64,000 nt of DNA from Opitutia bacterium. GTDB taxonomy: Bacteria > Verrucomicrobiota > Verrucomicrobiia > Opitutales > Opitutaceae. Both the position numbers and the translations under genes were made by a program. The notes below the pieces were generated by a model. The model was not told the DNA's origin. It ran no database searches and saw nothing but the letters and a program-made list of their open reading frames with translations. The stretch is from NCBI GenBank assembly GCA_947453695.1, contig CANGHW010000001.1, forward strand, positions 62,001 through 126,000. The letters are read 5' to 3'. Within the stretch, counting starts at the first letter, position 1, and each line of letters opens with the position of its first letter. This document shows, piece by piece, positions 1 through 64,000 of this stretch.

Positions 1-1122
1 CTCCTCGATGAGATCGCGCACAGTTCGCAGATGGGCAAATACCTCGACCTCGCCAACAGCAACAAGCCGATGGGCGTGAGCGCGGCCAACGAGAACTTCG
101 CCCGCGAGCTCATGCAGCTCTTCACCATCGGCCTCTATCTCCTCAACCCAGACGGCTCGCGCCAGCTCCAATACCAGCTCAAGGACGACGGCACGCCCGA
201 CCTCGTGGCACCGATGATTCCGATTCGCGCCTACGACCAGGCGACCGTGCAGCAGGTCGCTCTCGCGCTCACCGGTTGGACCTTCCCCGGGCCCAATGCC
301 AACAACTGGGAGAACTTCTCGGGTCCGCTCCAGCCGAGCCCCATCAACCACGATCTCCGCGCCAAGACTCTCGTCGGCGTCACGCTGCCCGCCGGCCAGT
401 CACCGCAGGCCGACATGACCGGCGTCCTCGACTGGCTGTTCAACCACCCGAACATCGCTCCGTTCATCTCCACGCGGCTCATCCGCGCCCTCGTGAAGAG
501 CAACCCCACGCCGGCCTACATCGCTCGCGTGTCCGCCGTGTTCGCGGACAACGGCGCGGGTGTCCGTGGTGACCTGAAGGCCGTGGTGCGTGCAATTCTC
601 ACCGATGCCGAAGCCCGCAACGACGTCCCAGTCGCCGATTCTGGCCGCCTCAAGGATCCGCTCCTCAACGTCGTCGCCTTTGTGCGAGCGCTCGGCGGCT
701 CGATTTCCCCGACCAATCAGCAGGCGTGGACGTTTACCCGCATGAGCCAGACCCCGGTGACGCCGAATTCTGTCTTCGGCTTCTACTCGCCGCTCTACCG
801 TATTCCACGCTCCACGCTCAACGGCCCCGAATTTCAGATCTATGGCCCGACGGAGTCCGTGCTGCGCGGCAACGTCTACTGGCAGATCATCTCGAATCCC
901 GGCACGGACTTCGCGGTCGACACGACGCCCTTCCTCGCGCTCGCCGGCAACACCATCGCCCTGATCGATGCATGCGACCAGACGCTGCTCTACGGCCGTA
1001 TGCCGACCGCGATGCGCCAGAGCCTCGCCAACGCCATCAACGCCCAGGGCGACGCCGTCAGCCGCGCCCGCACCGCGCTCTACCTCACCGCGCTCTCGGG
1101 CTTTTACGCTGTCCAATACTGA
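1..1122 (+). CDS. DUF1800 family protein, 5' end outside window
   Basis: The frame is open from base 1 to a TGA at 1120-1122, so the N-terminus is missing. The visible part includes ENFARELMQLFTIGLY and later ALTGWTF, both typical of the DUF1800 family found in large exported proteins of Planctomycetes and Verrucomicrobia. The biochemical role of the family is not established. The next gene, 40 bp downstream, encodes a DUF1501 protein; these two families commonly sit side by side and are thought to be exported together. Assignment of the family is firm; function is unknown. Confidence 0.85.
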   Translation, partial: LLDEIAHSSQMGKYLDLANSNKPMGVSAANENFARELMQLFTIGLYLLNPDGSRQLQYQLKDDGTPDLVAPMIPIRAYDQATVQQVALALTGWTFPGPNANNWENFSGPLQPSPINHDLRAKTLVGVTLPAGQSPQADMTGVLDWLFNHPNIAPFISTRLIRALVKSNPTPAYIARVSAVFADNGAGVRGDLKAVVRAILTDAEARNDVPVADSGRLKDPLLNVVAFVRALGGSISPTNQQAWTFTRMSQTPVTPNSVFGFYSPLYRIPRSTLNGPEFQIYGPTESVLRGNVYWQIISNPGTDFAVDTTPFLALAGNTIALIDACDQTLLYGRMPTAMRQSLANAINAQGDAVSRARTALYLTALSGFYAVQY

Positions 1123-1162
1123 ACTCCGCCACTCCACCGCCATCGCTCTTCCGCTTACCGAC

Positions 1163-2527
1163 ATGCAACACCGCTCCTTCCTCTCCCGCCGCAATTTCCT
1201 TCAGAAGACCACGCTACTCGCGGCCACCGCCGGCCTCGGCCGCATCGGCCTCCTCAACGCCCGGGCGCAGACCGCGTCCAGCTCCTCCGACTACAAGGCG
1301 CTCGTCTGCGTCTTCCTGCTCGGTGGCAATGATGGCCATAACATGATCGTGCCGCTCTCCGGCAATGCCCTCGCGGCCTACAAGGCCGCCCGCGGCTCGC
1401 TCGCGTTGCCCGACCAGAACACGCAGGTGCTCCCGGTCTCCGCCAAGAACGGCACACCCTACGGACTCAACAGTGGCCTCGCCGCGCTCCATTCGCTCTG
1501 GGCTCAGGGCAAACTCGCGGCCATTGCCAACATGGGTATGCTCGTAAAGCCCACGACGCGCTCCCAATACCTCGGTGCGAGCGTCGGACTCCCGACGAAT
1601 CTGTTTTCGCACTCGGACCAGATCATCGCGATGCAGGCGGGCGATCCCTTCGGCTCCGGCGGCTCCGGCTGGGCCGGCCGCGTCGCCGACGCCACACGAG
1701 GAATGAACGCCGCCTCAACCTTCCCGCCGGCGATCTCGTTCGCCGGTTCATCGCTCTTCTGCTCCGGCAATGTCGTCCAGTCGACGAGCCTGATCCCTGG
1801 CTTCAATCTCTGGGGCGACGGCATGTCGGCGTGGCCCGCCAGCGCCGCCAATGCCAAGGCTCAGGCGCTGCAGGAAATCATCTCGTTCAATAGCGGTGTC
1901 TCCATGGTGCAGGCGGCGAACGACGTGCGCGCCGACGGCATCGAACTGAACGGCATGCTCACTGGTCTCAGTGGCGGTGGGTTCAGCACGCCGTTTCCCG
2001 GCACGGGTATCGGCCAGCAACTGCAGCAGGTCGCCCAGCTCATCAGCCTGCGCGCCAGCACCGGCATGAAACGCCAGGTGTTCTTCTGCGCGATCAACGG
2101 CTTCGACACCCACTCGAGCCAGAGTTGGGCCCATTGGGATCTCCTTCAAGATATGGCCGCGGCCATGGCGGCTTTCTACACCGCCACCGCGGAAATGGGC
2201 GTGGCGGATCAAGTCACGACCTTCACCGCGAGCGAGTTCGGTCGAAGCCTGCAGCCGAGCGGCAGTGGCACCGATCACGGCTGGGGCAACCATCACCTCG
2301 TGATGGGTGGCGCGGTGCAGGGCGGCGACCTCTACGGCACCTTCCCGGACCTCGCCCTCGGCGGACCGGACGACACCGGCTCGCGCGGCGTGCTGATCCC
2401 GACCACCTCGCTCGACCAATTTGGCGGCACTTGCGCCCGGTGGTTTGGCGTTGCGCCTGAGGACATGAGCGCGGTTTTCCCGAACCTCGGTAACTTCACT
2501 ACGGCGAACCTCGGGTTCCTGGGCTGA
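1163..2527 (+). CDS. DUF1501 family protein with Tat signal
   Basis: A 454-residue protein. The start at 1163 is chosen because it gives a twin-arginine export signal: SRRNFLQKT followed by a hydrophobic stretch and an AxA-like site near NARAQTA. The frame stays open upstream, but that part overlaps the previous gene and adds nothing. The mature part has GGNDGHNMIVP, the DUF1501 hallmark (distantly alkaline-phosphatase/sulfatase-like), and a C-terminal TDHGWGNHHLVMGG segment with conserved histidines. DUF1501 proteins are usually encoded next to DUF1800 proteins, as here. Probably a folded periplasmic or surface protein exported by Tat; no substrate can be named. Confidence 0.87.
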   Translation: MQHRSFLSRRNFLQKTTLLAATAGLGRIGLLNARAQTASSSSDYKALVCVFLLGGNDGHNMIVPLSGNALAAYKAARGSLALPDQNTQVLPVSAKNGTPYGLNSGLAALHSLWAQGKLAAIANMGMLVKPTTRSQYLGASVGLPTNLFSHSDQIIAMQAGDPFGSGGSGWAGRVADATRGMNAASTFPPAISFAGSSLFCSGNVVQSTSLIPGFNLWGDGMSAWPASAANAKAQALQEIISFNSGVSMVQAANDVRADGIELNGMLTGLSGGGFSTPFPGTGIGQQLQQVAQLISLRASTGMKRQVFFCAINGFDTHSSQSWAHWDLLQDMAAAMAAFYTATAEMGVADQVTTFTASEFGRSLQPSGSGTDHGWGNHHLVMGGAVQGGDLYGTFPDLALGGPDDTGSRGVLIPTTSLDQFGGTCARWFGVAPEDMSAVFPNLGNFTTANLGFLG

Positions 2528-2595
2528 CGCGGCGACCACGGCGGGCCGCGCGGCGATTGCGCCCTCGGCCCGGTGTGGTTTGCTCGATTCGCTTC

Positions 2596-3348
2596 ATGGA
2601 AGATTCCGCCGCCGTCCCGCCCGCTCCGTCTGCATCGCCCGCGCAGTTTCAAACCACCCGCTGGAGTCTGATCGTGCGCGCGCGGGGCGAAGGCGCCGTC
2701 GCCCGTGCGGCGCTCGAGGCCCTCTGCCGGGCCTACTGGTTTCCGCTCTACGCCTTTGCGCGTCGCAACGGCGCGTCGCGGCACGACGCCGAGGACCTCG
2801 TGCAGGCCTTTTTCTCGCACGTGCTGGCGAGCGACTTCATCGCGCGCGCCGAACCGGAGAAGGGCCGCTTCCGCTCCTTCCTCCTCGCCTCGCTGCGCAA
2901 CTTTATCGCCAAGGAGCACGCCCGCGAATCGGCCCAGAAACGCGGCGGCGGCGCGCGCCCGGTCGACTTCGACGAAAATGCCGCCGAGGAGCGCCTCGGC
3001 CTCACCGCCGGGCGGGCGGAGCTCACGCCCAGCGAACACTTCGAGCGCGACTGGGCCCTGGCGCTGCTCGAGCAGGCCCTCGACCGGCTCGGCGCGGAGC
3101 AGCGTGCCATGGGCAAGGCCGACCTCTTTGCGCGCCTGCGACCTCTCCTCCGGGCCGGCCCGGAGCGCGGCGACTACGAGACCCTCGCGATCGAACTCGG
3201 CATCGCGAAGGGCACGTTGACGGTGACCGTGCACCGGCTGCAGCAGCGTTACCGTGAGCTGGTGCGGACGGAAATTCTCCAGACCGTGGCGAATGCCGAC
3301 GACCTCGACGACGAGTTGCGGCACTTGCTCTCGATCCTGCGGACTTGA
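2596..3348 (+). CDS. RNA polymerase sigma-70 family (ECF-like) factor
   Basis: A 250-residue protein. The N-terminal FQTTRWSLIVRA and the region 2 sequence DAEDLVQAFFSHVL followed by GRFRSFLLASLRNFI match ECF-type sigma factors of the kind common in Planctomycetes and Verrucomicrobia. The C-terminal part (YETLAIELGIAKGTLTVTVHRLQQRYREL) is the region 4 helix-turn-helix. ATG at 2596 is preferred over an in-frame upstream start at 2557 because family similarity begins shortly after it. The gene directly precedes a Ser/Thr kinase (12-bp gap, or a 4-bp overlap if the kinase starts at TTG 3345). This pairing suggests the kinase signals to this sigma factor; that is inference. Confidence 0.85.
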   Translation: MEDSAAVPPAPSASPAQFQTTRWSLIVRARGEGAVARAALEALCRAYWFPLYAFARRNGASRHDAEDLVQAFFSHVLASDFIARAEPEKGRFRSFLLASLRNFIAKEHARESAQKRGGGARPVDFDENAAEERLGLTAGRAELTPSEHFERDWALALLEQALDRLGAEQRAMGKADLFARLRPLLRAGPERGDYETLAIELGIAKGTLTVTVHRLQQRYRELVRTEILQTVANADDLDDELRHLLSILRT

Positions 3349-3359
3349 GACTGTCCCGC

Positions 3360-5642
3360 ATGCCCGGTTCCGCGCCCAACTGCCCGACCTGTCACGCCCC
3401 GCTCGACGGGCGGGTGCTGGGCGGGTTGTGCCCGCGCTGCGTGTCGGGGTGGATGCTGGCGGATTCGCCCCCGGTGCCGCTCCGTGACGGGGTGACGAGC
3501 TCCGGTCTGCCGCTGAGCCGGCTCGGCGATTACGAGTTGCTGGGCGAGATCGGTCGCGGCGGCATGGGTGTCGTCTACCGGGCGCACCAAAGTAGCCTGG
3601 ACCGCATGGTCGCCCTGAAGCTCATGCACCGCGCATTGAGCGAGGACCGCGCCCACGCGGCGCGCTTCCTGAGCGAGGCGCGCATGGCCGCGAGCCTGCG
3701 GCACCCGGGCATCGTGGCGATCTACGATCTGGGCCGGTTGGACGACGTGCCGTTTTTCACGATGGAACTCGTCGACGGCTCCAGTCTCGAGGGGCTGCTG
3801 GCTGACGGACCGGTGGCGCCCGCCCGAGCGGCCGAGCTCGTGATGATCGTCGCGCAGAGCGTCGCGCACGCGCACGAACACGGTGTCGTGCACCGCGACC
3901 TCAAGCCCTCCAACGTGCTGCTCGACCTCGATGGCCGGCCCAAGCTCGCGGACTTCGGGCTTGCGAAAGACCTCACGGCGCACGCCTCGCGCGGGGCGAC
4001 GCAGCCGGGATTTCTGATCGGCACGCCGGCGCACATGGCGCCGGAGCAAGCGGCGGGCGACACGAGCGGACAGCCGGCGGTCGACATCTACGGACTCGGC
4101 GCGCTCCTCTATCATCTCATCACCGGCTGCGTGCCGCACAACGCTCCGACGCTCGACGCCGTGCTGCGACAGATTGTCGAAGAAACGCCGCTGGCGCCGC
4201 GTGCCCTGGTCGCGGATCTGCCACCGCCGATCGAAGCGATTGTGATGCGTTGCCTCGAGAAACGTCCGGCGTCCCGCTACGCGTCGGCGCGTGAGGTGGC
4301 GGAGGAGTTGGAGCGGTTCCTCAGCGGCCAGCCGGTGCGGGCGATGGGCGACGGCGTGGGGACGGCGACGTTTTTCCTGGATGCGGCGAGTCCGCGGCTG
4401 CGGGCCTACGATTTATTTTTGCAGGCGCAGCGGCAGCACGACGATCGCGGGCTGGTCTCGGATTCTCTGGCCGAAGTGGAGTCCCGGTTGAGCGACGCGC
4501 TCCGGCTCGACCCGCGGCTGGCGCGGGCGCATCTCCTGCTCTGCGAGATCCACCTGGCGCATTACTTCGTCGGCTATGATCCCTCGGCGGCGCGCCTGCG
4601 CAAAGCGGAGGCCTCGCTGGCGGCAGCGGAGACGCTCGGGGCGGAGGCGACGGAGCTCATGCGCATGCGCGGTTTTTTCCTCTACTGGGGAAGGCGCGAC
4701 AACGCGGCGGCGGCCCGGGCCTTCGAGCACGCGGTGCGGGCGATGCCCAACAGCGCGGACGCGATCTACAACCTCGCGCTGGTGCACCGGCGGGCGGGCC
4801 GCTGGGCGCGGGCGCTCGCCGGGTTTGCGCGCGCGCAGGAACTCGATGCGCGCAATCCCCGGATCGCGCGCGAGCGGGCCTATACGCTGGAAATGATCCG
4901 CGACTATCCGGCCGCGCTGCAGGTGTTTCGGCTGCAGCAGGTGCTGTCGCCGGCTGATCCGGCGCTACACGCGCTCGTGGTGGTCACCCAGCTGTGTCTC
5001 GACGGCGATCTGGGCCGGGCCATCGCTGGGTTCACTGCGCTGCCGGCGGACGCCGATGGCATTCTGGCGAAGTGGCTCGCGTTGCTGCAGGCTTGGCGTG
5101 GCGCGGGAGTCGAGGCGTTGGCGGTGCTGCCGCCGCTGCTCGCCCGGGGCGGCGTGGGACTGGCGGAGGAGTTGTGGCTGCAGGCGCGAGTGCGCCAACT
5201 CGTGGGCGATCCGTCCTGGCGTCCGCTGGCTGAACGCGCGTGTGGCGTGCTGCGGCCAGAGGTCACGGTGGAACATGCCGGAGCGGCGGTGCCGTTGATG
5301 CTACTCGCCACGTTGGAAGCGATGTTGGGCGACACCGCCGCGGCGGTGGCGCATGCGGATCGGGCGGTGGAATTGCGCGTGGGCAGCGGTGATGCCGTGC
5401 TGGGCGGCGTGCTGGCGGGCGCGCGACTGATCCGCCGCGAACCGGGCCGGCTGCAGGTGCTGGCGCTCGCCGGGCCGGATTACCGCGAACGCTTTTTCGC
5501 GGAGCTGGCGAAAGTGATCAATCTGCCCTCGGCGGTGGATCCCGCGATGCTGCGGCTCGATCCGGCGTTTGCGCCCCTGCGGGACGATCCGCGCTTCGGC
5601 GCATTACTCGCGACCGCGCAGGGGCCGATCGCGGCGACGTAG
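3360..5642 (+). CDS. Serine/threonine protein kinase with zinc ribbon and TPR-like C-terminus
   Basis: About 760 residues. The N-terminus carries a four-cysteine zinc ribbon (C8, C11, C24, C27). The kinase domain runs from about 57 to 325: glycine loop GEIGRGGMGVVY, catalytic lysine K87 in VALKLM, HRDLKPSN with D180, DFG at 198-200 and AHMAPEQA. All catalytic residues are present, so it should be active. The rest (about 345-760) is helical with TPR-like repeats such as NSADAIYNLALVHRRAGRW. No transmembrane helix is seen, so it is probably cytoplasmic. A TTG at 3345 overlapping the sigma-factor stop is an alternative start. It is likely cotranscribed with the sigma factor and may regulate it. 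Confidence 0.87.
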   Translation: MPGSAPNCPTCHAPLDGRVLGGLCPRCVSGWMLADSPPVPLRDGVTSSGLPLSRLGDYELLGEIGRGGMGVVYRAHQSSLDRMVALKLMHRALSEDRAHAARFLSEARMAASLRHPGIVAIYDLGRLDDVPFFTMELVDGSSLEGLLADGPVAPARAAELVMIVAQSVAHAHEHGVVHRDLKPSNVLLDLDGRPKLADFGLAKDLTAHASRGATQPGFLIGTPAHMAPEQAAGDTSGQPAVDIYGLGALLYHLITGCVPHNAPTLDAVLRQIVEETPLAPRALVADLPPPIEAIVMRCLEKRPASRYASAREVAEELERFLSGQPVRAMGDGVGTATFFLDAASPRLRAYDLFLQAQRQHDDRGLVSDSLAEVESRLSDALRLDPRLARAHLLLCEIHLAHYFVGYDPSAARLRKAEASLAAAETLGAEATELMRMRGFFLYWGRRDNAAAARAFEHAVRAMPNSADAIYNLALVHRRAGRWARALAGFARAQELDARNPRIARERAYTLEMIRDYPAALQVFRLQQVLSPADPALHALVVVTQLCLDGDLGRAIAGFTALPADADGILAKWLALLQAWRGAGVEALAVLPPLLARGGVGLAEELWLQARVRQLVGDPSWRPLAERACGVLRPEVTVEHAGAAVPLMLLATLEAMLGDTAAAVAHADRAVELRVGSGDAVLGGVLAGARLIRREPGRLQVLALAGPDYRERFFAELAKVINLPSAVDPAMLRLDPAFAPLRDDPRFGALLATAQGPIAAT

Positions 5643-5643
5643 G

Positions 5644-6630
5644 CTACGGCACGCGGGAGAAAATGGCTCCCTCGCAGAGGAGGTTTTTATCGTCGCGCAG
5701 CTCGATCGTGCCGATCCCGCTGGCGCGAATCAGGGGAGCCTTGGTGTCGTGGCGGAGGGCAAACGTATAGGTCCCGCGGCGGTTGGCGGTGGTGGCCACG
5801 CCAGCACCAAACTCCTGATAGTGAAACGTGCCGTTCGGCCGAAGCTCGAGCAAACGCTCCCCGGCATCGCCGCTGGTCGCGTAGGTGCCGACGTAGCGTT
5901 TCTTCAAACTGGCGAGAAGTTCGGCCGAGGAGACGGCATCGAAGTCTGAAGGCAGGCGGGCGGGTGCCGCCGGGCCTTCAGGCACTGGACCGTAAAAAAT
6001 CCAGCCGACGCCGGCGAGGGCGAGCACGAGTAAAACAAGGGCCCCGTAGACCATGCCGCGGCGACCGACGGGCTGGGCCTTGCTAGCAGGCGCGGTGGCA
6101 GTGGCTTGAACGGGCGTGGGGGTGGCAGAAGGTCGCGAGACGGGAATATTGCCGTAGATGGGAGCACCATCGGGGATGACGAGGTCGCGAGCAGGTCCTT
6201 CGGCGGCGGGGTTGGTGGAGGTTGAACTGGTGGCGGCAGCAACCGGCTTGGTGGAGCTTGGCGCCTGGGGTTGTTGATCGGTCGAATCGAGGTAACCGGG
6301 AAGATTTTCGACGGCGAATTTGACGAAGGGTTGCTGCGTATCGTTGGCCGGCCGCACGAGTAACTGGCCGCCGGAAGGGACGAGGAGGTAGCGTCCGCGT
6401 TTGGCCGAGACGACCAGCTGCGGGTCGCCGTCGAGGAGTTTAACGGAGGGAATCGAAGCAAAACGGCGAAGGAGATCCCGGAAGGCGGTTTCGTTGAGTG
6501 CGCCGAGCTCGTTGGGTGATTCGGCGGGTCCCACATTGCTGAAGTCGAGCGAGATTTCCCGGGTGGAGACACGAAAAGTCGGACCGGAGGCGCGCCCGGA
6601 GGGAGAGTTGGAATAGGAAACAGTCGCCAT
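5644..6630 (-). CDS. Hypothetical single-pass membrane protein
   Basis: A 328-residue protein of no family I can name. Residues 1-115 look like a small folded cytoplasmic domain (ETAFRDLLRRFASIPSVKLLDG). Residues 120-190 are Pro/Ala/Thr/Ser-rich linker, 194-213 form one transmembrane helix (GALVLLVLALAGVGWIFYG), and the C-terminal 100 residues form a second domain with a lipocalin/META-like read (YVGTYATSGDAGERLLELRPNGTFHY). It converges with the kinase gene, the stops being 1 bp apart. Probably an inner-membrane protein with an external C-terminal domain; function unknown. Confidence 0.6.
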   Translation of the reverse strand: MATVSYSNSPSGRASGPTFRVSTREISLDFSNVGPAESPNELGALNETAFRDLLRRFASIPSVKLLDGDPQLVVSAKRGRYLLVPSGGQLLVRPANDTQQPFVKFAVENLPGYLDSTDQQPQAPSSTKPVAAATSSTSTNPAAEGPARDLVIPDGAPIYGNIPVSRPSATPTPVQATATAPASKAQPVGRRGMVYGALVLLVLALAGVGWIFYGPVPEGPAAPARLPSDFDAVSSAELLASLKKRYVGTYATSGDAGERLLELRPNGTFHYQEFGAGVATTANRRGTYTFALRHDTKAPLIRASGIGTIELRDDKNLLCEGAIFSRVP

Positions 6631-6888
6631 GGAAAACGAAGCAGAGGAAGACGATTGTGGGACGCAGCGCCACGCACAACGGGAATCTCGTGCGGTATCG
6701 TTGCTGATCGGTTCAGGAGTGAGGCAAGTTAGGAAAAAACGGGGAGTTTTTGGTGCTGGATGCGTGCCAATTTGCGGAAGAGCAGGTGGGGTGGGGCTGG
6801 CCAGAGATGGGCCCGGTTCACGGGCGCGCAGTGTCGCCCTAGTCCGGAGCAGTCCGGGTGCGGCCCAGTGAGCGAAACGGAGCCGGCG
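6631..6888. other. Intergenic region, no gene seen
   Basis: 258 bp between two minus-strand genes. It holds the promoter region of the membrane-protein gene that starts at 6630. I see no supported small gene or strong hairpin followed by T residues. Confidence 0.5.
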
Positions 6889-8091
6889 CTAACGGAGCAG
6901 ACGCCAGCGGGCCGAGGCGGTCTTGGCGTCGGCGAATTTCTCGAACGGCTCGCGGAGCGCGGGATCATCGCCTTGGCGCAAAGCCTCGGCGAGGAGCGGG
7001 AGAATGCGGCCGCGGTCGGCGGACTTGAGATCTTCCTTCAACCATACTCGGGCGGGATCGGCGTAAGGGGCGACGTAGCGGAGGGCGGCGCGGAGTGTGC
7101 GGTCTTTGGCGGTGGGTGCAGAGGTGGACCAGAGATCGACGCCCACTTGCTCGCCGAGACGGGCGAGTTGGATGAGCGCCTCGAGATTGAAGAGGGAGTA
7201 ATCGAGGGACTTGGTGCGGGCGAGTTCGAGGGGCTGGCGGCCGTCGGGCTCGATCTGTTTGGCGAGGCGCTTGGCCGGGGCCTCGGTGAGGATCTTCTTC
7301 GCGTCGGCGGTCTTGCCGAGGACCAAGGCGAGGTGGGCGGCCTGCACGTCGAACCACGTGCCGTGGTTGTTGAGTTCACCGCGCTCATCTTTGCCATTCT
7401 GGTGGGTGTTGAGCCAGAGGTAGTATTTTTCGATCCAGGTGCGCATGCTTTTGGCGTCGGTGGCGGACCAACCGGGCGAACCATCCAGCAGGGCGAGGCC
7501 GTCGGTGAGACCGGTCAGGTGTCGGGCCTCAATGAGACCGATGCCGCGGCCGACGACTTTGCCGGGGATGGCCTGCGCATGGGTGAGGTTGGGGTTCATC
7601 CGCGTGGCGGGATCGAGGAACCAGACGCGGGTGAGGGTGGCGGCCTTTTCGGCGTAGCGGGCATCGCCGGTGAACCAGAAGGCGAGGGCGAGGGTTTCGA
7701 CGGCGTTGCAGGTGCGCGCAAAGGCGGTCGCGTCGGTGCCGACCTTGGCTTCGGGGTTATTCTGGCCGTCACGCTGAATGTAGGGGAGGCCGTCGAGCTT
7801 GGAAGGGTCGGGCCACCAATATGGGCCAAAGCTGAAGTAGTCGTGTTTGTCGCCGCTGGCCGGGGTCTTGGATTTGTCCATGACCGAGGCGGGCTTGAGC
7901 GAGAGCAGGCGGTCGGCGTCGGCGCGAAGGCGGGCGAGGGCGGGGGCCAGAGCGGTATCACCGGCGGTGAGCTTCTCGCGGTTGGCGACCAAGGCGGCGG
8001 CACGGAAAGAGTAAACGCGCGGGGCCGCGGGTGGCTCGGCGGCGACGGCGAAGCTGAGCAAGGTGACAAAGAAGAGGACGAGACGGCGCAT
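6889..8091 (-). CDS. Alginate lyase family protein (PL5-like), exported
   Basis: A 400-residue protein with a clear signal peptide (MRRLVLFFVTLLSFAVAAE). It carries the (alpha/alpha)-barrel alginate lyase signatures YWWPDP, NLTHAQAIPG and NNHGTWFD; in the A1-III/PL5 enzymes the Asn-His pairs of the last two motifs form the active site. It should therefore act in the periplasm or outside the cell on a uronate polymer, by beta-elimination. The specific substrate (alginate, glucuronan or other) cannot be read from sequence. It is divergent from the TonB receptor gene; an AT-rich site shared with the LacI-headed operon lies between them. Confidence 0.83.
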   Translation of the reverse strand: MRRLVLFFVTLLSFAVAAEPPAAPRVYSFRAAALVANREKLTAGDTALAPALARLRADADRLLSLKPASVMDKSKTPASGDKHDYFSFGPYWWPDPSKLDGLPYIQRDGQNNPEAKVGTDATAFARTCNAVETLALAFWFTGDARYAEKAATLTRVWFLDPATRMNPNLTHAQAIPGKVVGRGIGLIEARHLTGLTDGLALLDGSPGWSATDAKSMRTWIEKYYLWLNTHQNGKDERGELNNHGTWFDVQAAHLALVLGKTADAKKILTEAPAKRLAKQIEPDGRQPLELARTKSLDYSLFNLEALIQLARLGEQVGVDLWSTSAPTAKDRTLRAALRYVAPYADPARVWLKEDLKSADRGRILPLLAEALRQGDDPALREPFEKFADAKTASARWRLLR

Positions 8092-8182
8092 CGGCAGTGA
8101 AGTGACGCGAGCATGCGACGGTGGTTTCGCGCCCCAATCCTTTTCCTGCCAGGGTAGTCGGCCGGAGAGGCATAAAAGCAGG

Positions 8183-8202
8183 ATATATAATAATTATGAA
8201 AC
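8183..8202. promoter_or_regulatory. AT-rich operator/promoter candidate between alginate lyase and TonB receptor
   Basis: Contains a perfect TATAAT at 8186-8191 and the 14-mer TAATAATTATGAAA at 8188-8201. The same 14-mer recurs exactly at 21597-21610, upstream of the symporter gene. Such AT-rich runs are rare here, and the site sits about 90 bp from both divergent starts. I infer a shared operator, probably for the LacI-family regulator encoded at 21727-22776. Binding is not shown by sequence alone. Confidence 0.5.
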
Positions 8203-8286
8203 AATCTTGCGTCGTTTTTCTTCCGGCGTTGGATAATCACGATCCCGGCGTCCCCTGCGCCCCGCCCCTTCACGTTTGTTGACCCT

Positions 8287-11200
8287 ATGACTACCATGAA
8301 AATCCCCCTGATCACCGTCGGTCGGTCCCGTCTGAGTTTGTTGGGCCGTGCCCTGGCCTGCGCCGGACTTGGGCCGGCGGTTTTGGCTTCGATTTATGCC
8401 CAGACGGCCCCGGCCCCTTCGCCCGCGGCCGTAGCGGCGGCAGCCAAGCCCAAGGTCGAAGAAGAGGCGGTGCAGCTCAACGTGTTCGAAGTCCTCGCGG
8501 ATCGCGATGATAGCTACGGGGCGCTGAATTCGAATTCGATCACACGGTTCAACACCGAGCTCGTGCGGCTCCCGATTTCCGCCGAGGTCTACAACGAAGC
8601 CTTCATGCGCGATGTGAATGCGAACTCGGTCGAGCAGATGATTTCGCAGTTTACGGCCGGGGCAGGCTTCTCGTCGTCCGACGGCCCGGCGAGCACGCTC
8701 ACCGGTCAGCCCGGCGACCGCGCGTCGAACTCCTACATCCAATTGCGCGGCCTGACGGCCCCGGGCATGCAGCGCGATGCGTTCATGACGCTCGCGACGT
8801 TCTCCAACACGGGCTCCACGGCGACGGGCGTGACGAACAACTTCGATATCGAGCGCGCCGAAGTCATCATGGGCCCGCAGGCCCTCCTCTACGGCAACGG
8901 CGGTGGTGGTGGTGTGATCAACCTCGTCTCGAAGCAGGCGCGCTTCAGCAAGAAGCTCAACGGCTCGCTGCGCCTCCAGACCGATCAATACGGCGGCAAT
9001 ATGGGCACGCTGGATTTCGGGGCGGGCACGAAGAATTTCGCGATCCGCGGGGCGTTTATTCATCAGGATGCGCACAGCCGCCGCGTGAACATCAATACGC
9101 TGCTCGACGGTCAATACCTCCAGTTTGCCGCGAAGCTGTGGGGCAATACCACGGTGCGCCTCGTCGGTGAACAGACGTCGAACAACCGCAACGTCCCATC
9201 GAATGTCACCTTCACGGCGCTCAGCGCGGCGAACGACGCACGCAACGGCCAGTTCCTCCACTACCTGCTCGCGACCGGCCAGATTAACGCCAGTGCCACC
9301 GGCGCGAGCGGCGGCGGCCCGATTGCGGGTGGAGCGATCAATTGGGGTAACGTTGACTCGTTCTTCGGCTGGCGGTTCAGCGAGCGCACGGTCGATACGC
9401 TGGGCACGCTGACGGTCGAGACGCAGTGGTCCAAGACGGTGAACTCGCAATTCGCGATCGGCTACAAGGACTTCAATAACCGTCTCTTCAACGCCGGCAC
9501 GCTCTCGATGCAGGCGCCGAATGTGACGGCCAACTACCTCGGCGTCTGGGCCGTCGGCGGCACCGGTGGCCAGCCCGCGCAGGAAAGCATTCAGCCGGCG
9601 CGGACGTTTCCCGCGCGCCTTTCGGTGGCCTTTCAAAACGACCTCTTTGGCGGCCGAGCCAAGAGCCAGTCGATCATCGGTGCCGACTATACGCGCATCA
9701 ACGCGGCCTTCATCGGCTACGGCTACTACCGCGCCGATGCGAACTGGAACGCGATCGTGAATCCGGCGACGGCCGCGGTGAACAATGGTCGCACCGTGAT
9801 CGGTCCGGTGCTCTGGGCGATGGGCACCGAGCCCACGGCGTATCCCGCATGGCAACCCGGGCAGGACCGCGTGACGTGGCAGGGCGTCAACTACGTGCGC
9901 CAGCAACAGAATCCCTCGCTGCCCTCGCAGGTGACGGCGGAGAACCCCCTGGGCGTCACCCTCGGCGGCGGTAACTACAACCTCGTGCGCACCGTGACCA
10001 AGGGCGTCTACGGCGTAAATGACACGGCGTGGATGGGCGGAAAACTCAATACGCTGCTGGGCTTTCGCGCCTCGAGCTCGTTTCAGCAGACGCTCAACCA
10101 AGGCAGCGCCATCACCGCGCAGAATCCCACCTCGGGCGCGCGCAAAGTGTCCGATGAGAAGTTCCTCAGTTACAGCGTGGGAGCCAACTACGCGTTGCGT
10201 GACTGGTTGCGGCCGTATTTCGCGGTGTCCGATTCCTACAATCCCCCGACGGCGCAGAACAACGACCCGATCGGCCAGGAGCCGAAGGCGGCGCATGCGA
10301 TCGGCGAGGAAATCGGCATTAAGGTGCAGAATGCCGACGGCACGATTTCCGGCTCGCTCGCGGTCTATAACACGAGCGCCAAGAACGAGACCTTCTTCGT
10401 GACCAGCACGCTCGCGTTTCAGATCAACCCCAGCGGGCTCAACGGCCGCTTCGGTGGTTCGCCCAGCACGATCATCAACGTCGACCGCAAGTCCTCGGGC
10501 GTGCAACTCGCCGTCACGGCCGCGCCGAACCGGAACCTTCGCCTGCGTCTCTCGGCGGCGGCGATTCGGGGCGAGATTGGCAACACGCGCACCTACCAAG
10601 CGCTCTACAACGACCAGTTCTACGCCAATGCGCAGGGACAGGTGACTTACAAAGACGGTGCGGTGGTCTACGTGCCGGCAACGTTCAGCAGCGCGCGGCC
10701 CACGGTGCCGGAGGGCACGGCCGGGGCGATTCCGCTCACGATCACTGCGCTGAGCACGCCGGGAAATTCCTACTATGCCAATCCGATCGCCGGCAGCGGA
10801 CAGATCAACGCGACCTCGGCGCGCACCACGCTCTCGGTCGTCGATCCGGTGCACGGACCGATTCTCACGGGCGCGACCGGGTTGCCGATTTCCAAAATTC
10901 AGATCAATCCAGGCTTCGTGCCACCGAGTGAGATTCCGGTGACCAAGGCCGGTGAGGGCACGACAAACTATCCCGCGGTGAGCAGCAATTTCACGGGCAC
11001 CTATTCGTTTACCGAAGGCGCGCTGCGTGGGCTGCGCGCGGGCGGCACGGCGACGGTCGCGTGGCAGAATCGACGCTACTATTACTACCCGAACGGGGTC
11101 TCGGCCACGGCGGCGCGTGAGCTCTTTAGTTTCCCGACGCAGGTGCGGTTCGATCTGCTGCTCGGCTACGAAAAGAAATTCGGCCGCTACTCGCTCGGGG

Positions 11201-11343
11201 CGCAGCTCAATGTCGCAAACATGTTCAATCGCTACCGCGTCGTCATCACGCCGAACGCGATCTCCGGCTGGACCGGACCGAACAACGCCGTCTTCGACGC
11301 GCAGCCACGGCTGTGGACGCTCTCGACGACGCTTGGATTCTGA
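8287..11343 (+). CDS. TonB-dependent outer-membrane receptor
   Basis: A 1018-residue protein. It has a long signal sequence (hydrophobic to about residue 38, ending near SIYAQ), a TonB-box-like segment VQLNVFEVLADRDDSYG, a plug domain with IERAEVIMGPQALLYGNGGGGGVINLVSK, and a 22-stranded-barrel-type remainder ending in aromatic F (WTLSTTLGF). It imports a ligand across the outer membrane using TonB energy. No SusD-like partner is adjacent, which is usual for verrucomicrobial receptors. The AT-rich site upstream, shared with the lyase/symporter genes, suggests an oligosaccharide ligand. ATG 8287 is followed by another ATG at 8296, which could be the true start. Confidence 0.9.
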   Translation: MTTMKIPLITVGRSRLSLLGRALACAGLGPAVLASIYAQTAPAPSPAAVAAAAKPKVEEEAVQLNVFEVLADRDDSYGALNSNSITRFNTELVRLPISAEVYNEAFMRDVNANSVEQMISQFTAGAGFSSSDGPASTLTGQPGDRASNSYIQLRGLTAPGMQRDAFMTLATFSNTGSTATGVTNNFDIERAEVIMGPQALLYGNGGGGGVINLVSKQARFSKKLNGSLRLQTDQYGGNMGTLDFGAGTKNFAIRGAFIHQDAHSRRVNINTLLDGQYLQFAAKLWGNTTVRLVGEQTSNNRNVPSNVTFTALSAANDARNGQFLHYLLATGQINASATGASGGGPIAGGAINWGNVDSFFGWRFSERTVDTLGTLTVETQWSKTVNSQFAIGYKDFNNRLFNAGTLSMQAPNVTANYLGVWAVGGTGGQPAQESIQPARTFPARLSVAFQNDLFGGRAKSQSIIGADYTRINAAFIGYGYYRADANWNAIVNPATAAVNNGRTVIGPVLWAMGTEPTAYPAWQPGQDRVTWQGVNYVRQQQNPSLPSQVTAENPLGVTLGGGNYNLVRTVTKGVYGVNDTAWMGGKLNTLLGFRASSSFQQTLNQGSAITAQNPTSGARKVSDEKFLSYSVGANYALRDWLRPYFAVSDSYNPPTAQNNDPIGQEPKAAHAIGEEIGIKVQNADGTISGSLAVYNTSAKNETFFVTSTLAFQINPSGLNGRFGGSPSTIINVDRKSSGVQLAVTAAPNRNLRLRLSAAAIRGEIGNTRTYQALYNDQFYANAQGQVTYKDGAVVYVPATFSSARPTVPEGTAGAIPLTITALSTPGNSYYANPIAGSGQINATSARTTLSVVDPVHGPILTGATGLPISKIQINPGFVPPSEIPVTKAGEGTTNYPAVSSNFTGTYSFTEGALRGLRAGGTATVAWQNRRYYYYPNGVSATAARELFSFPTQVRFDLLLGYEKKFGRYSLGAQLNVANMFNRYRVVITPNAISGWTGPNNAVFDAQPRLWTLSTTLGF

Positions 11344-11370
11344 GTTGCAGGACCGCGCGTGGCGACGGTG

Positions 11371-11392
11371 CGGACTCCGGTCCGATAGCCAC
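11371..11392. repeat. Short tagged palindrome
   Basis: CGGACTCCGGTCCG (11371-11384) is an inverted repeat followed by ATAGCCAC. On the minus strand it reads as GTGG-tag, then palindrome, the same layout as the other GTAG/GTGG-tagged palindromes in this window. Confidence 0.4.
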
Positions 11393-11394
11393 AT

Positions 11395-11430
11395 GCGTTA
11401 GTGGGCGGACTAATCACCGCTCGCTAACGC
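11395..11430. repeat. 36-nt intergenic stem-loop
   Basis: GCGTTAG at 11395-11401 pairs with CTAACGC at 11424-11430, and the stem extends inward with GGCGG/CCGCT-type pairing. It lies between the TonB receptor stop and the next gene. It may act as an RNA-processing or termination structure, or be a dispersed palindromic repeat; no T-run follows. Confidence 0.4.
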
Positions 11431-11473
11431 GAACAGCTACACCGGGATTGCAGCGCGCAGGTCCATCGGCGGA

Positions 11474-13408
11474 ATGGTTGTCATGCCGTCTTCCCCCAAG
11501 CCGCTGTGGGCGATCCTCCTGATCGTGGTGGCGGCGTGGGCGGCCTATGCGAACAGCCTGCAGGGGCCCTTCGTGTTTGACGATGCCTCGTCCATTGTGA
11601 CGAACCCGACGATCCATGATCTGGGACGGTGGTCGGAGGTTTTGTCGGGGCCGAAGACGAATGTCACCGCACAAGGGCGGCCGGTGTTGAATCTCTCGCT
11701 GGCGGTGAACTACGCGTTCGGCGGGACGGGCGTGGTGGGCTACCATGTGGTCAATGTAGTGATCCACCTGCTGGCGGCGGTGGTGCTCTTCGGACTGGTG
11801 CGCCGGACGCTCGTGAAGGTGGCGGATGGGAATTTGCCGGCGGACGCTTTGGCGCTGGCGATCGCGGTGTTGTGGGTGGTGCATCCACTCCAGACGGAGT
11901 CGGTGACGTATGTGATCCAGCGCGCGGAGTCGTTGATGGGGTTACTTTATCTATTCACGGTCTATTGTTTCGTGAGGGCGGTGGAGGCGGGAGAGCAGGG
12001 AGGACGTGGCGTAATTTGGCAGGTGCTTGCCGTGCTCGCGTGCGCGCTTGGAATGGCGACGAAAGAGGTCATGGCAACGGCGCCGCTGATGGTTTTATTC
12101 TATGATCGCACGTTTGTGGCGCAGAGTTTCGGCGATGCGCTTAGGCGGAGGTGGGCGTTCTATGGTGCGTTATTCGGCACGTGGCTGCTGCTTGCGTGGC
12201 TCGTGCTGCAGGGTGGCGGCAATCGCGGCGGCTCGGTGGGCTTCGGTGCGGGGGTCGAGGCGTGGGCTTATTGGCTGACGCAGTTTCGGGCGCTGGCGAC
12301 CTACGTGCGGCTGGCGTTTTGGCCGGCGCCGCTCGTGTTCGAGTATGGCACGTTTTGGATTTCGAGTTTTGGCGAGATCGTGTTCGAGGCGGGACTCGTG
12401 CTCGCGCTGCTGGCGGTGACGTTGCACGGATTGTGGCGGCGGACAGCGCTGGGATTTGCGGGAGCGTGGTTCTTTGGCATCCTCGCGCCGACGAGTCTGG
12501 CGCCGGGCACGACGCAGATGATCGTCGAGCATCGGATGTATTTGTCGCTGGCGGCGGTGCTCGCGGTGGCGGTGGTCAGTGTGTGGCGCGTGCTTGGAGA
12601 AAAGCGGAAAGCGATGGCGTGGGTGGTGGGCGTGAGCGCGGTGGTGGTGGCGCTCGGGCTGACCGTGCGGCGCAATGCGGACTACCGCACGGATGTTGCG
12701 CTGTGGAGCGACACGGTGGCGAAGCGGCCCGAGAATCCGCTCGCGCACTTCATGCTCGCGGGGGCACGGGAGCGGGCCGGGGATGCCGAAGGGGCGATCG
12801 CGAGCTACACGGAGGCGCTGCGGCTGAAGCCAGATTTTTCGGTGGGACAGGAAAACTTCGGCGAACTGCTGCTGCGGATGGGGCGGAGGAAGGAGGCGAT
12901 CGAGCGGTTTGAGGCGGCGCTGCGGCTACAGCCGGAATTGGCGGATGCGCACATGAATCTCGGCAATGCGCTGCTCGCGGAAGGACGCGGCGGGGACGCT
13001 CTGCGGCATCTGGCAGAGGCGGTGCGGCTCGCGCCGGGGACGGCGGAGATGCGGTTTAATTTCGCGAACGCGCTGGCGGCGGCGGGGCACGGGGCGGAGG
13101 CGATCGCAGAGTTTTCGGCGGCGTTGAGTCGGCCGGCGGGAAATCCCGCGGTGCATGTGGCGGCGCACTACGAGGTCGCGAACTTGCTCGCGATGTCGGG
13201 CCGGCAAGCCGAGGCGGTGCCGCACTACGAGGCGGCCCTCAAGGCGCGGTCGGACTACGCGGAGGCCCACCACAATCTGGGCAGTGCGTTGTTTGAGCTC
13301 GGGCGGCTGCGCGAGGCGGCGGAGCACTATGAGGCGACGCTGCGGCTGGCGCCGGAGTTTCCGAATGCGCGGGCGAACCTCGAGCGCGTGCGGGCGCGGA
13401 TGCGGTAA
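11474..13408 (+). CDS. TMTC-like polytopic membrane protein with TPR repeats
   Basis: A 644-residue protein. The N-terminal 400 residues hold many transmembrane helices with hallmarks of TMTC/GT-C-type proteins: FVFDDASSI (acidic pair in the first loop), GRPVLNLSLAVNYAFGG, HPLQTESVTYVIQRAESLMGL and KEVMATAPL. About residues 430-640 form tandem TPRs (PDFSVGQENFGELLLRMGRRKEAIERFEAALRLQP and following). Eukaryotic TMTC proteins are O-mannosyltransferases; bacterial homologues are mostly uncharacterised, so a glycosyl-transfer role is inference. GTG/ATG choices: ATG 11474 used, ATG 11483 also possible. Confidence 0.78.
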   Translation: MVVMPSSPKPLWAILLIVVAAWAAYANSLQGPFVFDDASSIVTNPTIHDLGRWSEVLSGPKTNVTAQGRPVLNLSLAVNYAFGGTGVVGYHVVNVVIHLLAAVVLFGLVRRTLVKVADGNLPADALALAIAVLWVVHPLQTESVTYVIQRAESLMGLLYLFTVYCFVRAVEAGEQGGRGVIWQVLAVLACALGMATKEVMATAPLMVLFYDRTFVAQSFGDALRRRWAFYGALFGTWLLLAWLVLQGGGNRGGSVGFGAGVEAWAYWLTQFRALATYVRLAFWPAPLVFEYGTFWISSFGEIVFEAGLVLALLAVTLHGLWRRTALGFAGAWFFGILAPTSLAPGTTQMIVEHRMYLSLAAVLAVAVVSVWRVLGEKRKAMAWVVGVSAVVVALGLTVRRNADYRTDVALWSDTVAKRPENPLAHFMLAGARERAGDAEGAIASYTEALRLKPDFSVGQENFGELLLRMGRRKEAIERFEAALRLQPELADAHMNLGNALLAEGRGGDALRHLAEAVRLAPGTAEMRFNFANALAAAGHGAEAIAEFSAALSRPAGNPAVHVAAHYEVANLLAMSGRQAEAVPHYEAALKARSDYAEAHHNLGSALFELGRLREAAEHYEATLRLAPEFPNARANLERVRARMR

Positions 13409-13424
13409 AGCGGTGCGCTCGAAA

Positions 13425-13448
13425 AGGGCGGACTGAAGCCCGCCCTAC
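13425..13448. repeat. GTAG-tagged palindrome (REP-like)
   Basis: AGGGCGG (13425) pairs with CCGCCCT ending at 13446, followed by AC. On the minus strand it reads GTAG, then GGCGGGCTTCAGTCCGCCC. A GTAG tag 5' of an imperfect palindrome is the layout of bacterial REP elements. The tag supplies the TAG stop codon of the lyase gene at 13445-13447. Confidence 0.6.
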
Positions 13449-15565
13449 TTCAGCGTGAGGGTGGTGTCGGTGAGCGTAACCCGGTCGGTCTTTCCGTCGG
13501 GGCGCGGAATGGTGAGGGTGCCGTCGGGGGCGAGAGTGGCGGCGAGAGGCGCGGGCGTCGCGCCGCGCTCGGGCCAGAGGACGGAGTAGATGGTAAATTC
13601 GGCGGCGGACTCGTTGCTCTCGAGCGTGAGGTGCTGTTGCGGAGTCCACTTGCCCGTGAGGTAGGCGCCGGCGACTTCGCCGGTGGCGTATTTCGGATCC
13701 ACCGGGACGGGGAACTTGTCGGTTTGCGCGGCACGCCACGTGAGGCCGGGCGCGAGGAGTTGCGTGGTGAGCGAAGATTTTTTCAGCGGGCCAACGATGC
13801 TGGCGGTGGAGGTAGTGTTGTTCCACGCGAGGGTGTGTTCGGCGTGGAGGAGCCAGGAGAGTTTGCCGGGGTTGGTGAGGACGACGCGGTCGCGGAGGAC
13901 GACGTAGCGTTGATCGATGAAGACGAGGTCGCGGGTGACGCGCTTCACGCGGTCCTTGGGCTGGAGGGTGGAGTAGGCCTTGGTGGCGTCGCCGGTGGTC
14001 CAGACGGTGCGCGGGGTTTCTTCGTAGCGGGTGATTTTTCCGGTGGAGGCTTTGGACTGGGCTTTCTGGCCGACGCCGTCGAGGAGGAGGGCGTTTTTGG
14101 AAATGGTTTGGCGCGTCCAGCCTTGGTGGTGCGGGGAATTGTGGAATTCGCGGTAGGCGGAGTTAATCGCGAGGCCCTCGCCAAAGGCGTTCAGGATGAA
14201 AGCATTTTGGTCGGCGTGGCTGTGGCTGAACGAACCGTAGGGCGACGACTTGAAGGTGACGTGGATATCGTCGGCGGGTTTGCCGAGGGCGCTGTGCAGA
14301 GAAACCCAACCGATGTCGCGGAAGTAGCGATTCGCCGGAAGGGTTGAGAGTGCGACAGGCGACGGGAGCGGCAGGGCGCTGGCGATGAAGTTACGGACGA
14401 GGAATTCGGCGGCGGTGGGGTAGGTGCGGGCGAGGTCTTCGAGGCCCTTGTCGACGGGGCGCGTGCGAGCATCGGAGCAGAGCGCGGCGTAGGAGAGGAA
14501 CAGGCCGTTCTTTTCGACGCGGGCGACGTGTTCCATGTAGTCGGCGACGACCGGTTCGAGGTTGAAGCGGCCGGCGTTGGAGGCGTCGCCGAAGGTCGTG
14601 TGGAGATAGGGCTGGACGTTGTAGATCGCGAAGAGCGGCGAATTTTTCCAGAAGGGCGAGGCGTAGGCGAGCGGGTCGCCGAGTGCGAGAAGGGCGTCTT
14701 GGAAGGCGGCGTGTTCGAAGGTGCCGCGCCAGTAAGCGTTGCCCTCGGCCCAGCCGCCGTCGTCGCCGCCCCAGGGAGAGAATTGGTCGCGGTAGAATTT
14801 GTAGGAGTAGGCCCACCAGTCGCGTGACTCCGGCAGATCATCCCAGAGCGCAAGGGCGGTTAGGCCGGTCATCGGCATGAAGCGGACCGGGTGGGAGGAG
14901 ATATCGGAGGCGATGGAGTTGCGCTGGGTCTTGGAGATGTCGCCCTGTTTCTCGATCCACTCGACGGAGCGGGCGCCGCGGACTTTGAAGTGCGCGAGGA
15001 TGATGGCGCGGTCGGCGGGGGAGAGTTTCGCGCGGAGCTGGTCGTAGACGAGCGGGAGTTTGCGCCAGAGGCGGAAGTGGGCCTCGTCGTTGTAGTAAAT
15101 GTCGGTGGCGCCAACGACGTCGCCGGATTTCCAGTCAGGGGCGAAGTGCCACGCGGAGGTGGCGAGGAGAATGGCGCGGGCCTGGGCGAAGTATTTTTCC
15201 TCGCCGGTGACGATCCAGCAGAGGGCGGCGGCTTCGGCGACGCCGGAGGCACGACCGCAGACGTCTTGGACGGCACGCCATTTATCGGCTTTGGCGGAGT
15301 CGCGTTTCGAGGGCGAAGGGTCGCCATAGGTGATCGGCTCGGCGGGGACGGTGTAGGCGGCGTAGTCGCGGTCGAGGTCGCGCTTGATGAGGGCGAAGGC
15401 CTTGGCGCCCTCGCCGGTGGTGACATAGGCGCGGAATGCGTCGGCGCGACCGGCGAGGATATTGGTGCGCGGGGCGGTGGCGGGGACGACGCTGGCGGCG
15501 TCGGGGGCGGCCTGAGTGCCGAGAGAAAGAGTGAGTGAAAGAAGAAAGAGAAAGAGGGATTTCAT
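13445..15565 (-). CDS. Heparinase II/III family polysaccharide lyase, exported
   Basis: A 706-residue protein. ATG at 15565 is chosen because it gives a signal peptide (MKSLFLFLLSLTLSLGTQA) and a 4-bp ATGA overlap with the DUF2264 gene; the frame is open further upstream without meaning. The N-terminal half is an (alpha/alpha) toroid (WAVTGEEKYF-type repeats, GWAEGNAYW), and the C-terminal part starts with YGSFSHSHADQNAFILNAFGE, the heparinase II/III signature with its histidines. It should cleave a uronic-acid polysaccharide or oligosaccharide by beta-elimination, as PL12/15/17/21 enzymes do; the exact family and substrate are not decidable here. Last gene of the LacI-headed operon. Confidence 0.83.
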   Translation of the reverse strand: MKSLFLFLLSLTLSLGTQAAPDAASVVPATAPRTNILAGRADAFRAYVTTGEGAKAFALIKRDLDRDYAAYTVPAEPITYGDPSPSKRDSAKADKWRAVQDVCGRASGVAEAAALCWIVTGEEKYFAQARAILLATSAWHFAPDWKSGDVVGATDIYYNDEAHFRLWRKLPLVYDQLRAKLSPADRAIILAHFKVRGARSVEWIEKQGDISKTQRNSIASDISSHPVRFMPMTGLTALALWDDLPESRDWWAYSYKFYRDQFSPWGGDDGGWAEGNAYWRGTFEHAAFQDALLALGDPLAYASPFWKNSPLFAIYNVQPYLHTTFGDASNAGRFNLEPVVADYMEHVARVEKNGLFLSYAALCSDARTRPVDKGLEDLARTYPTAAEFLVRNFIASALPLPSPVALSTLPANRYFRDIGWVSLHSALGKPADDIHVTFKSSPYGSFSHSHADQNAFILNAFGEGLAINSAYREFHNSPHHQGWTRQTISKNALLLDGVGQKAQSKASTGKITRYEETPRTVWTTGDATKAYSTLQPKDRVKRVTRDLVFIDQRYVVLRDRVVLTNPGKLSWLLHAEHTLAWNNTTSTASIVGPLKKSSLTTQLLAPGLTWRAAQTDKFPVPVDPKYATGEVAGAYLTGKWTPQQHLTLESNESAAEFTIYSVLWPERGATPAPLAATLAPDGTLTIPRPDGKTDRVTLTDTTLTLK

Positions 15566-17565
15566 GAGAGGGCGGGGAGGGACCAGTGGGAGATCTCCCA
15601 CGGACCGAGTTTCGGGTGGGAAAGTTTCCAGTGGCCGGCGGCGAGGCTGACGATTTTCCACGGGGCGGATTCGGCGCGGTCGGTGCCGGCCCAGGCGAGG
15701 GTGGCGATGACGCCAGGACCGGTGACGCGGGCGGAGCGGGCGACGGGCGTCGCGTGAAAAGGCGCGGCGACGTGGGCGCGGGGCTTGGTGTCGTCAAGGC
15801 GGGTGTCCCATTCGGTGGCGATGAGCGAAGGGGAGAGCGGCTGGAGGACGGTGCCGCGTTCGTCGCCGCTCCACGCCGACAGAATGGAACCGGGGTCGGA
15901 GCGGAGGACGTGTTCGTCGGGCAGCGGGAGGGCGTAGCCGCCGACGCGGAGAGTGACGGGCTGGCGGGCCTCGTAGGTGTGGAGCTGGAGAATCCAGCCG
16001 GCGTTCCACCACACGGCGGTCTCGACGCCAGTGTTGGCCTGGTTGGTTTTGAACCCGAGGTTGGTGCTGTAGAGGACGTGGTGTTCGTCCATCTCGATGG
16101 CGACCGTGGAGTGGCGGCCGTAGACGGTGCCGTCGTCGAGGCGGAGCGTGAGGGCGCTGTCGACGGACCAATTGGTCTGGTGCGGGAAGGCGCAGGTGAA
16201 ACTGACGCCGGTGCGGTAGGCGGTCTTGCTCCATTTCCACGCGCCGTAGCGCAGCATGAGGTTGGAGACCTGGGAGCCAGCGTTGATGATCTCGACGGCG
16301 CCGGCGGTGCTGCGGACGACGAGGCCGGCGGCTTTGATGACGTGGGCGTGGTCGCCGCGTTCGGACGGGAGCGGTTCCTCGGGGGCGGTCCAGAACGGAT
16401 GCGTGGGCGGGAGGAGGAGCGGGGCGAAGCCCTTGGCGGCCCAGTAGGGCGAGGCGGAGCAGGAGTAGACCTCCATGAGGCCCTCGAAACGGTCCGTCCA
16501 ACCGATGGTGAGACAGCCCTGTTCTTGAAAAATGGCCGGCTTGGAGAGGAAGAAGTCGAGGTTGCGCGTGCAGAGCCGGCGCAACATGCCGGGCGAGAGG
16601 TCGCAGCAGTTTTCGGCGAGCGTCATGCCGAAGACGTTGAGGCAATTGAAACGGTAACAGATGGAGCGACCGAAGGCAGGGTGTTCGCCGGAGGCGGCGA
16701 AGAAGTGCTGGTAGTCGTGAACGAACGGGCGGGCCCACTCGCGCCAGCGCTGGGCGCGGGTGCGGCTGGCGGCGTCGCGGGCGCCGTAGAGGCGCGCCCA
16801 CATGAGGCCGTAGAAGTGGAAGGCGTAGGCGTTGTAGTGGTCGTAGGCCTGGTTGATGCCGTCTTCGAACCAGCCGCCGCCGCGATGCATGAGCTCGAGG
16901 CGGTTGAGGAATTCCTCGATGATGGGGCGATCGGTGCGGCGGGCGTAGCCGTGGGCCCCGAGGAACTCGAGGATGTGGACGCCCATGAAGTAGTGGTTGT
17001 TGTTGACGATGCCGTTGCCGCGGGCGGAGCCGAGCCAGCGGGCGACTTGGTCCTTTTCAGATTGGGAGAGCGGGTCCCAGAGATCGCGCGGGGCGAGGGA
17101 GAGGCCGATGCAGAGGAGACCGATCTCGACGTGGTGCTGGTGGTAGTTGGCGTCGGGGCCCCAGTAGTGTGGCGAGGCGGGGTCGCTGCCGATGACGAGG
17201 CCGGCGCGGAACCAGGCGGCGAGGCGGGTGCGGAAGGCCGCGGGGGATTCCGTAGGCGTGGAGGGCGAGGATGGCAGGCGTAAAGCCTGCCCCACAGAAG
17301 AAGGAGGCGAGGCGGGGCCGGTGAGATCCCTGCTCTCACGAGGAGGGCCACGGGGAGCAGGGGCTTCGGGGGCGGTCTGGAGGTAGTGGGCGGCGAGGAG
17401 GAGCGGGCGCGCGAAGCTTTCGAGGCGGTCGGCTTGGGCGTCGTGGTCGCTGGCGGGACCGGTGATGACGAGGCTGGCATGGCCGGGGCGCATGAGCGCG
17501 GCGAGCGGCTCGAGGAGACGGCGGGCGGAGGATTGCCATTGGGCGTAGGCGGCGGGGAGAGGCAT
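15562..17565 (-). CDS. DUF2264 domain protein
   Basis: A 667-residue protein lacking a signal peptide. Landmarks such as HYWGPDANYHQHHVEIG, NNNHYFMGVHILEFLGA and GGWFEDGINQAYDHYNAYAFHFYG match DUF2264, an (alpha/alpha)-barrel family encoded in carbohydrate-utilisation clusters. It is probably cytoplasmic and acts on oligosaccharides. An unusual linker at about residues 66-117 (Pro/Ser/Ala-rich) contains two short palindromic repeats; one is translated as VGQALRLPS at 91-99. The stop overlaps the next gene's start by ATGA, so translation of the two is probably coupled. Confidence 0.8.
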   Translation of the reverse strand: MPLPAAYAQWQSSARRLLEPLAALMRPGHASLVITGPASDHDAQADRLESFARPLLLAAHYLQTAPEAPAPRGPPRESRDLTGPASPPSSVGQALRLPSSPSTPTESPAAFRTRLAAWFRAGLVIGSDPASPHYWGPDANYHQHHVEIGLLCIGLSLAPRDLWDPLSQSEKDQVARWLGSARGNGIVNNNHYFMGVHILEFLGAHGYARRTDRPIIEEFLNRLELMHRGGGWFEDGINQAYDHYNAYAFHFYGLMWARLYGARDAASRTRAQRWREWARPFVHDYQHFFAASGEHPAFGRSICYRFNCLNVFGMTLAENCCDLSPGMLRRLCTRNLDFFLSKPAIFQEQGCLTIGWTDRFEGLMEVYSCSASPYWAAKGFAPLLLPPTHPFWTAPEEPLPSERGDHAHVIKAAGLVVRSTAGAVEIINAGSQVSNLMLRYGAWKWSKTAYRTGVSFTCAFPHQTNWSVDSALTLRLDDGTVYGRHSTVAIEMDEHHVLYSTNLGFKTNQANTGVETAVWWNAGWILQLHTYEARQPVTLRVGGYALPLPDEHVLRSDPGSILSAWSGDERGTVLQPLSPSLIATEWDTRLDDTKPRAHVAAPFHATPVARSARVTGPGVIATLAWAGTDRAESAPWKIVSLAAGHWKLSHPKLGPWEISHWSLPALS
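17273..17295. repeat. GTGG-tagged palindrome inside a coding sequence
   Basis: GGCAGGC, spacer GTAAA, GCCTGCC, then CCAC. The minus strand reads GTGG followed by the palindrome. A copy with one base change is at 21676-21698. Here it lies in frame inside the DUF2264 gene and encodes VGQALRLP. Confidence 0.65.
17321..17339. repeat. Second palindrome in the DUF2264 linker
   Basis: GTGAGA and TCTCAC arms around TCCCTGC. It encodes part of the Pro/Arg/Ser-rich linker of the DUF2264 protein, 25 bp from the GTGG-tagged palindrome. It may be another class of dispersed palindrome. Confidence 0.4.
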
Positions 17566-17594
17566 GGCGGTTCCGCGGGTGCGCGGGAGAGGCG

Positions 17595-18605
17595 CTAGGA
17601 GGAGTGGTCGAAAATCTCGGGCGTCACCACGGCGTCGAGTGGGCGGTCTTCGGCGTAGGCGCGGAGATTTTTTAACGCGAAGGCCCCGGCGTCGGGGTAG
17701 CGGTCGATGGTGGGGCCGGCGGTGTGAGGCGTGAGACTGACCGAGGGGAGGGCGCGGAAGCCGCTGTCGGCGGGGAGGGGCTCGGTGGTGTAGACATCGA
17801 GGCCGACGGAGATGTTTCCCTCTTGGGCCACGCGGAGCAGAGCGGCCTCGTCGACGACGGCACCGCGGCCGACGTTGACGAAGACGCCGCCGGGACGGAT
17901 CAGGCGAAGCAGTTTTTCCGTGACGATGCCGGTGGTGGCAGGAATGAGCGGGGCAAGTTCGACGACGATTTCGTTTTCGGCAAAGAGGGCGTCGAGTGAT
18001 GGGGCGCGTTCCACGTGGTGGGCGCGCGCGAGGTCAGCGGTGACGTCCGGGGCGAAGACGGTGACGGGGCAATTCCACGGACGCAGCAAGGCGACGAGTT
18101 CGCGAGCGACCGGGCCGAAGCCGTGGATGCCGACGCGGCGGCAGAAGAGCGAGCGGGCGTTGGTGGGGTAGGCTTTCCACGCGGCGACGCCGGGCTGGTG
18201 CATGGCGACGGCCCAGTGGGAGGCTTGGCGCAGGCAGGCGAGGATGTGGTAGAGCGCGGCCTCGGCGACAGTGCGGGAAATGGAGCCGCCCCAGTTGGTG
18301 ACGAGCAGTTCGCCCTGGAAGTGTTCGCGGGTGAGCAGGCGCTTGAGGGAGCCGGCGATGTAGCAGACGTAGCGCAGGCGGGGCGGGAGGGTGGCGGGGA
18401 GCGGCGGAGTCTTCCAGCAGGCGACAAGGACCTCGGGGTTGAAGGCGGCGAGTTCGCGGGCGAGATCGTCGGTGCTCAGGCCGGTCGGATCGATGAGGCG
18501 AAATTCCGGAGCGAGCGCGCGCAGCTGGTCGAGGCTGGGCCCCGGAAAAAATTCGCGCATTTCAGTGGGCGCGAGGACGGCGAGGAGGGCGGACGGGCGG
18601 GGCAT
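17595..18605 (-). CDS. D-isomer-specific 2-hydroxyacid dehydrogenase
   Basis: A 336-residue protein of the usual family length. The NAD-binding Rossmann motif is GIHGFGPVAR at 159-168. The catalytic triad of the family is visible: R247 in VGRGAVVD, E275 in YTTEPLP and H294 in TPHTAG. It reduces or oxidises a 2-keto/2-hydroxy acid in the cytoplasm. In the context of the uronate-polymer operon it could act on a keto-sugar acid released by the lyases, but the substrate is inference. It sits 42 bp downstream of the isomerase gene and 29 bp upstream of the DUF2264 gene. Confidence 0.85.
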   Translation of the reverse strand: MPRPSALLAVLAPTEMREFFPGPSLDQLRALAPEFRLIDPTGLSTDDLARELAAFNPEVLVACWKTPPLPATLPPRLRYVCYIAGSLKRLLTREHFQGELLVTNWGGSISRTVAEAALYHILACLRQASHWAVAMHQPGVAAWKAYPTNARSLFCRRVGIHGFGPVARELVALLRPWNCPVTVFAPDVTADLARAHHVERAPSLDALFAENEIVVELAPLIPATTGIVTEKLLRLIRPGGVFVNVGRGAVVDEAALLRVAQEGNISVGLDVYTTEPLPADSGFRALPSVSLTPHTAGPTIDRYPDAGAFALKNLRAYAEDRPLDAVVTPEIFDHSS

Positions 18606-18647
18606 CGGAAAGGTGGAAAGATGGAGAGCGGGAAATGAGAAAACGGG

Positions 18648-19790
18648 TCAGGGTGCGGGCGGGAGGCACTCGAGGAGATCACAGCCGCCGGGAGCGGGGG
18701 TGAAGCGCACGGGGCCGAGGCCGGCGGGGAGGAAAAACTTGTCGAAGGTGCGGAAGACATGGGTCTCGCCGCCCACCTCCGCAGTCACGGAGCCGCGGGT
18801 GACGATGGCGATGACGGCGGCGTTTTCATCCTTAAGCACCGGGACATCGAGGGACGATTTGAGCACGCGGAAGCAGTCGGTTTGATTGCGGCCGATGAGT
18901 TCGTCTTGATGGCTGCTCGGGCCGAGGGCGCGGATGCGGCGCGGCGAGCAGCGGACGCGGACGTTGAGGTCGGCAGCGGTGAGCGGGTCGAAGTTGAACA
19001 CCGTGAGGGCGAAATCGAGGCCGCGGTCCATGAAGCGGGAGGACTCGGGGAGAACGTAGCCAGCGCGTTCGAATTCGAAACGGACGACGAGGTCGGAGGG
19101 TTCCTGGATCTCGACCATGAAGACGCCGGCGCCGAGGGCGTGGGGCGTGCCGCCCGGGATGATGAAGGTGTCACCGGGCGAGACCGGGATTTTGTCGAAG
19201 CAGGCCTCGATCGCCGCGAGGTCCTGCGTGGCGATGTAGTCGCGGAGCTGGGCGGGGGAGGGCGGGCGTTGGAAGCCGACGTAGATGTAGCCGGTGGGCT
19301 CGGCGACCGGCGGGGCGGCCGGCGAGAGACCAGGGGCGGGCGGGGCGGAATCGCGGACGGAGAGGACGTGGTAAGCTTCGGTCTTGCCACTGGGGGCGCC
19401 GAGGAGGCGTTGGGCGAATTCGCGCGTGGGGTGGACCTGAAAGTGCAGGCGGGTGCCGCTATCCAGAAATTTGACGAGGACCTGGGGTTGCGCGCCGTAT
19501 TTGGCGACGTGGGCTGCGCCGAGGAAGTAAGCGGGATCGCTCGCGAGGAGCGTGGCGAAGTCGTGCGGGGTGGCGTCGTGGCCGACCAGAACCTGCGAGA
19601 CGCCGGCGCGGGGCGGGGAGTGCGCCTCGGGGGGATTTTTCGCGATCGTGGTGGAGGCGATCCAGTCTTCGGCTCGATGCGTGTCGGCGGGCGCGGCGGC
19701 GCCGGCGAGTTCGTCGAGCGTGCGACCGCCGGGGTAGGTGCGCCAGACGCGGTTGGCGGGGAGGCGGAGGAGTTTGCCGCGGTGGTTCAT
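18648..19790 (-). CDS. Mannose-6-phosphate isomerase-like (type I PMI) cupin enzyme
   Basis: A 380-residue protein. The ATG at 19788-19790 overlaps the symporter stop as ATGA; the frame is open much further upstream, but only as a shadow of the symporter gene. The metal ligands of type I phosphomannose isomerases can be placed: Q118 and H120 in LHFQVHP, E138 in SGKTEAYH, and H217 in PGGTPHALG. It would interconvert mannose-6-phosphate and fructose-6-phosphate, or a related sugar, in the cytoplasm. Its place directly after the transporter suggests it acts on the imported sugar. Confidence 0.82.
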   Translation of the reverse strand: MNHRGKLLRLPANRVWRTYPGGRTLDELAGAAAPADTHRAEDWIASTTIAKNPPEAHSPPRAGVSQVLVGHDATPHDFATLLASDPAYFLGAAHVAKYGAQPQVLVKFLDSGTRLHFQVHPTREFAQRLLGAPSGKTEAYHVLSVRDSAPPAPGLSPAAPPVAEPTGYIYVGFQRPPSPAQLRDYIATQDLAAIEACFDKIPVSPGDTFIIPGGTPHALGAGVFMVEIQEPSDLVVRFEFERAGYVLPESSRFMDRGLDFALTVFNFDPLTAADLNVRVRCSPRRIRALGPSSHQDELIGRNQTDCFRVLKSSLDVPVLKDENAAVIAIVTRGSVTAEVGGETHVFRTFDKFFLPAGLGPVRFTPAPGGCDLLECLPPAP

Positions 19791-21547
19791 GCGGAGGGAG
19801 CGGCGTCGATCTTCTTGGAAGCGCGCAGGAGCAAGAGGCCGACGGCGCAAACGATACCGCCGCAGCCGAGGAACGCGAGGCGACCGAGGGCGGCGTTGGG
19901 GATCACCGCGAGCAGCATGACGAAAATGCCGTAGGCCATGCAGAGCCAGCCGACGACGGACTCTTGGCGCGCGTCGTTGGCACTGGCGGCGCCTTCTTCC
20001 TTGGCGTGATCGACCGGCGTCCCGAGGCGCACGAAGAAATCGAGCACGGCGGTTTTCTCGGCGGCCGAGGTGCGGGACCAGAAGAGTTTGGTGCCGACGA
20101 ACCACGAGGTGCAGATGGCGACGTTGCCGAAGAGCTCGATGGACTGGCGCCAGTATTCGCGGCCGGAGGCATCGAGTGGTTTGGTGAGATGGAAGGTGCT
20201 CGCGGCCCACTCGGGTGTGAGCTGCTCGGTGATGAAGAGCGAGCTGAGGAAGCCGACGACGACGGTGCTCCACGCGGACCACGGCGGCGTGTTTTTCACG
20301 ATCAGACCGAGGAAGAGCGGGACGACGATGGGAATGCCGATGAGAATGCTCAGACGTTGCGTGAGCTGAAAGAGGGAGAGGTCCTTCAGCTGGCTCATCT
20401 TGAGGGCGACCAAGATGATCAAGATGCCGAAGATGATCGTGGTGAGTTTGCTGACGAACAGGAGATGCTTCTCGGGCGCGGTCGGGCGGAGGATGGGCTG
20501 GTAGAAATTCTTGATGAAGAAACCGGTGTTTTTGTTCAGGCCGGAATCCATCGACGACATCGTGGCGGCGAAGATGCCGCTGACGAGGAGGCCCATCATG
20601 CCGACGGGCATGACATCGCGGGCAATGGCGATGAAGGCGGCTTCGGAGGGGTTCTTCAGCTGAGGGAAGAGCGCGGCGAGATCGGGGAAGCGGATCGCGG
20701 CGGCGATGGGCGGGACGAACCAGATGACGATGCCGAGCAGAAAGAGGGCGGCGCCGAGGAAGCCGGCCCAGCGGGCGTGTTGGCTGTCTTTGACGCAGAG
20801 GTAGCGGTTGGCGTCGCCGAGATTGTTGGTGGTGTGGATTTGTTTGAGCAGCATCGCGACGCACCAGAGGCCGAGAAAATTGGTCGAAAAGACGGAGCTG
20901 AGGTCGAGATGGCCGGCGGGAGCGTGAGCGAAGAACGAGGAGACGCCGCCGATCTTGAGGATGGCGAGAATCGTGACCGCGAGGCAGACGGGCATGAGAA
21001 TGAGGACTTGGATGAAGTCGCTCGCGAGGACGGCCCAACTGCCACCGATGAGCGCCATCACGAGGACAACGACCCCGGTGGCGGCGATGGTGAGCGTGAG
21101 GTCGAGACCGAAGATGGCGGAGAAAAAGACGGCGAGGGAGTTGAGCCAGATTCCGGCTTGCAGAAGACCGAAGGGAAGCTGGGTCCAGGTGAAGAACTGC
21201 TCGCTCACGCGGCCGAAGCGATGGCGGATGGCCTCGACACCGGTGACGACGCGGAGTTGGCGGAAGCGCGGGGCGAAGTAGATTGCGTTGAGAAAAAAGC
21301 CGAAGGCGTTGCCGAGGTAGATGACGGCGATCGGCCAGCCGTCGGTGTAGGCCTTCGAGGCAGCCCCGGTGAAAGTCCAGGCGCTGAACTGCACCATGAA
21401 GGCGGAGCCACCGACCATCCACCAAAGGGCCTTGCCGCCGCCGCGGAAGTAGTCGGAGACATTGGTAACGAAGCGGCGAAACACCCAGCTGATTGCCAAC
21501 ATGTAGACGAAGTAGAAGACGAGGACGGCGTAATCGTATTGAGTCAT
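19787..21547 (-). CDS. Sodium:solute symporter (SSS) family transporter
   Basis: A 586-residue protein with about 13 transmembrane helices. It begins MTQYDYAVLVFYFVYMLAIS and has the SSS landmarks DYFRGGGKALWWMVGGSAFMVQFSAWTFTGA and a conserved GVEAIRHRFG segment. It takes up a small solute, probably a sugar or uronate, with Na+. First gene of the five-gene block that continues with the isomerase (ATGA overlap). The AT-rich 14-mer shared with the TonB-receptor region lies about 50 bp upstream, and the LacI gene is the next gene upstream on the same strand. Confidence 0.9.
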   Translation of the reverse strand: MTQYDYAVLVFYFVYMLAISWVFRRFVTNVSDYFRGGGKALWWMVGGSAFMVQFSAWTFTGAASKAYTDGWPIAVIYLGNAFGFFLNAIYFAPRFRQLRVVTGVEAIRHRFGRVSEQFFTWTQLPFGLLQAGIWLNSLAVFFSAIFGLDLTLTIAATGVVVLVMALIGGSWAVLASDFIQVLILMPVCLAVTILAILKIGGVSSFFAHAPAGHLDLSSVFSTNFLGLWCVAMLLKQIHTTNNLGDANRYLCVKDSQHARWAGFLGAALFLLGIVIWFVPPIAAAIRFPDLAALFPQLKNPSEAAFIAIARDVMPVGMMGLLVSGIFAATMSSMDSGLNKNTGFFIKNFYQPILRPTAPEKHLLFVSKLTTIIFGILIILVALKMSQLKDLSLFQLTQRLSILIGIPIVVPLFLGLIVKNTPPWSAWSTVVVGFLSSLFITEQLTPEWAASTFHLTKPLDASGREYWRQSIELFGNVAICTSWFVGTKLFWSRTSAAEKTAVLDFFVRLGTPVDHAKEEGAASANDARQESVVGWLCMAYGIFVMLLAVIPNAALGRLAFLGCGGIVCAVGLLLLRASKKIDAAPSA

Positions 21548-21595
21548 GGGGCGGGGGCAGAGCGCGAGGCGCGGGTGGAGGGAAGCGAGCAGGCG

Positions 21596-21611
21596 TTAAT
21601 AATTATGAAAT
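21596..21611 (-). promoter_or_regulatory. AT-rich operator candidate upstream of symporter operon
   Basis: TTAATAATTATGAAAT. It contains TAATAATTATGAAA, identical to 8188-8201, and a symmetric TAATTA core with partly matching flanks. It lies 50-64 bp upstream of the symporter start. Proposed LacI-family operator. Confidence 0.55.
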
Positions 21612-21675
21612 GCCAAGGGGAAAGTGCGCGGCTCGGGCGCTGGCGGGGCTGAGGCGGAGGAACGGGCGGTCGGAT

Positions 21676-21698
21676 GGCAGGCATAAAGCCTGCCCCAC
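21676..21698. repeat. GTGG-tagged palindrome
   Basis: GGCAGGC, spacer ATAAA, GCCTGCC, CCAC; differs in one base from the copy at 17273-17295. It lies between the LacI stop and the symporter promoter region. Confidence 0.65.
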
Positions 21699-21726
21699 AG
21701 GCGGAGTCGGCGGGCGGTGACCGTGG

Positions 21727-22776
21727 CTACTTCGGTGCCGGACCGGTGGTATCGCCGACGAAGAGCTGGGCGGGGAGCATCAGGTCGGTGAAGCTGCCGA
21801 GGTCAGTGGCGGGGGCGTCGAGGACGAGACGGGCGGCGGCCTCGCCGAGTTTTTCGGGGTTGGAGCCTGCGGCGGTGATGCGAGGCGTGCCGTCGGTGGC
21901 GACGGGCGAGAAGTCGGCGCTGGCGAGGCTGACATCAGCGGGGACCGCAAGGCCGGCGCGGGTAAACGCACGGACGGCGCCGGCGGCCATGAGGGTGTTG
22001 TAACAAATCCAGGCGGTGGGGAAATCCTTGCGGCGGGCGTGCGGCAAGACGGCGAGGACAGCCTCGGCGCCCTCGGCGCGGTCGCCCTCCTTGAGTTTCA
22101 CGGTGTAGCGCGGATCGAGTTTGAGGTCGAAGGTGGCGAGGGCGGATTCCAAGGCGGTGAGCCGGGCCTCGTGGCGACCGAGGCCGACGTTGCCGCCGAG
22201 CCAGCCGAAACGGCGGTGGCCGAGGCCGTGGAGATGCTGGACGAGGGATTCGAGAGCCTGGGGTTCGTTGCCGAGGATGGAATGGCAGAGCCCGGGGTAG
22301 CGGGCGGAGACGGCGACGACGCGCAGATCGAAGCGGCGGAGCTTGTCGAGGAAGGGACGCTGCACCTCGCCGACGAGAACGATGCCCTGGAACGGGTGGC
22401 CGGCGGGGAAGAGGCGGTGGAGTTTTTCGCCGTCGAGTTGGTCCTCGGCGCCGAGGAAAACGGCGGAAAATTCGCGGGCTTCGAGGGCGACGTGCAGGCC
22501 GTGCTGCACGTGACCGAAATACATGGTGGGCGTGTTGAGGCGGAGGGGCGCCCGCAGAATGATGCCCACCTGGTGAGCCTGCGCCGCCGGGGAGGAGGCG
22601 AGGTGCATGCCCTTGGGGTGGTAGCCGCGCTTGGTGGCGTGGGCCCAGATGCGGTCGTAGGTCTCGGCGTTGATGCCGGCCTTGCGACCGTTGAGCACGA
22701 GCGAGACGAGGGCCTGCGAGATGCCGAGTTCGCGGGCGAGTTGAGTTTGGGAGACTTTTTTCGCGGGGCGGGGCAC
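21727..22776 (-). CDS. LacI family transcriptional regulator
   Basis: A 349-residue protein with a GTG start at 22774-22776. The helix-turn-helix is at about residues 8-27 (VSQTQLARELGISQALVSLVLNG), with the LacI hinge region after it and a periplasmic-binding-protein-like sensor domain to the end (LGHRRFGWLGGN, AWICYNTLMAAGAVRAF). It probably senses a sugar and represses the downstream symporter-lyase operon. AT-rich inverted sites just upstream of its own start suggest autoregulation. Confidence 0.87.
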   Translation of the reverse strand: MPRPAKKVSQTQLARELGISQALVSLVLNGRKAGINAETYDRIWAHATKRGYHPKGMHLASSPAAQAHQVGIILRAPLRLNTPTMYFGHVQHGLHVALEAREFSAVFLGAEDQLDGEKLHRLFPAGHPFQGIVLVGEVQRPFLDKLRRFDLRVVAVSARYPGLCHSILGNEPQALESLVQHLHGLGHRRFGWLGGNVGLGRHEARLTALESALATFDLKLDPRYTVKLKEGDRAEGAEAVLAVLPHARRKDFPTAWICYNTLMAAGAVRAFTRAGLAVPADVSLASADFSPVATDGTPRITAAGSNPEKLGEAAARLVLDAPATDLGSFTDLMLPAQLFVGDTTGPAPK

Positions 22777-22783
22777 GTGGGGA

Positions 22784-22824
22784 GATTTAATAATCGGGGC
22801 GGTGCGGCAACGAATTATTAAATC
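22784..22824. promoter_or_regulatory. Inverted AT-rich sites upstream of the LacI gene
   Basis: GATTTAATAAT at 22784-22794 and its exact reverse complement ATTATTAAATC at 22814-22824, 19 bp apart. Both contain TAATAAT, shared with the sites at 8188 and 21597. The left arm is only 8 bp from the GTG start. Likely an autoregulatory operator. Confidence 0.5.
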
Positions 22825-23010
22825 GGATTCAGCGGAGCGCCGCGGGAGCAGAACGAGGCAAATACCCGTGCGAGGGCGATGAAGGGGGCAGCCGGTCGCA
22901 TCGAAGCCGGGGAGAAAGTAGAAACCGGTTTGGTGGGTGTAGCCCCGGCAGTATTACCCATTTCACGGGAGGCCAATTGACAGACGGGTGACGGATTTCA
23001 TCGTGCAGGC

Positions 23011-23598
23011 GTGTCGATTCGTCGTGTGTTTCACGTCGTTTGTCTGGCCGCGAGTTTTGTCGCGGTGACGACTGTCTCGGCCAAAGAAGCCACGAAAGGG
23101 CCGCAGCTGGCGTTTCCGCCGCCGCTCGAAAAAGCCTCCACGATCTCGGCGGAGGAGCTGTTGACCTCGGCGCAGAAGCTGTTGCCGAAGGGAGCGTTTC
23201 TCGGGCCGCTGCTCGATGCGCGCTACACCGTGATCAAGCACGAGTGGTTGGAGAAAAAATTTGTGCCGTTCTACCGCGGGGCGGTGGAGACGCTGAAGGA
23301 TGTCGCCCAAGGTGGCGGGGAGGAAGGCGCGGACTGTGATGATTTTTGCATCTTCCTCCGGCAGATGGCCGGGCTCGCGGGGATCGTAGGCCACACCGCG
23401 GGGCCGGCGGCCGCGCAGGTGGTGGTCTTTCAAGCGAAGGAGTTTTCCGGCGTGGGACGCACGCGCGAGCGGCACGCGGTGGGTCTTTTTCTAACCGAGC
23501 GCGGCTGGTTTGTGCTCGAACCGCAGAACGCCACGGAGTTGGTCGCGCTCGACCATTATGCGAACAAGCGGGGCATCCAATACATCACTTTCCATTGA
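23011..23598 (+). CDS. Exported transglutaminase/papain-like protein (putative)
   Basis: 195 residues, GTG start, signal peptide ending near VSA at 23. C109 in GADCDDFCIFLRQ, H155 in RERHAVGLF and E170/Q172 in FVLEPQNA are in the order and sequence style of transglutaminase-like cysteine peptidases (DCDD, then HAV, then a polar third residue). If active it would be a periplasmic or outer-membrane cysteine hydrolase or transglutaminase. A second cysteine (C113) could form a disulfide with C109 instead. A perfect TTGACA at 22977-22982 may be the -35 box. The next gene starts 50 bp downstream and encodes the repeat protein, so they may form one transcript. Family assignment is tentative. Confidence 0.6.
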   Translation: MSIRRVFHVVCLAASFVAVTTVSAKEATKGPQLAFPPPLEKASTISAEELLTSAQKLLPKGAFLGPLLDARYTVIKHEWLEKKFVPFYRGAVETLKDVAQGGGEEGADCDDFCIFLRQMAGLAGIVGHTAGPAAAQVVVFQAKEFSGVGRTRERHAVGLFLTERGWFVLEPQNATELVALDHYANKRGIQYITFH

Positions 23599-23647
23599 GA
23601 ACCGAGAGATCAGATCGACCAGCCAGTAAACCCAACCGATACAACCT

Positions 23648-24040
23648 ATGAAAATGAAACTCGCAGGCCTTGCCGCGCTGACCCTCGGGTCGGTCGCGTT
23701 TGCCGCCGATCCGGCGGAAAAATTGGAAAAGATCATGGTCACGGGCTCGCTCGAAGAGCCGGCCGGTGGCGCACAGAAGCTGGAGAAATTCCTCGTGACG
23801 GGCTCGCTGGAGGAGCCGGCGGGTTCGTCGCAGAAGCTGGAAAAGTTTCTCGTCACCGGCTCGATGGCGGCCACGCCGTCGGCCGCGGCGGCGGTGACGG
23901 ACGAGCTGCCGAAGTTCTTGGTGACGGGCTCCCTGGAAGATCCGGCGGGCAGCGCGCAGAAACTGGAAAAGTTTCTCGTGACGGGCTCGATGGCGAAGGC
24001 GACGCGGGCCGTGAACAAGGACGCGCATCGTCCGCATTGA
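23648..24040 (+). CDS. Small exported protein with five TonB-box-like repeats
   Basis: 130 residues with a signal peptide (MKMKLAGLAALTLGSVAFAA). After it come five copies of KLEKFLVTGS or close variants, with VTGS at 31-34, 50-53, 69-72, 92-95 and 111-114, so the spacing is 19, 19, 23 and 19 residues. The linkers are LEEPAGSSQ-like. The motif resembles the segment just before the plug domain of TonB-dependent receptors (IVVTA / VVVTGS), which contacts TonB. No receptor domain is attached. I do not know a described family. A terminator-like hairpin follows at 24090. Confidence 0.7.
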   Translation: MKMKLAGLAALTLGSVAFAADPAEKLEKIMVTGSLEEPAGGAQKLEKFLVTGSLEEPAGSSQKLEKFLVTGSMAATPSAAAAVTDELPKFLVTGSLEDPAGSAQKLEKFLVTGSMAKATRAVNKDAHRPH

Positions 24041-24089
24041 GGACAGAGCGGCGGCCGGGTGATCCGGTCGTCGTTGCTACGAATCAAGC

Positions 24090-24121
24090 AAACAGCCCTG
24101 GCGTGAATGCCGGGGCTGTTT
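24090..24121 (+). terminator. Rho-independent terminator candidate
   Basis: AAACAGCCC, a short GC-rich loop region, then GGGGCTGTTT. The stem is strong but the T-run is short. It lies 50 bp after the repeat-protein gene. Confidence 0.6.
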
Positions 24122-24128
24122 GGCGTTC

Positions 24129-24155
24129 GGGCCGCGTCTGAAGAGACGCGGCTAC
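24129..24155. repeat. GTAG-tagged palindrome
   Basis: GCCGCGTCT (loop GAAG) AGACGCGGC, a perfect 9-bp stem, followed by TAC; the minus strand reads GTAG then palindrome. Confidence 0.65.
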
Positions 24156-24185
24156 GGGGGGCGGCGCGGAGGCAGTGGGGCGTTT

Positions 24186-24212
24186 GGGCCGCGCCCCAAG
24201 GGTCGCGGCTAC
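24186..24212. repeat. GTAG-tagged palindrome
   Basis: GCCGCGCCCC AA GGGTCGCGGC followed by TAC, 30 bp from the previous palindrome and of the same layout, with a different stem sequence. A further repeat-like string, TTCATCCGTGTAATCC, occurs at about 24249. Confidence 0.55.
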
Positions 24213-24290
24213 GGGCGAGGGGCTAGGCGGGGGGCGAGGTGATCCGGGTTCATCCGTGTAATCCGGGGCGAAAACGGTTTGGTTCTCGGG

Positions 24291-25307
24291 ATGCCTCGGG
24301 TTTCGGTGATTTTACCAGTGTTCAATGCGGTCGCGACGGTGGAGCGGGCGGTCGCGAGTATTCGCGCGCAGACGTGGGCCGATTGGGAACTCGTGGTGGT
24401 GGAAGACGGGTCGACGGATGGGACGCGGGAGATGCTGCGGGCGGCGGCGCGGGAGGAAAAACGGCTGGTGCTGGTCGAGCGCGAGCACGGTGGGGTGGTC
24501 GCGGCGGCGAATGCCGGGATCGCGGTGGCGCGAGGGGAGTTTGTTGCGCGGATGGATGCCGACGATGTGGCGGCGCCGGGACGCTTGGCGGCCCAGGTGG
24601 GGCTACTGGAGCGCGACGCGACACTCGGCGTGGTGAGTGGACGGGTGGAATTTGGCGGGGATCGCACGGCGCGGGCGGGCTATGCGCTGCACGTGGACTG
24701 GCTGAATGGACTGACGACGTCGGAGGAGATCGCCCGGGCGCGGTTTACAGAACAACCGGTGGCGAATCCGAGTGTGCTGTGGCGGCGCGAGCTGGCGGAG
24801 CGACACGGAGTGTTTCGGGCCGGAGATTTTCCGGAGGATTACGAGTTGTGGCTGCGGTGGTTGGACGCGGGGGTGCGAATCGCGAAGGTCCCGGAGGTAG
24901 TGCTGACGTGGAATGATCCGCCGACGCGGATTTCGCGGACGGATGGGCGCTACGCACCGGAGGCATTTTTTCGGATCAAGGCGGAGTGGCTGGCGCGGGA
25001 ATTGGCGCGCAGTGCGGCCGGGCGCGAGGTGTGGGTCTGGGGGGCGGGACGACACACGCGCAAACGGGCGGCGCACCTGGAGACGTGGGGCGTGCGGATT
25101 GCAGGCTATGTGGATGTTGATGCGAAAAAAACGGGACGGGGCATCGGCGGGACGGGGGCGCCGGTGATCGCGCCGGAGGCGCTGCCCGAGCCGGGATCAA
25201 CTGTGGTGCTCAGCTATGTGACGACGCGCGGGGCGCGGGAGTATAACCGGGCGCGGCTCGAGGAGCGCGGGTATGTCGAGGGACGGGATTTTTGGCTGTG
25301 TGGCTGA
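24291..25307 (+). CDS. Family 2 glycosyltransferase
   Basis: 338 residues; ATG 24291 gives the usual N-terminus MPRVSVILPVFNAVATVERA. The GT-A fold is clear: VVEDGSTDGT around 37-45 and the metal-binding DAD at 89-91 in RMDADD. The acceptor part includes PEDYELWLRW. The C-terminal 90 residues (VWVWGAGRHTRKRAAHLETWG and following) form a small Rossmann-like domain seen in some GT2 proteins. It transfers a sugar from a nucleotide donor, probably to a surface polysaccharide or glycolipid. No sugar-specific context is present, and the gene appears to stand alone. Confidence 0.85.
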   Translation: MPRVSVILPVFNAVATVERAVASIRAQTWADWELVVVEDGSTDGTREMLRAAAREEKRLVLVEREHGGVVAAANAGIAVARGEFVARMDADDVAAPGRLAAQVGLLERDATLGVVSGRVEFGGDRTARAGYALHVDWLNGLTTSEEIARARFTEQPVANPSVLWRRELAERHGVFRAGDFPEDYELWLRWLDAGVRIAKVPEVVLTWNDPPTRISRTDGRYAPEAFFRIKAEWLARELARSAAGREVWVWGAGRHTRKRAAHLETWGVRIAGYVDVDAKKTGRGIGGTGAPVIAPEALPEPGSTVVLSYVTTRGAREYNRARLEERGYVEGRDFWLCG

Positions 25308-25356
25308 GCGGCCGGGCGAGGGTGCGGGCCGAGAGACGGGTGAGGTCCGCGACATC

Positions 25357-26061
25357 TCACGGAGCCTTCATGTCATCGGCCACCGAGAACAAGAAACGGG
25401 CGTAGAGGTAGGCGATCGATTCGTCGATCGTCGTGCGGAAGCCGGTGCTGGAGCGCCACCAGCGGGAGCCGTCGAAGTGTTCGTGCGGGATCGCGATGAT
25501 GCCGATCTTGGTGGCGGGGCCGAAGGCGGCCTCAAACAGCAGCCGGGTCCGGCGGGCGTGCGCATCGGTGGTGAGGACATTGAGGGCCGCGGGGGTGGGG
25601 CCGCGGCGTTGCAGCCAAGCGCGCAAGGCCACGGCGGAGATATAGGTGCGGTCGCGCTGCACACGGGGAGCAGGTGCGGCGTGCAAGCTATCCGTTGGCG
25701 CACCAAGGCGCGCCAAGGTCGCCCGGCCGATCTCGGCGAAGTTGCCGTAGTCCGACAGCGGCTCGCCTTTTTCAACCGGGCCGCCGGTGCAGATCAGCGT
25801 GCGGTAGCCGCCGCGGTGAAATTCCGCCAGGGCCGCCCGCAAAGTGGAGTCGGCCGCCCAGCCCTCGACGACCAGCATATCGGTGGCTTCGCGGCTGGTC
25901 ACCGCCAGAAACGGGTGGAGCGAGCGAATGGTGCCCAGGACGACCGCGGCGCAGAGCGCGAGCAGGAGGACGGTGCCGAGGAGCGTCGGACAGCGGACGG
26001 TGCGCGCACGCAGCAGCCCCCATTGTTCCAGCCGGGTTCCGAGGTGGCGCAGTCGATTCAC
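25357..26061 (-). CDS. YdcF/DUF218-like membrane-anchored protein
   Basis: 234 residues from a GTG at 26061 (MNRLRHLGTRLEQWG). One N-terminal transmembrane helix (TLLGTVLLLALCAAVVLGTI) is followed by a DUF218-like domain: DMLVVEGWAADSTLRAAL, GGYRTLICTGGPVEKG, and LNVLTTDAHARRTRLLFEAAFG. E. coli relatives (SanA, ElyC, YdcF) act at the cell envelope, with poorly defined chemistry. The open frame extends upstream to 26394, but that part overlaps the start of the divergent gene and is probably not translated. Start is uncertain. Confidence 0.65.
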   Translation of the reverse strand: MNRLRHLGTRLEQWGLLRARTVRCPTLLGTVLLLALCAAVVLGTIRSLHPFLAVTSREATDMLVVEGWAADSTLRAALAEFHRGGYRTLICTGGPVEKGEPLSDYGNFAEIGRATLARLGAPTDSLHAAPAPRVQRDRTYISAVALRAWLQRRGPTPAALNVLTTDAHARRTRLLFEAAFGPATKIGIIAIPHEHFDGSRWWRSSTGFRTTIDESIAYLYARFLFSVADDMKAP

Positions 26062-26159
26062 GGGGCTGACGAAATCGCCCGCCGCGCTGGCGCACAAGCC
26101 CGGGGTGGTCGGGCTCGACGTGGCCGGCGGGCGAGATAAACCCCGAGCCAACGAAACCC

Positions 26160-26864
26160 ATGGCGAGCGGCGAAACGGAGAATCATCGGCAGCTGAAGGC
26201 GCTCGCGCTCGCGTGGGCGCGGGCGAACGGTCTCGTGATCGCGGCCGAGGAAGTGCGCGTGCCGCGGAGTGGCTATCGGGCGGATGTGGCGGCGTGTTCG
26301 CGCGGGCCCGGGCGGCGGACCGCGGTGTTTGAATGTAAGCAGGCGCGGGCGGACTTGTTGAAAGATGCGCACGGCGAGGTGGCGACGCGGGCACGCCTGG
26401 CGGAACTGATCGAGCGCCGGCGGTCGTTGGAGGAAATGCTGGCGGTGCATCGGCCGGATCTGCGCCGGGGCGAGGCGCTGTGGCCGGAGTTCGATACGTG
26501 GGATTTCTCGGGACTTGAGCACGCGACTTATCGCGGGGTAATCGAGGAGATCGACACCCTCCAGCGGCGCGTGCGAGGCGGGAAGAAATTTTCGAAGATG
26601 TTCCGCTACCGGTGCGCGGACTTCCTCTATCTTGTGGTGGAGGAAAACATTTTCGCCGAGGCGGAGATCCCGGCGGGGTGGGGACTGCTCGTGCGGGTCA
26701 AGAGCGAGGCGGGTGAGGCGCTGCGGTTGGCGCGGGCGCCGGTGCACCTGGAGACGACGGAAGAGCAGCGCGGGGCGTTGCTGGAAGCGCTCGCGGTGAG
26801 TGCGACGCGGTGGGTGCGAGCGAAGACCGACGTCGGCGGGCGGGACGAGCCGGAAGAGAACTAG
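26160..26864 (+). CDS. MmcB-like PD-(D/E)XK nuclease-fold protein
   Basis: 234 residues. Residues 38-62 read YRADVAACSR then TAVFECKQARADLL: D42, E58 and K60 fit the D...ExK core of the PD-(D/E)XK nuclease fold, as in MmcB-family DNA-repair proteins. The rest is helical and charged (EEIDTLQRRVRGGKKFSKMFRYRCADFLYLVVEE). It may bind or cut DNA in the cytoplasm. No operon partner; it diverges from the YdcF-like gene with about 100 bp between the chosen starts. Confidence 0.6.
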   Translation: MASGETENHRQLKALALAWARANGLVIAAEEVRVPRSGYRADVAACSRGPGRRTAVFECKQARADLLKDAHGEVATRARLAELIERRRSLEEMLAVHRPDLRRGEALWPEFDTWDFSGLEHATYRGVIEEIDTLQRRVRGGKKFSKMFRYRCADFLYLVVEENIFAEAEIPAGWGLLVRVKSEAGEALRLARAPVHLETTEEQRGALLEALAVSATRWVRAKTDVGGRDEPEEN

Positions 26865-26999
26865 GCGAAAGCGAAGGGAACGTGCAGGAGCGCGGCCGAA
26901 GTGAGGTTTCGTGAAGCAGTGAGTGACGGGGTGGTGCGGGGAGGTTTGATTTCGGCGGGGGCTGCGGCAGGTTGGGGTGGGATTGCGAACGCGATTTTG

Positions 27000-27557
27000 A
27001 TGAAACCCCTGCAGCTTATTCTCGGGCTCTGGTTGGCCGCGGTCGCGGGTGGGTTGCTCGTCGCCTCGGGGCAGGACCTGAAGTCCTCCCGGCCGTCGCG
27101 CGGAGCGTCGCCGTCACTCTCGAACGAAGGAAAGACGCCGCCGGCCGTCGGACGTCAGGCGGAGGGCGCGTGGCGGGGGTATGTCGACGATACGGTGGAG
27201 ATTTTGGGCGTGACCGAGGAGAAGCCCGATGCGACGGGAAAGCGTAAAGTGACGGTGCGCGTGCGCTACATCGTCATTCGCTACAAGGAGGCGACGCTGA
27301 CGCTCGCGTTTAACGTGAAGACGGCGACGGAGTTTTTCCGAGTGCGCGAGAAGATCGTGCAAAAGGGCTCCGAGGAGGTCGAGCTCGCGGCCGTGATCAC
27401 GCCAGTGAACTGGCCCGCCAAAACCCCGTTTAAAGTCCAAGTGGGTCTGCTGGCCGAACCGCGCCCCCGGGCCTGGTCATTGCTCGCGGCGGCCACCCAG
27501 GTGATGAAACCAGCGCCGCCGCTCGCCGAACCGGAGGGTGCGGGCGGCAAGCCGTAG
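27000..27557 (+). CDS. Small exported protein of unknown function
   Basis: 185 residues from ATG 27000, chosen for its signal peptide (MKPLQLILGLWLAAVAGGLLVASG). Residues after it are a low-complexity linker, then a beta-rich domain (VTVRVRYIVIRYKEATLTLAFNVKTATEFF). No family recognised. The C-terminus is Pro-rich. An upstream in-frame start at 26901 would add 33 residues without export features. Confidence 0.55.
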   Translation: MKPLQLILGLWLAAVAGGLLVASGQDLKSSRPSRGASPSLSNEGKTPPAVGRQAEGAWRGYVDDTVEILGVTEEKPDATGKRKVTVRVRYIVIRYKEATLTLAFNVKTATEFFRVREKIVQKGSEEVELAAVITPVNWPAKTPFKVQVGLLAEPRPRAWSLLAAATQVMKPAPPLAEPEGAGGKP

Positions 27558-28075
27558 CCGAACTCATGCAGATGATCAGGTCGGATCGAGGAGATCTGGC
27601 AGCACCTTTCAGTCTGCGTCAGCCGCTCCACAGGCCCTCCGGGCATGCGTCGGGCTTCCTCGACTGAAATCTGCTCGCCATTTCGCTTCGCTTCTCCGCC
27701 TCCAAATGCATGAATCCGCCTTTGGGCCAACGGCGCAGGCGGCGTGATCTGGGTAGTTGGAGGCGTGAAGGAGGTAGAAGCAGGCGCGACCGAATTAGAT
27801 GCCGGCGTGTTTCAGGTAAATGCGGACGTGACGGCGGTGGAAGAGGGCGAAGAGTTTCCGCTTCTGTCGCCGCGGAGTGGCCGTACCTTGCACGAACAAT
27901 CCGTGCACTTGGAGCACGCGCCCATCGTGATGACGCTATTGTGGGCGCACGTTGGCTGATTGAGGAGCGCGCGAGGGAGGAGAAGAACGCCGAACGAAAG
28001 AGAAACGCGCGACGATCAGGCTGCGGTAAGCTCGCCACGCGGCTGAGCGACGGCTTACAACGGCCGCCGGCGGGG
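27558..28075. other. 518-bp stretch without a supported gene
   Basis: Short frames exist on both strands (for example 27744-27959 plus) but have no recognisable domain or start context. The codon use looks random, and local GC is lower around 27650-27720. It could contain a decayed gene; I cannot identify one. Confidence 0.4.
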
Positions 28076-28369
28076 CTAGGAGCGGATCTGGCGGATCTTC
28101 GTGGTGCCGAGTTCGCGGAGGGTGATTTTGCCCTCCACCATGTCCAACATCACGGCGCCGTAGTTACAGCCACAGGTGCAGGTGACTCCGGCGATGGCGC
28201 CGGTGGGATCTTTGCGCATGGCGGTGCGCAGCTTCCGCAGCTCGGCGAGGGTGGAGAAATTCAGCACGGTCGACACCATCTCGAGATAGACATCGTGGCG
28301 TTCTTTCGGCGTGAGGGATTTTTCGTCGCAGAGTGCCTTCCACATCAGTTTCTCGATTTCTTCCTTCAT
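28076..28369 (-). CDS. Small conserved-looking cysteine-containing protein
   Basis: 97 residues from ATG 28369 (MKEEIEKLMWKALCDEK); an ATG at 28399 would add 10. Helical and charged, with a C-terminal CTCGCNYGAVMLD cluster (three cysteines in four positions) that could bind metal. No family recognised. Its upstream region (28370-28600) is long and rich in hairpins. Confidence 0.6.
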   Translation of the reverse strand: MKEEIEKLMWKALCDEKSLTPKERHDVYLEMVSTVLNFSTLAELRKLRTAMRKDPTGAIAGVTCTCGCNYGAVMLDMVEGKITLRELGTTKIRQIRS

Positions 28370-28429
28370 GGGCGGAATTCCAGTAATTACCGTGCGCATG
28401 GCAAGCGCGGTGCGGTGACCGTTGAGTGA

Positions 28430-28625
28430 CGAGGCCGGGTCGCGCGGGGCAGGTCGCGCGGAGAAGCCCCGCGGAGTAAACGTCGCGCGGCGGAGGGCGG
28501 GTGCGCCGGCTGCGGCGGGATCGATCCCGACGGTAGAGAAACTCGCGGCGTGAGTGTCACGCGTCGTGAGACCTCACTGAGGACACACGGGAAAGTGCCG
28601 CGCTGAAAAGCGCGGCACTTTTTTT
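28430..28625 (+). ncRNA. Candidate structured RNA ending in a strong terminator
   Basis: No coding gene fits. GTCGCGCGG occurs three times (28439, 28453, 28482). The stretch can form several hairpins: GCGGGGC/GCCCCGC, GGGATCGATCCC, GCGTGA/TCACGC and CCTCACTGAGG. It ends in a perfect intrinsic terminator on the plus strand, although no plus-strand gene lies within the preceding 850 bp. I tested it by eye against RNase P, SRP RNA and tmRNA and saw none of their signatures. It could also be the 5' leader of the minus-strand gene at 28369. Confidence 0.3.
28592..28625 (+). terminator. Strong Rho-independent terminator
   Basis: AAAGTGCCGCGCT, loop GAA, AAGCGCGGCACTT, then a run of seven T. The clearest terminator in the window. 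It lies 83 bp before the methyltransferase gene and ends a plus-strand transcript of unknown origin. Confidence 0.8.
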
Positions 28626-28707
28626 GGCCTGGTGCCAAGCGAGAATGGCCCGGGAATCGTTCCGGGGGAGCTTTGACTCCGGGAGGGGATTGGGGCGGGG
28701 TGGGGAG

Positions 28708-29376
28708 ATGACGAGTGAACCGACCCGGGAGGTGGTATGCGCGGATGCGATTCCGTGGATGCAGGAGCGTGGAGTGATCGTGGGGGCGTGTGCGGTGACG
28801 TCGTTGCCGGATGTCTCGGAAGTAGGCGTGGCGCTCGACGTGTGGCGCGCGTGGTTTCACGGGGCCGTTCAACTCGTCGTGCGCGCGGTGCCGGAGGACA
28901 GCGCGGCGTTGTTTTTTCAGAGCGATATCAAGCGGGACGGCGAGTGGATCGACAAAGGCGCGATGGTGATGCGGGCGGCGGAGGAGGTCGGGGCGCGGGT
29001 GCTCTTCCACAAGATCGTGCTGCGGCGGCCGGCGGGGATGCTCACGGCGGGGCGGCCGGGATTTACGCACTTCATCGCGGTGTCACGGGCCATGAAGTGT
29101 CCGGATGTGCTGGGCATCCCCGATGTGATCGCAGATGCCGGCGAGCAAAAGTGGGTGCGCGCGATGGGCGTGCGCGCGGCGGGACACGCGGGGCGGTTTG
29201 CGCGGGAGGTGGTGGGGGCGCAGACGGAGGTGAAGACGATCTTCGATCCGTTTTGCGGCGTCGGCACGGTGCTCGCGGTGGCGAACCGGCTGGGGCTCGA
29301 CGCGCTGGGGGTGGAGAAAAATCGGAAGCGAGCGGAGGAAGCGCGGGCGCTCGTGGTGCGGTCGGATGAGGTGTGA
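28708..29376 (+). CDS. SAM-dependent methyltransferase related to DNA methylases
   Basis: 222 residues; ATG 28708 follows GGGGAG at Shine-Dalgarno distance. FDPFCGVGTVLAVANRLG at 179-196 is the AdoMet-binding motif I in the C-terminal half, followed by LGVEKNRKRAEEA. This order, with the catalytic part first, is that of beta-class N6/N4 methylases. The catalytic SPPY/DPPY position reads TSLPD at 31-35, so ordinary amino-methyl transfer to DNA is doubtful. GFTHFIAVSR at 118-127 lies in the target region. No restriction enzyme is nearby. Could be an orphan modification enzyme for RNA or another substrate. Confidence 0.65.
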   Translation: MTSEPTREVVCADAIPWMQERGVIVGACAVTSLPDVSEVGVALDVWRAWFHGAVQLVVRAVPEDSAALFFQSDIKRDGEWIDKGAMVMRAAEEVGARVLFHKIVLRRPAGMLTAGRPGFTHFIAVSRAMKCPDVLGIPDVIADAGEQKWVRAMGVRAAGHAGRFAREVVGAQTEVKTIFDPFCGVGTVLAVANRLGLDALGVEKNRKRAEEARALVVRSDEV

Positions 29377-29395
29377 GGGGGGGAGAGAGGCGAAG

Positions 29396-29458
29396 GGCGA
29401 TGGGCTAAGGAGCAATGACCAAGGACCAATGTCTAATGTCGAATGGCGAGTGATGGGG
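29396..29458. repeat. Degenerate heptamer array (GRCYAAT-like)
   Basis: Nine consecutive 7-bp words, among them GGCTAAG, GAGCAAT, GACCAAG, GACCAAT, GTCTAAT and GTCGAAT. It lies between the convergent ends of the methyltransferase gene and the autotransporter-repeat gene. Confidence 0.55.
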
Positions 29459-29518
29459 CCGTCCGGTGAAATACTGGGTTGGCCGATCCCATTTGAGAGC
29501 TGCGGGAGGGGGCGGGCG

Positions 29519-32500
29519 TCAGGAGGGAGTGGAGCGCGAAGGGTGGGACCGGGCGCGTGAACGCCGCCAGGTGGCGAGGGCGAGGGCGGTGAGGCCGAGG
29601 AGGGCGGCGTAGGTGGAGGGCTCGGGGATGGCGGAGGCAGTGAAGGCGAGATTCAGGTTGTTGCCGGATTGCGTGACGGACCAGGAGCCGCCGTTGAGGG
29701 GATTGGTGAAGCCGGAGGTGTCGAGGGAGAAGGCCGAGGAACTGAAGCCCACGATGCCTCCCGTGGTGGTGGCGAAGGTGTAGGAGGAGTTGAGGGCGGC
29801 ATTGAAATTAATCACCTGGCCCGCGGAATTGTTGGCGAGGAGGGAGGTGAGGCGGATGGCGAAAGGATTGCCGCTGGTGGCGGTGATCGAGAGCGAACCG
29901 GTGATGGAGAGGAGGTCGTAATTGATGCCGGATACGCCGGTGGCATTGTTGATTTCCCACGGGTAGGAACCGCCGGGGGCGAAAGTGGTGTTGCCCGCGA
30001 AGAGCGTGCCGGGGGAGGCGCCGGGGGAAACGGTGCCGGCCACCGTGAGGGCGCCGAGGGTGCCGGTGCCGGAGAGGGTGGCGCCGGAGTTGACGGTGAA
30101 GGCGGAGGCGGCGGCGGAGCCGGTGAGGTGCAAGGTGCCGGCGGCGATGGTGGTCGCGCCGGTGTAGGTGTTGGCGGCGGAGAGGGTGAGGGTGCCCGCG
30201 CCCGATTTGGTGAGCGAGCCGGTGCCTGAGAGCGGGCCGGAGAACGTGGCGGCGAGGCCGTTGGTGTGGATCGTGGAGGAGTTCGAGAGCGTGGTCGGAA
30301 CGGACGTGGTGAGAGCGGAGCCGGTCACTTGGAGCGTGCCGCCGGCAAGGTTGACGGTCGCGGTGCCGTCGGAGTTGAGGATACCGTTGGTGCCACCGAC
30401 GCGAAGGGTGCCGCCGGAGTTGACGTTGAGTGTGCCGGCGCCGCCGCCGACGCCGAAGAGCACCGTGGTCGCGGTGGCGGTGCCGCCGGCTCCGACCGAG
30501 AAGGTGCCGGTGCCGCCGAGGGCGCCGATGAAGAGGTTGTTGGTCGTGAGCGTGGAGCCTGGGCCGGTGACGCTGCCGGTGCCGGTGCCGAAGTTGACGC
30601 CGAAGCCGACGGAAGCGGTGGCGCTTGCGGCCGCTCCGCCGGTGAGGGTGAGGCTGCTGGTGCCGGGGCTGCCGAATTCGAGGTAGCCGGTGGTGGCGAG
30701 CGTGGAACCGGGGCCGTCGACGGTGACGGTGCGGTTGAAGGCGAGGTTGGCGGAGCCGCCGTCGAGGCGGCCGCCGGTGGTGACGGCGACGGAGCCGGTG
30801 CCGAGGTGGCCGACGGAGGAAATGGCGAGCGTGCCGGCGGAGACGGTGGTGGAGCCGGAGTAGGTGTTGGCGCCGGAAAGGGTGAAGGTGCCGGTGCCGA
30901 CCTTGGTCAGCGAGCCGGTGCCCGAGAGGATGCCGGCGTAGGTGGTCGAGGTATCATCGGCGCCGGTGGAGAGATCGCCGGAGCCGAGCGTGACGGCCCC
31001 GAGTCCGATGAGGGAGCCGAGGGTGTCGATGAAGCCGGCGACGTTGAACGTGGCGCCGGAATGGACCGTGACGGCAGAAGCATTGGGCAGGGCGTGACTG
31101 GCCCCGAGCGCGAGCGTGCCGGCGGAGACGGTGGTGGCACCGCTGTAGGTGTTGGCGCCGGAGAGCGTGAGGGTGCCGTTGCCGACTTTGGTGAGGCCGC
31201 CGGTGCCGGAAACCACGCCTCCGAAGGTGGTCGCGGAGTTGTCGTGGCCCGTGGTGAGCGTGCCGGAGCCGAGAGTGACGGAGCCGGTGCCGGCGAGGGA
31301 GCCGAGGGTGGGGGAGAAATGGGCGAGACTGAGGACGGAGCCGCTGGCGAGGGTGAGAGCGGTGGTGGGCGAGAGGGCATCGGCGGTGCCGAGCACGAGG
31401 GTGCCGGTGGAGACAGTGGTTGGTCCGGAGTAGGTGTTGGTGCCGGAGAGCGTGACGGTGCCGTTGCCGAGCTTGGTGACGGAGCCGGTGCCGGAGATGG
31501 CGCCCGCGAAGGTGAAAGTGTCGCTGCGATCAAAGGTGAGCGCGGCGTTATTCGTGAGGTTGCCGGCGAGGGAGCCGCCGTTGGCGAGAACGAGGGTGCC
31601 GGCGGACAGGGTGGTGCCACCGGTATGGGTGGTGGCGCCGGAGAGTGTGAGGGTGCCGGTGCCTGTCTTGATGAGCCCGCCGGTGCCAGAGATCGTGCCG
31701 GCAAAGGTGGAAGAGGCGTTGCCGGCGCTGGTGGTGAGCTGGCCGGAGTCGAGGAAGACGCCGCCGGTGCCGGTGAAGGAAGCGATGGTCTGGGTGACGT
31801 TGCCGAGGGAGAGCGTGGCGCCGGTGGCAATCGTGAGTGGGGTGCTGGCGGGGAGCGTTTGGTTTGCGCCGAGGGCGAGGGTGCCGGTGGAGACCGTGGT
31901 GGGGCCGGTGTAGGTGTTGGCGGCGGTAAGGGTAAGGGTGCCGAGGCCGGACTTGGTGAGGCCGCCGGGGCCGGAGAGGGCGGTGGCGAAGGTGACGGCG
32001 TTGCCGTTGGTGGCGAAGGTGGCGCCGCCGGCGCCGAGTGGGGCGAGGCGCGGGGAGAAGTCGGTGCTGGTGCCGGTGGCCCACTGGAGGCCGCCGCCAT
32101 CGATGGTCACGGAGCCGGTGCCGAAGTTGGCGGAGCTGGAAAAATTGACCAGGCCGCCGGTGATGGCGGTGCCGCCGGCGTAGGTGTTGGCGGCGGCGAG
32201 GGTGAGCGTGCCGGGGCCGGTTTTGGTCAGCGCGCCGGAGCCGGAGAGGACGCCGGTGAGGGCGGCGTTGAGGCCGTTGGTGTCGAGGGTAGAAGTATTG
32301 GTGAGGGTGAGCGGGAGGGCGGTGGAGAGCGCGGAGCCGGTGACTTGCCAGGTGCCACCGGCGAAGTTGAAGACGGAGGATGGGGAGAGGCTGCCGGTCA
32401 CAGTGCCGCCGACGCGCAGCGTGCCGCCCGTGGCGAGGTTCAGGGTGGCGGAGTCGTCCGAGAAGTGACCGAGGTTGAGTGAGCCGGCGGAGACGGTGCC

Positions 32501-34690
32501 GCCCGCGCCGATGGTGAGTGTGGCGGTGCCGGCGGTGATGGCCAGATCGAGGAGGTTGGCGACGGTGAGGGTGGAACTCAGGCCGGTGACGGAGACAGTG
32601 CCGGTGCTCGCTCGTCCGATGATGAGATCGCTACCGCTGCTAAAACGTCCGCCGTCGGCGAGGGTGAGGGTGCCGGTGCCAGGGACGTAGCCGCTGGGGC
32701 CGGAGAACGCAAAGCCCACGGCCCCCCCGATGATGGTGACGTTGCCGCCGCCGGTGACGGACAGGGAGCCGGTGTTGCCGTAGCCCACGATGACGGTGCC
32801 GATGTTGACGCTGCCTTGGTTGGTCACCGCCACGGTGCCGGGGCTCGCTTCGCCAACCAGGAGACTGGAGGTGGTGAAGCGGGAGCCGGCGCCATCCACG
32901 GCGAGCGCGCGGTTGAGGGAAGTGCCGCCGTTGAGCTGGCCGCCGGTGGTGACGGCGATGTCGCCTGTGCCGAGCTGGGAGAAACTACCGAAGGCTTCGA
33001 GTGTGCCGGCAGCGACGGTGGTGCCGCCGGAGTAGGTGTTGACGGTGTTGAGGGAGAAGGAGCCGGAGCCGGTCTTGGTGACGGAGCCGGTGCCGGAGAT
33101 CACCGAGTTGAAGAAGCCGCTGCCGGTGCTGTCGAAGACGAGGGAGGCGTTGTTGACCACGGGCACGGAGAAGTGAAACCCGTTGCCGATGACGAGCGTG
33201 CCTTCGGCGACGGTGATGCCGCCGGCGGGTGTGAGGGTGGTGCCGGTGAGGGTGGCGGTGCCGGCGCCGGTTTTGACGAGGGCGCCGGGGCCGGTGATGT
33301 CACCGGAGAGGGAGGTGCCGCCGCCGAGCCCGAGGGTGCCAGCGGAAATGGTGGTGTTGCCGGTGTAGGTGGCCCCGGCGGCGAGGGTGAGCGTGCCGGT
33401 GCCGGTCTTGATGAGGCTGCCCGAGCCGGTGAGGGGAGAATCGAAGAAGGTGACGTCGTTGCCGTTGGTGTCGAAGGTGGCGCCGGCGGCGCCGAGGGGC
33501 GCGAGCTGCGCGGAAATATCGTGGCCGCTGCCGGCGGCCCATTGCAGGCCGCCGCCATTGAGGGTGACGTTGTGGCTGCCGGTGCCGAGGCTGGCACCGG
33601 TAATGTTGATCAGGCCGCCGGTGACGAGGGTGCCGCCGGTGTAGCTGTTGTTGCCGTCGAGGGTGAGGGTGCCGGTGCCGGTTTTCACGAGGGAGCCGCC
33701 GTCCCGGATAAAGCCGCTGAACGTGGTCGAGGTGTTGGCGGCGCCGACCGTGAGGGTGCCGGTGCCGAGGTTAACGAAGGCGCCGGGGCTGCCGGCGAGT
33801 GAGCCAAGCGACTGGTTGAAATTGGCGAGGTTGAAATGCGCGCCCACTCCCACGGTGAGAGCCGTCGTGGCGGGCAGGCGGTCGGAGGCGCCGAGGGTGA
33901 TTTTACTGGCGGTGCCGGTGATCGAGGTGGGGCCGGTGTAGGTGTGGGTGCCCGTGATAGTGAGGGTGCTGCCGCCGGAGAGGACGAGGGCGCCTGAGCC
34001 GGAGATGGCTCCGGTGTAGGTCAGGCTGGGGCCGGCGAAGTCCACGGTGCCGTGGTTGGCGATGTCGCCGGCCACGGCAGAGGCGGTGAAGCCGGTGAAG
34101 CGGAGGGTGCCGGCGGAGACGGTGGTGCCGCCCGTGTAGGAGCTGTAGCTGCCGAGCGTAAGGGTGCCGGTGCCAACTTTCACGAGCGAGCCCGTGCCGG
34201 AGATGGGGCCGGAGAACGTGGTGGAGGTGTCGGCGACGCCGACGGTGAGGGTGCCGGAGCCGAGGGTGACGTTGCCGTTGCCGAAGAGGGCGCCGATGGT
34301 GTCGGAGAAGCCGGCAAGGTCGAGGGTGGTGGCGGTGCCGATGAGGGAAACGGTGGAGGTGTCGGGGATGACGTTGCTGGCGCCGAGGACGAGGTTGCCG
34401 CCGGTGACGGAGGTGGCGCCGGTGTAGGTGTTGGCGCCGGAAAGGATGAGGGTGCCGAGGCCGGTTTTTTCGATGGAGCCGGTGCCGGAGAGGATGCCGG
34501 AGAGGGTGGCGGTGCCGGTGTCGATCGTGAGGGTGGGGGAGTTGGGGGCGGTGGTGTTGTAGTCGGTGGAGTTCGTCTGACCGTTGGTGAACGTGATCGT
34601 GATCTGGGCGGGGGCGCGCGGGGCGACGAAGCACGCGACGGCGGCGAGGAGAAGCGAGACGCGGGAGAGCAGGCGAGTGGGACGTGACAT
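29519..34690 (-). CDS. Giant autotransporter-associated beta-strand repeat protein with PEP-CTERM tail
   Basis: 1723 residues from ATG 34690, chosen because it gives the signal peptide MSRPTRLLSRVSLLLAAVACF, ending near APAQ. The body is a long beta-helix with about 14 canonical autotransporter-associated repeats of the form KxGxGTLTLSGANTYSGxTTV, separated by spacers such as TLGSLAGTGSVTLGSGTL. The C-terminus IPEPSTYAALLGLTALALATWRRSR is a PEP-CTERM sorting signal (PEP motif, hydrophobic helix, basic tail), so the protein is probably processed by exosortase and released or anchored at the surface. No autotransporter barrel domain is present. Very low sequence complexity (Gly, Thr, Ser). Confidence 0.88.
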   Translation of the reverse strand: MSRPTRLLSRVSLLLAAVACFVAPRAPAQITITFTNGQTNSTDYNTTAPNSPTLTIDTGTATLSGILSGTGSIEKTGLGTLILSGANTYTGATSVTGGNLVLGASNVIPDTSTVSLIGTATTLDLAGFSDTIGALFGNGNVTLGSGTLTVGVADTSTTFSGPISGTGSLVKVGTGTLTLGSYSSYTGGTTVSAGTLRFTGFTASAVAGDIANHGTVDFAGPSLTYTGAISGSGALVLSGGSTLTITGTHTYTGPTSITGTASKITLGASDRLPATTALTVGVGAHFNLANFNQSLGSLAGSPGAFVNLGTGTLTVGAANTSTTFSGFIRDGGSLVKTGTGTLTLDGNNSYTGGTLVTGGLINITGASLGTGSHNVTLNGGGLQWAAGSGHDISAQLAPLGAAGATFDTNGNDVTFFDSPLTGSGSLIKTGTGTLTLAAGATYTGNTTISAGTLGLGGGTSLSGDITGPGALVKTGAGTATLTGTTLTPAGGITVAEGTLVIGNGFHFSVPVVNNASLVFDSTGSGFFNSVISGTGSVTKTGSGSFSLNTVNTYSGGTTVAAGTLEAFGSFSQLGTGDIAVTTGGQLNGGTSLNRALAVDGAGSRFTTSSLLVGEASPGTVAVTNQGSVNIGTVIVGYGNTGSLSVTGGGNVTIIGGAVGFAFSGPSGYVPGTGTLTLADGGRFSSGSDLIIGRASTGTVSVTGLSSTLTVANLLDLAITAGTATLTIGAGGTVSAGSLNLGHFSDDSATLNLATGGTLRVGGTVTGSLSPSSVFNFAGGTWQVTGSALSTALPLTLTNTSTLDTNGLNAALTGVLSGSGALTKTGPGTLTLAAANTYAGGTAITGGLVNFSSSANFGTGSVTIDGGGLQWATGTSTDFSPRLAPLGAGGATFATNGNAVTFATALSGPGGLTKSGLGTLTLTAANTYTGPTTVSTGTLALGANQTLPASTPLTIATGATLSLGNVTQTIASFTGTGGVFLDSGQLTTSAGNASSTFAGTISGTGGLIKTGTGTLTLSGATTHTGGTTLSAGTLVLANGGSLAGNLTNNAALTFDRSDTFTFAGAISGTGSVTKLGNGTVTLSGTNTYSGPTTVSTGTLVLGTADALSPTTALTLASGSVLSLAHFSPTLGSLAGTGSVTLGSGTLTTGHDNSATTFGGVVSGTGGLTKVGNGTLTLSGANTYSGATTVSAGTLALGASHALPNASAVTVHSGATFNVAGFIDTLGSLIGLGAVTLGSGDLSTGADDTSTTYAGILSGTGSLTKVGTGTFTLSGANTYSGSTTVSAGTLAISSVGHLGTGSVAVTTGGRLDGGSANLAFNRTVTVDGPGSTLATTGYLEFGSPGTSSLTLTGGAAASATASVGFGVNFGTGTGSVTGPGSTLTTNNLFIGALGGTGTFSVGAGGTATATTVLFGVGGGAGTLNVNSGGTLRVGGTNGILNSDGTATVNLAGGTLQVTGSALTTSVPTTLSNSSTIHTNGLAATFSGPLSGTGSLTKSGAGTLTLSAANTYTGATTIAAGTLHLTGSAAASAFTVNSGATLSGTGTLGALTVAGTVSPGASPGTLFAGNTTFAPGGSYPWEINNATGVSGINYDLLSITGSLSITATSGNPFAIRLTSLLANNSAGQVINFNAALNSSYTFATTTGGIVGFSSSAFSLDTSGFTNPLNGGSWSVTQSGNNLNLAFTASAIPEPSTYAALLGLTALALATWRRSRARSHPSRSTPS

Positions 34691-34795
34691 GGGCGTGGGC
34701 GCGGGAGGAGCGGAGCGGTGGCGCGCGGAGTCAGCGCGCGGGGCCCGGGCGCGGCAAAAACCCATGTGGGGGGGGACAAATGTCCCAGGGGTGAA

Positions 34796-34829
34796 GTTGA
34801 GGGTTGAGGGCTGAGAGTTGAGAGAGCGG
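34796..34829. repeat. GTTGAGR heptamer array
   Basis: Four tandem 7-bp words: GTTGAGG, GTTGAGG, GCTGAGA, GTTGAGA, then GAGCGG. It lies in the 206-bp gap between the autotransporter-repeat gene and the histidine kinase. The same word family occurs at 36328. Confidence 0.6.
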
Positions 34830-34896
34830 AAAGGTGGGTGGGGCGGTGGAATCGGGGCTTTCCGGGGGCGGGGGATTTTGCTGTGTTGGGCGGCGC

Positions 34897-36339
34897 GTGA
34901 CCCCACTCGACGATCTCCTCAAGCAAGCACGGTGGCTGCGTTTCGCGGATCAGGGGATGGAGCAACAGTTTCACGAGGAGCGGCAGCGCGACGGACTGAT
35001 GCGGGTGCGCATCATGCTCGCTCTTGCGATCATGTTTGTGGCGGTCGTCGGCTTGCGGCAGGCTCTGGCGTTTCCTCCCGGCCTCCGGTGGCAACTGGCG
35101 GACGACTTGCACTACCGCTTTTTCGTCGCGGCCCCCGGATGGTTGCTGGCGCTAGCCTCGACGATGTTGCCCGGGCACAGCCGGCGCGCGGAGTGGGTGT
35201 ATGCCGGGGTGACCGTGGTGGTGATCTGGGGGCTGTTTGTGATGAATTGGCTCTGGGTGATGCACGCACCGCCCGGAGCGAAGCCGGTCGTGAGTGCGAT
35301 CACGTTGGATTTCATCGAAGTGCTCGTGCTTTCGACCTTCACGTTGCCGCTGCGGCTGCGCTGGCAGGCCGTGCTTTCGCTGGGCAGCGCGGCGGGTGTG
35401 TTGGGGCTGCTGACAGTCGCCATGCCGCCCAGCCTTGCGCGGGAGTATTGGTCGATCGTGACGAACCTCAGCTTCGCGGCGGTGGCGACGCTCGTGCTCG
35501 CAGCGTGGCGCGAGCGTGGGGAGCGCACGATCTTTGTGCAGCGAGAATACGGGCGGGCGCTCAATGCGGAGCTCGAAAAGACCAACGGAGAACTGGCGCG
35601 GCTGAACGCGGAAAAGAATGAATTTATGGCAGTGGCGGCGCACGATCTGCGCGCGCCGCTCGGGGTGGTGCGCGGGCTGTTGGAGTTGGTGCGCGATGGG
35701 AAAGTCGCGACCGAGGAAAAGCGGGCCGAGGCGGTGCGGCAGGCGCTCGGGGAAGCGCAGCGGATGCACACGCTGGTCAACGATTACCTCGGGGCGCACG
35801 CGCTGGAGAGCGGCACGGTGCCGGTGCGGCGGGAGCGGCTGGACCTGGGCGCGGCGGCGCAGGCGACGGCGGTGCGACACGCGGGGGCAGCCGTGAAGAA
35901 AGGGCAACGCCTAGAGGTGGATGCGCCGGCAGGCAAAGTGTGGGTGACGGCGGACGCGGGCATGCTGGCGCAGGTGGCGGACAACTTCGTGACGAATGCG
36001 CTGAAGTTTTCGGCGAGCGGCGCGACGGTGAAGATCGAGTTGCTCGTGGCGGCCGCGGAGGGTGGCGGTGGCGTGGCGCGATTGACAGTAACGGACGAAG
36101 GGCCGGGGATCGCGGTGGAGGAGCAGGGGCGGTTGTTTACCAAATTTGGCAAAGGCAGTGCGCGGGCGACGGCGGGGGAGGCGAGCACGGGACTCGGGCT
36201 GGCGGTGACAAAGCGGCTGGCGGAGGCGATGGGCGGAGCGGTCGGCTGCGATTCGCCGGCGAACGAGCGCGGGACGGGCGCGACGTTTTGGTTGGAAGTG
36301 GCGTTGGCGCGGCCAGAAAAGCCGAGTGTTGAGAGCTGA
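34897..36339 (+). CDS. Membrane sensor histidine kinase
   Basis: 480 residues from GTG 34897 (MTPLDDLLKQARWLRF). About six transmembrane helices (37-205) without a large periplasmic domain, then a coiled-coil (ALNAELEKTNGELARLNAEKNEF), the phosphoacceptor H249 in AVAAHDLRAPLG, and an ATPase domain with N box DNFVTNALKFS, DEGPGI and GLGLAVTKRLAEAMGG. It senses an unknown signal at the membrane. The response regulator gene at 36452 is the likely partner. The last codons and the stop lie inside a GTTGAGA heptamer array. Start choice is moderately uncertain. Confidence 0.85.
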   Translation: MTPLDDLLKQARWLRFADQGMEQQFHEERQRDGLMRVRIMLALAIMFVAVVGLRQALAFPPGLRWQLADDLHYRFFVAAPGWLLALASTMLPGHSRRAEWVYAGVTVVVIWGLFVMNWLWVMHAPPGAKPVVSAITLDFIEVLVLSTFTLPLRLRWQAVLSLGSAAGVLGLLTVAMPPSLAREYWSIVTNLSFAAVATLVLAAWRERGERTIFVQREYGRALNAELEKTNGELARLNAEKNEFMAVAAHDLRAPLGVVRGLLELVRDGKVATEEKRAEAVRQALGEAQRMHTLVNDYLGAHALESGTVPVRRERLDLGAAAQATAVRHAGAAVKKGQRLEVDAPAGKVWVTADAGMLAQVADNFVTNALKFSASGATVKIELLVAAAEGGGGVARLTVTDEGPGIAVEEQGRLFTKFGKGSARATAGEASTGLGLAVTKRLAEAMGGAVGCDSPANERGTGATFWLEVALARPEKPSVES

Positions 36340-36348
36340 GAGTTGAGA
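36328..36348. repeat. GTTGAGA heptamer array overlapping a stop codon
   Basis: GTTGAGA, GCTGAGA, GTTGAGA. The TGA of the second word is the stop codon of the histidine kinase gene (36337-36339). Confidence 0.6.
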
Positions 36349-36382
36349 GAAGGACGCGGAGGGGCGGGGCGGATTTTTTTTG

Positions 36383-36408
36383 TTCACGAATGAACACGGA
36401 TGGACACC
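36383..36408. repeat. ACACGGATGA-type intergenic repeat words
   Basis: TTCACGAATGAACACGGATG then GACACC, after a run of eight T. Strings of this type recur between genes in planctomycete and verrucomicrobial genomes (my recollection); a related string is at about 24249. Confidence 0.4.
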
Positions 36409-36451
36409 GCCGTGGAGTGCTGAACAGTGGGGTGCTGGAACGACGAATCCC

Positions 36452-37114
36452 ATGGCCACTGTTTCCAAAATCCCGGTCGCGCTGATTGATGACGATGCGC
36501 CGTATCGCGCCTACGTCACGGCTTTGCTCGACGCGAGTGGGCGCTATGCGCTGGTAGCTCAGGCGGGGAGTATCGAGGAGGCCGGGAAGTGGCCGGCGAA
36601 GGTGCAGCCGGCGTTGTTGCTCCTCGATGTGGCGATGCCGGGGATGCAGGGGCCGGCGGCGGTGGGACAGTTGCTCGCGGCGCGGCCGGGGATGAAGATT
36701 GTGATGCTCACGGGACGTGATGCGGACGGGCCGTTGCTGGAGTCGATTCGTGCGGGAGCGGTGGGGTATTTGCTGAAAGGCGCGGGCTCCGATGCAATCA
36801 TCGAAGGCCTCGATGATGCGGTGGCCGGCGGAGCGCCGATGTCGCCGACGATTGCGCAGCGGGTGCTGGGACTATTGCGCGAGCCGGCGGCCCAGGCGGT
36901 GGGCGGCGGGGCGAAGGAGCTCGCACAACTGACGGAACGGGAGCGCGACGTGCTGGCGCTGGTGGCGGAGGGCTGCGCGGACAAGGAGATTTGCGAGAAG
37001 CTGGGGATCACGCGCTCGACCGTGAAGAATCATCTCACGGCGATCTACGACAAGTGGCGCGTGCGCTCGCGGACGCAGGCGGCGGTGAGATTCGTGAAGG
37101 TGACGGGTATGTAA
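36452..37114 (+). CDS. NarL/FixJ-type response regulator
   Basis: 220 residues from ATG 36452. Receiver domain with acidic cluster IDDDAP at 12-17, phosphoacceptor D59 in LLLLDVAMPGMQG, T in VMLTGRD and K in YLLKGAG. The C-terminal LuxR-type helix-turn-helix is LTERERDVLALVAEGCADKEICEKLGITRSTVKNHL. It binds DNA when phosphorylated; the histidine kinase 112 bp upstream is its probable partner. Targets unknown. Confidence 0.88.
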   Translation: MATVSKIPVALIDDDAPYRAYVTALLDASGRYALVAQAGSIEEAGKWPAKVQPALLLLDVAMPGMQGPAAVGQLLAARPGMKIVMLTGRDADGPLLESIRAGAVGYLLKGAGSDAIIEGLDDAVAGGAPMSPTIAQRVLGLLREPAAQAVGGGAKELAQLTERERDVLALVAEGCADKEICEKLGITRSTVKNHLTAIYDKWRVRSRTQAAVRFVKVTGM

Positions 37115-37182
37115 CGCGAGGAACCACGGAAGTCAGAGGGGCGGGCTGGACATTGGGGCGTTTCGGCGGAGTGTCGGGGACG

Positions 37183-37986
37183 ATGCCTGAAACCACTCCG
37201 CCCAACTTAGCCGATGAGGGAATGGAAGTCGCGACCCACTTCGTGCGCGCGCGCAACGCCATGCTGGCGAACGGGGACTTTGGCGCGCTGTTTGTGGACT
37301 ACTACCTGCACCTCGGTGCGAATGAAGTGAGGCCGGCGCCGGAGCACGACGCGCTGTTCAAACGGGCGCTCGTGGCGTTTGTGCTGCACTGCGCTTCGCG
37401 TCCGCGCAATGAACTGACGGCGTGGACCATCAATTTTCAGGAGCCGCGAGTGAATCTGTTTCTCACGGGTGACAACGAACTGGGCACGGTGACCGGGCGG
37501 GTGTTCAGCGAAAATGTGAAGGAGCTGCCGGAGAATATTTTCTACGCGGATGTCGTGCGCGGGCGCGGTGAAAAGCGGCGGAGCGCGGTGACCTTTACCG
37601 GGGCAGACCCGATCGCGGCGGTGGAAAAATTCTACGCACAGAGCGAACAGCGGCTGGCGCGCTATTTCCAGACCGGCGAGGAAACGTGGGCGATGGTGAC
37701 CGAGCACCCCGACTGCGATCTGCCCTGGCTGACCGCACTCACGACCGAAGGGGCGAAGACGCTGGCGCAGACCGAAGAGCTCGGCTTCTTGGAGAAGCGG
37801 GTATGTCGGTGGCACTGCGGATGCAATCAGGCGAAGTTGATGGAGGTGCTGGCGCCAACCATGCGCAACAATCCGGCGGATCTGTTTGAGGATGACGAGA
37901 AAATCGAGATCCGGTGTCCGCGTTGCGCGGCCCGACACGTGATCACGCGTGAGGCGATGGAGGCGTTTGTGGCCGGGAAGCCATGA
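37183..37986 (+). CDS. hslO: Hsp33-like redox-regulated chaperone
   Basis: 267 residues from ATG 37183. The C-terminal zinc site matches Hsp33: HCGC (C212, C214), 30 residues, then CPRC (C245, C248) with IEIRCPRCAARHVI after LMEVLAPTM. In Hsp33 these cysteines bind zinc when reduced and form disulfides under oxidative stress, activating a holdase. The N-terminal domain (HFVRARNAMLANGDFGALF, LTGDNELGTVTGRVF) is divergent from the E. coli protein and about usual in length. The gene symbol rests on family resemblance. Confidence 0.72.
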   Translation: MPETTPPNLADEGMEVATHFVRARNAMLANGDFGALFVDYYLHLGANEVRPAPEHDALFKRALVAFVLHCASRPRNELTAWTINFQEPRVNLFLTGDNELGTVTGRVFSENVKELPENIFYADVVRGRGEKRRSAVTFTGADPIAAVEKFYAQSEQRLARYFQTGEETWAMVTEHPDCDLPWLTALTTEGAKTLAQTEELGFLEKRVCRWHCGCNQAKLMEVLAPTMRNNPADLFEDDEKIEIRCPRCAARHVITREAMEAFVAGKP

Positions 37987-38026
37987 GGCACACGGCGATG
38001 GGACGGGAAGAAGACCACGGTGCGCG

Positions 38027-38638
38027 ATGAGTGACGTGTGGAAAAACATCTGGGGCGGACTCGTCGGCTCCTCGTGGCTCGATCAGGTGAATCTCGTGCT
38101 GGGGATCGCCGGAGTGGTGCTGATGATCCGGCGCACCTTGTGGGCGTTTCCCGTGGGATTGGCCTCGGTGGCGGTGCAAGGCGTGCTGTTCTACCAGACG
38201 AAGCTCTATGCGGAGGCGACGCAGCAGGTGTTTTTCGCGGCGGCGCTGGCGTGGGGCTGGTGGCACTGGGTGCGTGACCGCGGGGCGGCGCCGGAGTTGC
38301 CGGTGACGGTGTTGTCGATGCGCGCACGGGTGACGACGGCGCTGGCTGGCTTGGTCGCGGTGGCGCTGTGGGCGGTGGCGCTGCGGCGCTGGACGGATGC
38401 GGTGCTGCCGTGGCGCGATGCGTTTTGCGCAGTCTTCGGCATCGTGGCGCAGGTGCTGCAGGCGCGGAAGTCGATTGAGAACTGGCCGCTGTGGGTGGTG
38501 GTGAACACCGTGGCGATCGCGGGCTATCTGACGGTGGACCTGGCGTTCACGGCGTTTCTCTACGCGATTTACTTAGTGCTCGCGGTGCTGGGCTGGCGCG
38601 AGTGGGCGCGGGCGATGAAAGGAGGCGCGCGTGTCTAG
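38027..38638 (+). CDS. pnuC: PnuC-family nicotinamide riboside transporter
   Basis: 203 residues, about seven transmembrane helices. ATG 38027 gives MSDVWKNIWGGLVG. Family features: QVNLVLGIAGVVLMIRRTLWAFPVGL, WGWWHWVR, and ENWPLWVVVNTVAIAGYL with the substrate-site WxxW/N region. It imports nicotinamide riboside by facilitated diffusion with trapping by phosphorylation. The next gene overlaps by 8 bp and encodes a P-loop protein that fits the riboside kinase, completing a salvage route to NAD. Confidence 0.85.
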   Translation: MSDVWKNIWGGLVGSSWLDQVNLVLGIAGVVLMIRRTLWAFPVGLASVAVQGVLFYQTKLYAEATQQVFFAAALAWGWWHWVRDRGAAPELPVTVLSMRARVTTALAGLVAVALWAVALRRWTDAVLPWRDAFCAVFGIVAQVLQARKSIENWPLWVVVNTVAIAGYLTVDLAFTAFLYAIYLVLAVLGWREWARAMKGGARV

Positions 38639-39182
38639 TCACGTGAAGCGCGTGGTAGTCTTCGGCACGGAGTCGACGGGCAAGACGTCGCTGACGGCGC
38701 GGCTCGCGCAGCGGTTTGACGAGCCATGGGCGGAGGAATTTGTGCGGGAGTTCTGGGAGCTGAAGGAAGGCGAGATCAAGGCCGGGGACCTCGGCACGGT
38801 CGCGCTCGGGCAGATGGCCAATGAGGACAATGCGATGGCGAAGGCGCGACGCGTGATGTTTTGCGACACGGACCTGCTGACGTGCACGCTGTGGGACGAT
38901 CTGCTGTTTCCCGGGGCGTGCCCGCCGTGGGTGCGGGACGAGGCGGAAGAGCGGGCGCGTGGTGTGGCGCTGTGGCTGTTGTGCGATACGGATGTGCCGT
39001 TCGAGCCGGATCCGCAGCGGAGTTTTCCGGATGCGGAAGGACGCGAGCGCGCGCGGGCGATTTGGCGCGAGGCGCTGACGCGGCGCGGGCTGCCCTTCGT
39101 GGAGATTCACGGCGATTGGGCGGAGCGTGAGCAGCGGGCAATCGCGGCCGTGGAAAAACTCCTCGATTCACCGCGGGCGTAA
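38631..39182 (+). CDS. NadR-type ribosylnicotinamide kinase-like P-loop protein
   Basis: 183 residues from GTG 38631, preceded by a strong AAAGGAGG. The Walker A motif is GTESTGKT at 12-19, followed by RLAQRFDEPWAEEFVREFW, which matches the kinase domain of NadR. It also has FCDTDLLTCTLW and LLCDTDVPFEPDPQRSF. It should phosphorylate nicotinamide riboside to NMN. The NadR adenylyltransferase and DNA-binding domains are absent, so it is a stand-alone kinase. The 8-bp overlap with pnuC implies coupled translation. Confidence 0.8.
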   Translation: MSSHVKRVVVFGTESTGKTSLTARLAQRFDEPWAEEFVREFWELKEGEIKAGDLGTVALGQMANEDNAMAKARRVMFCDTDLLTCTLWDDLLFPGACPPWVRDEAEERARGVALWLLCDTDVPFEPDPQRSFPDAEGRERARAIWREALTRRGLPFVEIHGDWAEREQRAIAAVEKLLDSPRA

Positions 39183-39236
39183 CGATTGCCTCGCTGCCTC
39201 GTCTTAGCGAATCCCGGTTGGTCACTCTTTCCCCTG

Positions 39237-40103
39237 ATGAAAACTCCCCTGCGTTTCCTCTTCGCCGCGCTCGCGGCTCTGGCAATTACCCTGACTTCGG
39301 CCCGTGCGGCTGACGCCGGCGGTCCACAACTCGGCATCCAGACATGGACCTGCCGCAACATGACCTTCGAGGAGGTCGTGGCCTTCGCGACGAAGTATCA
39401 GATCAAGAATGTGCAGATGATCTCCAAGCACATCGACCCGAAGGGCACGAAGGAAGAGACGCTCCGAAAGAAGGCGGTGTTGGATCAGGCCGGACTGGTA
39501 TGCTATACGTTTGGCGTAAACGGCACCTCGACGAACAAAGAAGACAACCGAAAGCTGTTCGAGTTCGCGAAGCTGATGGGGATCAAACTCATCATCGTGG
39601 AGCCGAAAAATATGGCCGAGTGGGACAACCTCGAGGAGCTGGTGAAGGAATACGACATCAAGCTCGCGATCCACAATCACGGCACGGGCACGGTCTACGG
39701 CGACCCGGCGACGGTGCAGAAGATCCTCGCGGCGCGCGATCCGCGCATCGGCGTGTGTCTCGACGTGGGCTGGATCACGGCGGCGGGTTTCGATGCCGCG
39801 AAGATTTTTCGCGAGTATAATGGCCGCGTGTTCGACATGCACCTGAAGGACAAGCGCGTGGAGCCGGCGGCGCCGGGCGCGATGGTGGACGACAAGAAGG
39901 GTGGCAAGAAGCCGGCGGGGCCCACGGTGCTCGACGTCGAGATCGGCACGGGCCAGGCGAACTACAAAGAGCTCTTTGCCGAAATCAAAAAGGCGAAATG
40001 GTCCGGCGTGATGGCGATCGAGACGGACAATGCCGGATTTGCCCAAGACCCGAACAAGCTGGTCGCGGGTGCGGCAGCCTTTTTCAAGGCGAACGCCAAG
40101 TAA
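39237..40103 (+). CDS. Exported sugar phosphate isomerase/epimerase-like TIM-barrel protein
   Basis: 288 residues with a signal peptide from ATG 39237 (MKTPLRFLFAALAALAITLTSARAAD). The AP-endonuclease-2/xylose-isomerase-like barrel shows LGIQTWTCRNMTFEEVVAFA, KLAIHNHGTG, VCLDVGWITAAGFD, MHLKDK and AIETDN; the acidic and histidine residues at strand ends could hold a divalent metal. Exported members are common in Verrucomicrobia and Planctomycetes, often with unknown substrates (3-keto-sugar chemistry is one proposal). Followed by a terminator. Confidence 0.82.
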   Translation: MKTPLRFLFAALAALAITLTSARAADAGGPQLGIQTWTCRNMTFEEVVAFATKYQIKNVQMISKHIDPKGTKEETLRKKAVLDQAGLVCYTFGVNGTSTNKEDNRKLFEFAKLMGIKLIIVEPKNMAEWDNLEELVKEYDIKLAIHNHGTGTVYGDPATVQKILAARDPRIGVCLDVGWITAAGFDAAKIFREYNGRVFDMHLKDKRVEPAAPGAMVDDKKGGKKPAGPTVLDVEIGTGQANYKELFAEIKKAKWSGVMAIETDNAGFAQDPNKLVAGAAAFFKANAK

Positions 40104-40135
40104 GCCGCGCCAAACCTATCTATTTTCCAAGTCCG

Positions 40136-40167
40136 GGCGGAGCGGCGTGTGGCTGCTCCGCCTTTTT
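40136..40167 (+). terminator. Rho-independent terminator
   Basis: GGCGGAGC (40136-40143) pairs with GCTCCGCC (40155-40162), followed by TTTTT. It lies 33 bp after the isomerase-like gene. Confidence 0.75.
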
Positions 40168-40292
40168 GTGCCATGGTGTGGCGCAGGCGATTGGGATTAC
40201 GGGCGTTTTTTCCAGTGATCGGATTGCGACTTGCGGGAGGGGAGGTCGTTTTTACGGTGGGGTCGTCTCCCTAACCCCCCTTCCTCCCCCTT

Positions 40293-41360
40293 ATGAAGAT
40301 GAAAAATCTGTCTGTGGCGTTGCTTTGCTCCCTCACCATCGTCGGCAGCCTGCCGGCGCAGGCTCCGAAAAAAGGCGAACGTCCGCCCGGCGATGTGGCC
40401 GGCGATGCGTTTGGCAAACTGTATGGCGACAAGGAGGCGAAGATCTCGCAGGAGCGGTTTCAGCAGATCGTCGCGGCCGGCATTGATTTTCTGACGAAGT
40501 ATCCGACGCACTGGCGCGCGAACAATGTGATCCGCGACACGGCGAATTTCGGCAACACGATCACCGACAAAAAGCTGGCGGCGTATAAGGCGGCCTATGT
40601 GACGCAGCTCAACTACGAGTTGGTGAATGCGCGCTATAAAGAAGGCCTGAGCAACGATGCCAAGGCGGCGTTGGCGGCACTCGACGCGGCGGCGGCGGAT
40701 TTCGAAATGTGGAATGCACCCTCGAACGAAGCGCTGTCCAAGGTGCGGGAGAAGATCGATGCGCTCGCGGCGATGCCGGGCGGCGGACGTTTTGTCGTGG
40801 ATCGCGAGCTGGCGTTTGTGGAAATCCTCAACCGGGCCAAGAGCCCCGCGGCAGGTGAAGCGCATTTGAAGAAGCTGACGGCGAGCACCGACAAGGGGCT
40901 GGCCGGTCGGGCGAATACCGAGCTGAGCTTAATCGAGGCCCGGCGGACGCCGTCGGAAATCAAAATCACGGCGCTCGACGGCAAAGAGGTCGATCTCGCG
41001 GCGCTGCGCGGCAAGGTCGTGGTGTTCGCGGTGTGGAGCGGCACTGGTGAAGGCACGGTGAACTTCATCGATGCGGTGAAGCAGGCGCACTCCTTCAACA
41101 AAAAGACGGTCGAGGTCGTGGGCGTGTCGTTCGACAAAGAGGCGGACCGGGAGAAGGTCGCGAAGTTTATCAAGGACCAGAAGATCACCTGGCCGGTGCA
41201 ATTCGACGGCAAGGAGGCCAAGAACGAGTGGGCGCCCAAGCTGAATGTCACGAAAGGCAACGCGCTGGTGGTCTTCGACAAGAAGGGACTGCTGGTCTCA
41301 AATAATTTGCCGACGAATCAGCTCGAGACGGCGATGCAGAAGCTCACCGCAGCGAAGTAG
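40293..41360 (+). CDS. Exported TlpA/AhpC-like thioredoxin-fold protein lacking active cysteines
   Basis: 355 residues, signal peptide MKMKNLSVALLCSLTIVGSLPAQA. The N-terminal 200 residues are helical (KYPTHWRANNVIRDTANFGN). The C-terminal part is a thioredoxin fold: ITALDGKEVDLAALRGKVVVFAVWSGTGEG, then VEVVGVSFDKEADREKVAKFI and VTKGNALVVFDKKGLLV. At the active-site position, where WCxxC is expected, it reads WSGTGEG, so it has no redox cysteines. Probably a non-catalytic binding or structural protein of the periplasm. Compare the gene at 58020. Confidence 0.78.
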   Translation: MKMKNLSVALLCSLTIVGSLPAQAPKKGERPPGDVAGDAFGKLYGDKEAKISQERFQQIVAAGIDFLTKYPTHWRANNVIRDTANFGNTITDKKLAAYKAAYVTQLNYELVNARYKEGLSNDAKAALAALDAAAADFEMWNAPSNEALSKVREKIDALAAMPGGGRFVVDRELAFVEILNRAKSPAAGEAHLKKLTASTDKGLAGRANTELSLIEARRTPSEIKITALDGKEVDLAALRGKVVVFAVWSGTGEGTVNFIDAVKQAHSFNKKTVEVVGVSFDKEADREKVAKFIKDQKITWPVQFDGKEAKNEWAPKLNVTKGNALVVFDKKGLLVSNNLPTNQLETAMQKLTAAK

Positions 41361-41373
41361 GCCGCGACGGACG

Positions 41374-41410
41374 ACCCGGCCGGTGGCGCAAGATCGCCAC
41401 GGTCGGGTTT
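41374..41410 (+). terminator. Terminator-like hairpin
   Basis: ACCCGGCCGGTGGCG and CGCCACGGTCGGGT with loop CAAGAT and one bulge, then TTT. It lies shortly after the TlpA-like gene; the T-run is short. Confidence 0.45.
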
Positions 41411-41423
41411 GACGTGGGGAGGG

Positions 41424-41448
41424 GGCGGCGGTCATAGACCGCCGCTAC
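41424..41448. repeat. GTAG-tagged palindrome
   Basis: GCGGCGGTC, loop ATA, GACCGCCGC (9-bp perfect stem), then TAC. The minus strand reads GTAG then palindrome. It ends 2 bp before the tcdA start codon and could influence translation of that gene. Confidence 0.65.
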
Positions 41449-41450
41449 AG

Positions 41451-42242
41451 ATGAGCGACGACTATCAGGATCGGTTTGGGGGGCTCGGCCGGTTGGTTGG
41501 CCGGGAGGGCTTGGCGCGACTGCAGGCGGCGCATGTGTGCGTCGTGGGAGTGGGCGGCGTGGGCTCGTGGACGGTCGAAGGTCTGGCGCGCAGCGGCGTG
41601 GGCGCGCTCACGTTGGTGGATCTCGATGAAGTGTGCGTGACGAATGTGAACCGGCAGCTTCCGGCGCTCGAAGGCACGGTGGGGCGCAGCAAGGTGGGCG
41701 TGCTGGCGGAGCGCGTGCGGTTGATCAACCCGGCGTGTCGCGTGGAGGCGGTGACGGAGTTTTTCACGGCGGCGACGGCCGAGCGGTTGCTGGCGCCGAA
41801 GTTTGATTTCGTGGTCGATGCGATCGACACGATGTCGAACAAAGCGCTCCTCATTGCCGAAAGCGTGAAGCGGGGTTTCCCGTGCGTGACGGTAGGAGGC
41901 GCAGGGGGAAAGCGGGATGCGACACAGGTGCGGGCCGGGGATTTGGGGGAGGCGTTTAGCGACGAGTTGCTCCGGCAGGTGCGGAAGAAGCTGCGGCGAG
42001 ACCATGGCTTCGCGCACGGCGAGCAGAAGGGGAAGATGCACTGGGGTGTGCGCTGTGTGTGGTCGAGCGAGCTACAGGTGTTTCCGTGGGCGGATGGGAC
42101 CTGCAGCGCTGAACCGGAGCCCGGGAGCAATCTGCGGATGGACTGCGCGAGTGGCTTGGGCGCTGGCGTGTGGGTGACGGGGACTTTCGGGCTCGTCGTG
42201 GCCGGCGAGGTCGTGCGAGCGATCGCGGCTGCCGCGAAGTGA
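41451..42242 (+). CDS. tcdA: tRNA threonylcarbamoyladenosine dehydratase
   Basis: 263 residues from ATG 41451 (MSDDYQDRFGGLGRLVGREG); a TTG at 41409 would add 14 residues from the palindrome and is unlikely. ThiF/E1-like fold: HVCVVGVGGVGSWTVEGLARSG nucleotide loop, DLDEVCVTNVNRQLPA, and VDAIDTMSNKALLI. The C-terminal CASGLGAGVWVTGTFG is typical of TcdA (CsdL). It cyclises t6A37 to ct6A in ANN-decoding tRNAs using ATP. Confidence 0.9.
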   Translation: MSDDYQDRFGGLGRLVGREGLARLQAAHVCVVGVGGVGSWTVEGLARSGVGALTLVDLDEVCVTNVNRQLPALEGTVGRSKVGVLAERVRLINPACRVEAVTEFFTAATAERLLAPKFDFVVDAIDTMSNKALLIAESVKRGFPCVTVGGAGGKRDATQVRAGDLGEAFSDELLRQVRKKLRRDHGFAHGEQKGKMHWGVRCVWSSELQVFPWADGTCSAEPEPGSNLRMDCASGLGAGVWVTGTFGLVVAGEVVRAIAAAAK

Positions 42243-42263
42243 GAACCTGCCGCGGGTGCGGCG

Positions 42264-45200
42264 TTACTTCTTCTCCTGGCGCGAGCGGTAGCGACGGTAA
42301 CCGAGGAAGGCGAGGCAGCCGGAAATGAACATCGCGCCGTAGGTGGAGGGCTCGGGCACGGGCCGGATCTCCTTGTCGAAGTAAGACGGATAGGTGCCGA
42401 TCGTGATCCACGACGTGGACTGGTTAGAAAACCCGGTGAAGGTGATCTGGTTTTGGGGGTTGGTGCCAAGCGCATCCGGCACGGAGGCGGGGCCACTGGT
42501 CTGGCTGAAGGTCGACGTCACTTTCCAGAAATCGGTGAGACTGATCCAGTTTTGGACCGTGACCTTGACACCCGCGTCGATGAGCAGGCTAAGCGAGGTG
42601 AGGGAGCTGGCGGAACTGTCGCCAAAGTCGAGGATGGTGTCGCCGGTGATACGGAGGGAGCCGAAGCTGAGGGCGGTGGTGCCGGTGATCGTGAAGGTGA
42701 GCGGAGACGCCATGGTGCCGATACTGGTGCCACCAATGAAGACGCTGAGGCTCGTGTTGGTGATATTCTCGTTGAACGTCACTTGACCGGTGCCCAAGGC
42801 CTTGAACGTGCCGCTGCCGGTGATGTCGCCGGAGTAAGTGGTGTTGCCGACATTGTAGTTGGCGTTGACGACGCCGCCTGCGGCGATGTTGAGCGTGCTG
42901 TTGGAGCTGGAGGAGAACTCGGAGGTGTTGAGGGTCGTGCTGGCTCCCACGTTGATCGTCGAGACAGCATTGCCGAGGAGGCTCACCCGGCCGACCGTCG
43001 TGCTGTTGCCGGCGCCAGTGAAGTTGATGGTGCCGGCGTTGACCGTAACATTTCCGGCGACCGTGGAGATACCGCCGGAGAAGCCGAGCGTGCCGGCGTT
43101 CATGGTGATGTCGCCGAGACCGACGGTGCCGCTGAAATTGGCGGTGCCGGCGCCGTCCTTGGTCAGGGCACCGAGGCCGCCGACGGAGCCGGTGGTGGTG
43201 GTGTTGCCGGCGCCACCGACGATGAAGGCGTTGCCACCGGTGCTGATACCACCGGTGAGGGTCATCGTGCCGGTGTCAGAATTGATGCGAGTGGCGGAAG
43301 AGCCGATGGTCACTTGTCCGCCAAAGGTATTGGAGCCGCTCGTATTCCGCAGCGCGCCGCCGGAAGAGATGCCTGCGCCGTTGAGCGTGAGCGCTTCGGC
43401 GGGAGTGGTGATATTGTTTTCGAGGTGGAGGGCGGCACCGGAGGTGACCTGGGTGCCGGCGAGGGCGGAGCCGAGGGCGTCGTTGTTGCGGGCGACGACG
43501 ATACCGGCCTGGATGTCGGTGAGGCCCTGGTAACCGTTGCTGCCGTTGAGCGTGAGGGTGCCGGTGCCGTCTTTGGTGACAGTGGTGGTGCCGCCCGTGC
43601 CCGTGTTGATTTGGCCACTGATGGTGGTGTTGCCGACGCCACCGACCTTGAGGGCCTTGTCATTGCCAGTGGAGGTGAGGTTGCTCGTGATGGTGAGCAG
43701 GCCGGCGTCGGAATTGATCCGGGAGTTGGTCACGAGGTTGATGTTGCCGATCGCGCCCCACGTGTTGTTACCACTGAGGTTCTGCAGCGCGCCACCGCTG
43801 TTGAAGCCGTCGCCGTTGAGGTTGAGCTTCTCCTTCGAAATCGTGATACCACCGGAGAGCTGGAGAGTCGCGCCGTTGGCGACCGTGGTGCCCTTCGCAT
43901 CGGAGCCGTCAGCCGCGCCGAGAGCGCTGAAGAACGAGGCATCGTCACCGCGGGTGGCGCGGAGGATACCGGCATTGACGGTGGTGGAGCCGAGGTAGGT
44001 GTTGTTGCCGTTAAAGACCAGGAGACCGTCGCCGTTCTTCACGACATCGCCACGAATGACGGTGGAGTTGACGGTGAGAGTGGCGGTGTTGCCCGCGCTG
44101 ACGGGTGTGATGGTAAAGGTGCGGGTGGCGCCGACGCCGTTATCGATATCGGGGTTGGGCAAGGTGGCCGACTTGTTCAGCTCAAGGGAGAGAGTGCCGT
44201 CGTTGGCGGTGGTGCCGATGGTGGCGGTCTGGCCGTTGGCGGTGGAATTGAAGGCGACGTTATTATTGAGGTAGAGTATGCCGCCGCCGGTGAGAACCGT
44301 GCCACCAGTGATGAAGGTGAGCGTGTCGATAGTGGTGCCGGCGCCGTTGAGGTCGAGGGTGCCATCGCTGTAGAGCGTGACAGGGGTGTTGATGGCGAGG
44401 GGCTCGTTGGGGCCGAAGGCGGAGTTGAGGCGGACCGTGCCGGTGGTGCTACCGTTGCCGATCACGAGGGGGCCGTTGATGGCGTGGAAGGAGTCGGTCA
44501 GGCTGTCGTGCGGGGCGACGGTATTGTTCTTCGTATTGAGGATCAGGGTGCCGTTCTTGACGAAGGTGGTGCCGGTGTAGCTGTTGGCGTTGGCCTGATA
44601 GGTGACGGAGGCGGTGCCGGAAGTCATGTCGATGGTGACGTTGCCGGGAGAGGCGGGAGCGACGGGCTGGTAGGCAACCGTGGTAGGATTCGTGAAGGAC
44701 ATGCCGGCGACCTGGCCGGAGTAGTCGCGGATGCGGGAATTGACGGTGATGTTGCCGGCGCCGGAGAACGTAAGGTTGCTGCCGCTAATGGGGTCGCCGA
44801 GGGTGATGAAGCTATTTTCGGTCGGCTGGGTGTGGCCGGAAACAGTGAAGTTGGGGGCCGTGGGCCCAAGCGTAAGGGTGCCGGCGGCAGAGCCGAGACG
44901 GGCGGCCGCGCTGAGGGTGAGGTTGCTGTTGAGGGTGTTGGAGCCGGAGACGTTGTAGATGGCGCCGCTGTTGCTGACGCCGTTGCCCGCGATGGAGATA
45001 TTGGCGCTGCTATTGCCGACAGAAAGACCGGTGCCACTGAGGCCGAGGGCGGCGCCGGTGCTGACGGTGGAGCTGCCTGTGCCGGTGCCGAGTGCGCTAT
45101 TGCTGGCGGCGAGGAGGGTGCCGGCGCTCACGTTGGTCGTCCCGGTGTGCAGATTGGTGCCGGAGAGGGTGAGCGTGCCGTTTCCGGCCTTGGTGAGGCT

Positions 45201-48119
45201 GCCGGTGGTAGCCGTGGTGGCCCCCGTCATCGTGAGAGTGGTGGCGGGGGTGGAGACATCGATGGTAGAGGTCGTGCCGGTGGTGAGGGTGAAATTGCGA
45301 TTCGTCGTCGCCGTGGCGCCGGTGTATTGCAGCGTGCCACCGCCGAGGACGAGATTGGTGGCCGCGTTGGTGGCGGCGCCGAGATTGCCGGAAGCGCCGC
45401 CATTGCCGATGGTGGCGACAGAGAGAGTGCCGGCGTTGATGGTGGTGGCGCCGGTGTAGAGATTGGTGCCCGTAAGCGTGAGAGTGCCAGCGCCGGCCTT
45501 GGTGAGGCTGCCGGTGGTGGCCGTGCTGGCACCGGACATGGTGAGGTTGTTGGTGGTGACATCGATGGTGGAGGTCGTGCCAGCGAGGAGCGTGAAGTTG
45601 CGGTTGGTGGAGGCGGTGGCGCCGGTGTATTGGAGGGTGCCTCCGCTCAGGACGAGATTGGCGGCGGCGGTGGTGGCTTGTCCCAGGTTACCGGCGACGC
45701 CGCCGTTGCCGATGGTGCCGACCGAGAGCGTGCCAGACGCAATCGTGGTCGCACCGGTGAAGGTGTTGACGCCGCTGAGCGTCAGCGTGCCGGTGCCGCT
45801 CTTGGTGAGGGCATTGGCGCCAGAGATCACCGTGCTAATGGTGCCCGTGATTCCCGAATTGACTGTGATCATGGCCTCCGCGCCGAAGGTCAGGATGCCC
45901 GTCGTAGCGGTCGGTTTGATCGCATTGGACGTCGTGAAAAGGAGCGCTCCGCTGGAGTCGGTGAGGGTAACGGCGTTGTTGATCGAAAGGTCGCCGCCAG
46001 CGATGACCAAGGAGTTGATCGACGCCGTGGCCGCCGCGGTGGTGGCCGAGGTGATGCGGGTGTTGTTACCCGCGGTAATGGCGTTCTGGGTAAACTCATC
46101 CGTGGGATTGAGGGGCCGGAAGCCGGTGGTCGCGTTGTGGGTCAGGAAGGTATTGGCTGTGCCCGTCGCAGTGCCGAGACCGCCCGAGGCAGCCGTAGCC
46201 TCACCGACGAGGAAGGGGACGATCACCGTATTCTTAACGGCGGCATTGATGCCCGTGGTCGCCGCGGGTGTGGTTCCAAGCAGAGTTGGAACCGCGGTGG
46301 AAATGAGGCGACTAACGCTCCCGGCCACGTTGTTTCGACCTAGATTGGCGCCGTTGAGCAAAATGGAGCCATTGCCGGCGGAGTGACCGAAGCTCGCGGC
46401 GGTCACGACCAAACTGTTGGTGCCGCCGAAGGCGAGGGTGACGACGGAATTGCCAGTGCCGGTGATCGCGCCGACGGTCTCAGTGGTGTTGGCTGCCGTA
46501 TTGCCGATGAATGAAAGGTTGCCGCCATTGAGGGCGATACCACCGGTATTGTTGAGGCGGTTGCCGTTATTGCTCGCCGCGTTGTCGATGGTGAAGGTGC
46601 CGCCGTTGAGCGTATACGATGCCGAACTCACCGCCGCTCCGTTGGCGCCGGTGAGGGTCAGGTTGCCGGCGCTCAAGGTCGTGGCGCCGGTGTAGGTATT
46701 GGCGCCGGTGAGGGTCCAGGTGCCTGAGCCGGATTTGGTGAGAGTGCCGGAGGTCGTGCCGATGATACTGGCGAGGGAGCCGTTGCCGCTACCGGTGAGC
46801 GTGAGACCGAATGTAGCGCCACTGATCGTGCCCGTGTTAGTGAGGGCCAGGGTGCCCGCGTCGGACTGAATCGTGGCGGCCGCCCCGAGCGTCAAAAGAC
46901 CGCCGTAGGTATTCGTGCCGCTCAGGTTGCGCAGCGCGCCGTTGCTGGCACTGCCGGTGCCGCTGATCGTGAGGGCTTCGGCGCCGACCGTGATGCCGCC
47001 CTGGAGTTCGAGCGAGGCGCCGCTGGAAACGACGGTGCCCGCCGCGACCGTGCCGAGGGACGTCGCATTGGTGATGCTGAGAGTGCCGGCGGAAACCGTC
47101 GTGGTGCCGGTGTGGGCGTTGGCCCCGGAGAGGGTGAGGGTGCCAGTGCCGGCTTTGGTGAGGGCGCCGGTGGTGGAGGCGCTGGCGCCGGAAATGGTCA
47201 GGTTGGTCGCCGCCGTGGAGACGTCGATCGTCGAAGTGGTGGCGGCAGTGAGGGTGAAGTTGCGGTTGGTGGAGGCCGTGGCGCCGGTGTATTGGAGCGT
47301 GCCGCCGCCGAGGACCAGATTGCCCGCCGCATTGGTGGCATTGCCGAGGTTGCCGGCGACGCCGCCGTTGCCGATCGTAGCCACGGAGAGAGTGCCCGCG
47401 GTGATCGACGTGACGCCCGTGTAGGTATTGGTGCCACTGAGCGTCCACGAACCCGCACCGCTCTTGGTCAGACCACCGGTGCCAGAGATGACCGAGCCGA
47501 TCGCGTTGAGGGTGTTCGTGCTCGTGCCGCCCAAGGTTAGGGCAAAGCCACCGTTGGCGATGCCACCGAGGTTGCTGCCGAAGCTGAGTGCACCGGTGCT
47601 GTTGCTCGTGAAAGGCGCGGCGGCACCGAGGAGGAGACTGAGATTGGCGTCGTTAAACGTCTGGGTGCTGACGGCATTATTGACGATACCACTGGCTCCG
47701 AGGGTCAAAACTTCCACGGCCCCACCAGCGGTGCCGGTGAAGGTCCAGCCCGCGGTGCCCAAGTTGAATTGCAGGCCCAGCGCCGTGATGTTGGCAGAGA
47801 GTTTCGGATTAAAGGAGACGGATGCGGCGGAGAACTGGCCGACTTGGGCGGCCGTCGGCACGCCTAGGCTCCAGTTGCCCGCGGTATTGAAGTTAGTCCC
47901 GATGTTGCTCCAAGTTGTCTGGCCGTGGGCTGCCTGTATGCCCAAACCAACGACGAGCGCGGCGGCCAAGCCGCGAAGGGAACGCACCCAGTAACTACCG
48001 GATCCGCCGAACCCCGGAATCTCGCCGCCGATCCCCATTCCTTGGTTCCCGCGGTCACCGACCTCGTGAACGACATTCGTCGATCGGCGGGCCGAAATGA
48101 TATGGACGCGGGGGGACAT
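42264..48119 (-). CDS. Giant autotransporter-associated beta-strand repeat protein with PEP-CTERM tail
   Basis: About 1951 residues if ATG 48119 is used; ATG 48038 or a GTG at 48152 are alternatives. A hydrophobic export segment (RGLAAALVVGLGIQAAHGQ) follows a long N-region. The body is a Gly/Thr/Ser-rich beta-helix with about eight canonical repeats (KAGTGTLTLSGANAHTGTTTV type). A longer unit of about 85-100 residues (IGNGGVAGNLG ... GGTLQYTGATASTNRNFTL) occurs three times, at about 47420-47165, 45745-45490 and 45445-45190. The C-terminus VPEPSTYGAMFISGCLAFLGYRRYRSRQEKK is a PEP-CTERM signal. Probably a surface or matrix protein sorted by exosortase. Confidence 0.87.
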   Translation of the reverse strand: MSPRVHIISARRSTNVVHEVGDRGNQGMGIGGEIPGFGGSGSYWVRSLRGLAAALVVGLGIQAAHGQTTWSNIGTNFNTAGNWSLGVPTAAQVGQFSAASVSFNPKLSANITALGLQFNLGTAGWTFTGTAGGAVEVLTLGASGIVNNAVSTQTFNDANLSLLLGAAAPFTSNSTGALSFGSNLGGIANGGFALTLGGTSTNTLNAIGSVISGTGGLTKSGAGSWTLSGTNTYTGVTSITAGTLSVATIGNGGVAGNLGNATNAAGNLVLGGGTLQYTGATASTNRNFTLTAATTSTIDVSTAATNLTISGASASTTGALTKAGTGTLTLSGANAHTGTTTVSAGTLSITNATSLGTVAAGTVVSSGASLELQGGITVGAEALTISGTGSASNGALRNLSGTNTYGGLLTLGAAATIQSDAGTLALTNTGTISGATFGLTLTGSGNGSLASIIGTTSGTLTKSGSGTWTLTGANTYTGATTLSAGNLTLTGANGAAVSSASYTLNGGTFTIDNAASNNGNRLNNTGGIALNGGNLSFIGNTAANTTETVGAITGTGNSVVTLAFGGTNSLVVTAASFGHSAGNGSILLNGANLGRNNVAGSVSRLISTAVPTLLGTTPAATTGINAAVKNTVIVPFLVGEATAASGGLGTATGTANTFLTHNATTGFRPLNPTDEFTQNAITAGNNTRITSATTAAATASINSLVIAGGDLSINNAVTLTDSSGALLFTTSNAIKPTATTGILTFGAEAMITVNSGITGTISTVISGANALTKSGTGTLTLSGVNTFTGATTIASGTLSVGTIGNGGVAGNLGQATTAAANLVLSGGTLQYTGATASTNRNFTLLAGTTSTIDVTTNNLTMSGASTATTGSLTKAGAGTLTLTGTNLYTGATTINAGTLSVATIGNGGASGNLGAATNAATNLVLGGGTLQYTGATATTNRNFTLTTGTTSTIDVSTPATTLTMTGATTATTGSLTKAGNGTLTLSGTNLHTGTTNVSAGTLLAASNSALGTGTGSSTVSTGAALGLSGTGLSVGNSSANISIAGNGVSNSGAIYNVSGSNTLNSNLTLSAAARLGSAAGTLTLGPTAPNFTVSGHTQPTENSFITLGDPISGSNLTFSGAGNITVNSRIRDYSGQVAGMSFTNPTTVAYQPVAPASPGNVTIDMTSGTASVTYQANANSYTGTTFVKNGTLILNTKNNTVAPHDSLTDSFHAINGPLVIGNGSTTGTVRLNSAFGPNEPLAINTPVTLYSDGTLDLNGAGTTIDTLTFITGGTVLTGGGILYLNNNVAFNSTANGQTATIGTTANDGTLSLELNKSATLPNPDIDNGVGATRTFTITPVSAGNTATLTVNSTVIRGDVVKNGDGLLVFNGNNTYLGSTTVNAGILRATRGDDASFFSALGAADGSDAKGTTVANGATLQLSGGITISKEKLNLNGDGFNSGGALQNLSGNNTWGAIGNINLVTNSRINSDAGLLTITSNLTSTGNDKALKVGGVGNTTISGQINTGTGGTTTVTKDGTGTLTLNGSNGYQGLTDIQAGIVVARNNDALGSALAGTQVTSGAALHLENNITTPAEALTLNGAGISSGGALRNTSGSNTFGGQVTIGSSATRINSDTGTMTLTGGISTGGNAFIVGGAGNTTTTGSVGGLGALTKDGAGTANFSGTVGLGDITMNAGTLGFSGGISTVAGNVTVNAGTINFTGAGNSTTVGRVSLLGNAVSTINVGASTTLNTSEFSSSSNSTLNIAAGGVVNANYNVGNTTYSGDITGSGTFKALGTGQVTFNENITNTSLSVFIGGTSIGTMASPLTFTITGTTALSFGSLRITGDTILDFGDSSASSLTSLSLLIDAGVKVTVQNWISLTDFWKVTSTFSQTSGPASVPDALGTNPQNQITFTGFSNQSTSWITIGTYPSYFDKEIRPVPEPSTYGAMFISGCLAFLGYRRYRSRQEKK
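45190..45745 (-). repeat. Tandem pair of ~300-bp coding repeats
   Basis: Two adjacent, nearly identical coding units (each begins GTLSV, then IGNGG, and passes GGTLQYTGATA). A third copy of the same unit lies 1.4 kb away at about 47165-47420. They are a likely substrate for recombination and copy-number change. Confidence 0.6.
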
Positions 48120-48430
48120 GACGGAAAACAGTTGCAATACCCTAGTGATCACCGACCGATGGTCAATGGAATTTAGGGTTAAATACCCAATCAGGCGTGA
48201 GGAGTCCCGGGGTGATTGAGTAGTGGCGCCGGGATTGAGGCGCCCTACCCGGCAGGCAGCGTCGGGCCGAAGGGTCCGCGGGCTGGCTCATCTTGCTCCG
48301 GAAAATCGGAGATTACTTATCCGGAGGGGGAAATACGCACCGGGAAGTATCTTGTCGACAAATGGGGTCTATTGCCTAGGTGTGTTGCGTAGCTCAGCCA
48401 ACTTGGCCCGCAAACATGCTCAATTCCACC
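48120..48430. other. Divergent intergenic region
   Basis: 311 bp between the autotransporter-repeat gene and the Ig/SdrD-like gene. It holds an AT-richer part around 48170-48200, one palindrome (48223-48248) and the promoter regions of both genes. No gene or riboswitch of a class I know. Confidence 0.45.
48223..48248. repeat. GTAG-tagged palindrome
   Basis: GTGGCGCC, loop GGGATTGA, GGCGCC, then CTAC. The minus strand reads GTAG, then GGCGCC ... GGCGCC. Same layout as the other tagged palindromes. Confidence 0.5.
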
Positions 48431-51094
48431 ATGAATACCCAAGCTTTTCATCGTTTCCTGCGAATTCCCCAAGGTTTCTTCGCCGTGCTTGTTGCCTTGG
48501 TGTTCGCGGCCCTCGCGGCGACGCCTGCCTCGGCCGGTCCGAATGACGTGCTCTATCAGCCGCTCAGTAAGTCGGTGGAGGGTATCATGCCCTATTCGAC
48601 CCCCTACACGGTGAGCGTGCTTTCCCCCGCGAACTACCCGGCGGGTGATACCCGGACGATCAATTTGGAACTGTCGGTGACGACCTTCACCGAAGGAGAC
48701 GAGGCCACGGCGCTGAGCTATGTGACCTTCCTCGATACCGCGACGCAGACTCCGATCACGTCGTTGACCTTTACGGGCCCGAATCAAGCGCGCAGCTTTA
48801 CGGTTCGTGTGGCGATTCCGCTGATCGGTATCTCGGGTGCCGGTAGCTCTGCGACCTTCGCCTATCATATCGCGACCTCCAATTGGGGCACGATGTCCGA
48901 CGGTAGCGCAGTCGTCGAGGGCGGCTCGAATATTAACGCGATCGCATCGGTTGATCCCAGCGGCGACCTGAATCGCCTCCCGCCGTTGATCTCGATCACC
49001 ACTCCGGCCGACGGTCAGGTATTTACGCCCGCCAGCCTACCCGCGACGATCCCGATGTCTTTCCTTGCCACGGCCCGCGCTGGTTTCCCCGTGGTGAGCG
49101 TGGATGCTACGCTGGATGGCGTGCCGTTGGTCCTTACGACCACCCCGGCCGGTCCTGCCACGAGCGTCACTGGCACCGCCTCCTTGGTGATCCCGGCCGC
49201 CGGCACCTATACAATTCGCGCCAATGCTTATAACTCGGTTGGTAGCGCATCTGACTCCAACACCTTCACCGTCACGTTCGGCGGTCCCCCGGTGGCCGTG
49301 ATCAATACTCCGGCCAACAACGCGAGCTACACGCTGCGCACGGGCAGTTCGTTGACGGTTCCCTACACCTTCACGGCCACCAGCACTTCCGGTGGGATCA
49401 CGGGCTTGGATGTTAAGGTCGACGGACTGCCGGTGACCTATAATTCGTCTCCTCTCGGTGTTTCGGTGGTTACGGGTCAGACCGACTTGGTTTATACCAC
49501 GGGTGGAGCTCACACCGTGTCTGTGTCCGCGACCAATGCGACCGGCACCTCCGTCCCCGCGACGGCTGACTTCACGATTTCGGTGATTACACCGGTTCCG
49601 GCGATCAGCATCAACCTGACGGGCGGCGCCACTTACACGATCCCCAGCGGCGCGACCTCCATCAACATCCCCTTCACCCTCGCCAGCACGTCGACCAACG
49701 GCTTCACCGTCGATGCCGTGACGGCCACGTGGAGCGGCGCCGCTCCTGCGCTGTCGCACAACCCCTCCTTGGGCACGAGTTCTTCGGTTACGAGTTCGGG
49801 CACTCTCCTGAACGTCGGTCCCGGCACCTACACGATCAATGCCACGACGACCAGTGCAGGTATCGTTGCTCCGGCGGCGCCCGTGACCTTTACCGTCAAT
49901 GCCGCGGTTCAGCAGCCCTTGCCGACGGTCGTCATCAATACTCCGACGGTGGGTTCGACCTATACCCTCGTTTATGGCGGCGGTCCGCTCAGCATCCCGC
50001 TCACCTTTACCGGCACGAGCAATGCCACGGGCGGCGTGATCACCGCCCTGACCGCAAAGCTCGGCACTACGGCTCTCGTCGTGACGCCCACCAATCTCGG
50101 CCAGAAGGTCGCGACCGGTGCGGCCACGCTCACGATCTCGACGCCTGGCACCTACACGATTAACGTCACGGCGGTCGACGCCTACGGCACCGCCACCGCC
50201 TCGCGGAATATTTCCGTCACCTTGGTCTACCCGAAGAACATCTGTGGCCGCGTCTTCTTTGATGCGAACTACAACGGCGTCTTCGATAGCTACGACGACC
50301 GCCGCTGCGGCTCCGGCGATGATGATCGCCGTGGCTCGCGCTCCGATCGCTACAGCGACCGTGGCGACTGCGATGACAACGGTGACCGCAAGGGCTCCCG
50401 TGATCGCGAAGACGATTACTCGGCCGGTGACTTCGGCCTGGGCGGTATCACGGTGAAGTTGCTCAACTCTGCCAATGTGGTCATCGCCACGCAGGTCACG
50501 GCCGCCAATGGCAGCTATTGCTTCACGAACATTGTCCCCGGCAACTATTCCGTGACCGCCGTTGCGCCCTCCGGCTACGGCGCCACGACTCAGGCCACCC
50601 GCGCGGTGACCGTTGCGACGTCCCACGTCACGGTGCGCGACATCGGCTTTGGTCTCAAACACTCCGACATCAAGACGCACTGCGCGACGGGCAAATCTTC
50701 CACCTACTGGCGCAATGAGTTCAACAAGGTCTCCAAGGGTGATCGCACGGCGCAGATCAGCTCCACGACCTGCAATAGCCACGTAAAGACGATCGGCAGC
50801 CTGTCTCTGGATCGGTTCGATGGCATCTCCCTCAAGAGCTGCATCTCGATTCTCTCGACCGGTAGCACCTCGGCGTCGGACCAACTCTCCAAGGAGCTGC
50901 TCGCGGCGCAGATCAACTACGCCAACGGCGCCTACCTCAACGGCAACAAGACCCTCACCTACTGCTTCATCCAATGGGGTGAGCGCGTCCTCAAGGAGCG
51001 CACCAAATACTCCACGTCTTACACGCTGTGGGCCAAGGCTTGGTTCCAAGCCTACAACAACAGCGAGGGTGGTCGGGTCGCTGGTCCGAACTAA
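48431..51094 (+). CDS. Exported Ig-like / SdrD-B-like domain protein
   Basis: 887 residues from ATG 48431; ATG 48416 is an alternative. Signal peptide ends near ATPASAG. Residues about 180-590 contain four similar Ig-like repeats, each starting with a PxISI/AVINTPANxxxYT segment. About residues 600-740 form an SdrD-B-like domain (ICGRVFFDANYNGVFD, GLGGITVKLLN, GSYCFTNIVPGNYSVTAVAPSGY). This domain is interrupted by about 45 residues rich in Asp, Arg and Ser (DDRRCGSGDDDRRGSRSDRY and following). The C-terminal 150 residues have several cysteines. No PEP-CTERM or other anchor is seen. Probably a secreted or surface protein; its role is unknown. Confidence 0.8.
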   Translation: MNTQAFHRFLRIPQGFFAVLVALVFAALAATPASAGPNDVLYQPLSKSVEGIMPYSTPYTVSVLSPANYPAGDTRTINLELSVTTFTEGDEATALSYVTFLDTATQTPITSLTFTGPNQARSFTVRVAIPLIGISGAGSSATFAYHIATSNWGTMSDGSAVVEGGSNINAIASVDPSGDLNRLPPLISITTPADGQVFTPASLPATIPMSFLATARAGFPVVSVDATLDGVPLVLTTTPAGPATSVTGTASLVIPAAGTYTIRANAYNSVGSASDSNTFTVTFGGPPVAVINTPANNASYTLRTGSSLTVPYTFTATSTSGGITGLDVKVDGLPVTYNSSPLGVSVVTGQTDLVYTTGGAHTVSVSATNATGTSVPATADFTISVITPVPAISINLTGGATYTIPSGATSINIPFTLASTSTNGFTVDAVTATWSGAAPALSHNPSLGTSSSVTSSGTLLNVGPGTYTINATTTSAGIVAPAAPVTFTVNAAVQQPLPTVVINTPTVGSTYTLVYGGGPLSIPLTFTGTSNATGGVITALTAKLGTTALVVTPTNLGQKVATGAATLTISTPGTYTINVTAVDAYGTATASRNISVTLVYPKNICGRVFFDANYNGVFDSYDDRRCGSGDDDRRGSRSDRYSDRGDCDDNGDRKGSRDREDDYSAGDFGLGGITVKLLNSANVVIATQVTAANGSYCFTNIVPGNYSVTAVAPSGYGATTQATRAVTVATSHVTVRDIGFGLKHSDIKTHCATGKSSTYWRNEFNKVSKGDRTAQISSTTCNSHVKTIGSLSLDRFDGISLKSCISILSTGSTSASDQLSKELLAAQINYANGAYLNGNKTLTYCFIQWGERVLKERTKYSTSYTLWAKAWFQAYNNSEGGRVAGPN

Positions 51095-51119
51095 TTCCCC
51101 GCCGGGTTGATCTTTCTCC

Positions 51120-51149
51120 GCCGGGCCTCATGCGAGGCCCGGCTTTTTT
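51120..51149 (+). terminator. Rho-independent terminator
   Basis: GCCGGGCCTC, loop ATGC, GAGGCCCGGC, then TTTTTT. It ends the plus-strand Ig/SdrD-like gene. Confidence 0.85.
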
Positions 51150-51233
51150 GTGCCCGCCGGAATCGGCGGGCGCAGGGCACCCGGCGTCAGTCGGCGGGAG
51201 CGGCCGCCGTGGCGTTGCGTGGAGTGAGGGCAC

Positions 51234-51260
51234 AAAAAAGCCCGGAGGTGCCTCCGGGCT
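51234..51260 (-). terminator. Rho-independent terminator (minus strand)
   Basis: Read on the minus strand: AGCCCGGAGG, CA loop, CCTCCGGGCT, then TTTTTT. It lies 34 bp after the Gfo/Idh/MocA gene, facing the plus-strand terminator at 51120. A further palindrome, GCCCGCCG/CGGCGGGC, lies between them at 51152-51171. Confidence 0.85.
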
Positions 51261-51293
51261 TGCGAGTCGTGGGCCGGCGCGGTCGATGCCGCG

Positions 51294-52373
51294 TCAGAGC
51301 TTCACCGTGCGGCCTTCACGGAACGACTGATCGGCCGCGATCACGATGCGAAGGCTGTCGATGGCACTCTGCCAGTGGGCGCTGAGATCGGTGTTCTCGC
51401 GGATGGCTTGGAGGAAGACTTCCTGTTCGCGGCGGCAGAGCTCGTCGTGATCGGGCTCGTCGTTGACGTCGATCAGATCGTCGGCCCGGGCAAACGTGCC
51501 GTCAGCCTTGCGGTCGACGTGGTGGAGGCGGAGCTGTTCGGTCTTCGAGTGCGAATCGACGTCGGCGGACATGCCGGCGGCGGCGGCCGTCTTGGCGACG
51601 ATGCTCACGCAGCCCTTGGGCCCGATCACGTCTTTCACGAAGAAGGCGGTCTCACTCATCATCGGACCCCAGCCGGCCTCATACCAGCCGACGGAGCCGT
51701 CGGCGAACGTGACCTGCAGGTGGCCATAGTTGATCTGGCCGGGGACGATCTCGTCGGAGAGGCGGGCGCCGATGCCGTTGACGCTGATCGGACGGGAGCC
51801 GGTCATGCGGCACATGACGTCGACGTAGTGCACGCCGCAGTCGACGATGGGCGAGGTGGTGCGGAGGAGATTCTTGTGCGTCTCCCAATTGGGGCCGGAG
51901 CTCTGCTGGTTGAGGTTCATCCGCATGACGAGCGGCTTGCCGAGCGTCTGCGCGAGCTCGGTGAACTTCTTCCACGACGGATGGACGTGGAGGATGTAGC
52001 CGACGATGAGCTTCTTGTTGAGCCGCTTGGCCGCCGCGAGGACGCGTTCGCAGTCCGCGATGGTGTCGGCGACGGGCTTCTCGAGGAAGACGTGGGCGCC
52101 GGCTTCCATCGCGGCGATGGCGTATTCGGCGTGCGTCTCGGCGTAGGTGCTGATGCACACGGCATCGGGCTTGGTCTCCGCGAGCGCGGCGTGGTAGTCG
52201 GAGAATTCGGCGTAGCGATTACCGAACTCCGCGTTGAGCTTCTGGCGCGAGGCCGGGCCGCGGGAGACGAGACCGACGATGGTGAAATCGGCGGCCATCT
52301 TGTGATAGGCCCGGGCGTGCGAGATGCCCATGTGGCCACAGCCGACGACGAGGATGCGAAGTTGCTTAGACAT
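51294..52373 (-). CDS. Gfo/Idh/MocA family NAD(P)-dependent oxidoreductase
   Basis: 359 residues. Rossmann motif GCGHMG at 11-16, the family signature EKP at 98-100 and the catalytic D178/H182 in VDCGVHYVDVM. It oxidises or reduces a sugar or cyclitol hydroxyl using NAD(P). It follows a permease gene by 30 bp on the same strand, so the permease probably imports its substrate or a precursor. Confidence 0.88.
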   Translation of the reverse strand: MSKQLRILVVGCGHMGISHARAYHKMAADFTIVGLVSRGPASRQKLNAEFGNRYAEFSDYHAALAETKPDAVCISTYAETHAEYAIAAMEAGAHVFLEKPVADTIADCERVLAAAKRLNKKLIVGYILHVHPSWKKFTELAQTLGKPLVMRMNLNQQSSGPNWETHKNLLRTTSPIVDCGVHYVDVMCRMTGSRPISVNGIGARLSDEIVPGQINYGHLQVTFADGSVGWYEAGWGPMMSETAFFVKDVIGPKGCVSIVAKTAAAAGMSADVDSHSKTEQLRLHHVDRKADGTFARADDLIDVNDEPDHDELCRREQEVFLQAIRENTDLSAHWQSAIDSLRIVIAADQSFREGRTVKL

Positions 52374-52403
52374 CGGGAAAAACAGCGGGAGTTAGCGAGA
52401 GGC

Positions 52404-53747
52404 TTAGTGCGGAGCCGAGCCGGCGGCGACGGCGCCACCGGGGCCGGCCGTCGGCGGGCGGAAGAACAACGCGAGCGCGATGGCGGCGCAGGAGGCGACC
52501 GCGAAGGGCACGAGGAAGAGGCCCTTGAAGTCGACGACGTTGGCCTTCGTGTAGACGTCCTGCATGAGCCACGGGCAGATCGAGAAGGCGAGGAGGGCAC
52601 CCACGCCGAGGATCTGGAGGTTGAAGAGACCCTGCGCGCTCGAGCGGATGTCCTTCGGGAAGTAGGCGTCGACGAAGATGTAGACCGTCGCGAAGAAGAA
52701 CGCGTAGCAGATGCCGTGGAGCACCTGGATCAAAATGATCGCCGTGGCGCTGTCGGGCATAAAGGCGTAGGTGGCAAAGCGCGCCGCGTGGCCGAGCACG
52801 CCGACGACCATCGTCGTGCGCCAGCCGAACTTCTTCAGCGTCGCGCCGAGGACAAACATCGTGAGGATTTCCGCGACCTGGCCGATGCTCATGATCGGCG
52901 CGATCCAGTTGGCCGCGATGCCGACACCGCCGGCGGCCTTGGGCGTGCCGAGGAAGGTGCCGGTCCAGCTGAAGTAGCAGTTGTGGACGAAGGAGTCGAC
53001 GAGCGTGACGAGCCAGAGCACGAGGATGAAAGGCTGCTTGAGCAGCTTGAGCGCGGAGAGCCAGGCGAGATTGTCCGCGGTGCCGTCGGCCGGCGCGGGT
53101 TTCTTGGCGGTGCGCGGCAGGGTGAGGCTAAACGCGGCGAGGAGCAGGGAGGCGAGGCCGGCGACGATGAAGGTCCACTTGGTGGCAGCCTTGGCGGCAT
53201 CACCGGTGAGAGGATTGGCGAGAGCCTTGCCGAGCCAGTCGACGAGACCGGCGGGGTGGGCGGCATCGACCGCGGCCCAGTTGACGAAGATGAAGGTGAA
53301 GGGCCAGGCGGCGAGGATCCAGCCGATGGTGCCGCCCATGCGGACGAGGCCGAATTCCTTCTCGGGGTTCTTCATGTTGGCGAAGGCGATCGAGTTGGTG
53401 ATCGAGATCGTCGGCACGTAGAGCAGGCAGTGCACAAGCATGAGGAGGAAGAAGGGGACGAACTCCTTGGTGAAGCCGCAGCCGAGGATGGCGAGGCCGC
53501 CGATGAGGTGGGAGAAGGCGAGGAACTTCTCGGGGTTGAACTTCCGGTCCGCCCACTGGTTGCTGAAGAACATGCCCACGATCGAGGCGACGGGGAAGGC
53601 GTTGAGAATCAGGGATTGCTGCGTGGGCGTGAAGCCGAGGCTGGGGAGGTAGCCGAAGATCAACGGGAGCCACGCGCCCCAGATGAAAAACTCGAGCACC
53701 ATCATGAAGAACAGGCGGCCTTTGGGGGATGATTCAGGGGAGGACAT
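52404..53747 (-). CDS. MFS permease of the nucleoside:H+ symporter (NupG) type
   Basis: 447 residues, 12 transmembrane helices expected. It begins MSSPESSPKGRLFFMMVLEFFIWGAWLPL, the NupG/XapB-like start; the FADRKF-type loop reads ADRKFNPEKFLA. Verrucomicrobial members often accompany oxidoreductases and may import sugars or nucleosides. First gene of a two-gene unit with the Gfo/Idh gene. A TetR-type gene diverges 318 bp upstream. Confidence 0.83.
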   Translation of the reverse strand: MSSPESSPKGRLFFMMVLEFFIWGAWLPLIFGYLPSLGFTPTQQSLILNAFPVASIVGMFFSNQWADRKFNPEKFLAFSHLIGGLAILGCGFTKEFVPFFLLMLVHCLLYVPTISITNSIAFANMKNPEKEFGLVRMGGTIGWILAAWPFTFIFVNWAAVDAAHPAGLVDWLGKALANPLTGDAAKAATKWTFIVAGLASLLLAAFSLTLPRTAKKPAPADGTADNLAWLSALKLLKQPFILVLWLVTLVDSFVHNCYFSWTGTFLGTPKAAGGVGIAANWIAPIMSIGQVAEILTMFVLGATLKKFGWRTTMVVGVLGHAARFATYAFMPDSATAIILIQVLHGICYAFFFATVYIFVDAYFPKDIRSSAQGLFNLQILGVGALLAFSICPWLMQDVYTKANVVDFKGLFLVPFAVASCAAIALALFFRPPTAGPGGAVAAGSAPH

Positions 53748-54065
53748 AGCGGTGATAAAGGAGGGAAAACGAAGCGGGATACGGGGTAAAAGTCAGCGGG
53801 CGCGAGAACGTGTCACGACGGCGCGGCGGGCGGCGAGCCCGAAGATGCACCGCGCCGATCGAATCGAAGAGAGAGGGTGGGGCCGCATGCGGGCGTAACT
53901 GCACGGTTACGCCGGGGCCGGTGCCCGGCGGCAAGCGAAACCGCGGCCTTTCCCGCGATCGCACGGGGCCGGACCGCTCGTCGGCGGGCCCAGTGGGGTG
54001 GGGCGGTGATGCCACGCTTTGCGCTTCCGTCAGAATTTTTATTCTGCCACGGTCCGGCCAACCTC
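53748..54065. other. Divergent intergenic region between permease and TetR gene
   Basis: 318 bp. GC-rich except near 54031, where a small inverted repeat lies close to the TetR start. No gene supported: the frame upstream of ATG 54066 is open but lacks any family resemblance. Confidence 0.45.
54031..54046. promoter_or_regulatory. Inverted repeat, candidate TetR operator
   Basis: CAGAAT, TTTT, ATTCTG, 20 bp before the TetR start codon. Short, AT-rich and symmetric, so a plausible autoregulatory operator. Confidence 0.4.
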
Positions 54066-54698
54066 ATGTCTTCTCCGCAGCCGGTCCAACGAAATCCTGA
54101 TCGCACGCGCCGCCGTCTCCTGCAGGCCGCGATCCGCCTCTTTGCCAAGCAGGGCTTCCACGCCGTCTCCGTGGATGAGATCGTCGACCTCGCGAAGGTA
54201 AACAAGCGGATGGTTTACCACTATTTCGGGAGCAAGGATGCGCTGTTCGAGGCGGCGTTGGTGGAAGTTTACTCCCGGATCGAGACGATCGAGTTTCATG
54301 CGGTGGAGCGCGGTCAAAGCCCGCGGGAGAAACTGTCGCGGCTGCTCGAGAGCTACTTCGAATTCCTCGATGAGGAGCCCGAATTCACCCGCCTGCTCCA
54401 GTGGGAGAACCTTGAGAAGGGCCGCCACCTCACGAAGGAGAATCATCTCCTCACGAAGAATCCGTTTTTCGAGCGCTTTCAGGCGATTGTGCAGGATGGC
54501 ATCGCGACCGGGGAGTTTCGCGCCGATCTGGATGTGCCGCACCTGCTGATTCACTTCATCGGCCTGTGCTTTATCTATCACTCGAACCGCTTTTCGCTGT
54601 CTCAGAGTCTCGCCATCGACCTCGGCGCCAAGGAAGTGAAACAACAAGGCCTGAAACAAGTGCTGGCCCTGGTGTTTGAAGGCATCGCCAAGCGCTAA
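54066..54698 (+). CDS. TetR family transcriptional regulator
   Basis: 210 residues from ATG 54066. The helix-turn-helix is in RRRLLQAAIRLFAKQGFHAVSVDEIVDLAKVNKRMVYHYFGSKDALF at about 17-60. The C-terminal ligand domain includes LSRLLESYFEFLDEEPEFTRLLQWENL. It may control the divergent permease/oxidoreductase genes and itself. Ligand unknown. Confidence 0.87.
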   Translation: MSSPQPVQRNPDRTRRRLLQAAIRLFAKQGFHAVSVDEIVDLAKVNKRMVYHYFGSKDALFEAALVEVYSRIETIEFHAVERGQSPREKLSRLLESYFEFLDEEPEFTRLLQWENLEKGRHLTKENHLLTKNPFFERFQAIVQDGIATGEFRADLDVPHLLIHFIGLCFIYHSNRFSLSQSLAIDLGAKEVKQQGLKQVLALVFEGIAKR

Positions 54699-55285
54699 TA
54701 ACGCGTCGGAAGGGCGCGAAGCGCTGCGGAAGGGCGAGGGGCGGGGGCGAGGACTCTGCGTTGGATCGTCCCACCCGGTGGATCGCGCTCGCGCTCCGAT
54801 TGCCGACCCGTTCGCGAGGCGGAATAGAGGGCATGATGAGAGACGCCGAGGATCTGCGCGCAGGATGGGGCCGGTGAGTGTCTCGCTTGGGGTGCTTCGC
54901 GCCGCGCACAGGGTCGGGCAGAGGCTACGGCGCTTCCGCGGGCTGAATTTTATGAGACACCCGCCCGGCTTGGCCTGCTTTCCGGGCTGCGCGAGTGATC
55001 GCAAGAAGTGTGAATCGTCGCTGCCGGGTCTGCACTGAGGGCTGGCCGTGGAATTTGAGGAGATTGGGCCGCGCTTAGGGTGGTGAGCGTGGTCGTGATG
55101 CGTCGGCGTGACATTCCGCGACCAGCGTAGCGCGGTTTAATGCCTCCGAAGCGCCGGCCATCGCCGGCGACGACCGCACCGCGCGGGCTGCGTCGGCGTG
55201 ATTGGGCTTGAGGCACCCTGGAATGCGCGGGCTCGCGCCTGAAGCGCGCCGGTGCCGCCGTAATTCGGCCTGCCCCCACCCCAAC
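54699..55285. other. Long GC-rich stretch without a supported gene
   Basis: 587 bp. Open frames on the minus strand exist but read as Arg/Pro/Ser-rich low-complexity sequence. A small palindrome GCGCCGGCCATCGCCGGCG lies at about 55150. It may be decayed sequence leading into the 21-bp repeat array. Confidence 0.4.
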
Positions 55286-55789
55286 GCCAGCGGCGCCTAC
55301 GCAAACGGCTTCGGCGCGCAAATGATCGCGGCTGTCTCGCCGCAAATCCGGCCGACCACGCAGCAAGCGGCATCGACGTCCCGCCGATCGGCGCTGACCG
55401 GCAAGCAATTCGCGCTGACCACGGCGCAATCGAAGTCGACGCCGCAACAACCGGCGTCGTCGCACGCGCAATCGGACCTGTCGCCGGGGCAATCGTGACT
55501 GACCGGAAAGCAAACGGCGTTGGCGGGAAAACCATTCGCGCTGACCGGACAGCAAACGCAGCCGACCGGGAAACAATCGGCTCTGTCGACCCAACAATCG
55601 GCGCGGGCGTGAAAACAACCCGAACAGGCTGCACCGTAACCCGCATCGACCGGGAAACAAGCGGTGCTGACCGACCCGCAAGCGGCGCTGACTGGGAAAC
55701 AAGCGGCCCGGGCACGCAATTAACCCGCGCCAAGCGGGAAACAGCCGCAGCGAGCGCAGAAACAAACCGCGCTGACCGAAAACAGGCCA
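55286..55789 (+). repeat. Degenerate 21-bp tandem array, 24 units in perfect register
   Basis: Every 21 bases the pattern repeats. The best units begin GCGCTGACCGG and continue with AAACAAGCG or similar; CAA at unit positions 16-18 is kept in most. I aligned 24 units (55286, 55307, ... 55769) without any insertion or deletion. In the plus frame this encodes heptads of the type A-L-T-G-K-Q-A, open to a TGA at 55496, with further stops in later units. All three minus frames are open throughout, because the reverse unit contains no stop triplet. No recognisable protein family. Could be a decayed heptad-repeat gene or a non-coding array with A/T-rich bits spaced by two helical turns. Confidence 0.75.
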
Positions 55790-55924
55790 TGCCACCCCCG
55801 TGGAAACCCCTGTTGACACTACCTCAGCCGCGTCCTCTGCGCCCGAATCGCCGGCGAAGATCGGTGGTTAAAGGCTTGGGCCCAGCGATTTCGGTCAGAG
55901 GGCCGCGGTGCAGCCAGAAATTTG

Positions 55925-55964
55925 GGGGGTGGCTCAGCCGGTGAGCCACCCCCTTTGCTATGAT
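55925..55964 (+). promoter_or_regulatory. Strong hairpin followed by a -10-like box
   Basis: GGGGGTGGCTCA (55925-55936) pairs perfectly with TGAGCCACCCCC (55942-55953), followed by TTT and then TGCTATGAT (extended -10 with TATGAT at 55959-55964). The hairpin could end transcription from upstream while the box starts a new transcript for the gene at 56094. Confidence 0.45.
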
Positions 55965-55971
55965 ACGCGCC

Positions 55972-56097
55972 ATGACCACCTCACTTCCTCTCCCCACCGC
56001 GCTCAGGGCGGCCTCCGGCCACCCCGGGCTTTCGCCCCGCGCCGCTTCGACGCCCCTCGCCCCGTCCACTTCCTGCACCCTCCCTTTACTCCCATGA
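55972..56097 (+). CDS. Possible 41-residue leader ORF
   Basis: ATG at 55972, just after the -10-like box, opens a frame of 41 codons rich in Pro, Leu and Ser (MTTSLPLPTALRAASGHPGL ...). Its TGA at 56095 overlaps the ATG of the next gene as ATGA. It may be a translated leader coupling translation; no family. Confidence 0.25.
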   Translation: MTTSLPLPTALRAASGHPGLSPRAASTPLAPSTSCTLPLLP

Positions 56098-56897
56098 ACA
56101 ACCGACAAATCAGTGAAACCGAAATGCAAGATGACACGCTGAACCTCTTGAGCCAGACCCCGTTGATCCAGGCGCACCCGGTGATCAGCGGCAAGTTACC
56201 GCAGCTCACGGCCATGATCCTCGACGTCCGACGCCTCGCCCACGACCAGCGCCAGTCGATCGAGGGGACTATCGCCGGCCGGATCCATGCCATGGAAACG
56301 GCGCAGGCGACCGCACTCGCCCTCAGCCGGCTCATTTGTGCCTATGCCCGGCGGCATGGCCTGCTGGAGCTCGAGAAAAAGGTGGACCTTAGTGCGACCG
56401 ATTTCGCGCGCGAGCGCCTCATCGTGCGGTTGGGGCCGGCGCACCGGATGCTGGCGACCGCACGGGAGCACAGCGCCGGTCTGGCCGAGGAAGGCGTCAC
56501 GCCCGAGATGCTCGACGTCTTTGCGGCAGAGATCGCCAAGGCGCAGGCCGCCATCGATCGGGCCCGCTCGGCGCAGGTGGAGCGGCAAACCGCGACCGCC
56601 TTGCTGTCCCGGGCGGTGCGTGCCGTGTCGGACTTCCTGCACTACCAGATCGACCCCCACGTCCTCCTCCTGTGGTCGACGGATCGGGAGTTCTGCGCGC
56701 TTTATCGCATCACCCGCACCGTGCGAAAGCGCCCCGGCCGGCGGTGTCGTTCGGGGGCCGCCACCCCCGCCGCCGCCCCGCTCGCCCTCCCGGCCGCCGC
56801 GCCGGCGCTCCCCGCTCCGGCCCTCGCGCTTCCCGCCGGGCCAGCGGTGGCGTTGCCCCCGCTCCTGCTCCCTGCGTCCGAGCCGCACGCGGCGTGA
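56094..56897 (+). CDS. Hypothetical helical protein with Pro/Ala/Leu-rich tail
   Basis: 267 residues from ATG 56094 (MNNRQISETEMQDDTLNLLS). Residues 1-200 are mostly helical (HDQRQSIEGTIAGRIHAMETAQATALALSRLICAYARR). About 225-267 is low-complexity (repeats of ALALPAG/APALPAP). No signal peptide or transmembrane helix. No family recognised. Convergent with the response regulator gene at 56994. Confidence 0.55.
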   Translation: MNNRQISETEMQDDTLNLLSQTPLIQAHPVISGKLPQLTAMILDVRRLAHDQRQSIEGTIAGRIHAMETAQATALALSRLICAYARRHGLLELEKKVDLSATDFARERLIVRLGPAHRMLATAREHSAGLAEEGVTPEMLDVFAAEIAKAQAAIDRARSAQVERQTATALLSRAVRAVSDFLHYQIDPHVLLLWSTDREFCALYRITRTVRKRPGRRCRSGAATPAAAPLALPAAAPALPAPALALPAGPAVALPPLLLPASEPHAA

Positions 56898-56993
56898 GCC
56901 GGAGGCGCACGCCGTCCGCTTTGTGATCTCGGTCGCCCCGCCCTGCGTCCCCTGGCCGCGGGCCCGGCGGAGCGGCGCGGGTGCTAAATCCGA

Positions 56994-57644
56994 CTAGACG
57001 GAGTCGCCATCCGACTGCGGCGGGCTCAGGCCGAGATCGACGGCGACCCGCACGAGCTGGGGCGAGTTGGTGAGCTTCAGCTTGTGGAGGAGATTGCTCC
57101 GGTGCTTGAGCACCGTGGTGCGCCCTGAGCCGAGCTGGGCGGAGATTTCAGCATCGTCGAAACCACAGCCGATGAGGGCAAGCACCTTGAGCTCCGTGGG
57201 CGTGAGGATCTTGCGCATCGCGTTGGGATCGGCCTGCACCTTGGCGCGAAAGCTCGCGTAGCGCGGGCAAAAATAGGTGCGTCCCGCGTGGACGGTCGCG
57301 AGAGCAGTGCGGAGATAGGTGAGGGACACGGAAGCCTTGTGCACGAAGCCGGCGAGGCGCAGCCGGTCGATCTCCATCTGGATAAAATCGTCGATATAGC
57401 CGCTGAGCGCGAGAATGCGGACCGAAGGCAGCAGGCTTTGGAGCTGCTGCGCGATGGCAAAGCCGCTCATATCCGGCAGGCGGATATCCAAGACGACGAC
57501 ATCCGGCCGGACCCGGGGAATGGCCTCCAGCGCCTCTCGTCCGGAGCCGGCCACGCCAACCACTTCGCCGCCCTCGGCCTCCGCCGCCGCAGTGACCGCC
57601 ACACAGATCAGAGGATGGTGATCATCGACAATAAACACGCGCAT
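56994..57644 (-). CDS. NarL/FixJ-type response regulator
   Basis: 216 residues from ATG 57644 (MRVFIVDDHHPLICVAV). Receiver domain with phosphoacceptor D53 in VVVLDIRLPDMSGF, LALSGY and VHKASVS. The C-terminal helix-turn-helix is LTPTELKVLALIGCGFDDAEISAQLGSGRTTVLKHRSNLLHKL. No kinase gene is adjacent, so the regulator is an orphan in this window. Confidence 0.87.
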   Translation of the reverse strand: MRVFIVDDHHPLICVAVTAAAEAEGGEVVGVAGSGREALEAIPRVRPDVVVLDIRLPDMSGFAIAQQLQSLLPSVRILALSGYIDDFIQMEIDRLRLAGFVHKASVSLTYLRTALATVHAGRTYFCPRYASFRAKVQADPNAMRKILTPTELKVLALIGCGFDDAEISAQLGSGRTTVLKHRSNLLHKLKLTNSPQLVRVAVDLGLSPPQSDGDSV

Positions 57645-58019
57645 GGGGAAGAGGCGGAAAGCTTGGGCAGCAGATTGGTCGTGCCAGCCCACCAATCAAC
57701 CGCGATTTAAGAAATGGCGGGGCAGAAACGGTTAATTTTCTGCGTCGGCTGCGCCGCCCGGCGATTCGAGTCAAACGCCCTGACTACTCAATAATGAGTA
57801 TTTTGGGGGCTTTGCGGCGGCGGAAAGAGGGGTTCGCATCCCTTCACAATTTTGGATGCACCAGCAACGCCTCCTCCTCCTCCGATTGAAAAATCCGATT
57901 TCGGAAACGATCCGCGCGTCGGGTCGCAACGCACTGGCGAGGTCGGCATCCACCAGATTTAGCCGCGAACAATGCGGAGAATATTCTCGGAGCCGCAACC
58001 CGGCCATCTCCTTCTAAAT
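57645..58019. other. Divergent intergenic region
   Basis: 375 bp between the response regulator gene and the operon starting at 58020. AT-richer than surroundings; holds the palindrome at 57785. No gene seen. Confidence 0.5.
57785..57800. promoter_or_regulatory. Palindrome, candidate operator
   Basis: TACTCA, ATAA, TGAGTA: perfect 6-bp arms about 140 bp from the response regulator start and 220 bp from the gene at 58020. May bind the NarL-type regulator or another dimer. Confidence 0.4.
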
Positions 58020-59120
58020 ATGAAACCTACCGGTCTTGAGACATGGATTAATTTCAGGCGTCAGGTGTTGGGGGTGGTCTTCGCCCTTTTGTTTAGTGGT
58101 GAAGTAGGATTGATGGCCCAACCATCTGCCGGGTCCGATGAGCAAAAAGACTGGAGGGCGGTCACAGAGCTTTCACGATCTGGAGGTCAATCCGGCTCGG
58201 GCTCATCCGCTGAACGTTCCAAGGCACAGATCGAGGCGCAGGCGCAGGCCCAACTGGTGCAAAGCAAGCAACTGGCCGCAAGTGCACGTGCCTTCTATAC
58301 GACTCACCCGACGAGCCAGAATGCAGGCGAGGCGAAAAAGATCGAAGCCGTGGCGTCGTTGAAGGGGGTCTCGGGCAAGGACTCGGACAAGGGCGAGGGT
58401 GCATTTCAAACCGCCCAAACGTTTCGCTCCGACAAAAGCCAGCCGGTTGCTGATCGATGCGAGGTGGCAGCGTTGATGGAGCGTCAAAAATACTCGGTGC
58501 AAAATGCTGGAAAGGTTCTCGCCAAGGATCCGCAGCAGCACGAGCGCGTCGCGGATTCCCTGCGCTCGGAATTTGGTGATATTCCGGAGGTGTATGCCTT
58601 CTACCTCGGGGTGGTAAATACATCCGATCCGGAGAGTGCCTTCAAGGTGGCGCAGAGAATCCAACAACTCCCGGCGCCGGACCATGCGAAAGCCGAGGCC
58701 AAGGCGACCATTGATCGGCATAACCTGATTGGAAAGAAATTGACCCAGCCGTTTCGCGACGCCGACGGCAAACCGCTCGTGTTGAGTGAAGTTGGCAAGC
58801 CCACCGTGGTTCTTTTTTGGTCGCCCGTGACCACGCCGAGCGCGCTTCGCACGCTTGCCCGGCTTAAGCTGCCGACTGCAGAGGGTGCCCGCTGGGTATA
58901 CGTGGCGAAGAATGCCACGGCAGGCTCACTCGACCTGACCAAGAAACAAGCCCCTTACCCGGGGATCCATTGTTTGGAGCTCCCTACTTCGGTCGGCCCC
59001 TTTACGGCCGAGCTAAAAAATCGGCGCCTACCCTATGTTTATGTCCTCGGGCGGGACGGAAGCATGGTGGGGTATGGGGATTTCGACGACTTGGGGAAAC
59101 TTCTCCAAGCCGCCAAGTAA
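58020..59120 (+). CDS. Exported TlpA-like thioredoxin-fold protein lacking active cysteines
   Basis: 366 residues from ATG 58020 with a hydrophobic export segment (LGVVFALLFSGEVGLMAQ). A Ser/Gln/Ala-rich region and a helical domain precede a C-terminal thioredoxin fold: FRDADGKPLVLSEVGKPTVVLFWSPVTTPSALRTL, ending VYVLGRDGSMVGYGDFDDLGKLLQAAK. The usual WCxxC reads WSPVTT, so it lacks the redox pair. The layout resembles the protein at 40293. It is 27 bp upstream of the giant PKD/Ig gene and probably cotranscribed with it. Confidence 0.75.
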   Translation: MKPTGLETWINFRRQVLGVVFALLFSGEVGLMAQPSAGSDEQKDWRAVTELSRSGGQSGSGSSAERSKAQIEAQAQAQLVQSKQLAASARAFYTTHPTSQNAGEAKKIEAVASLKGVSGKDSDKGEGAFQTAQTFRSDKSQPVADRCEVAALMERQKYSVQNAGKVLAKDPQQHERVADSLRSEFGDIPEVYAFYLGVVNTSDPESAFKVAQRIQQLPAPDHAKAEAKATIDRHNLIGKKLTQPFRDADGKPLVLSEVGKPTVVLFWSPVTTPSALRTLARLKLPTAEGARWVYVAKNATAGSLDLTKKQAPYPGIHCLELPTSVGPFTAELKNRRLPYVYVLGRDGSMVGYGDFDDLGKLLQAAK

Positions 59121-59147
59121 GTCCCGGGGGCGATACACGGCGCTGAC

Positions 59148-62100
59148 ATGAATTCCTTTCCCTCCCGTATTTGGATCAAACTCTGGATTTTCGCAGCACT
59201 GAGTTTAGCCGCCTATGCAGGACCTCCGATCACAAAAATAAACAGCAGTGGGTATATATATGCCGGCGATACGAATGAGGATGGCGACTATATATCCGAC
59301 GGTAGTCACGATTTCTACCAGTTTACGTTGCCGTGTGCCGGGACATTGAGCGTTTCGATTACCGGCCTGCCGCATGCGATGCTTTACACGCCCTGGGGCT
59401 CCGCTGCAGATGCGAGTGAGGTTGGCAGCCTGAGCTACACCGCGAGTGTCGGTTCCGGTGGCGACTACGAATTGGAGGTTTATGGCCCCAACTGGATGAG
59501 TGGCTACTACACGATCACGGCGATTTTTACGCCGTCGTTTCAAGGTCCTTCGGCGAGTTTTAGCGTAACACCAGGAGGTGGGGCGGCACCGTTGTCGGTG
59601 TCGTTGAATGCTTCGGCCTCGTCATGCCCGGATGGGACAGTGGAGGTGTATGACTGGGAAATGAGTAAGAACGGAGGGGCTTGGACGTATTTTGCATCTG
59701 ATACTAATCCCTTATTTTATCTGACGTTAGCTTTGGGTTCATACCAATTCCGTCTTAGGGTGACCGACAGTCACAATTTGACTGCAACGACCACGCGCAC
59801 GGTGGTGGTGAATTCTGCGCCGAGCGTGGCCATAGTGGCGGCCGGACCGATCGTGGGAGTGGGGCAGTCGGTGACGATCACCGGAAATGCCACGGACGCA
59901 GACGGGAATTTGACCGCACTGAGCTTAGAGTATCAGGCACCCGGAAGCAGCACATGGGTTGCGGGCACGACAGGGGCGGGATCGCTTTGGAATGGAGCGG
60001 CCGTCGCGACGAAGAGTCTGGCGAAGGCCTTTACGCTTTCGAGTGCCGGCCTGTGGCGGTTTCGCGCGGTCTCCACGGACGGCTTGGCGGTCAGCACGGT
60101 TTCCTCGACCGTGATCGTGACAGCGGGACCCGATATAACGCTACCCGCGGCGCCAACGACGCTAACCGCCAGCAACATTACCGCGCTGACCTTTACGCTG
60201 TCGTGGAGTGGTGCGACGGACGACATCGGGGTTACTGGCTACGAGGTGCGGCGCGACGGGACGTCGCTTGGCACAAGTTCGACCGCCTCGATGAGTGTTA
60301 CGGTGCCGACTGGCAACACCACCTACCAGATGGAGGTTCGAGCCCGGGATGCGGCCGGAAATTGGTCCCCGTGGAGCAGCGTCAAGAGTGTCACGACGAT
60401 CCCACTGCAGCCACCCGTGGCTAGCTTTGTGGCTTCCCCCTTGGGTGCTCCAGCCATGACCTCGGTTGGATTTAATGCGGTGGCTTCGACCGATCCGAAT
60501 GGCTCCATCGTTAGCTATGCGTGGGACTTTGAAAGTAATGGATCAACGGATGCTTCGGGCGTAACAGCGTCGCGGGTGTTCACGGTCCCGGGTGTCTATA
60601 CCGCAAAGCTCACCGTCACCAGTAGTAGTGGGCTGTCCAGTAGTGTCACGCGGCAGATTCCGGTAGGGCTGGCGATGCAAGTCTTGCGGAACAGTAGTGG
60701 TTACATCTGGAGTGGGGACACCGATCAAAATGGCGATTTTATCGGGGATGGTTCCATTGACACCTATGAGGTCGAGGTAGCGGGTAACGGGGTTCTGATC
60801 GCGATCGTTTCTGGCACGCCTTTCTTGCGAACCAGTGTATCGGGGGAGTATGGCACCGCGGGACAGAGCAGCGATACGGCGGGAACGGCCTATTTGGTCA
60901 CGACGGCCAACGTATCGGCCGGAATCTACTCGGTCGATGTGGGTGGCATCAATAAGTCGGATTACGGAAATTATAGCATCAGCATCGGTTTTGCTCCGGC
61001 GCCGCGTCCCCCAGTCCCGGCGTTTTCTCCGTCGGTAGCCTGCGGTGTCGCTCCGCTGGTAGTGACCTTTGATGGAAGCGCCACCACGTCACCGGATTCC
61101 TATATTGGATCATACGCGTGGGATTTTGGCGCGAATGGCTCGGTGACCAGTAGTGGTCCAACGGTGGTGCGAACGTTCTCTGCCCCGGGAGTTTATACGG
61201 CGCGCTTGACGATTGCAGATGGCATTTCTTCGCCCGTTTCAACGACCAAGACCATTATCGTGAATGGTCCCGCTCCGACCTTTGTTACACAGCCGATCGG
61301 CGGGGCGATGGATCCAGGCACAAGCAGGACCTTGTCGGTGGTGGTTACCGGGTCTCCGGCCCCGACATTTCAGTGGAAGCGAGGGACGGAAGTGATCAGC
61401 GGTGCGACCAATGCAAGTTTGGCGCTGACCGCCGTTACGCCTGCCGAGGCCGGAAGCTATACCGTGGTGGCGACGAATGCCCTCGCATCAACCGCCAGTG
61501 CAGCGGCTGTGATCGTGGTAAACCCGCCGGCGGCGTTGCCGGTAATCACGCAGCAACCGGCCGCTCAGTCCGTGCTGGCCGGCGACCTCGTCAACCTCCC
61601 GACGCTGGCGACAGGCTTTCCGATTCCCACCTTCCAATGGTTCAAGGGAGCGACAGCTGTGCCGGGAGCCACCAACGCGACCTTATCGTTTGCCCATATC
61701 GCCCCCTCGGACGTGGGGGTTTATAAAGTCGTGGCGTCTAATGCACTCGGCACCGCCACCAGCGAAACCGCTCAGGTTTCGGTGGTGGGGAACCGGCTCC
61801 TGATCGGGCAGAGCGCAGGAGTAAACACAGCCGCCTCGGCGAATGGCGGGACGGTTGGGCGGAGGATTGGCATCGGGTCCTATCTCGTGATCGAGGATCC
61901 CGCCAATCCACGCAATTTCTTTGGCTGGCAGACCCAGTCGTTTGGCGGGGCCATTGATAACGTCCATGATCCGGTTACGATCCTCACGATGGGCAATGCC
62001 GAGCTGGCGATTACGCCGCTCTTCTGTGTCGGCGAGTTTGCCAAAACGACTCTGACTGCGCCTAGCTCCGTGGTTGCTGTCGGGCAATCCATCACCGTCC

Positions 62101-63590
62101 AAGCCCATACGACCAATGTAGCCAGCGTGGGAGTGAACTACATGTCGATCGAACACTCCACCGATATGGGGGCGACTTGGCGCACGTGGGAAGGGCTGGC
62201 CGAGGGCACGACCAATCCGACAGGCCCGAGTAGCAAAAATTTGAGCTTCACCGTGACTCCCCAGTCGGTGGGTAAGGTGCTCTTTCGCGCGATGGGAGGA
62301 AATTACATGTCCTCCAATTGGAGCACAAATATTTCGGCCTACACCTTTCTCTCCATAACGGTCGCAACCCAAGCGCCCCCCGTGATTGTGCTCCAACCGA
62401 CCCCTGCGTCAGTATCGGCCAACATCGGCGAGACCATTACCCTACGAGCCGAAGCGAACGGGGCTCCTGCGCCAGCCTATGCGTGGACCAAGAATGGGCA
62501 GACCATTGCAGGTGCCGACACGCCGAGCCTCACGATCTCCAATATTCAAGCGAGCGATGCAGCCAGCTACCGGATGGTGGCGACAAATGGCCAAGGCTCG
62601 GTGACGAGTAGCCCGGCGGTTGTTTCCGTCATTCCGAAACCGAAAGTTACGAGTGCAGTGGCCGCCACGGCGGCGATGGGGGAGCCCTTCTCCTATTCGA
62701 TCACCGGTGATTTCACCGCTGCCACCTACGGGCCAATTTCATACTACGCATTTGGTTTTCCGACCGGACTGAACTTCAGCGCCACGACCGGAGTATTGAG
62801 TGGGTCACCGACTCAGCAGGGAGCCTTTCCGGTTTTGCTCCGGATTACGAATACGTATGGGCAAAGCGATTTTTCCTGCTTGATCCTCGATGTGGGGCCG
62901 CAGGTCGATCGCATGCCGTCGTTCACCGCGCAACCGCAGCCACAAGCGGTGCTGGTGGGTAGTGCGCTGTCCTTATCAGCCATCGTCACCGGCAATCCGC
63001 TCCCCGCCTTCCAGTGGTCAAAAAATGGCGTCGCGGTGCCGGGCGCGACCAATGTGGTCTTTTCGCTGAACAGCGCGCAATTGAGTGATGCCGGGACCTA
63101 CGTCTTGGTTGCCAGTAACTACAAGGGCACGGTCTCCAGCAGTCCCGTTGCGATCACCGTAACATTGGCGCCCGAGGCTCCGAGCATCAGCGCCGATCCT
63201 GTGGGACGGTCGGTTTTTGCGGGAGATAGTGTCACATTTACCGTGACGGCTTCGGGGAGCCCTCTGCCGGTTTACCAATGGCGCAGGAATGGCGTGCCAC
63301 TGGCGAATGGGGGAGGAGTTACTGGGGTGACTGCGGCTGTCCTGACTTTGGCGGGTGTCACGGCGGCGAACGCCGGAAGCTACGATGTCGTGGTTTCGAA
63401 TTCTCAAGGTGCGGCGACCAGCGCGGTGGCTGCCCTTGCCGTCATTACCATCGACGATGCCGCCGACGCCGACGGCGACGGCATACCCAATGGCATCGAA
63501 CGCGTGTTAGGGACGTCGCTCAACTCGGCGGCGACTACAACTACTTCCAACGGCCAGACCCAGCTTAAGGTCCACATTCCGCATGAATAA
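59148..63590 (+). CDS. Giant exported PKD / fibronectin III / Ig-like domain protein
   Basis: 1480 residues with a signal peptide ending near AAYAG. Approximate layout: an 80-residue module at 30-120 (SSGYIYAGDTNEDGDYISDG) that recurs at about 514-600; PKD-like domains at about 130-225, 420-505 and 625-710; fibronectin III-like at 330-420; five Ig-like domains at about 711, 800, 1081, 1259 and 1347 (QPxxxxVxxGxxxxLxxxxxG ... YxxVATNALGS); and a cadherin-like putative-Ig module near 1170. The tail has a Ca-binding-type DADGDGIPNGIE. Such proteins are adhesive or polysaccharide-associated surface proteins. The next gene overlaps its stop by 8 bp. Confidence 0.82.
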   Translation: MNSFPSRIWIKLWIFAALSLAAYAGPPITKINSSGYIYAGDTNEDGDYISDGSHDFYQFTLPCAGTLSVSITGLPHAMLYTPWGSAADASEVGSLSYTASVGSGGDYELEVYGPNWMSGYYTITAIFTPSFQGPSASFSVTPGGGAAPLSVSLNASASSCPDGTVEVYDWEMSKNGGAWTYFASDTNPLFYLTLALGSYQFRLRVTDSHNLTATTTRTVVVNSAPSVAIVAAGPIVGVGQSVTITGNATDADGNLTALSLEYQAPGSSTWVAGTTGAGSLWNGAAVATKSLAKAFTLSSAGLWRFRAVSTDGLAVSTVSSTVIVTAGPDITLPAAPTTLTASNITALTFTLSWSGATDDIGVTGYEVRRDGTSLGTSSTASMSVTVPTGNTTYQMEVRARDAAGNWSPWSSVKSVTTIPLQPPVASFVASPLGAPAMTSVGFNAVASTDPNGSIVSYAWDFESNGSTDASGVTASRVFTVPGVYTAKLTVTSSSGLSSSVTRQIPVGLAMQVLRNSSGYIWSGDTDQNGDFIGDGSIDTYEVEVAGNGVLIAIVSGTPFLRTSVSGEYGTAGQSSDTAGTAYLVTTANVSAGIYSVDVGGINKSDYGNYSISIGFAPAPRPPVPAFSPSVACGVAPLVVTFDGSATTSPDSYIGSYAWDFGANGSVTSSGPTVVRTFSAPGVYTARLTIADGISSPVSTTKTIIVNGPAPTFVTQPIGGAMDPGTSRTLSVVVTGSPAPTFQWKRGTEVISGATNASLALTAVTPAEAGSYTVVATNALASTASAAAVIVVNPPAALPVITQQPAAQSVLAGDLVNLPTLATGFPIPTFQWFKGATAVPGATNATLSFAHIAPSDVGVYKVVASNALGTATSETAQVSVVGNRLLIGQSAGVNTAASANGGTVGRRIGIGSYLVIEDPANPRNFFGWQTQSFGGAIDNVHDPVTILTMGNAELAITPLFCVGEFAKTTLTAPSSVVAVGQSITVQAHTTNVASVGVNYMSIEHSTDMGATWRTWEGLAEGTTNPTGPSSKNLSFTVTPQSVGKVLFRAMGGNYMSSNWSTNISAYTFLSITVATQAPPVIVLQPTPASVSANIGETITLRAEANGAPAPAYAWTKNGQTIAGADTPSLTISNIQASDAASYRMVATNGQGSVTSSPAVVSVIPKPKVTSAVAATAAMGEPFSYSITGDFTAATYGPISYYAFGFPTGLNFSATTGVLSGSPTQQGAFPVLLRITNTYGQSDFSCLILDVGPQVDRMPSFTAQPQPQAVLVGSALSLSAIVTGNPLPAFQWSKNGVAVPGATNVVFSLNSAQLSDAGTYVLVASNYKGTVSSSPVAITVTLAPEAPSISADPVGRSVFAGDSVTFTVTASGSPLPVYQWRRNGVPLANGGGVTGVTAAVLTLAGVTAANAGSYDVVVSNSQGAATSAVAALAVITIDDAADADGDGIPNGIERVLGTSLNSAATTTTSNGQTQLKVHIPHE

Positions 63591-64000
63591 CACTACTTTT
63601 CCAAGAATTGGCCGGCACTCCGTCCTGGCTCTGGGGATGGGCCTTTCCGTGTCGGTCGGGTGGGCCCAATCGAGTGGAAATAGCTCCTCGAAAGATCAGC
63701 TCGATCGTCGTCAGGATCAATTTGAGCAGAGTGTGGCCCTGGCGAAGGCACGCGACTACAGTTCGGCTGAAAGCCGTCTCTTGGGCGATAATCGTAGCTC
63801 CCCCAACAGTGGCGCGTGGTATTTGGAGTCTGGTCAAAAATGGGCGCTACTGGCTGCAGCATTGGCCAACCGACGCGACTACGCGGGCGCCCGCGATACT
63901 GCCACGCAAGCCATTGGAAAGTTACAGATAGCTGAGAGTAAATTGCTCGCCGAAGGAAAGTTCGCTGCGGCCTCTCAGGCGCAACAGGTCATCGGGACGA
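63583..64000 (+). CDS. Exported protein, 3' end outside window
   Basis: ATG 63583 overlaps the previous gene's TAA by 8 bp, and the frame is open to the window end (139 codons). Signal peptide: hydrophobic LALGMGLSVSVGWAQ after NNTTFPRIGRHS. The mature part is helical and Ala/Gln/Ser-rich (KDQLDRRQDQFEQSVALAKARDYSSAESRLLG), TPR-like or coiled-coil in style. Probably the third gene of the operon starting at 58020. Function unknown. Confidence 0.65.
   Translation, partial: MNNTTFPRIGRHSVLALGMGLSVSVGWAQSSGNSSSKDQLDRRQDQFEQSVALAKARDYSSAESRLLGDNRSSPNSGAWYLESGQKWALLAAALANRRDYAGARDTATQAIGKLQIAESKLLAEGKFAAASQAQQVIGT

Follow-up and report, generated by a model that had tools for sequence, protein, structure and literature searches.

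Introduction

The TonB-dependent colicins and pyocins are soluble proteins with a TonB box. Known control of TonB use is mainly transcriptional and, to our knowledge, the sharing or limiting of TonB among receptors is little understood. Exported peptidases of the LapG/BTLCP type act at the periplasmic end of a protein held in the outer membrane; LapG itself, in the periplasm, cleaves an adhesin at its N-terminal end. In the papain-like peptidase Marasmius oreades agglutinin (MOA), we take Glu274 to be the third catalytic residue.

Excerpts of PMC8244254 give Cys215 and His257 as the catalytic residues of MOA, describe Gln276 variants and calcium, and superimpose calcium site A of MOA on the calcium site of LapG. 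The uptake of TonB-dependent bacteriocins is treated in the part of PMC11658791 used here. According to passages of PMC11308372, high concentrations of a TonB-box pentapeptide inhibit TonB (Tuckman and Osburne 1992), and siderophore transport is inhibited when a periplasmic domain is made in vivo (Howard et al.); these passages call that domain the plug domain, and the cited title speaks of the periplasmic domain of TonB. For FusB, FusA and ferredoxin, a section of PMC13253070 describes competition at the TonB strand-addition site.

Here we describe a two-gene unit from an Opitutia bacterium in which the gene of a putative papain-like peptidase precedes that of a small protein with five TonB boxes. 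The existence of this unit and its conservation are well shown by the comparisons below; its function is discussed as a matter of probabilities.

Materials and methods

The window analysed was a stretch of 64,000 nucleotides from contig C1 of a draft genome (G000; 6.4 Mb, 93% completeness), in which 131 Plug-domain matches were found. A TonB-box profile was built from 87 box picks in 89 receptor N-termini out of these 131 matches (29 of the 30 loci of the first Plug listing plus 60 further places); a few of the 87 picks, for example hydrophobic signal-peptide stretches, are not true boxes. Homologues were surveyed in 252 genomes of one verrucomicrobial family (probably Opitutaceae) with profiles made from 14 enzymes and from three box proteins.

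Results

The two-gene locus

The features of the locus are given below with their window coordinates; bits are scores on the receptor box profile.

23011..23598, +, gene of a putatively exported papain-like (MOA-type) cysteine peptidase homologue, 195 residues, GTG start (P0002, the enzyme)
23335..23337, +, codon of C109, putative catalytic cysteine; invariant in 19 aligned rows, aligned with the DCDDF cysteine of MOA
23473..23475, +, codon of H155, putative catalytic histidine; invariant in the 19 rows, from HMM alignment to MOA
23518..23520, +, codon of E170, putative third catalytic residue, in an EPQN motif; invariant in the 19 rows, aligned with EPQNG of MOA
23648..24040, +, gene of the box protein, 130 residues, putatively exported, from ORF reading and relatives (P0001)
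23648..23704, +, likely signal peptide MKMKLAGLAALTLGSVAFA, assigned by eye; similar N-termini in relatives
23720..23749, +, TonB box 1, KLEKIMVTGS, residue 25, 14.0 bits
23777..23806, +, TonB box 2, KLEKFLVTGS, residue 44, 21.2 bits
23834..23863, +, TonB box 3, KLEKFLVTGS, residue 63, 22.1 bits
23903..23932, +, TonB box 4, ELPKFLVTGS, residue 86, 15.0 bits
23960..23989, +, TonB box 5, KLEKFLVTGS, residue 105, 22.1 bits
24089..24122, +, perfect 14-bp hairpin, possible transcript end (RNA fold of 24076-24135, z -5.45)

A preliminary description of this DNA had given the 130-residue product a signal peptide and five TonB-box-like repeats, 19 residues apart with one interval of 23, and had placed its gene about 50 bp after that of the enzyme. 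Frames, coordinates and motif were all recovered (the signal by eye): the five copies follow the consensus [K/E]L[E/P]K[F/I][L/M]VTGS with spacings of 19, 19, 23 and 19 residues, and the genes are separated by 49 nt (28-76 nt across 12 loci). A LacI-type regulator lies before the pair on the opposite strand and a family-2 glycosyltransferase after it. The hairpin in the window has no T run behind it and was absent from a consensus terminator scan; at two other loci (L084 and L090) hairpins with a T run lie 3' of the box gene, which may therefore end an operon.

No Plug domain was found in the box protein (its five Pfam matches all lie below the cut-off, and Plug is not among them), and none of the 131 Plug places of the genome lies at the gene pair. 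Pfam likewise gave the box protein no barrel family and no cargo, receptor-binding or toxic domain. Since 130 residues are too few for a 22-strand barrel, the earlier statement that the protein lacks one holds. A mobile or phage origin was rejected on the grounds that the box protein is unmatched in plasmid and phage collections and that 0/24 pattern matches in viral contigs were confirmed; a role in anti-phage defence was rejected for want of a PADLOC match.

Comparison of the repeats with receptor TonB boxes

The five repeats score 14.0-22.1 bits on the box profile, and the receptor picks themselves, scored leave-one-out, have a median of 18.3 bits and a lowest tenth of 6.6. Among 68,171 11-mers from the six-frame open stretches of the window (at least 100 aa), only six reach 14.0 bits, namely the five repeats and QLNVFEVLADR. 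With the receptor gene left out, the best of 16,397 11-mers from 27 window ORFs scored 9.7 bits. When the box protein was shuffled 2000 times after residue 20, two shuffles contained at least one 11-mer of 14.0 bits or more and none contained two. The resemblance to TonB boxes proposed earlier is thus borne out, the scores falling within the receptor range and being equalled in the window by its receptor box alone.

That receptor box, QLNVFEVLADR at 8473 (19.2 bits), belongs to the window's own TonB-dependent receptor gene (Plug match G000:C1:70566-70916).

Receptor boxes of the same genome include KLEKFEVTGSR, TLEKFEVTGSL and KLEKFVVTGSM, and others in the family, KLEKFVVTGSLIP and KLEKFLVTGSLIKR, are near-identical to the repeats, including those of sister genera. 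The residue preceding VTG is M or L in 45/45 repeats from ten species; among the 87 own-genome receptor picks it is L in one and M in none. The repeats therefore do not reproduce the average receptor box.

The upstream enzyme

The enzyme has a signal-peptide-like start, recognized by eye. C109, H155, G165 and E170 are invariant in the 19-row alignment, and C109, H155 and E170 also in a 14-row alignment, so that the three positions named in the preliminary description are confirmed. The C-terminal residue is histidine (window 23593-23595) in 14/14 aligned partnered enzymes and in 0/8 unpartnered relatives of the 19-row alignment.

An AlphaFold2 model of the enzyme (12 sequences) had a pLDDT of 82.0 and a pTM of 0.77. 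The top Foldseek match of the model, and the sole one at E <= 0.001, was MOA (6tsl; E 6.1e-6, prob 1.00), with a modest TM-score by query of 0.48 and an rmsd of 5.3. When the 19-row profile was compared with MOA, DCDDF, the histidine and EPQN fell on the same motifs, at an HMM E value (1.2) that is not significant. The enzyme was without a family match in Pfam, NCBIfam and PADLOC: it did not reach the gathering score of PF18022, for which one distant relative gave E 0.12, below the cut-off, and a beta-trefoil lectin domain is absent (195 residues, no Pfam match). None of the 19 enzyme rows matched an NCBIfam transglutaminase, and one of them touched PF06035 in Pfam (BTLCP/LapG, transglutaminase-like peptidase) at E 0.13. 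A PDB sequence search with the 14-row profile gave no match.

As modelled, the enzyme resembles the MOA-type papain-like cysteine peptidases, and this fold together with the invariant C/H/E residues makes a peptidase likelier than a cross-linker. The label 'transglutaminase-like' used earlier is better replaced by 'papain-like', given the MOA fold match and the want of a transglutaminase family match; for the latter reason the suggested cross-linking of the repeats is unsupported. A transglutaminase cross-linker was accordingly rejected (no family match in Pfam or NCBIfam; fold match to MOA).

Conservation of the pair

At E 0.001 the enzyme profile matched 43 of the 252 genomes, and these fall into two well-separated groups: 18 genomes at <= 1.9e-42 and the rest at >= 4.7e-25. 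Co-occurrence of the two genes had been named as a point to check: in 17 of these 18 close homologues the enzyme is followed by a small putatively exported protein with one to five TonB boxes, the exception (G006) being a pseudogene interrupted by an internal stop. Downstream of it no box motif was found; by eye, the gene that follows is apparently the glycosyltransferase gene also seen after the pair in the window. The box profile gave 13 short frames in the 252 genomes, down to E 4.8e-5, every one of them shortly 3' of an enzyme homologue and in the same orientation; among the weaker matches listed, most are frames of at least 700 residues and some are short or cut, including one of 94 residues in G050. 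The remaining four enzymes that have no disabling stop are each followed by a single-box protein.

Five boxes are present in G000, G004, G028, G265 and G280, four in G147, G140, G264, G134, G279, G277 and G096 (one degenerate in the last, FLGAGA), two variant boxes in G095, and one in G050, G023, G218 and G163. The enzyme frame of G277 is split within a stretch with N runs, and MAG assembly errors could affect single loci such as this one. Homologues with repeats unlike TonB boxes were also looked for; the relatives keep their boxes and the TonB-box reading was not refuted. In G007 a remnant was seen by eye (L017 1459-1797), in which the start of the enzyme runs into a degenerate box and a box-protein-like tail, as if one deletion had collapsed both genes. 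The pair is thus patchy (18/252 genomes) and decayed in G006 and G007, and therefore dispensable.

No box protein was found within 1 kb downstream at any of 20 distinct loci of distant enzyme homologues (L012/L113 and L016/L116 being duplicates); a motif at +889 in L023 is a chance occurrence in a 71-codon stretch and not a TonB-box protein. At L015, L016, L019 and L023 the distant homologues form tandem pairs, the first member with the cysteine (DCDN type) and the second, by eye, seemingly lacking it; at L019 the pair is followed by a receptor-like gene (by eye). A tree of 23 enzymes, with 16 of the 17 partnered sequences (G277 left out), midpoint-rooted for drawing and subject to long-branch warnings, splits the 16 partnered from the seven unpartnered enzymes with support 99/97 and, within the former, the single-box (100/100) from the multi-box group (90/92).

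Besides the pair, no gene matched in more than four of the 13 loci compared, and a conserved third partner was rejected for this reason; nor is a receptor gene conserved beside the pair across these loci. Immediately before the single-box units of G218 and G163 are genes of LytTR-type response regulators (L110 2247-3053 and L111 2255-3229, both -), and one was seen by eye upstream of that of G023 (L108). In G050 (L010) the single-box gene at 2042-2287 is followed by a TonB-dependent receptor gene from 2421 (Plug E 2.5e-21).

Sampling was extended to 372 genomes of the order, eight of which, all members of the one family, gave enzyme-profile matches at E 1e-15; distant enzyme homologues occur in two order genomes outside it (G062 and G087). 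Among 387 sampled genomes of the phylum, five match the box profile at E 0.001; these too belong to the family, and in two of them the match is a long frame (661 and 1037 aa). Weak box matches in five further genomes fall in short or unusual frames: four show no box motif by pattern, and the fifth resembles the beginning of a receptor truncated at the end of a contig.

Selection on boxes and spacers

In three ortholog pairs of the box gene, dN was 0.08, 0.01 and 0.09 in the boxes (dS 0.72, 0.28 and 1.43) and 0.27, 0.06 and 0.29 in the spacers (dS 0.48, 0.68 and 0.96). The resulting dN/dS ratios, box versus spacer, are about 0.11 versus 0.56, 0.04 versus 0.09, and 0.06 versus 0.30. The boxes are more constrained than the spacers, clearly in two pairs and modestly in the third (0.04 versus 0.09); in a fourth pair box dS was saturated, with dN of 0.03 for the boxes and 0.11 for the spacers. 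Box spacing is 19 throughout in seven of ten species, 21 in one, and 19-20 and 19-23 in two others, and the spacers vary in length and sequence across the box proteins.

Receptor numbers and TonB proteins

First-look candidate counts of receptors, taken raw per genome, range from 2 to 425 across the 252 family genomes. On these counts, genomes with a multi-box pair outrank their genus mates in four of five genera (sum of rank fractions 8.41 versus 6.50 expected; one-sided permutation p 0.019). The window's own genus is the exception, the raw counts having a median of 130.5 in genomes with the pair and 174 in those without. The single-box genomes G023, G218, G163 and G050 have 19, 29, 17 and 179 candidates, respectively; with so few in three of the four, a brake on TonB seems less needed there.

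The genome of the window encodes at least two TonB proteins with anchor and linker, seen by eye at L124 and L125. At L123 (1312-1740; G000:C125:3810-4037) there is a small putatively exported protein with a TonB_C domain only (E 2e-22), having neither an anchor nor a Pro-rich linker, and a second TonB_C-only protein at L126 appears similar by eye. A soluble TonB-end protein and a soluble TonB-box protein are thus predicted in the same genome. The products of L123, L124 and L125 may be partners of the box protein.

Discussion

The reading that we prefer, with a probability of about 0.4, is that the box protein would be a soluble multivalent TonB ligand that competes with receptors under the control of the co-encoded peptidase and so forms a tunable brake or reservoir. 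The two genes would be co-transcribed as an operon and both products exported. In the periplasm the barrel-less, soluble chain would offer one to five boxes to the C-terminal domain of TonB, and these boxes would compete multivalently with the many TonB-dependent receptors. The papain-like peptidase would set the duration of the brake, most simply by cutting between repeats. We favour this reading because the repeats match the TonB boxes of their own genome, the genes are linked in 17/18 close homologues, the boxes are constrained and the enzyme has a peptidase-like fold. The near-identical receptor boxes of the family, the regular box spacing, the split of partnered from unpartnered enzymes in the tree, the reported inhibition of TonB by a box pentapeptide, the higher receptor rank of genomes with the pair and the presence of at least two TonB proteins, by eye, were also counted for it; the low-receptor single-box genomes, the medians in the window's own genus, the M or L before VTG, the one small box/spacer contrast and the patchiness were counted against it. 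At the same tentative level, the brake might be switched off by the peptidase or redirected by it to receptor tails. Of the preliminary description as a whole, the repeats, the missing barrel and the gene link stand, and the transglutaminase and its cross-linking do not.

Several other readings use the same observations. The true substrates of the peptidase might be the TonB-box tails of receptors, with the box protein as a pseudo-substrate or inhibitor, like a propeptide acting in trans; the unit would then control receptors by clipping them, as LapG clips its adhesin. We consider this unlikely but deserving of attention. The presence of a papain-like enzyme paired in 17/18 close and 0/20 distant homologues fits it, as do the conservation of box above spacer, the receptor gene directly after the pair in G050 and the superposition of calcium site A of MOA on that of LapG in the excerpted text of PMC8244254; however, up to five boxes exceed what a simple inhibitor needs, and no receptor gene is generally shared beside the pair. 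Regular repeats numbering one to five, a co-encoded peptidase, and LytTR regulators upstream of the single-box units in G218, G163 and (by eye) G023 would equally suit a multi-core peptide precursor, from which freed peptides of about 19 residues would signal or enter kin through the Ton system. This seems improbable to us, in that the conserved part of the repeat is the TonB box, which calls for no further reason, and that no conserved exporter or modification gene was seen, no gene besides the pair matching in more than four of the 13 loci. An adaptor for cargo moved by TonB, for example in secretion of the peptidase through a receptor, has a precedent in the TonB-dependent protease secretion reported for PopC/Oar of Myxococcus in a portion of PMC6434023, but we rate it as very unlikely for a box protein that has no cargo domain in Pfam and no receptor gene conserved beside it in the loci compared.

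The resemblance to TonB boxes might also be a by-product, the repeats forming a structural solenoid or binding a partner other than TonB. The regular spacing and the M or L before VTG, atypical of own-genome receptors, point this way; yet the scores lie in the receptor range, nothing in the 68,171 words of the window scores alike except its receptor box, the spacers vary in length and sequence, and receptor boxes of sister genera are near-identical to the repeats, so that there is little likelihood in this reading. That the box gene is a decayed receptor fragment or a functionless chance ORF would agree with the decay of the locus in G006 and G007 and is scarcely credible beside the box proteins accompanying 17 enzymes, the purifying selection and the retained repeats; on this pairing, the dN/dS values and the repeats, it was rejected.

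If the brake reading is true, the box protein would join receptors and bacteriocins as a third class of TonB-box protein, and the use of energy at the outer membrane would be under a layer of post-translational control. A natural tandem TonB-box protein would make TonB allocation directly testable, would supply TonB ligands that are genetically encoded and adjustable in valency, and would show how a receptor tail can evolve into a regulator. Even under another mechanism, the conserved pairing of a TonB-box protein with a peptidase would be a fresh lead on processing at the Ton interface.

Comparison with known systems

No such tandem TonB-box/peptidase system was found in the literature searched, which consisted mostly of non-subscription papers. 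The TonB-dependent receptors (Plug PF07715 plus barrel) resemble the box protein in having a signal peptide, a linker and then a box of the same consensus, and its single-box relatives resemble the N-terminus of a receptor ending behind the box; the box protein differs in lacking plug and barrel, in carrying the box up to five times and in its peptidase partner. With the TonB-dependent colicins and pyocins it shares the character of a soluble protein with a TonB box outside a receptor, but it has its own predicted signal peptide, several boxes and, in Pfam, no receptor-binding or toxic domain. The TonB-box pentapeptide and the overproduced Ton domains described in passages of PMC11308372 are alike in the proposed competition for TonB; those inhibitors are man-made, whereas the box protein would be natural and encoded.

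The enzyme shares with the peptidase domain of MOA (PF18022) the predicted fold, the C-H-E order and the DCDDF and EPQN motifs; it differs in being bacterial and putatively exported, in having no lectin domain match and in that the sequence similarity is not significant. LapG/BTLCP (PF06035) is comparable as an exported papain/transglutaminase-like peptidase working at the periplasmic end of a protein held in the outer membrane, but only 1/19 relatives of the enzyme touches that family (E 0.13). The Oar/PopC system of Myxococcus likewise brings a secreted protease together with the Ton system and a TonB box; in the portion of PMC6434023 considered, that box sits in a full receptor and no free box protein appears. 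The two-gene unit lies outside every family tested and is most aptly classed, judged from its sequence, as a TonB-box protein of a new kind that is accompanied by a putative peptidase.
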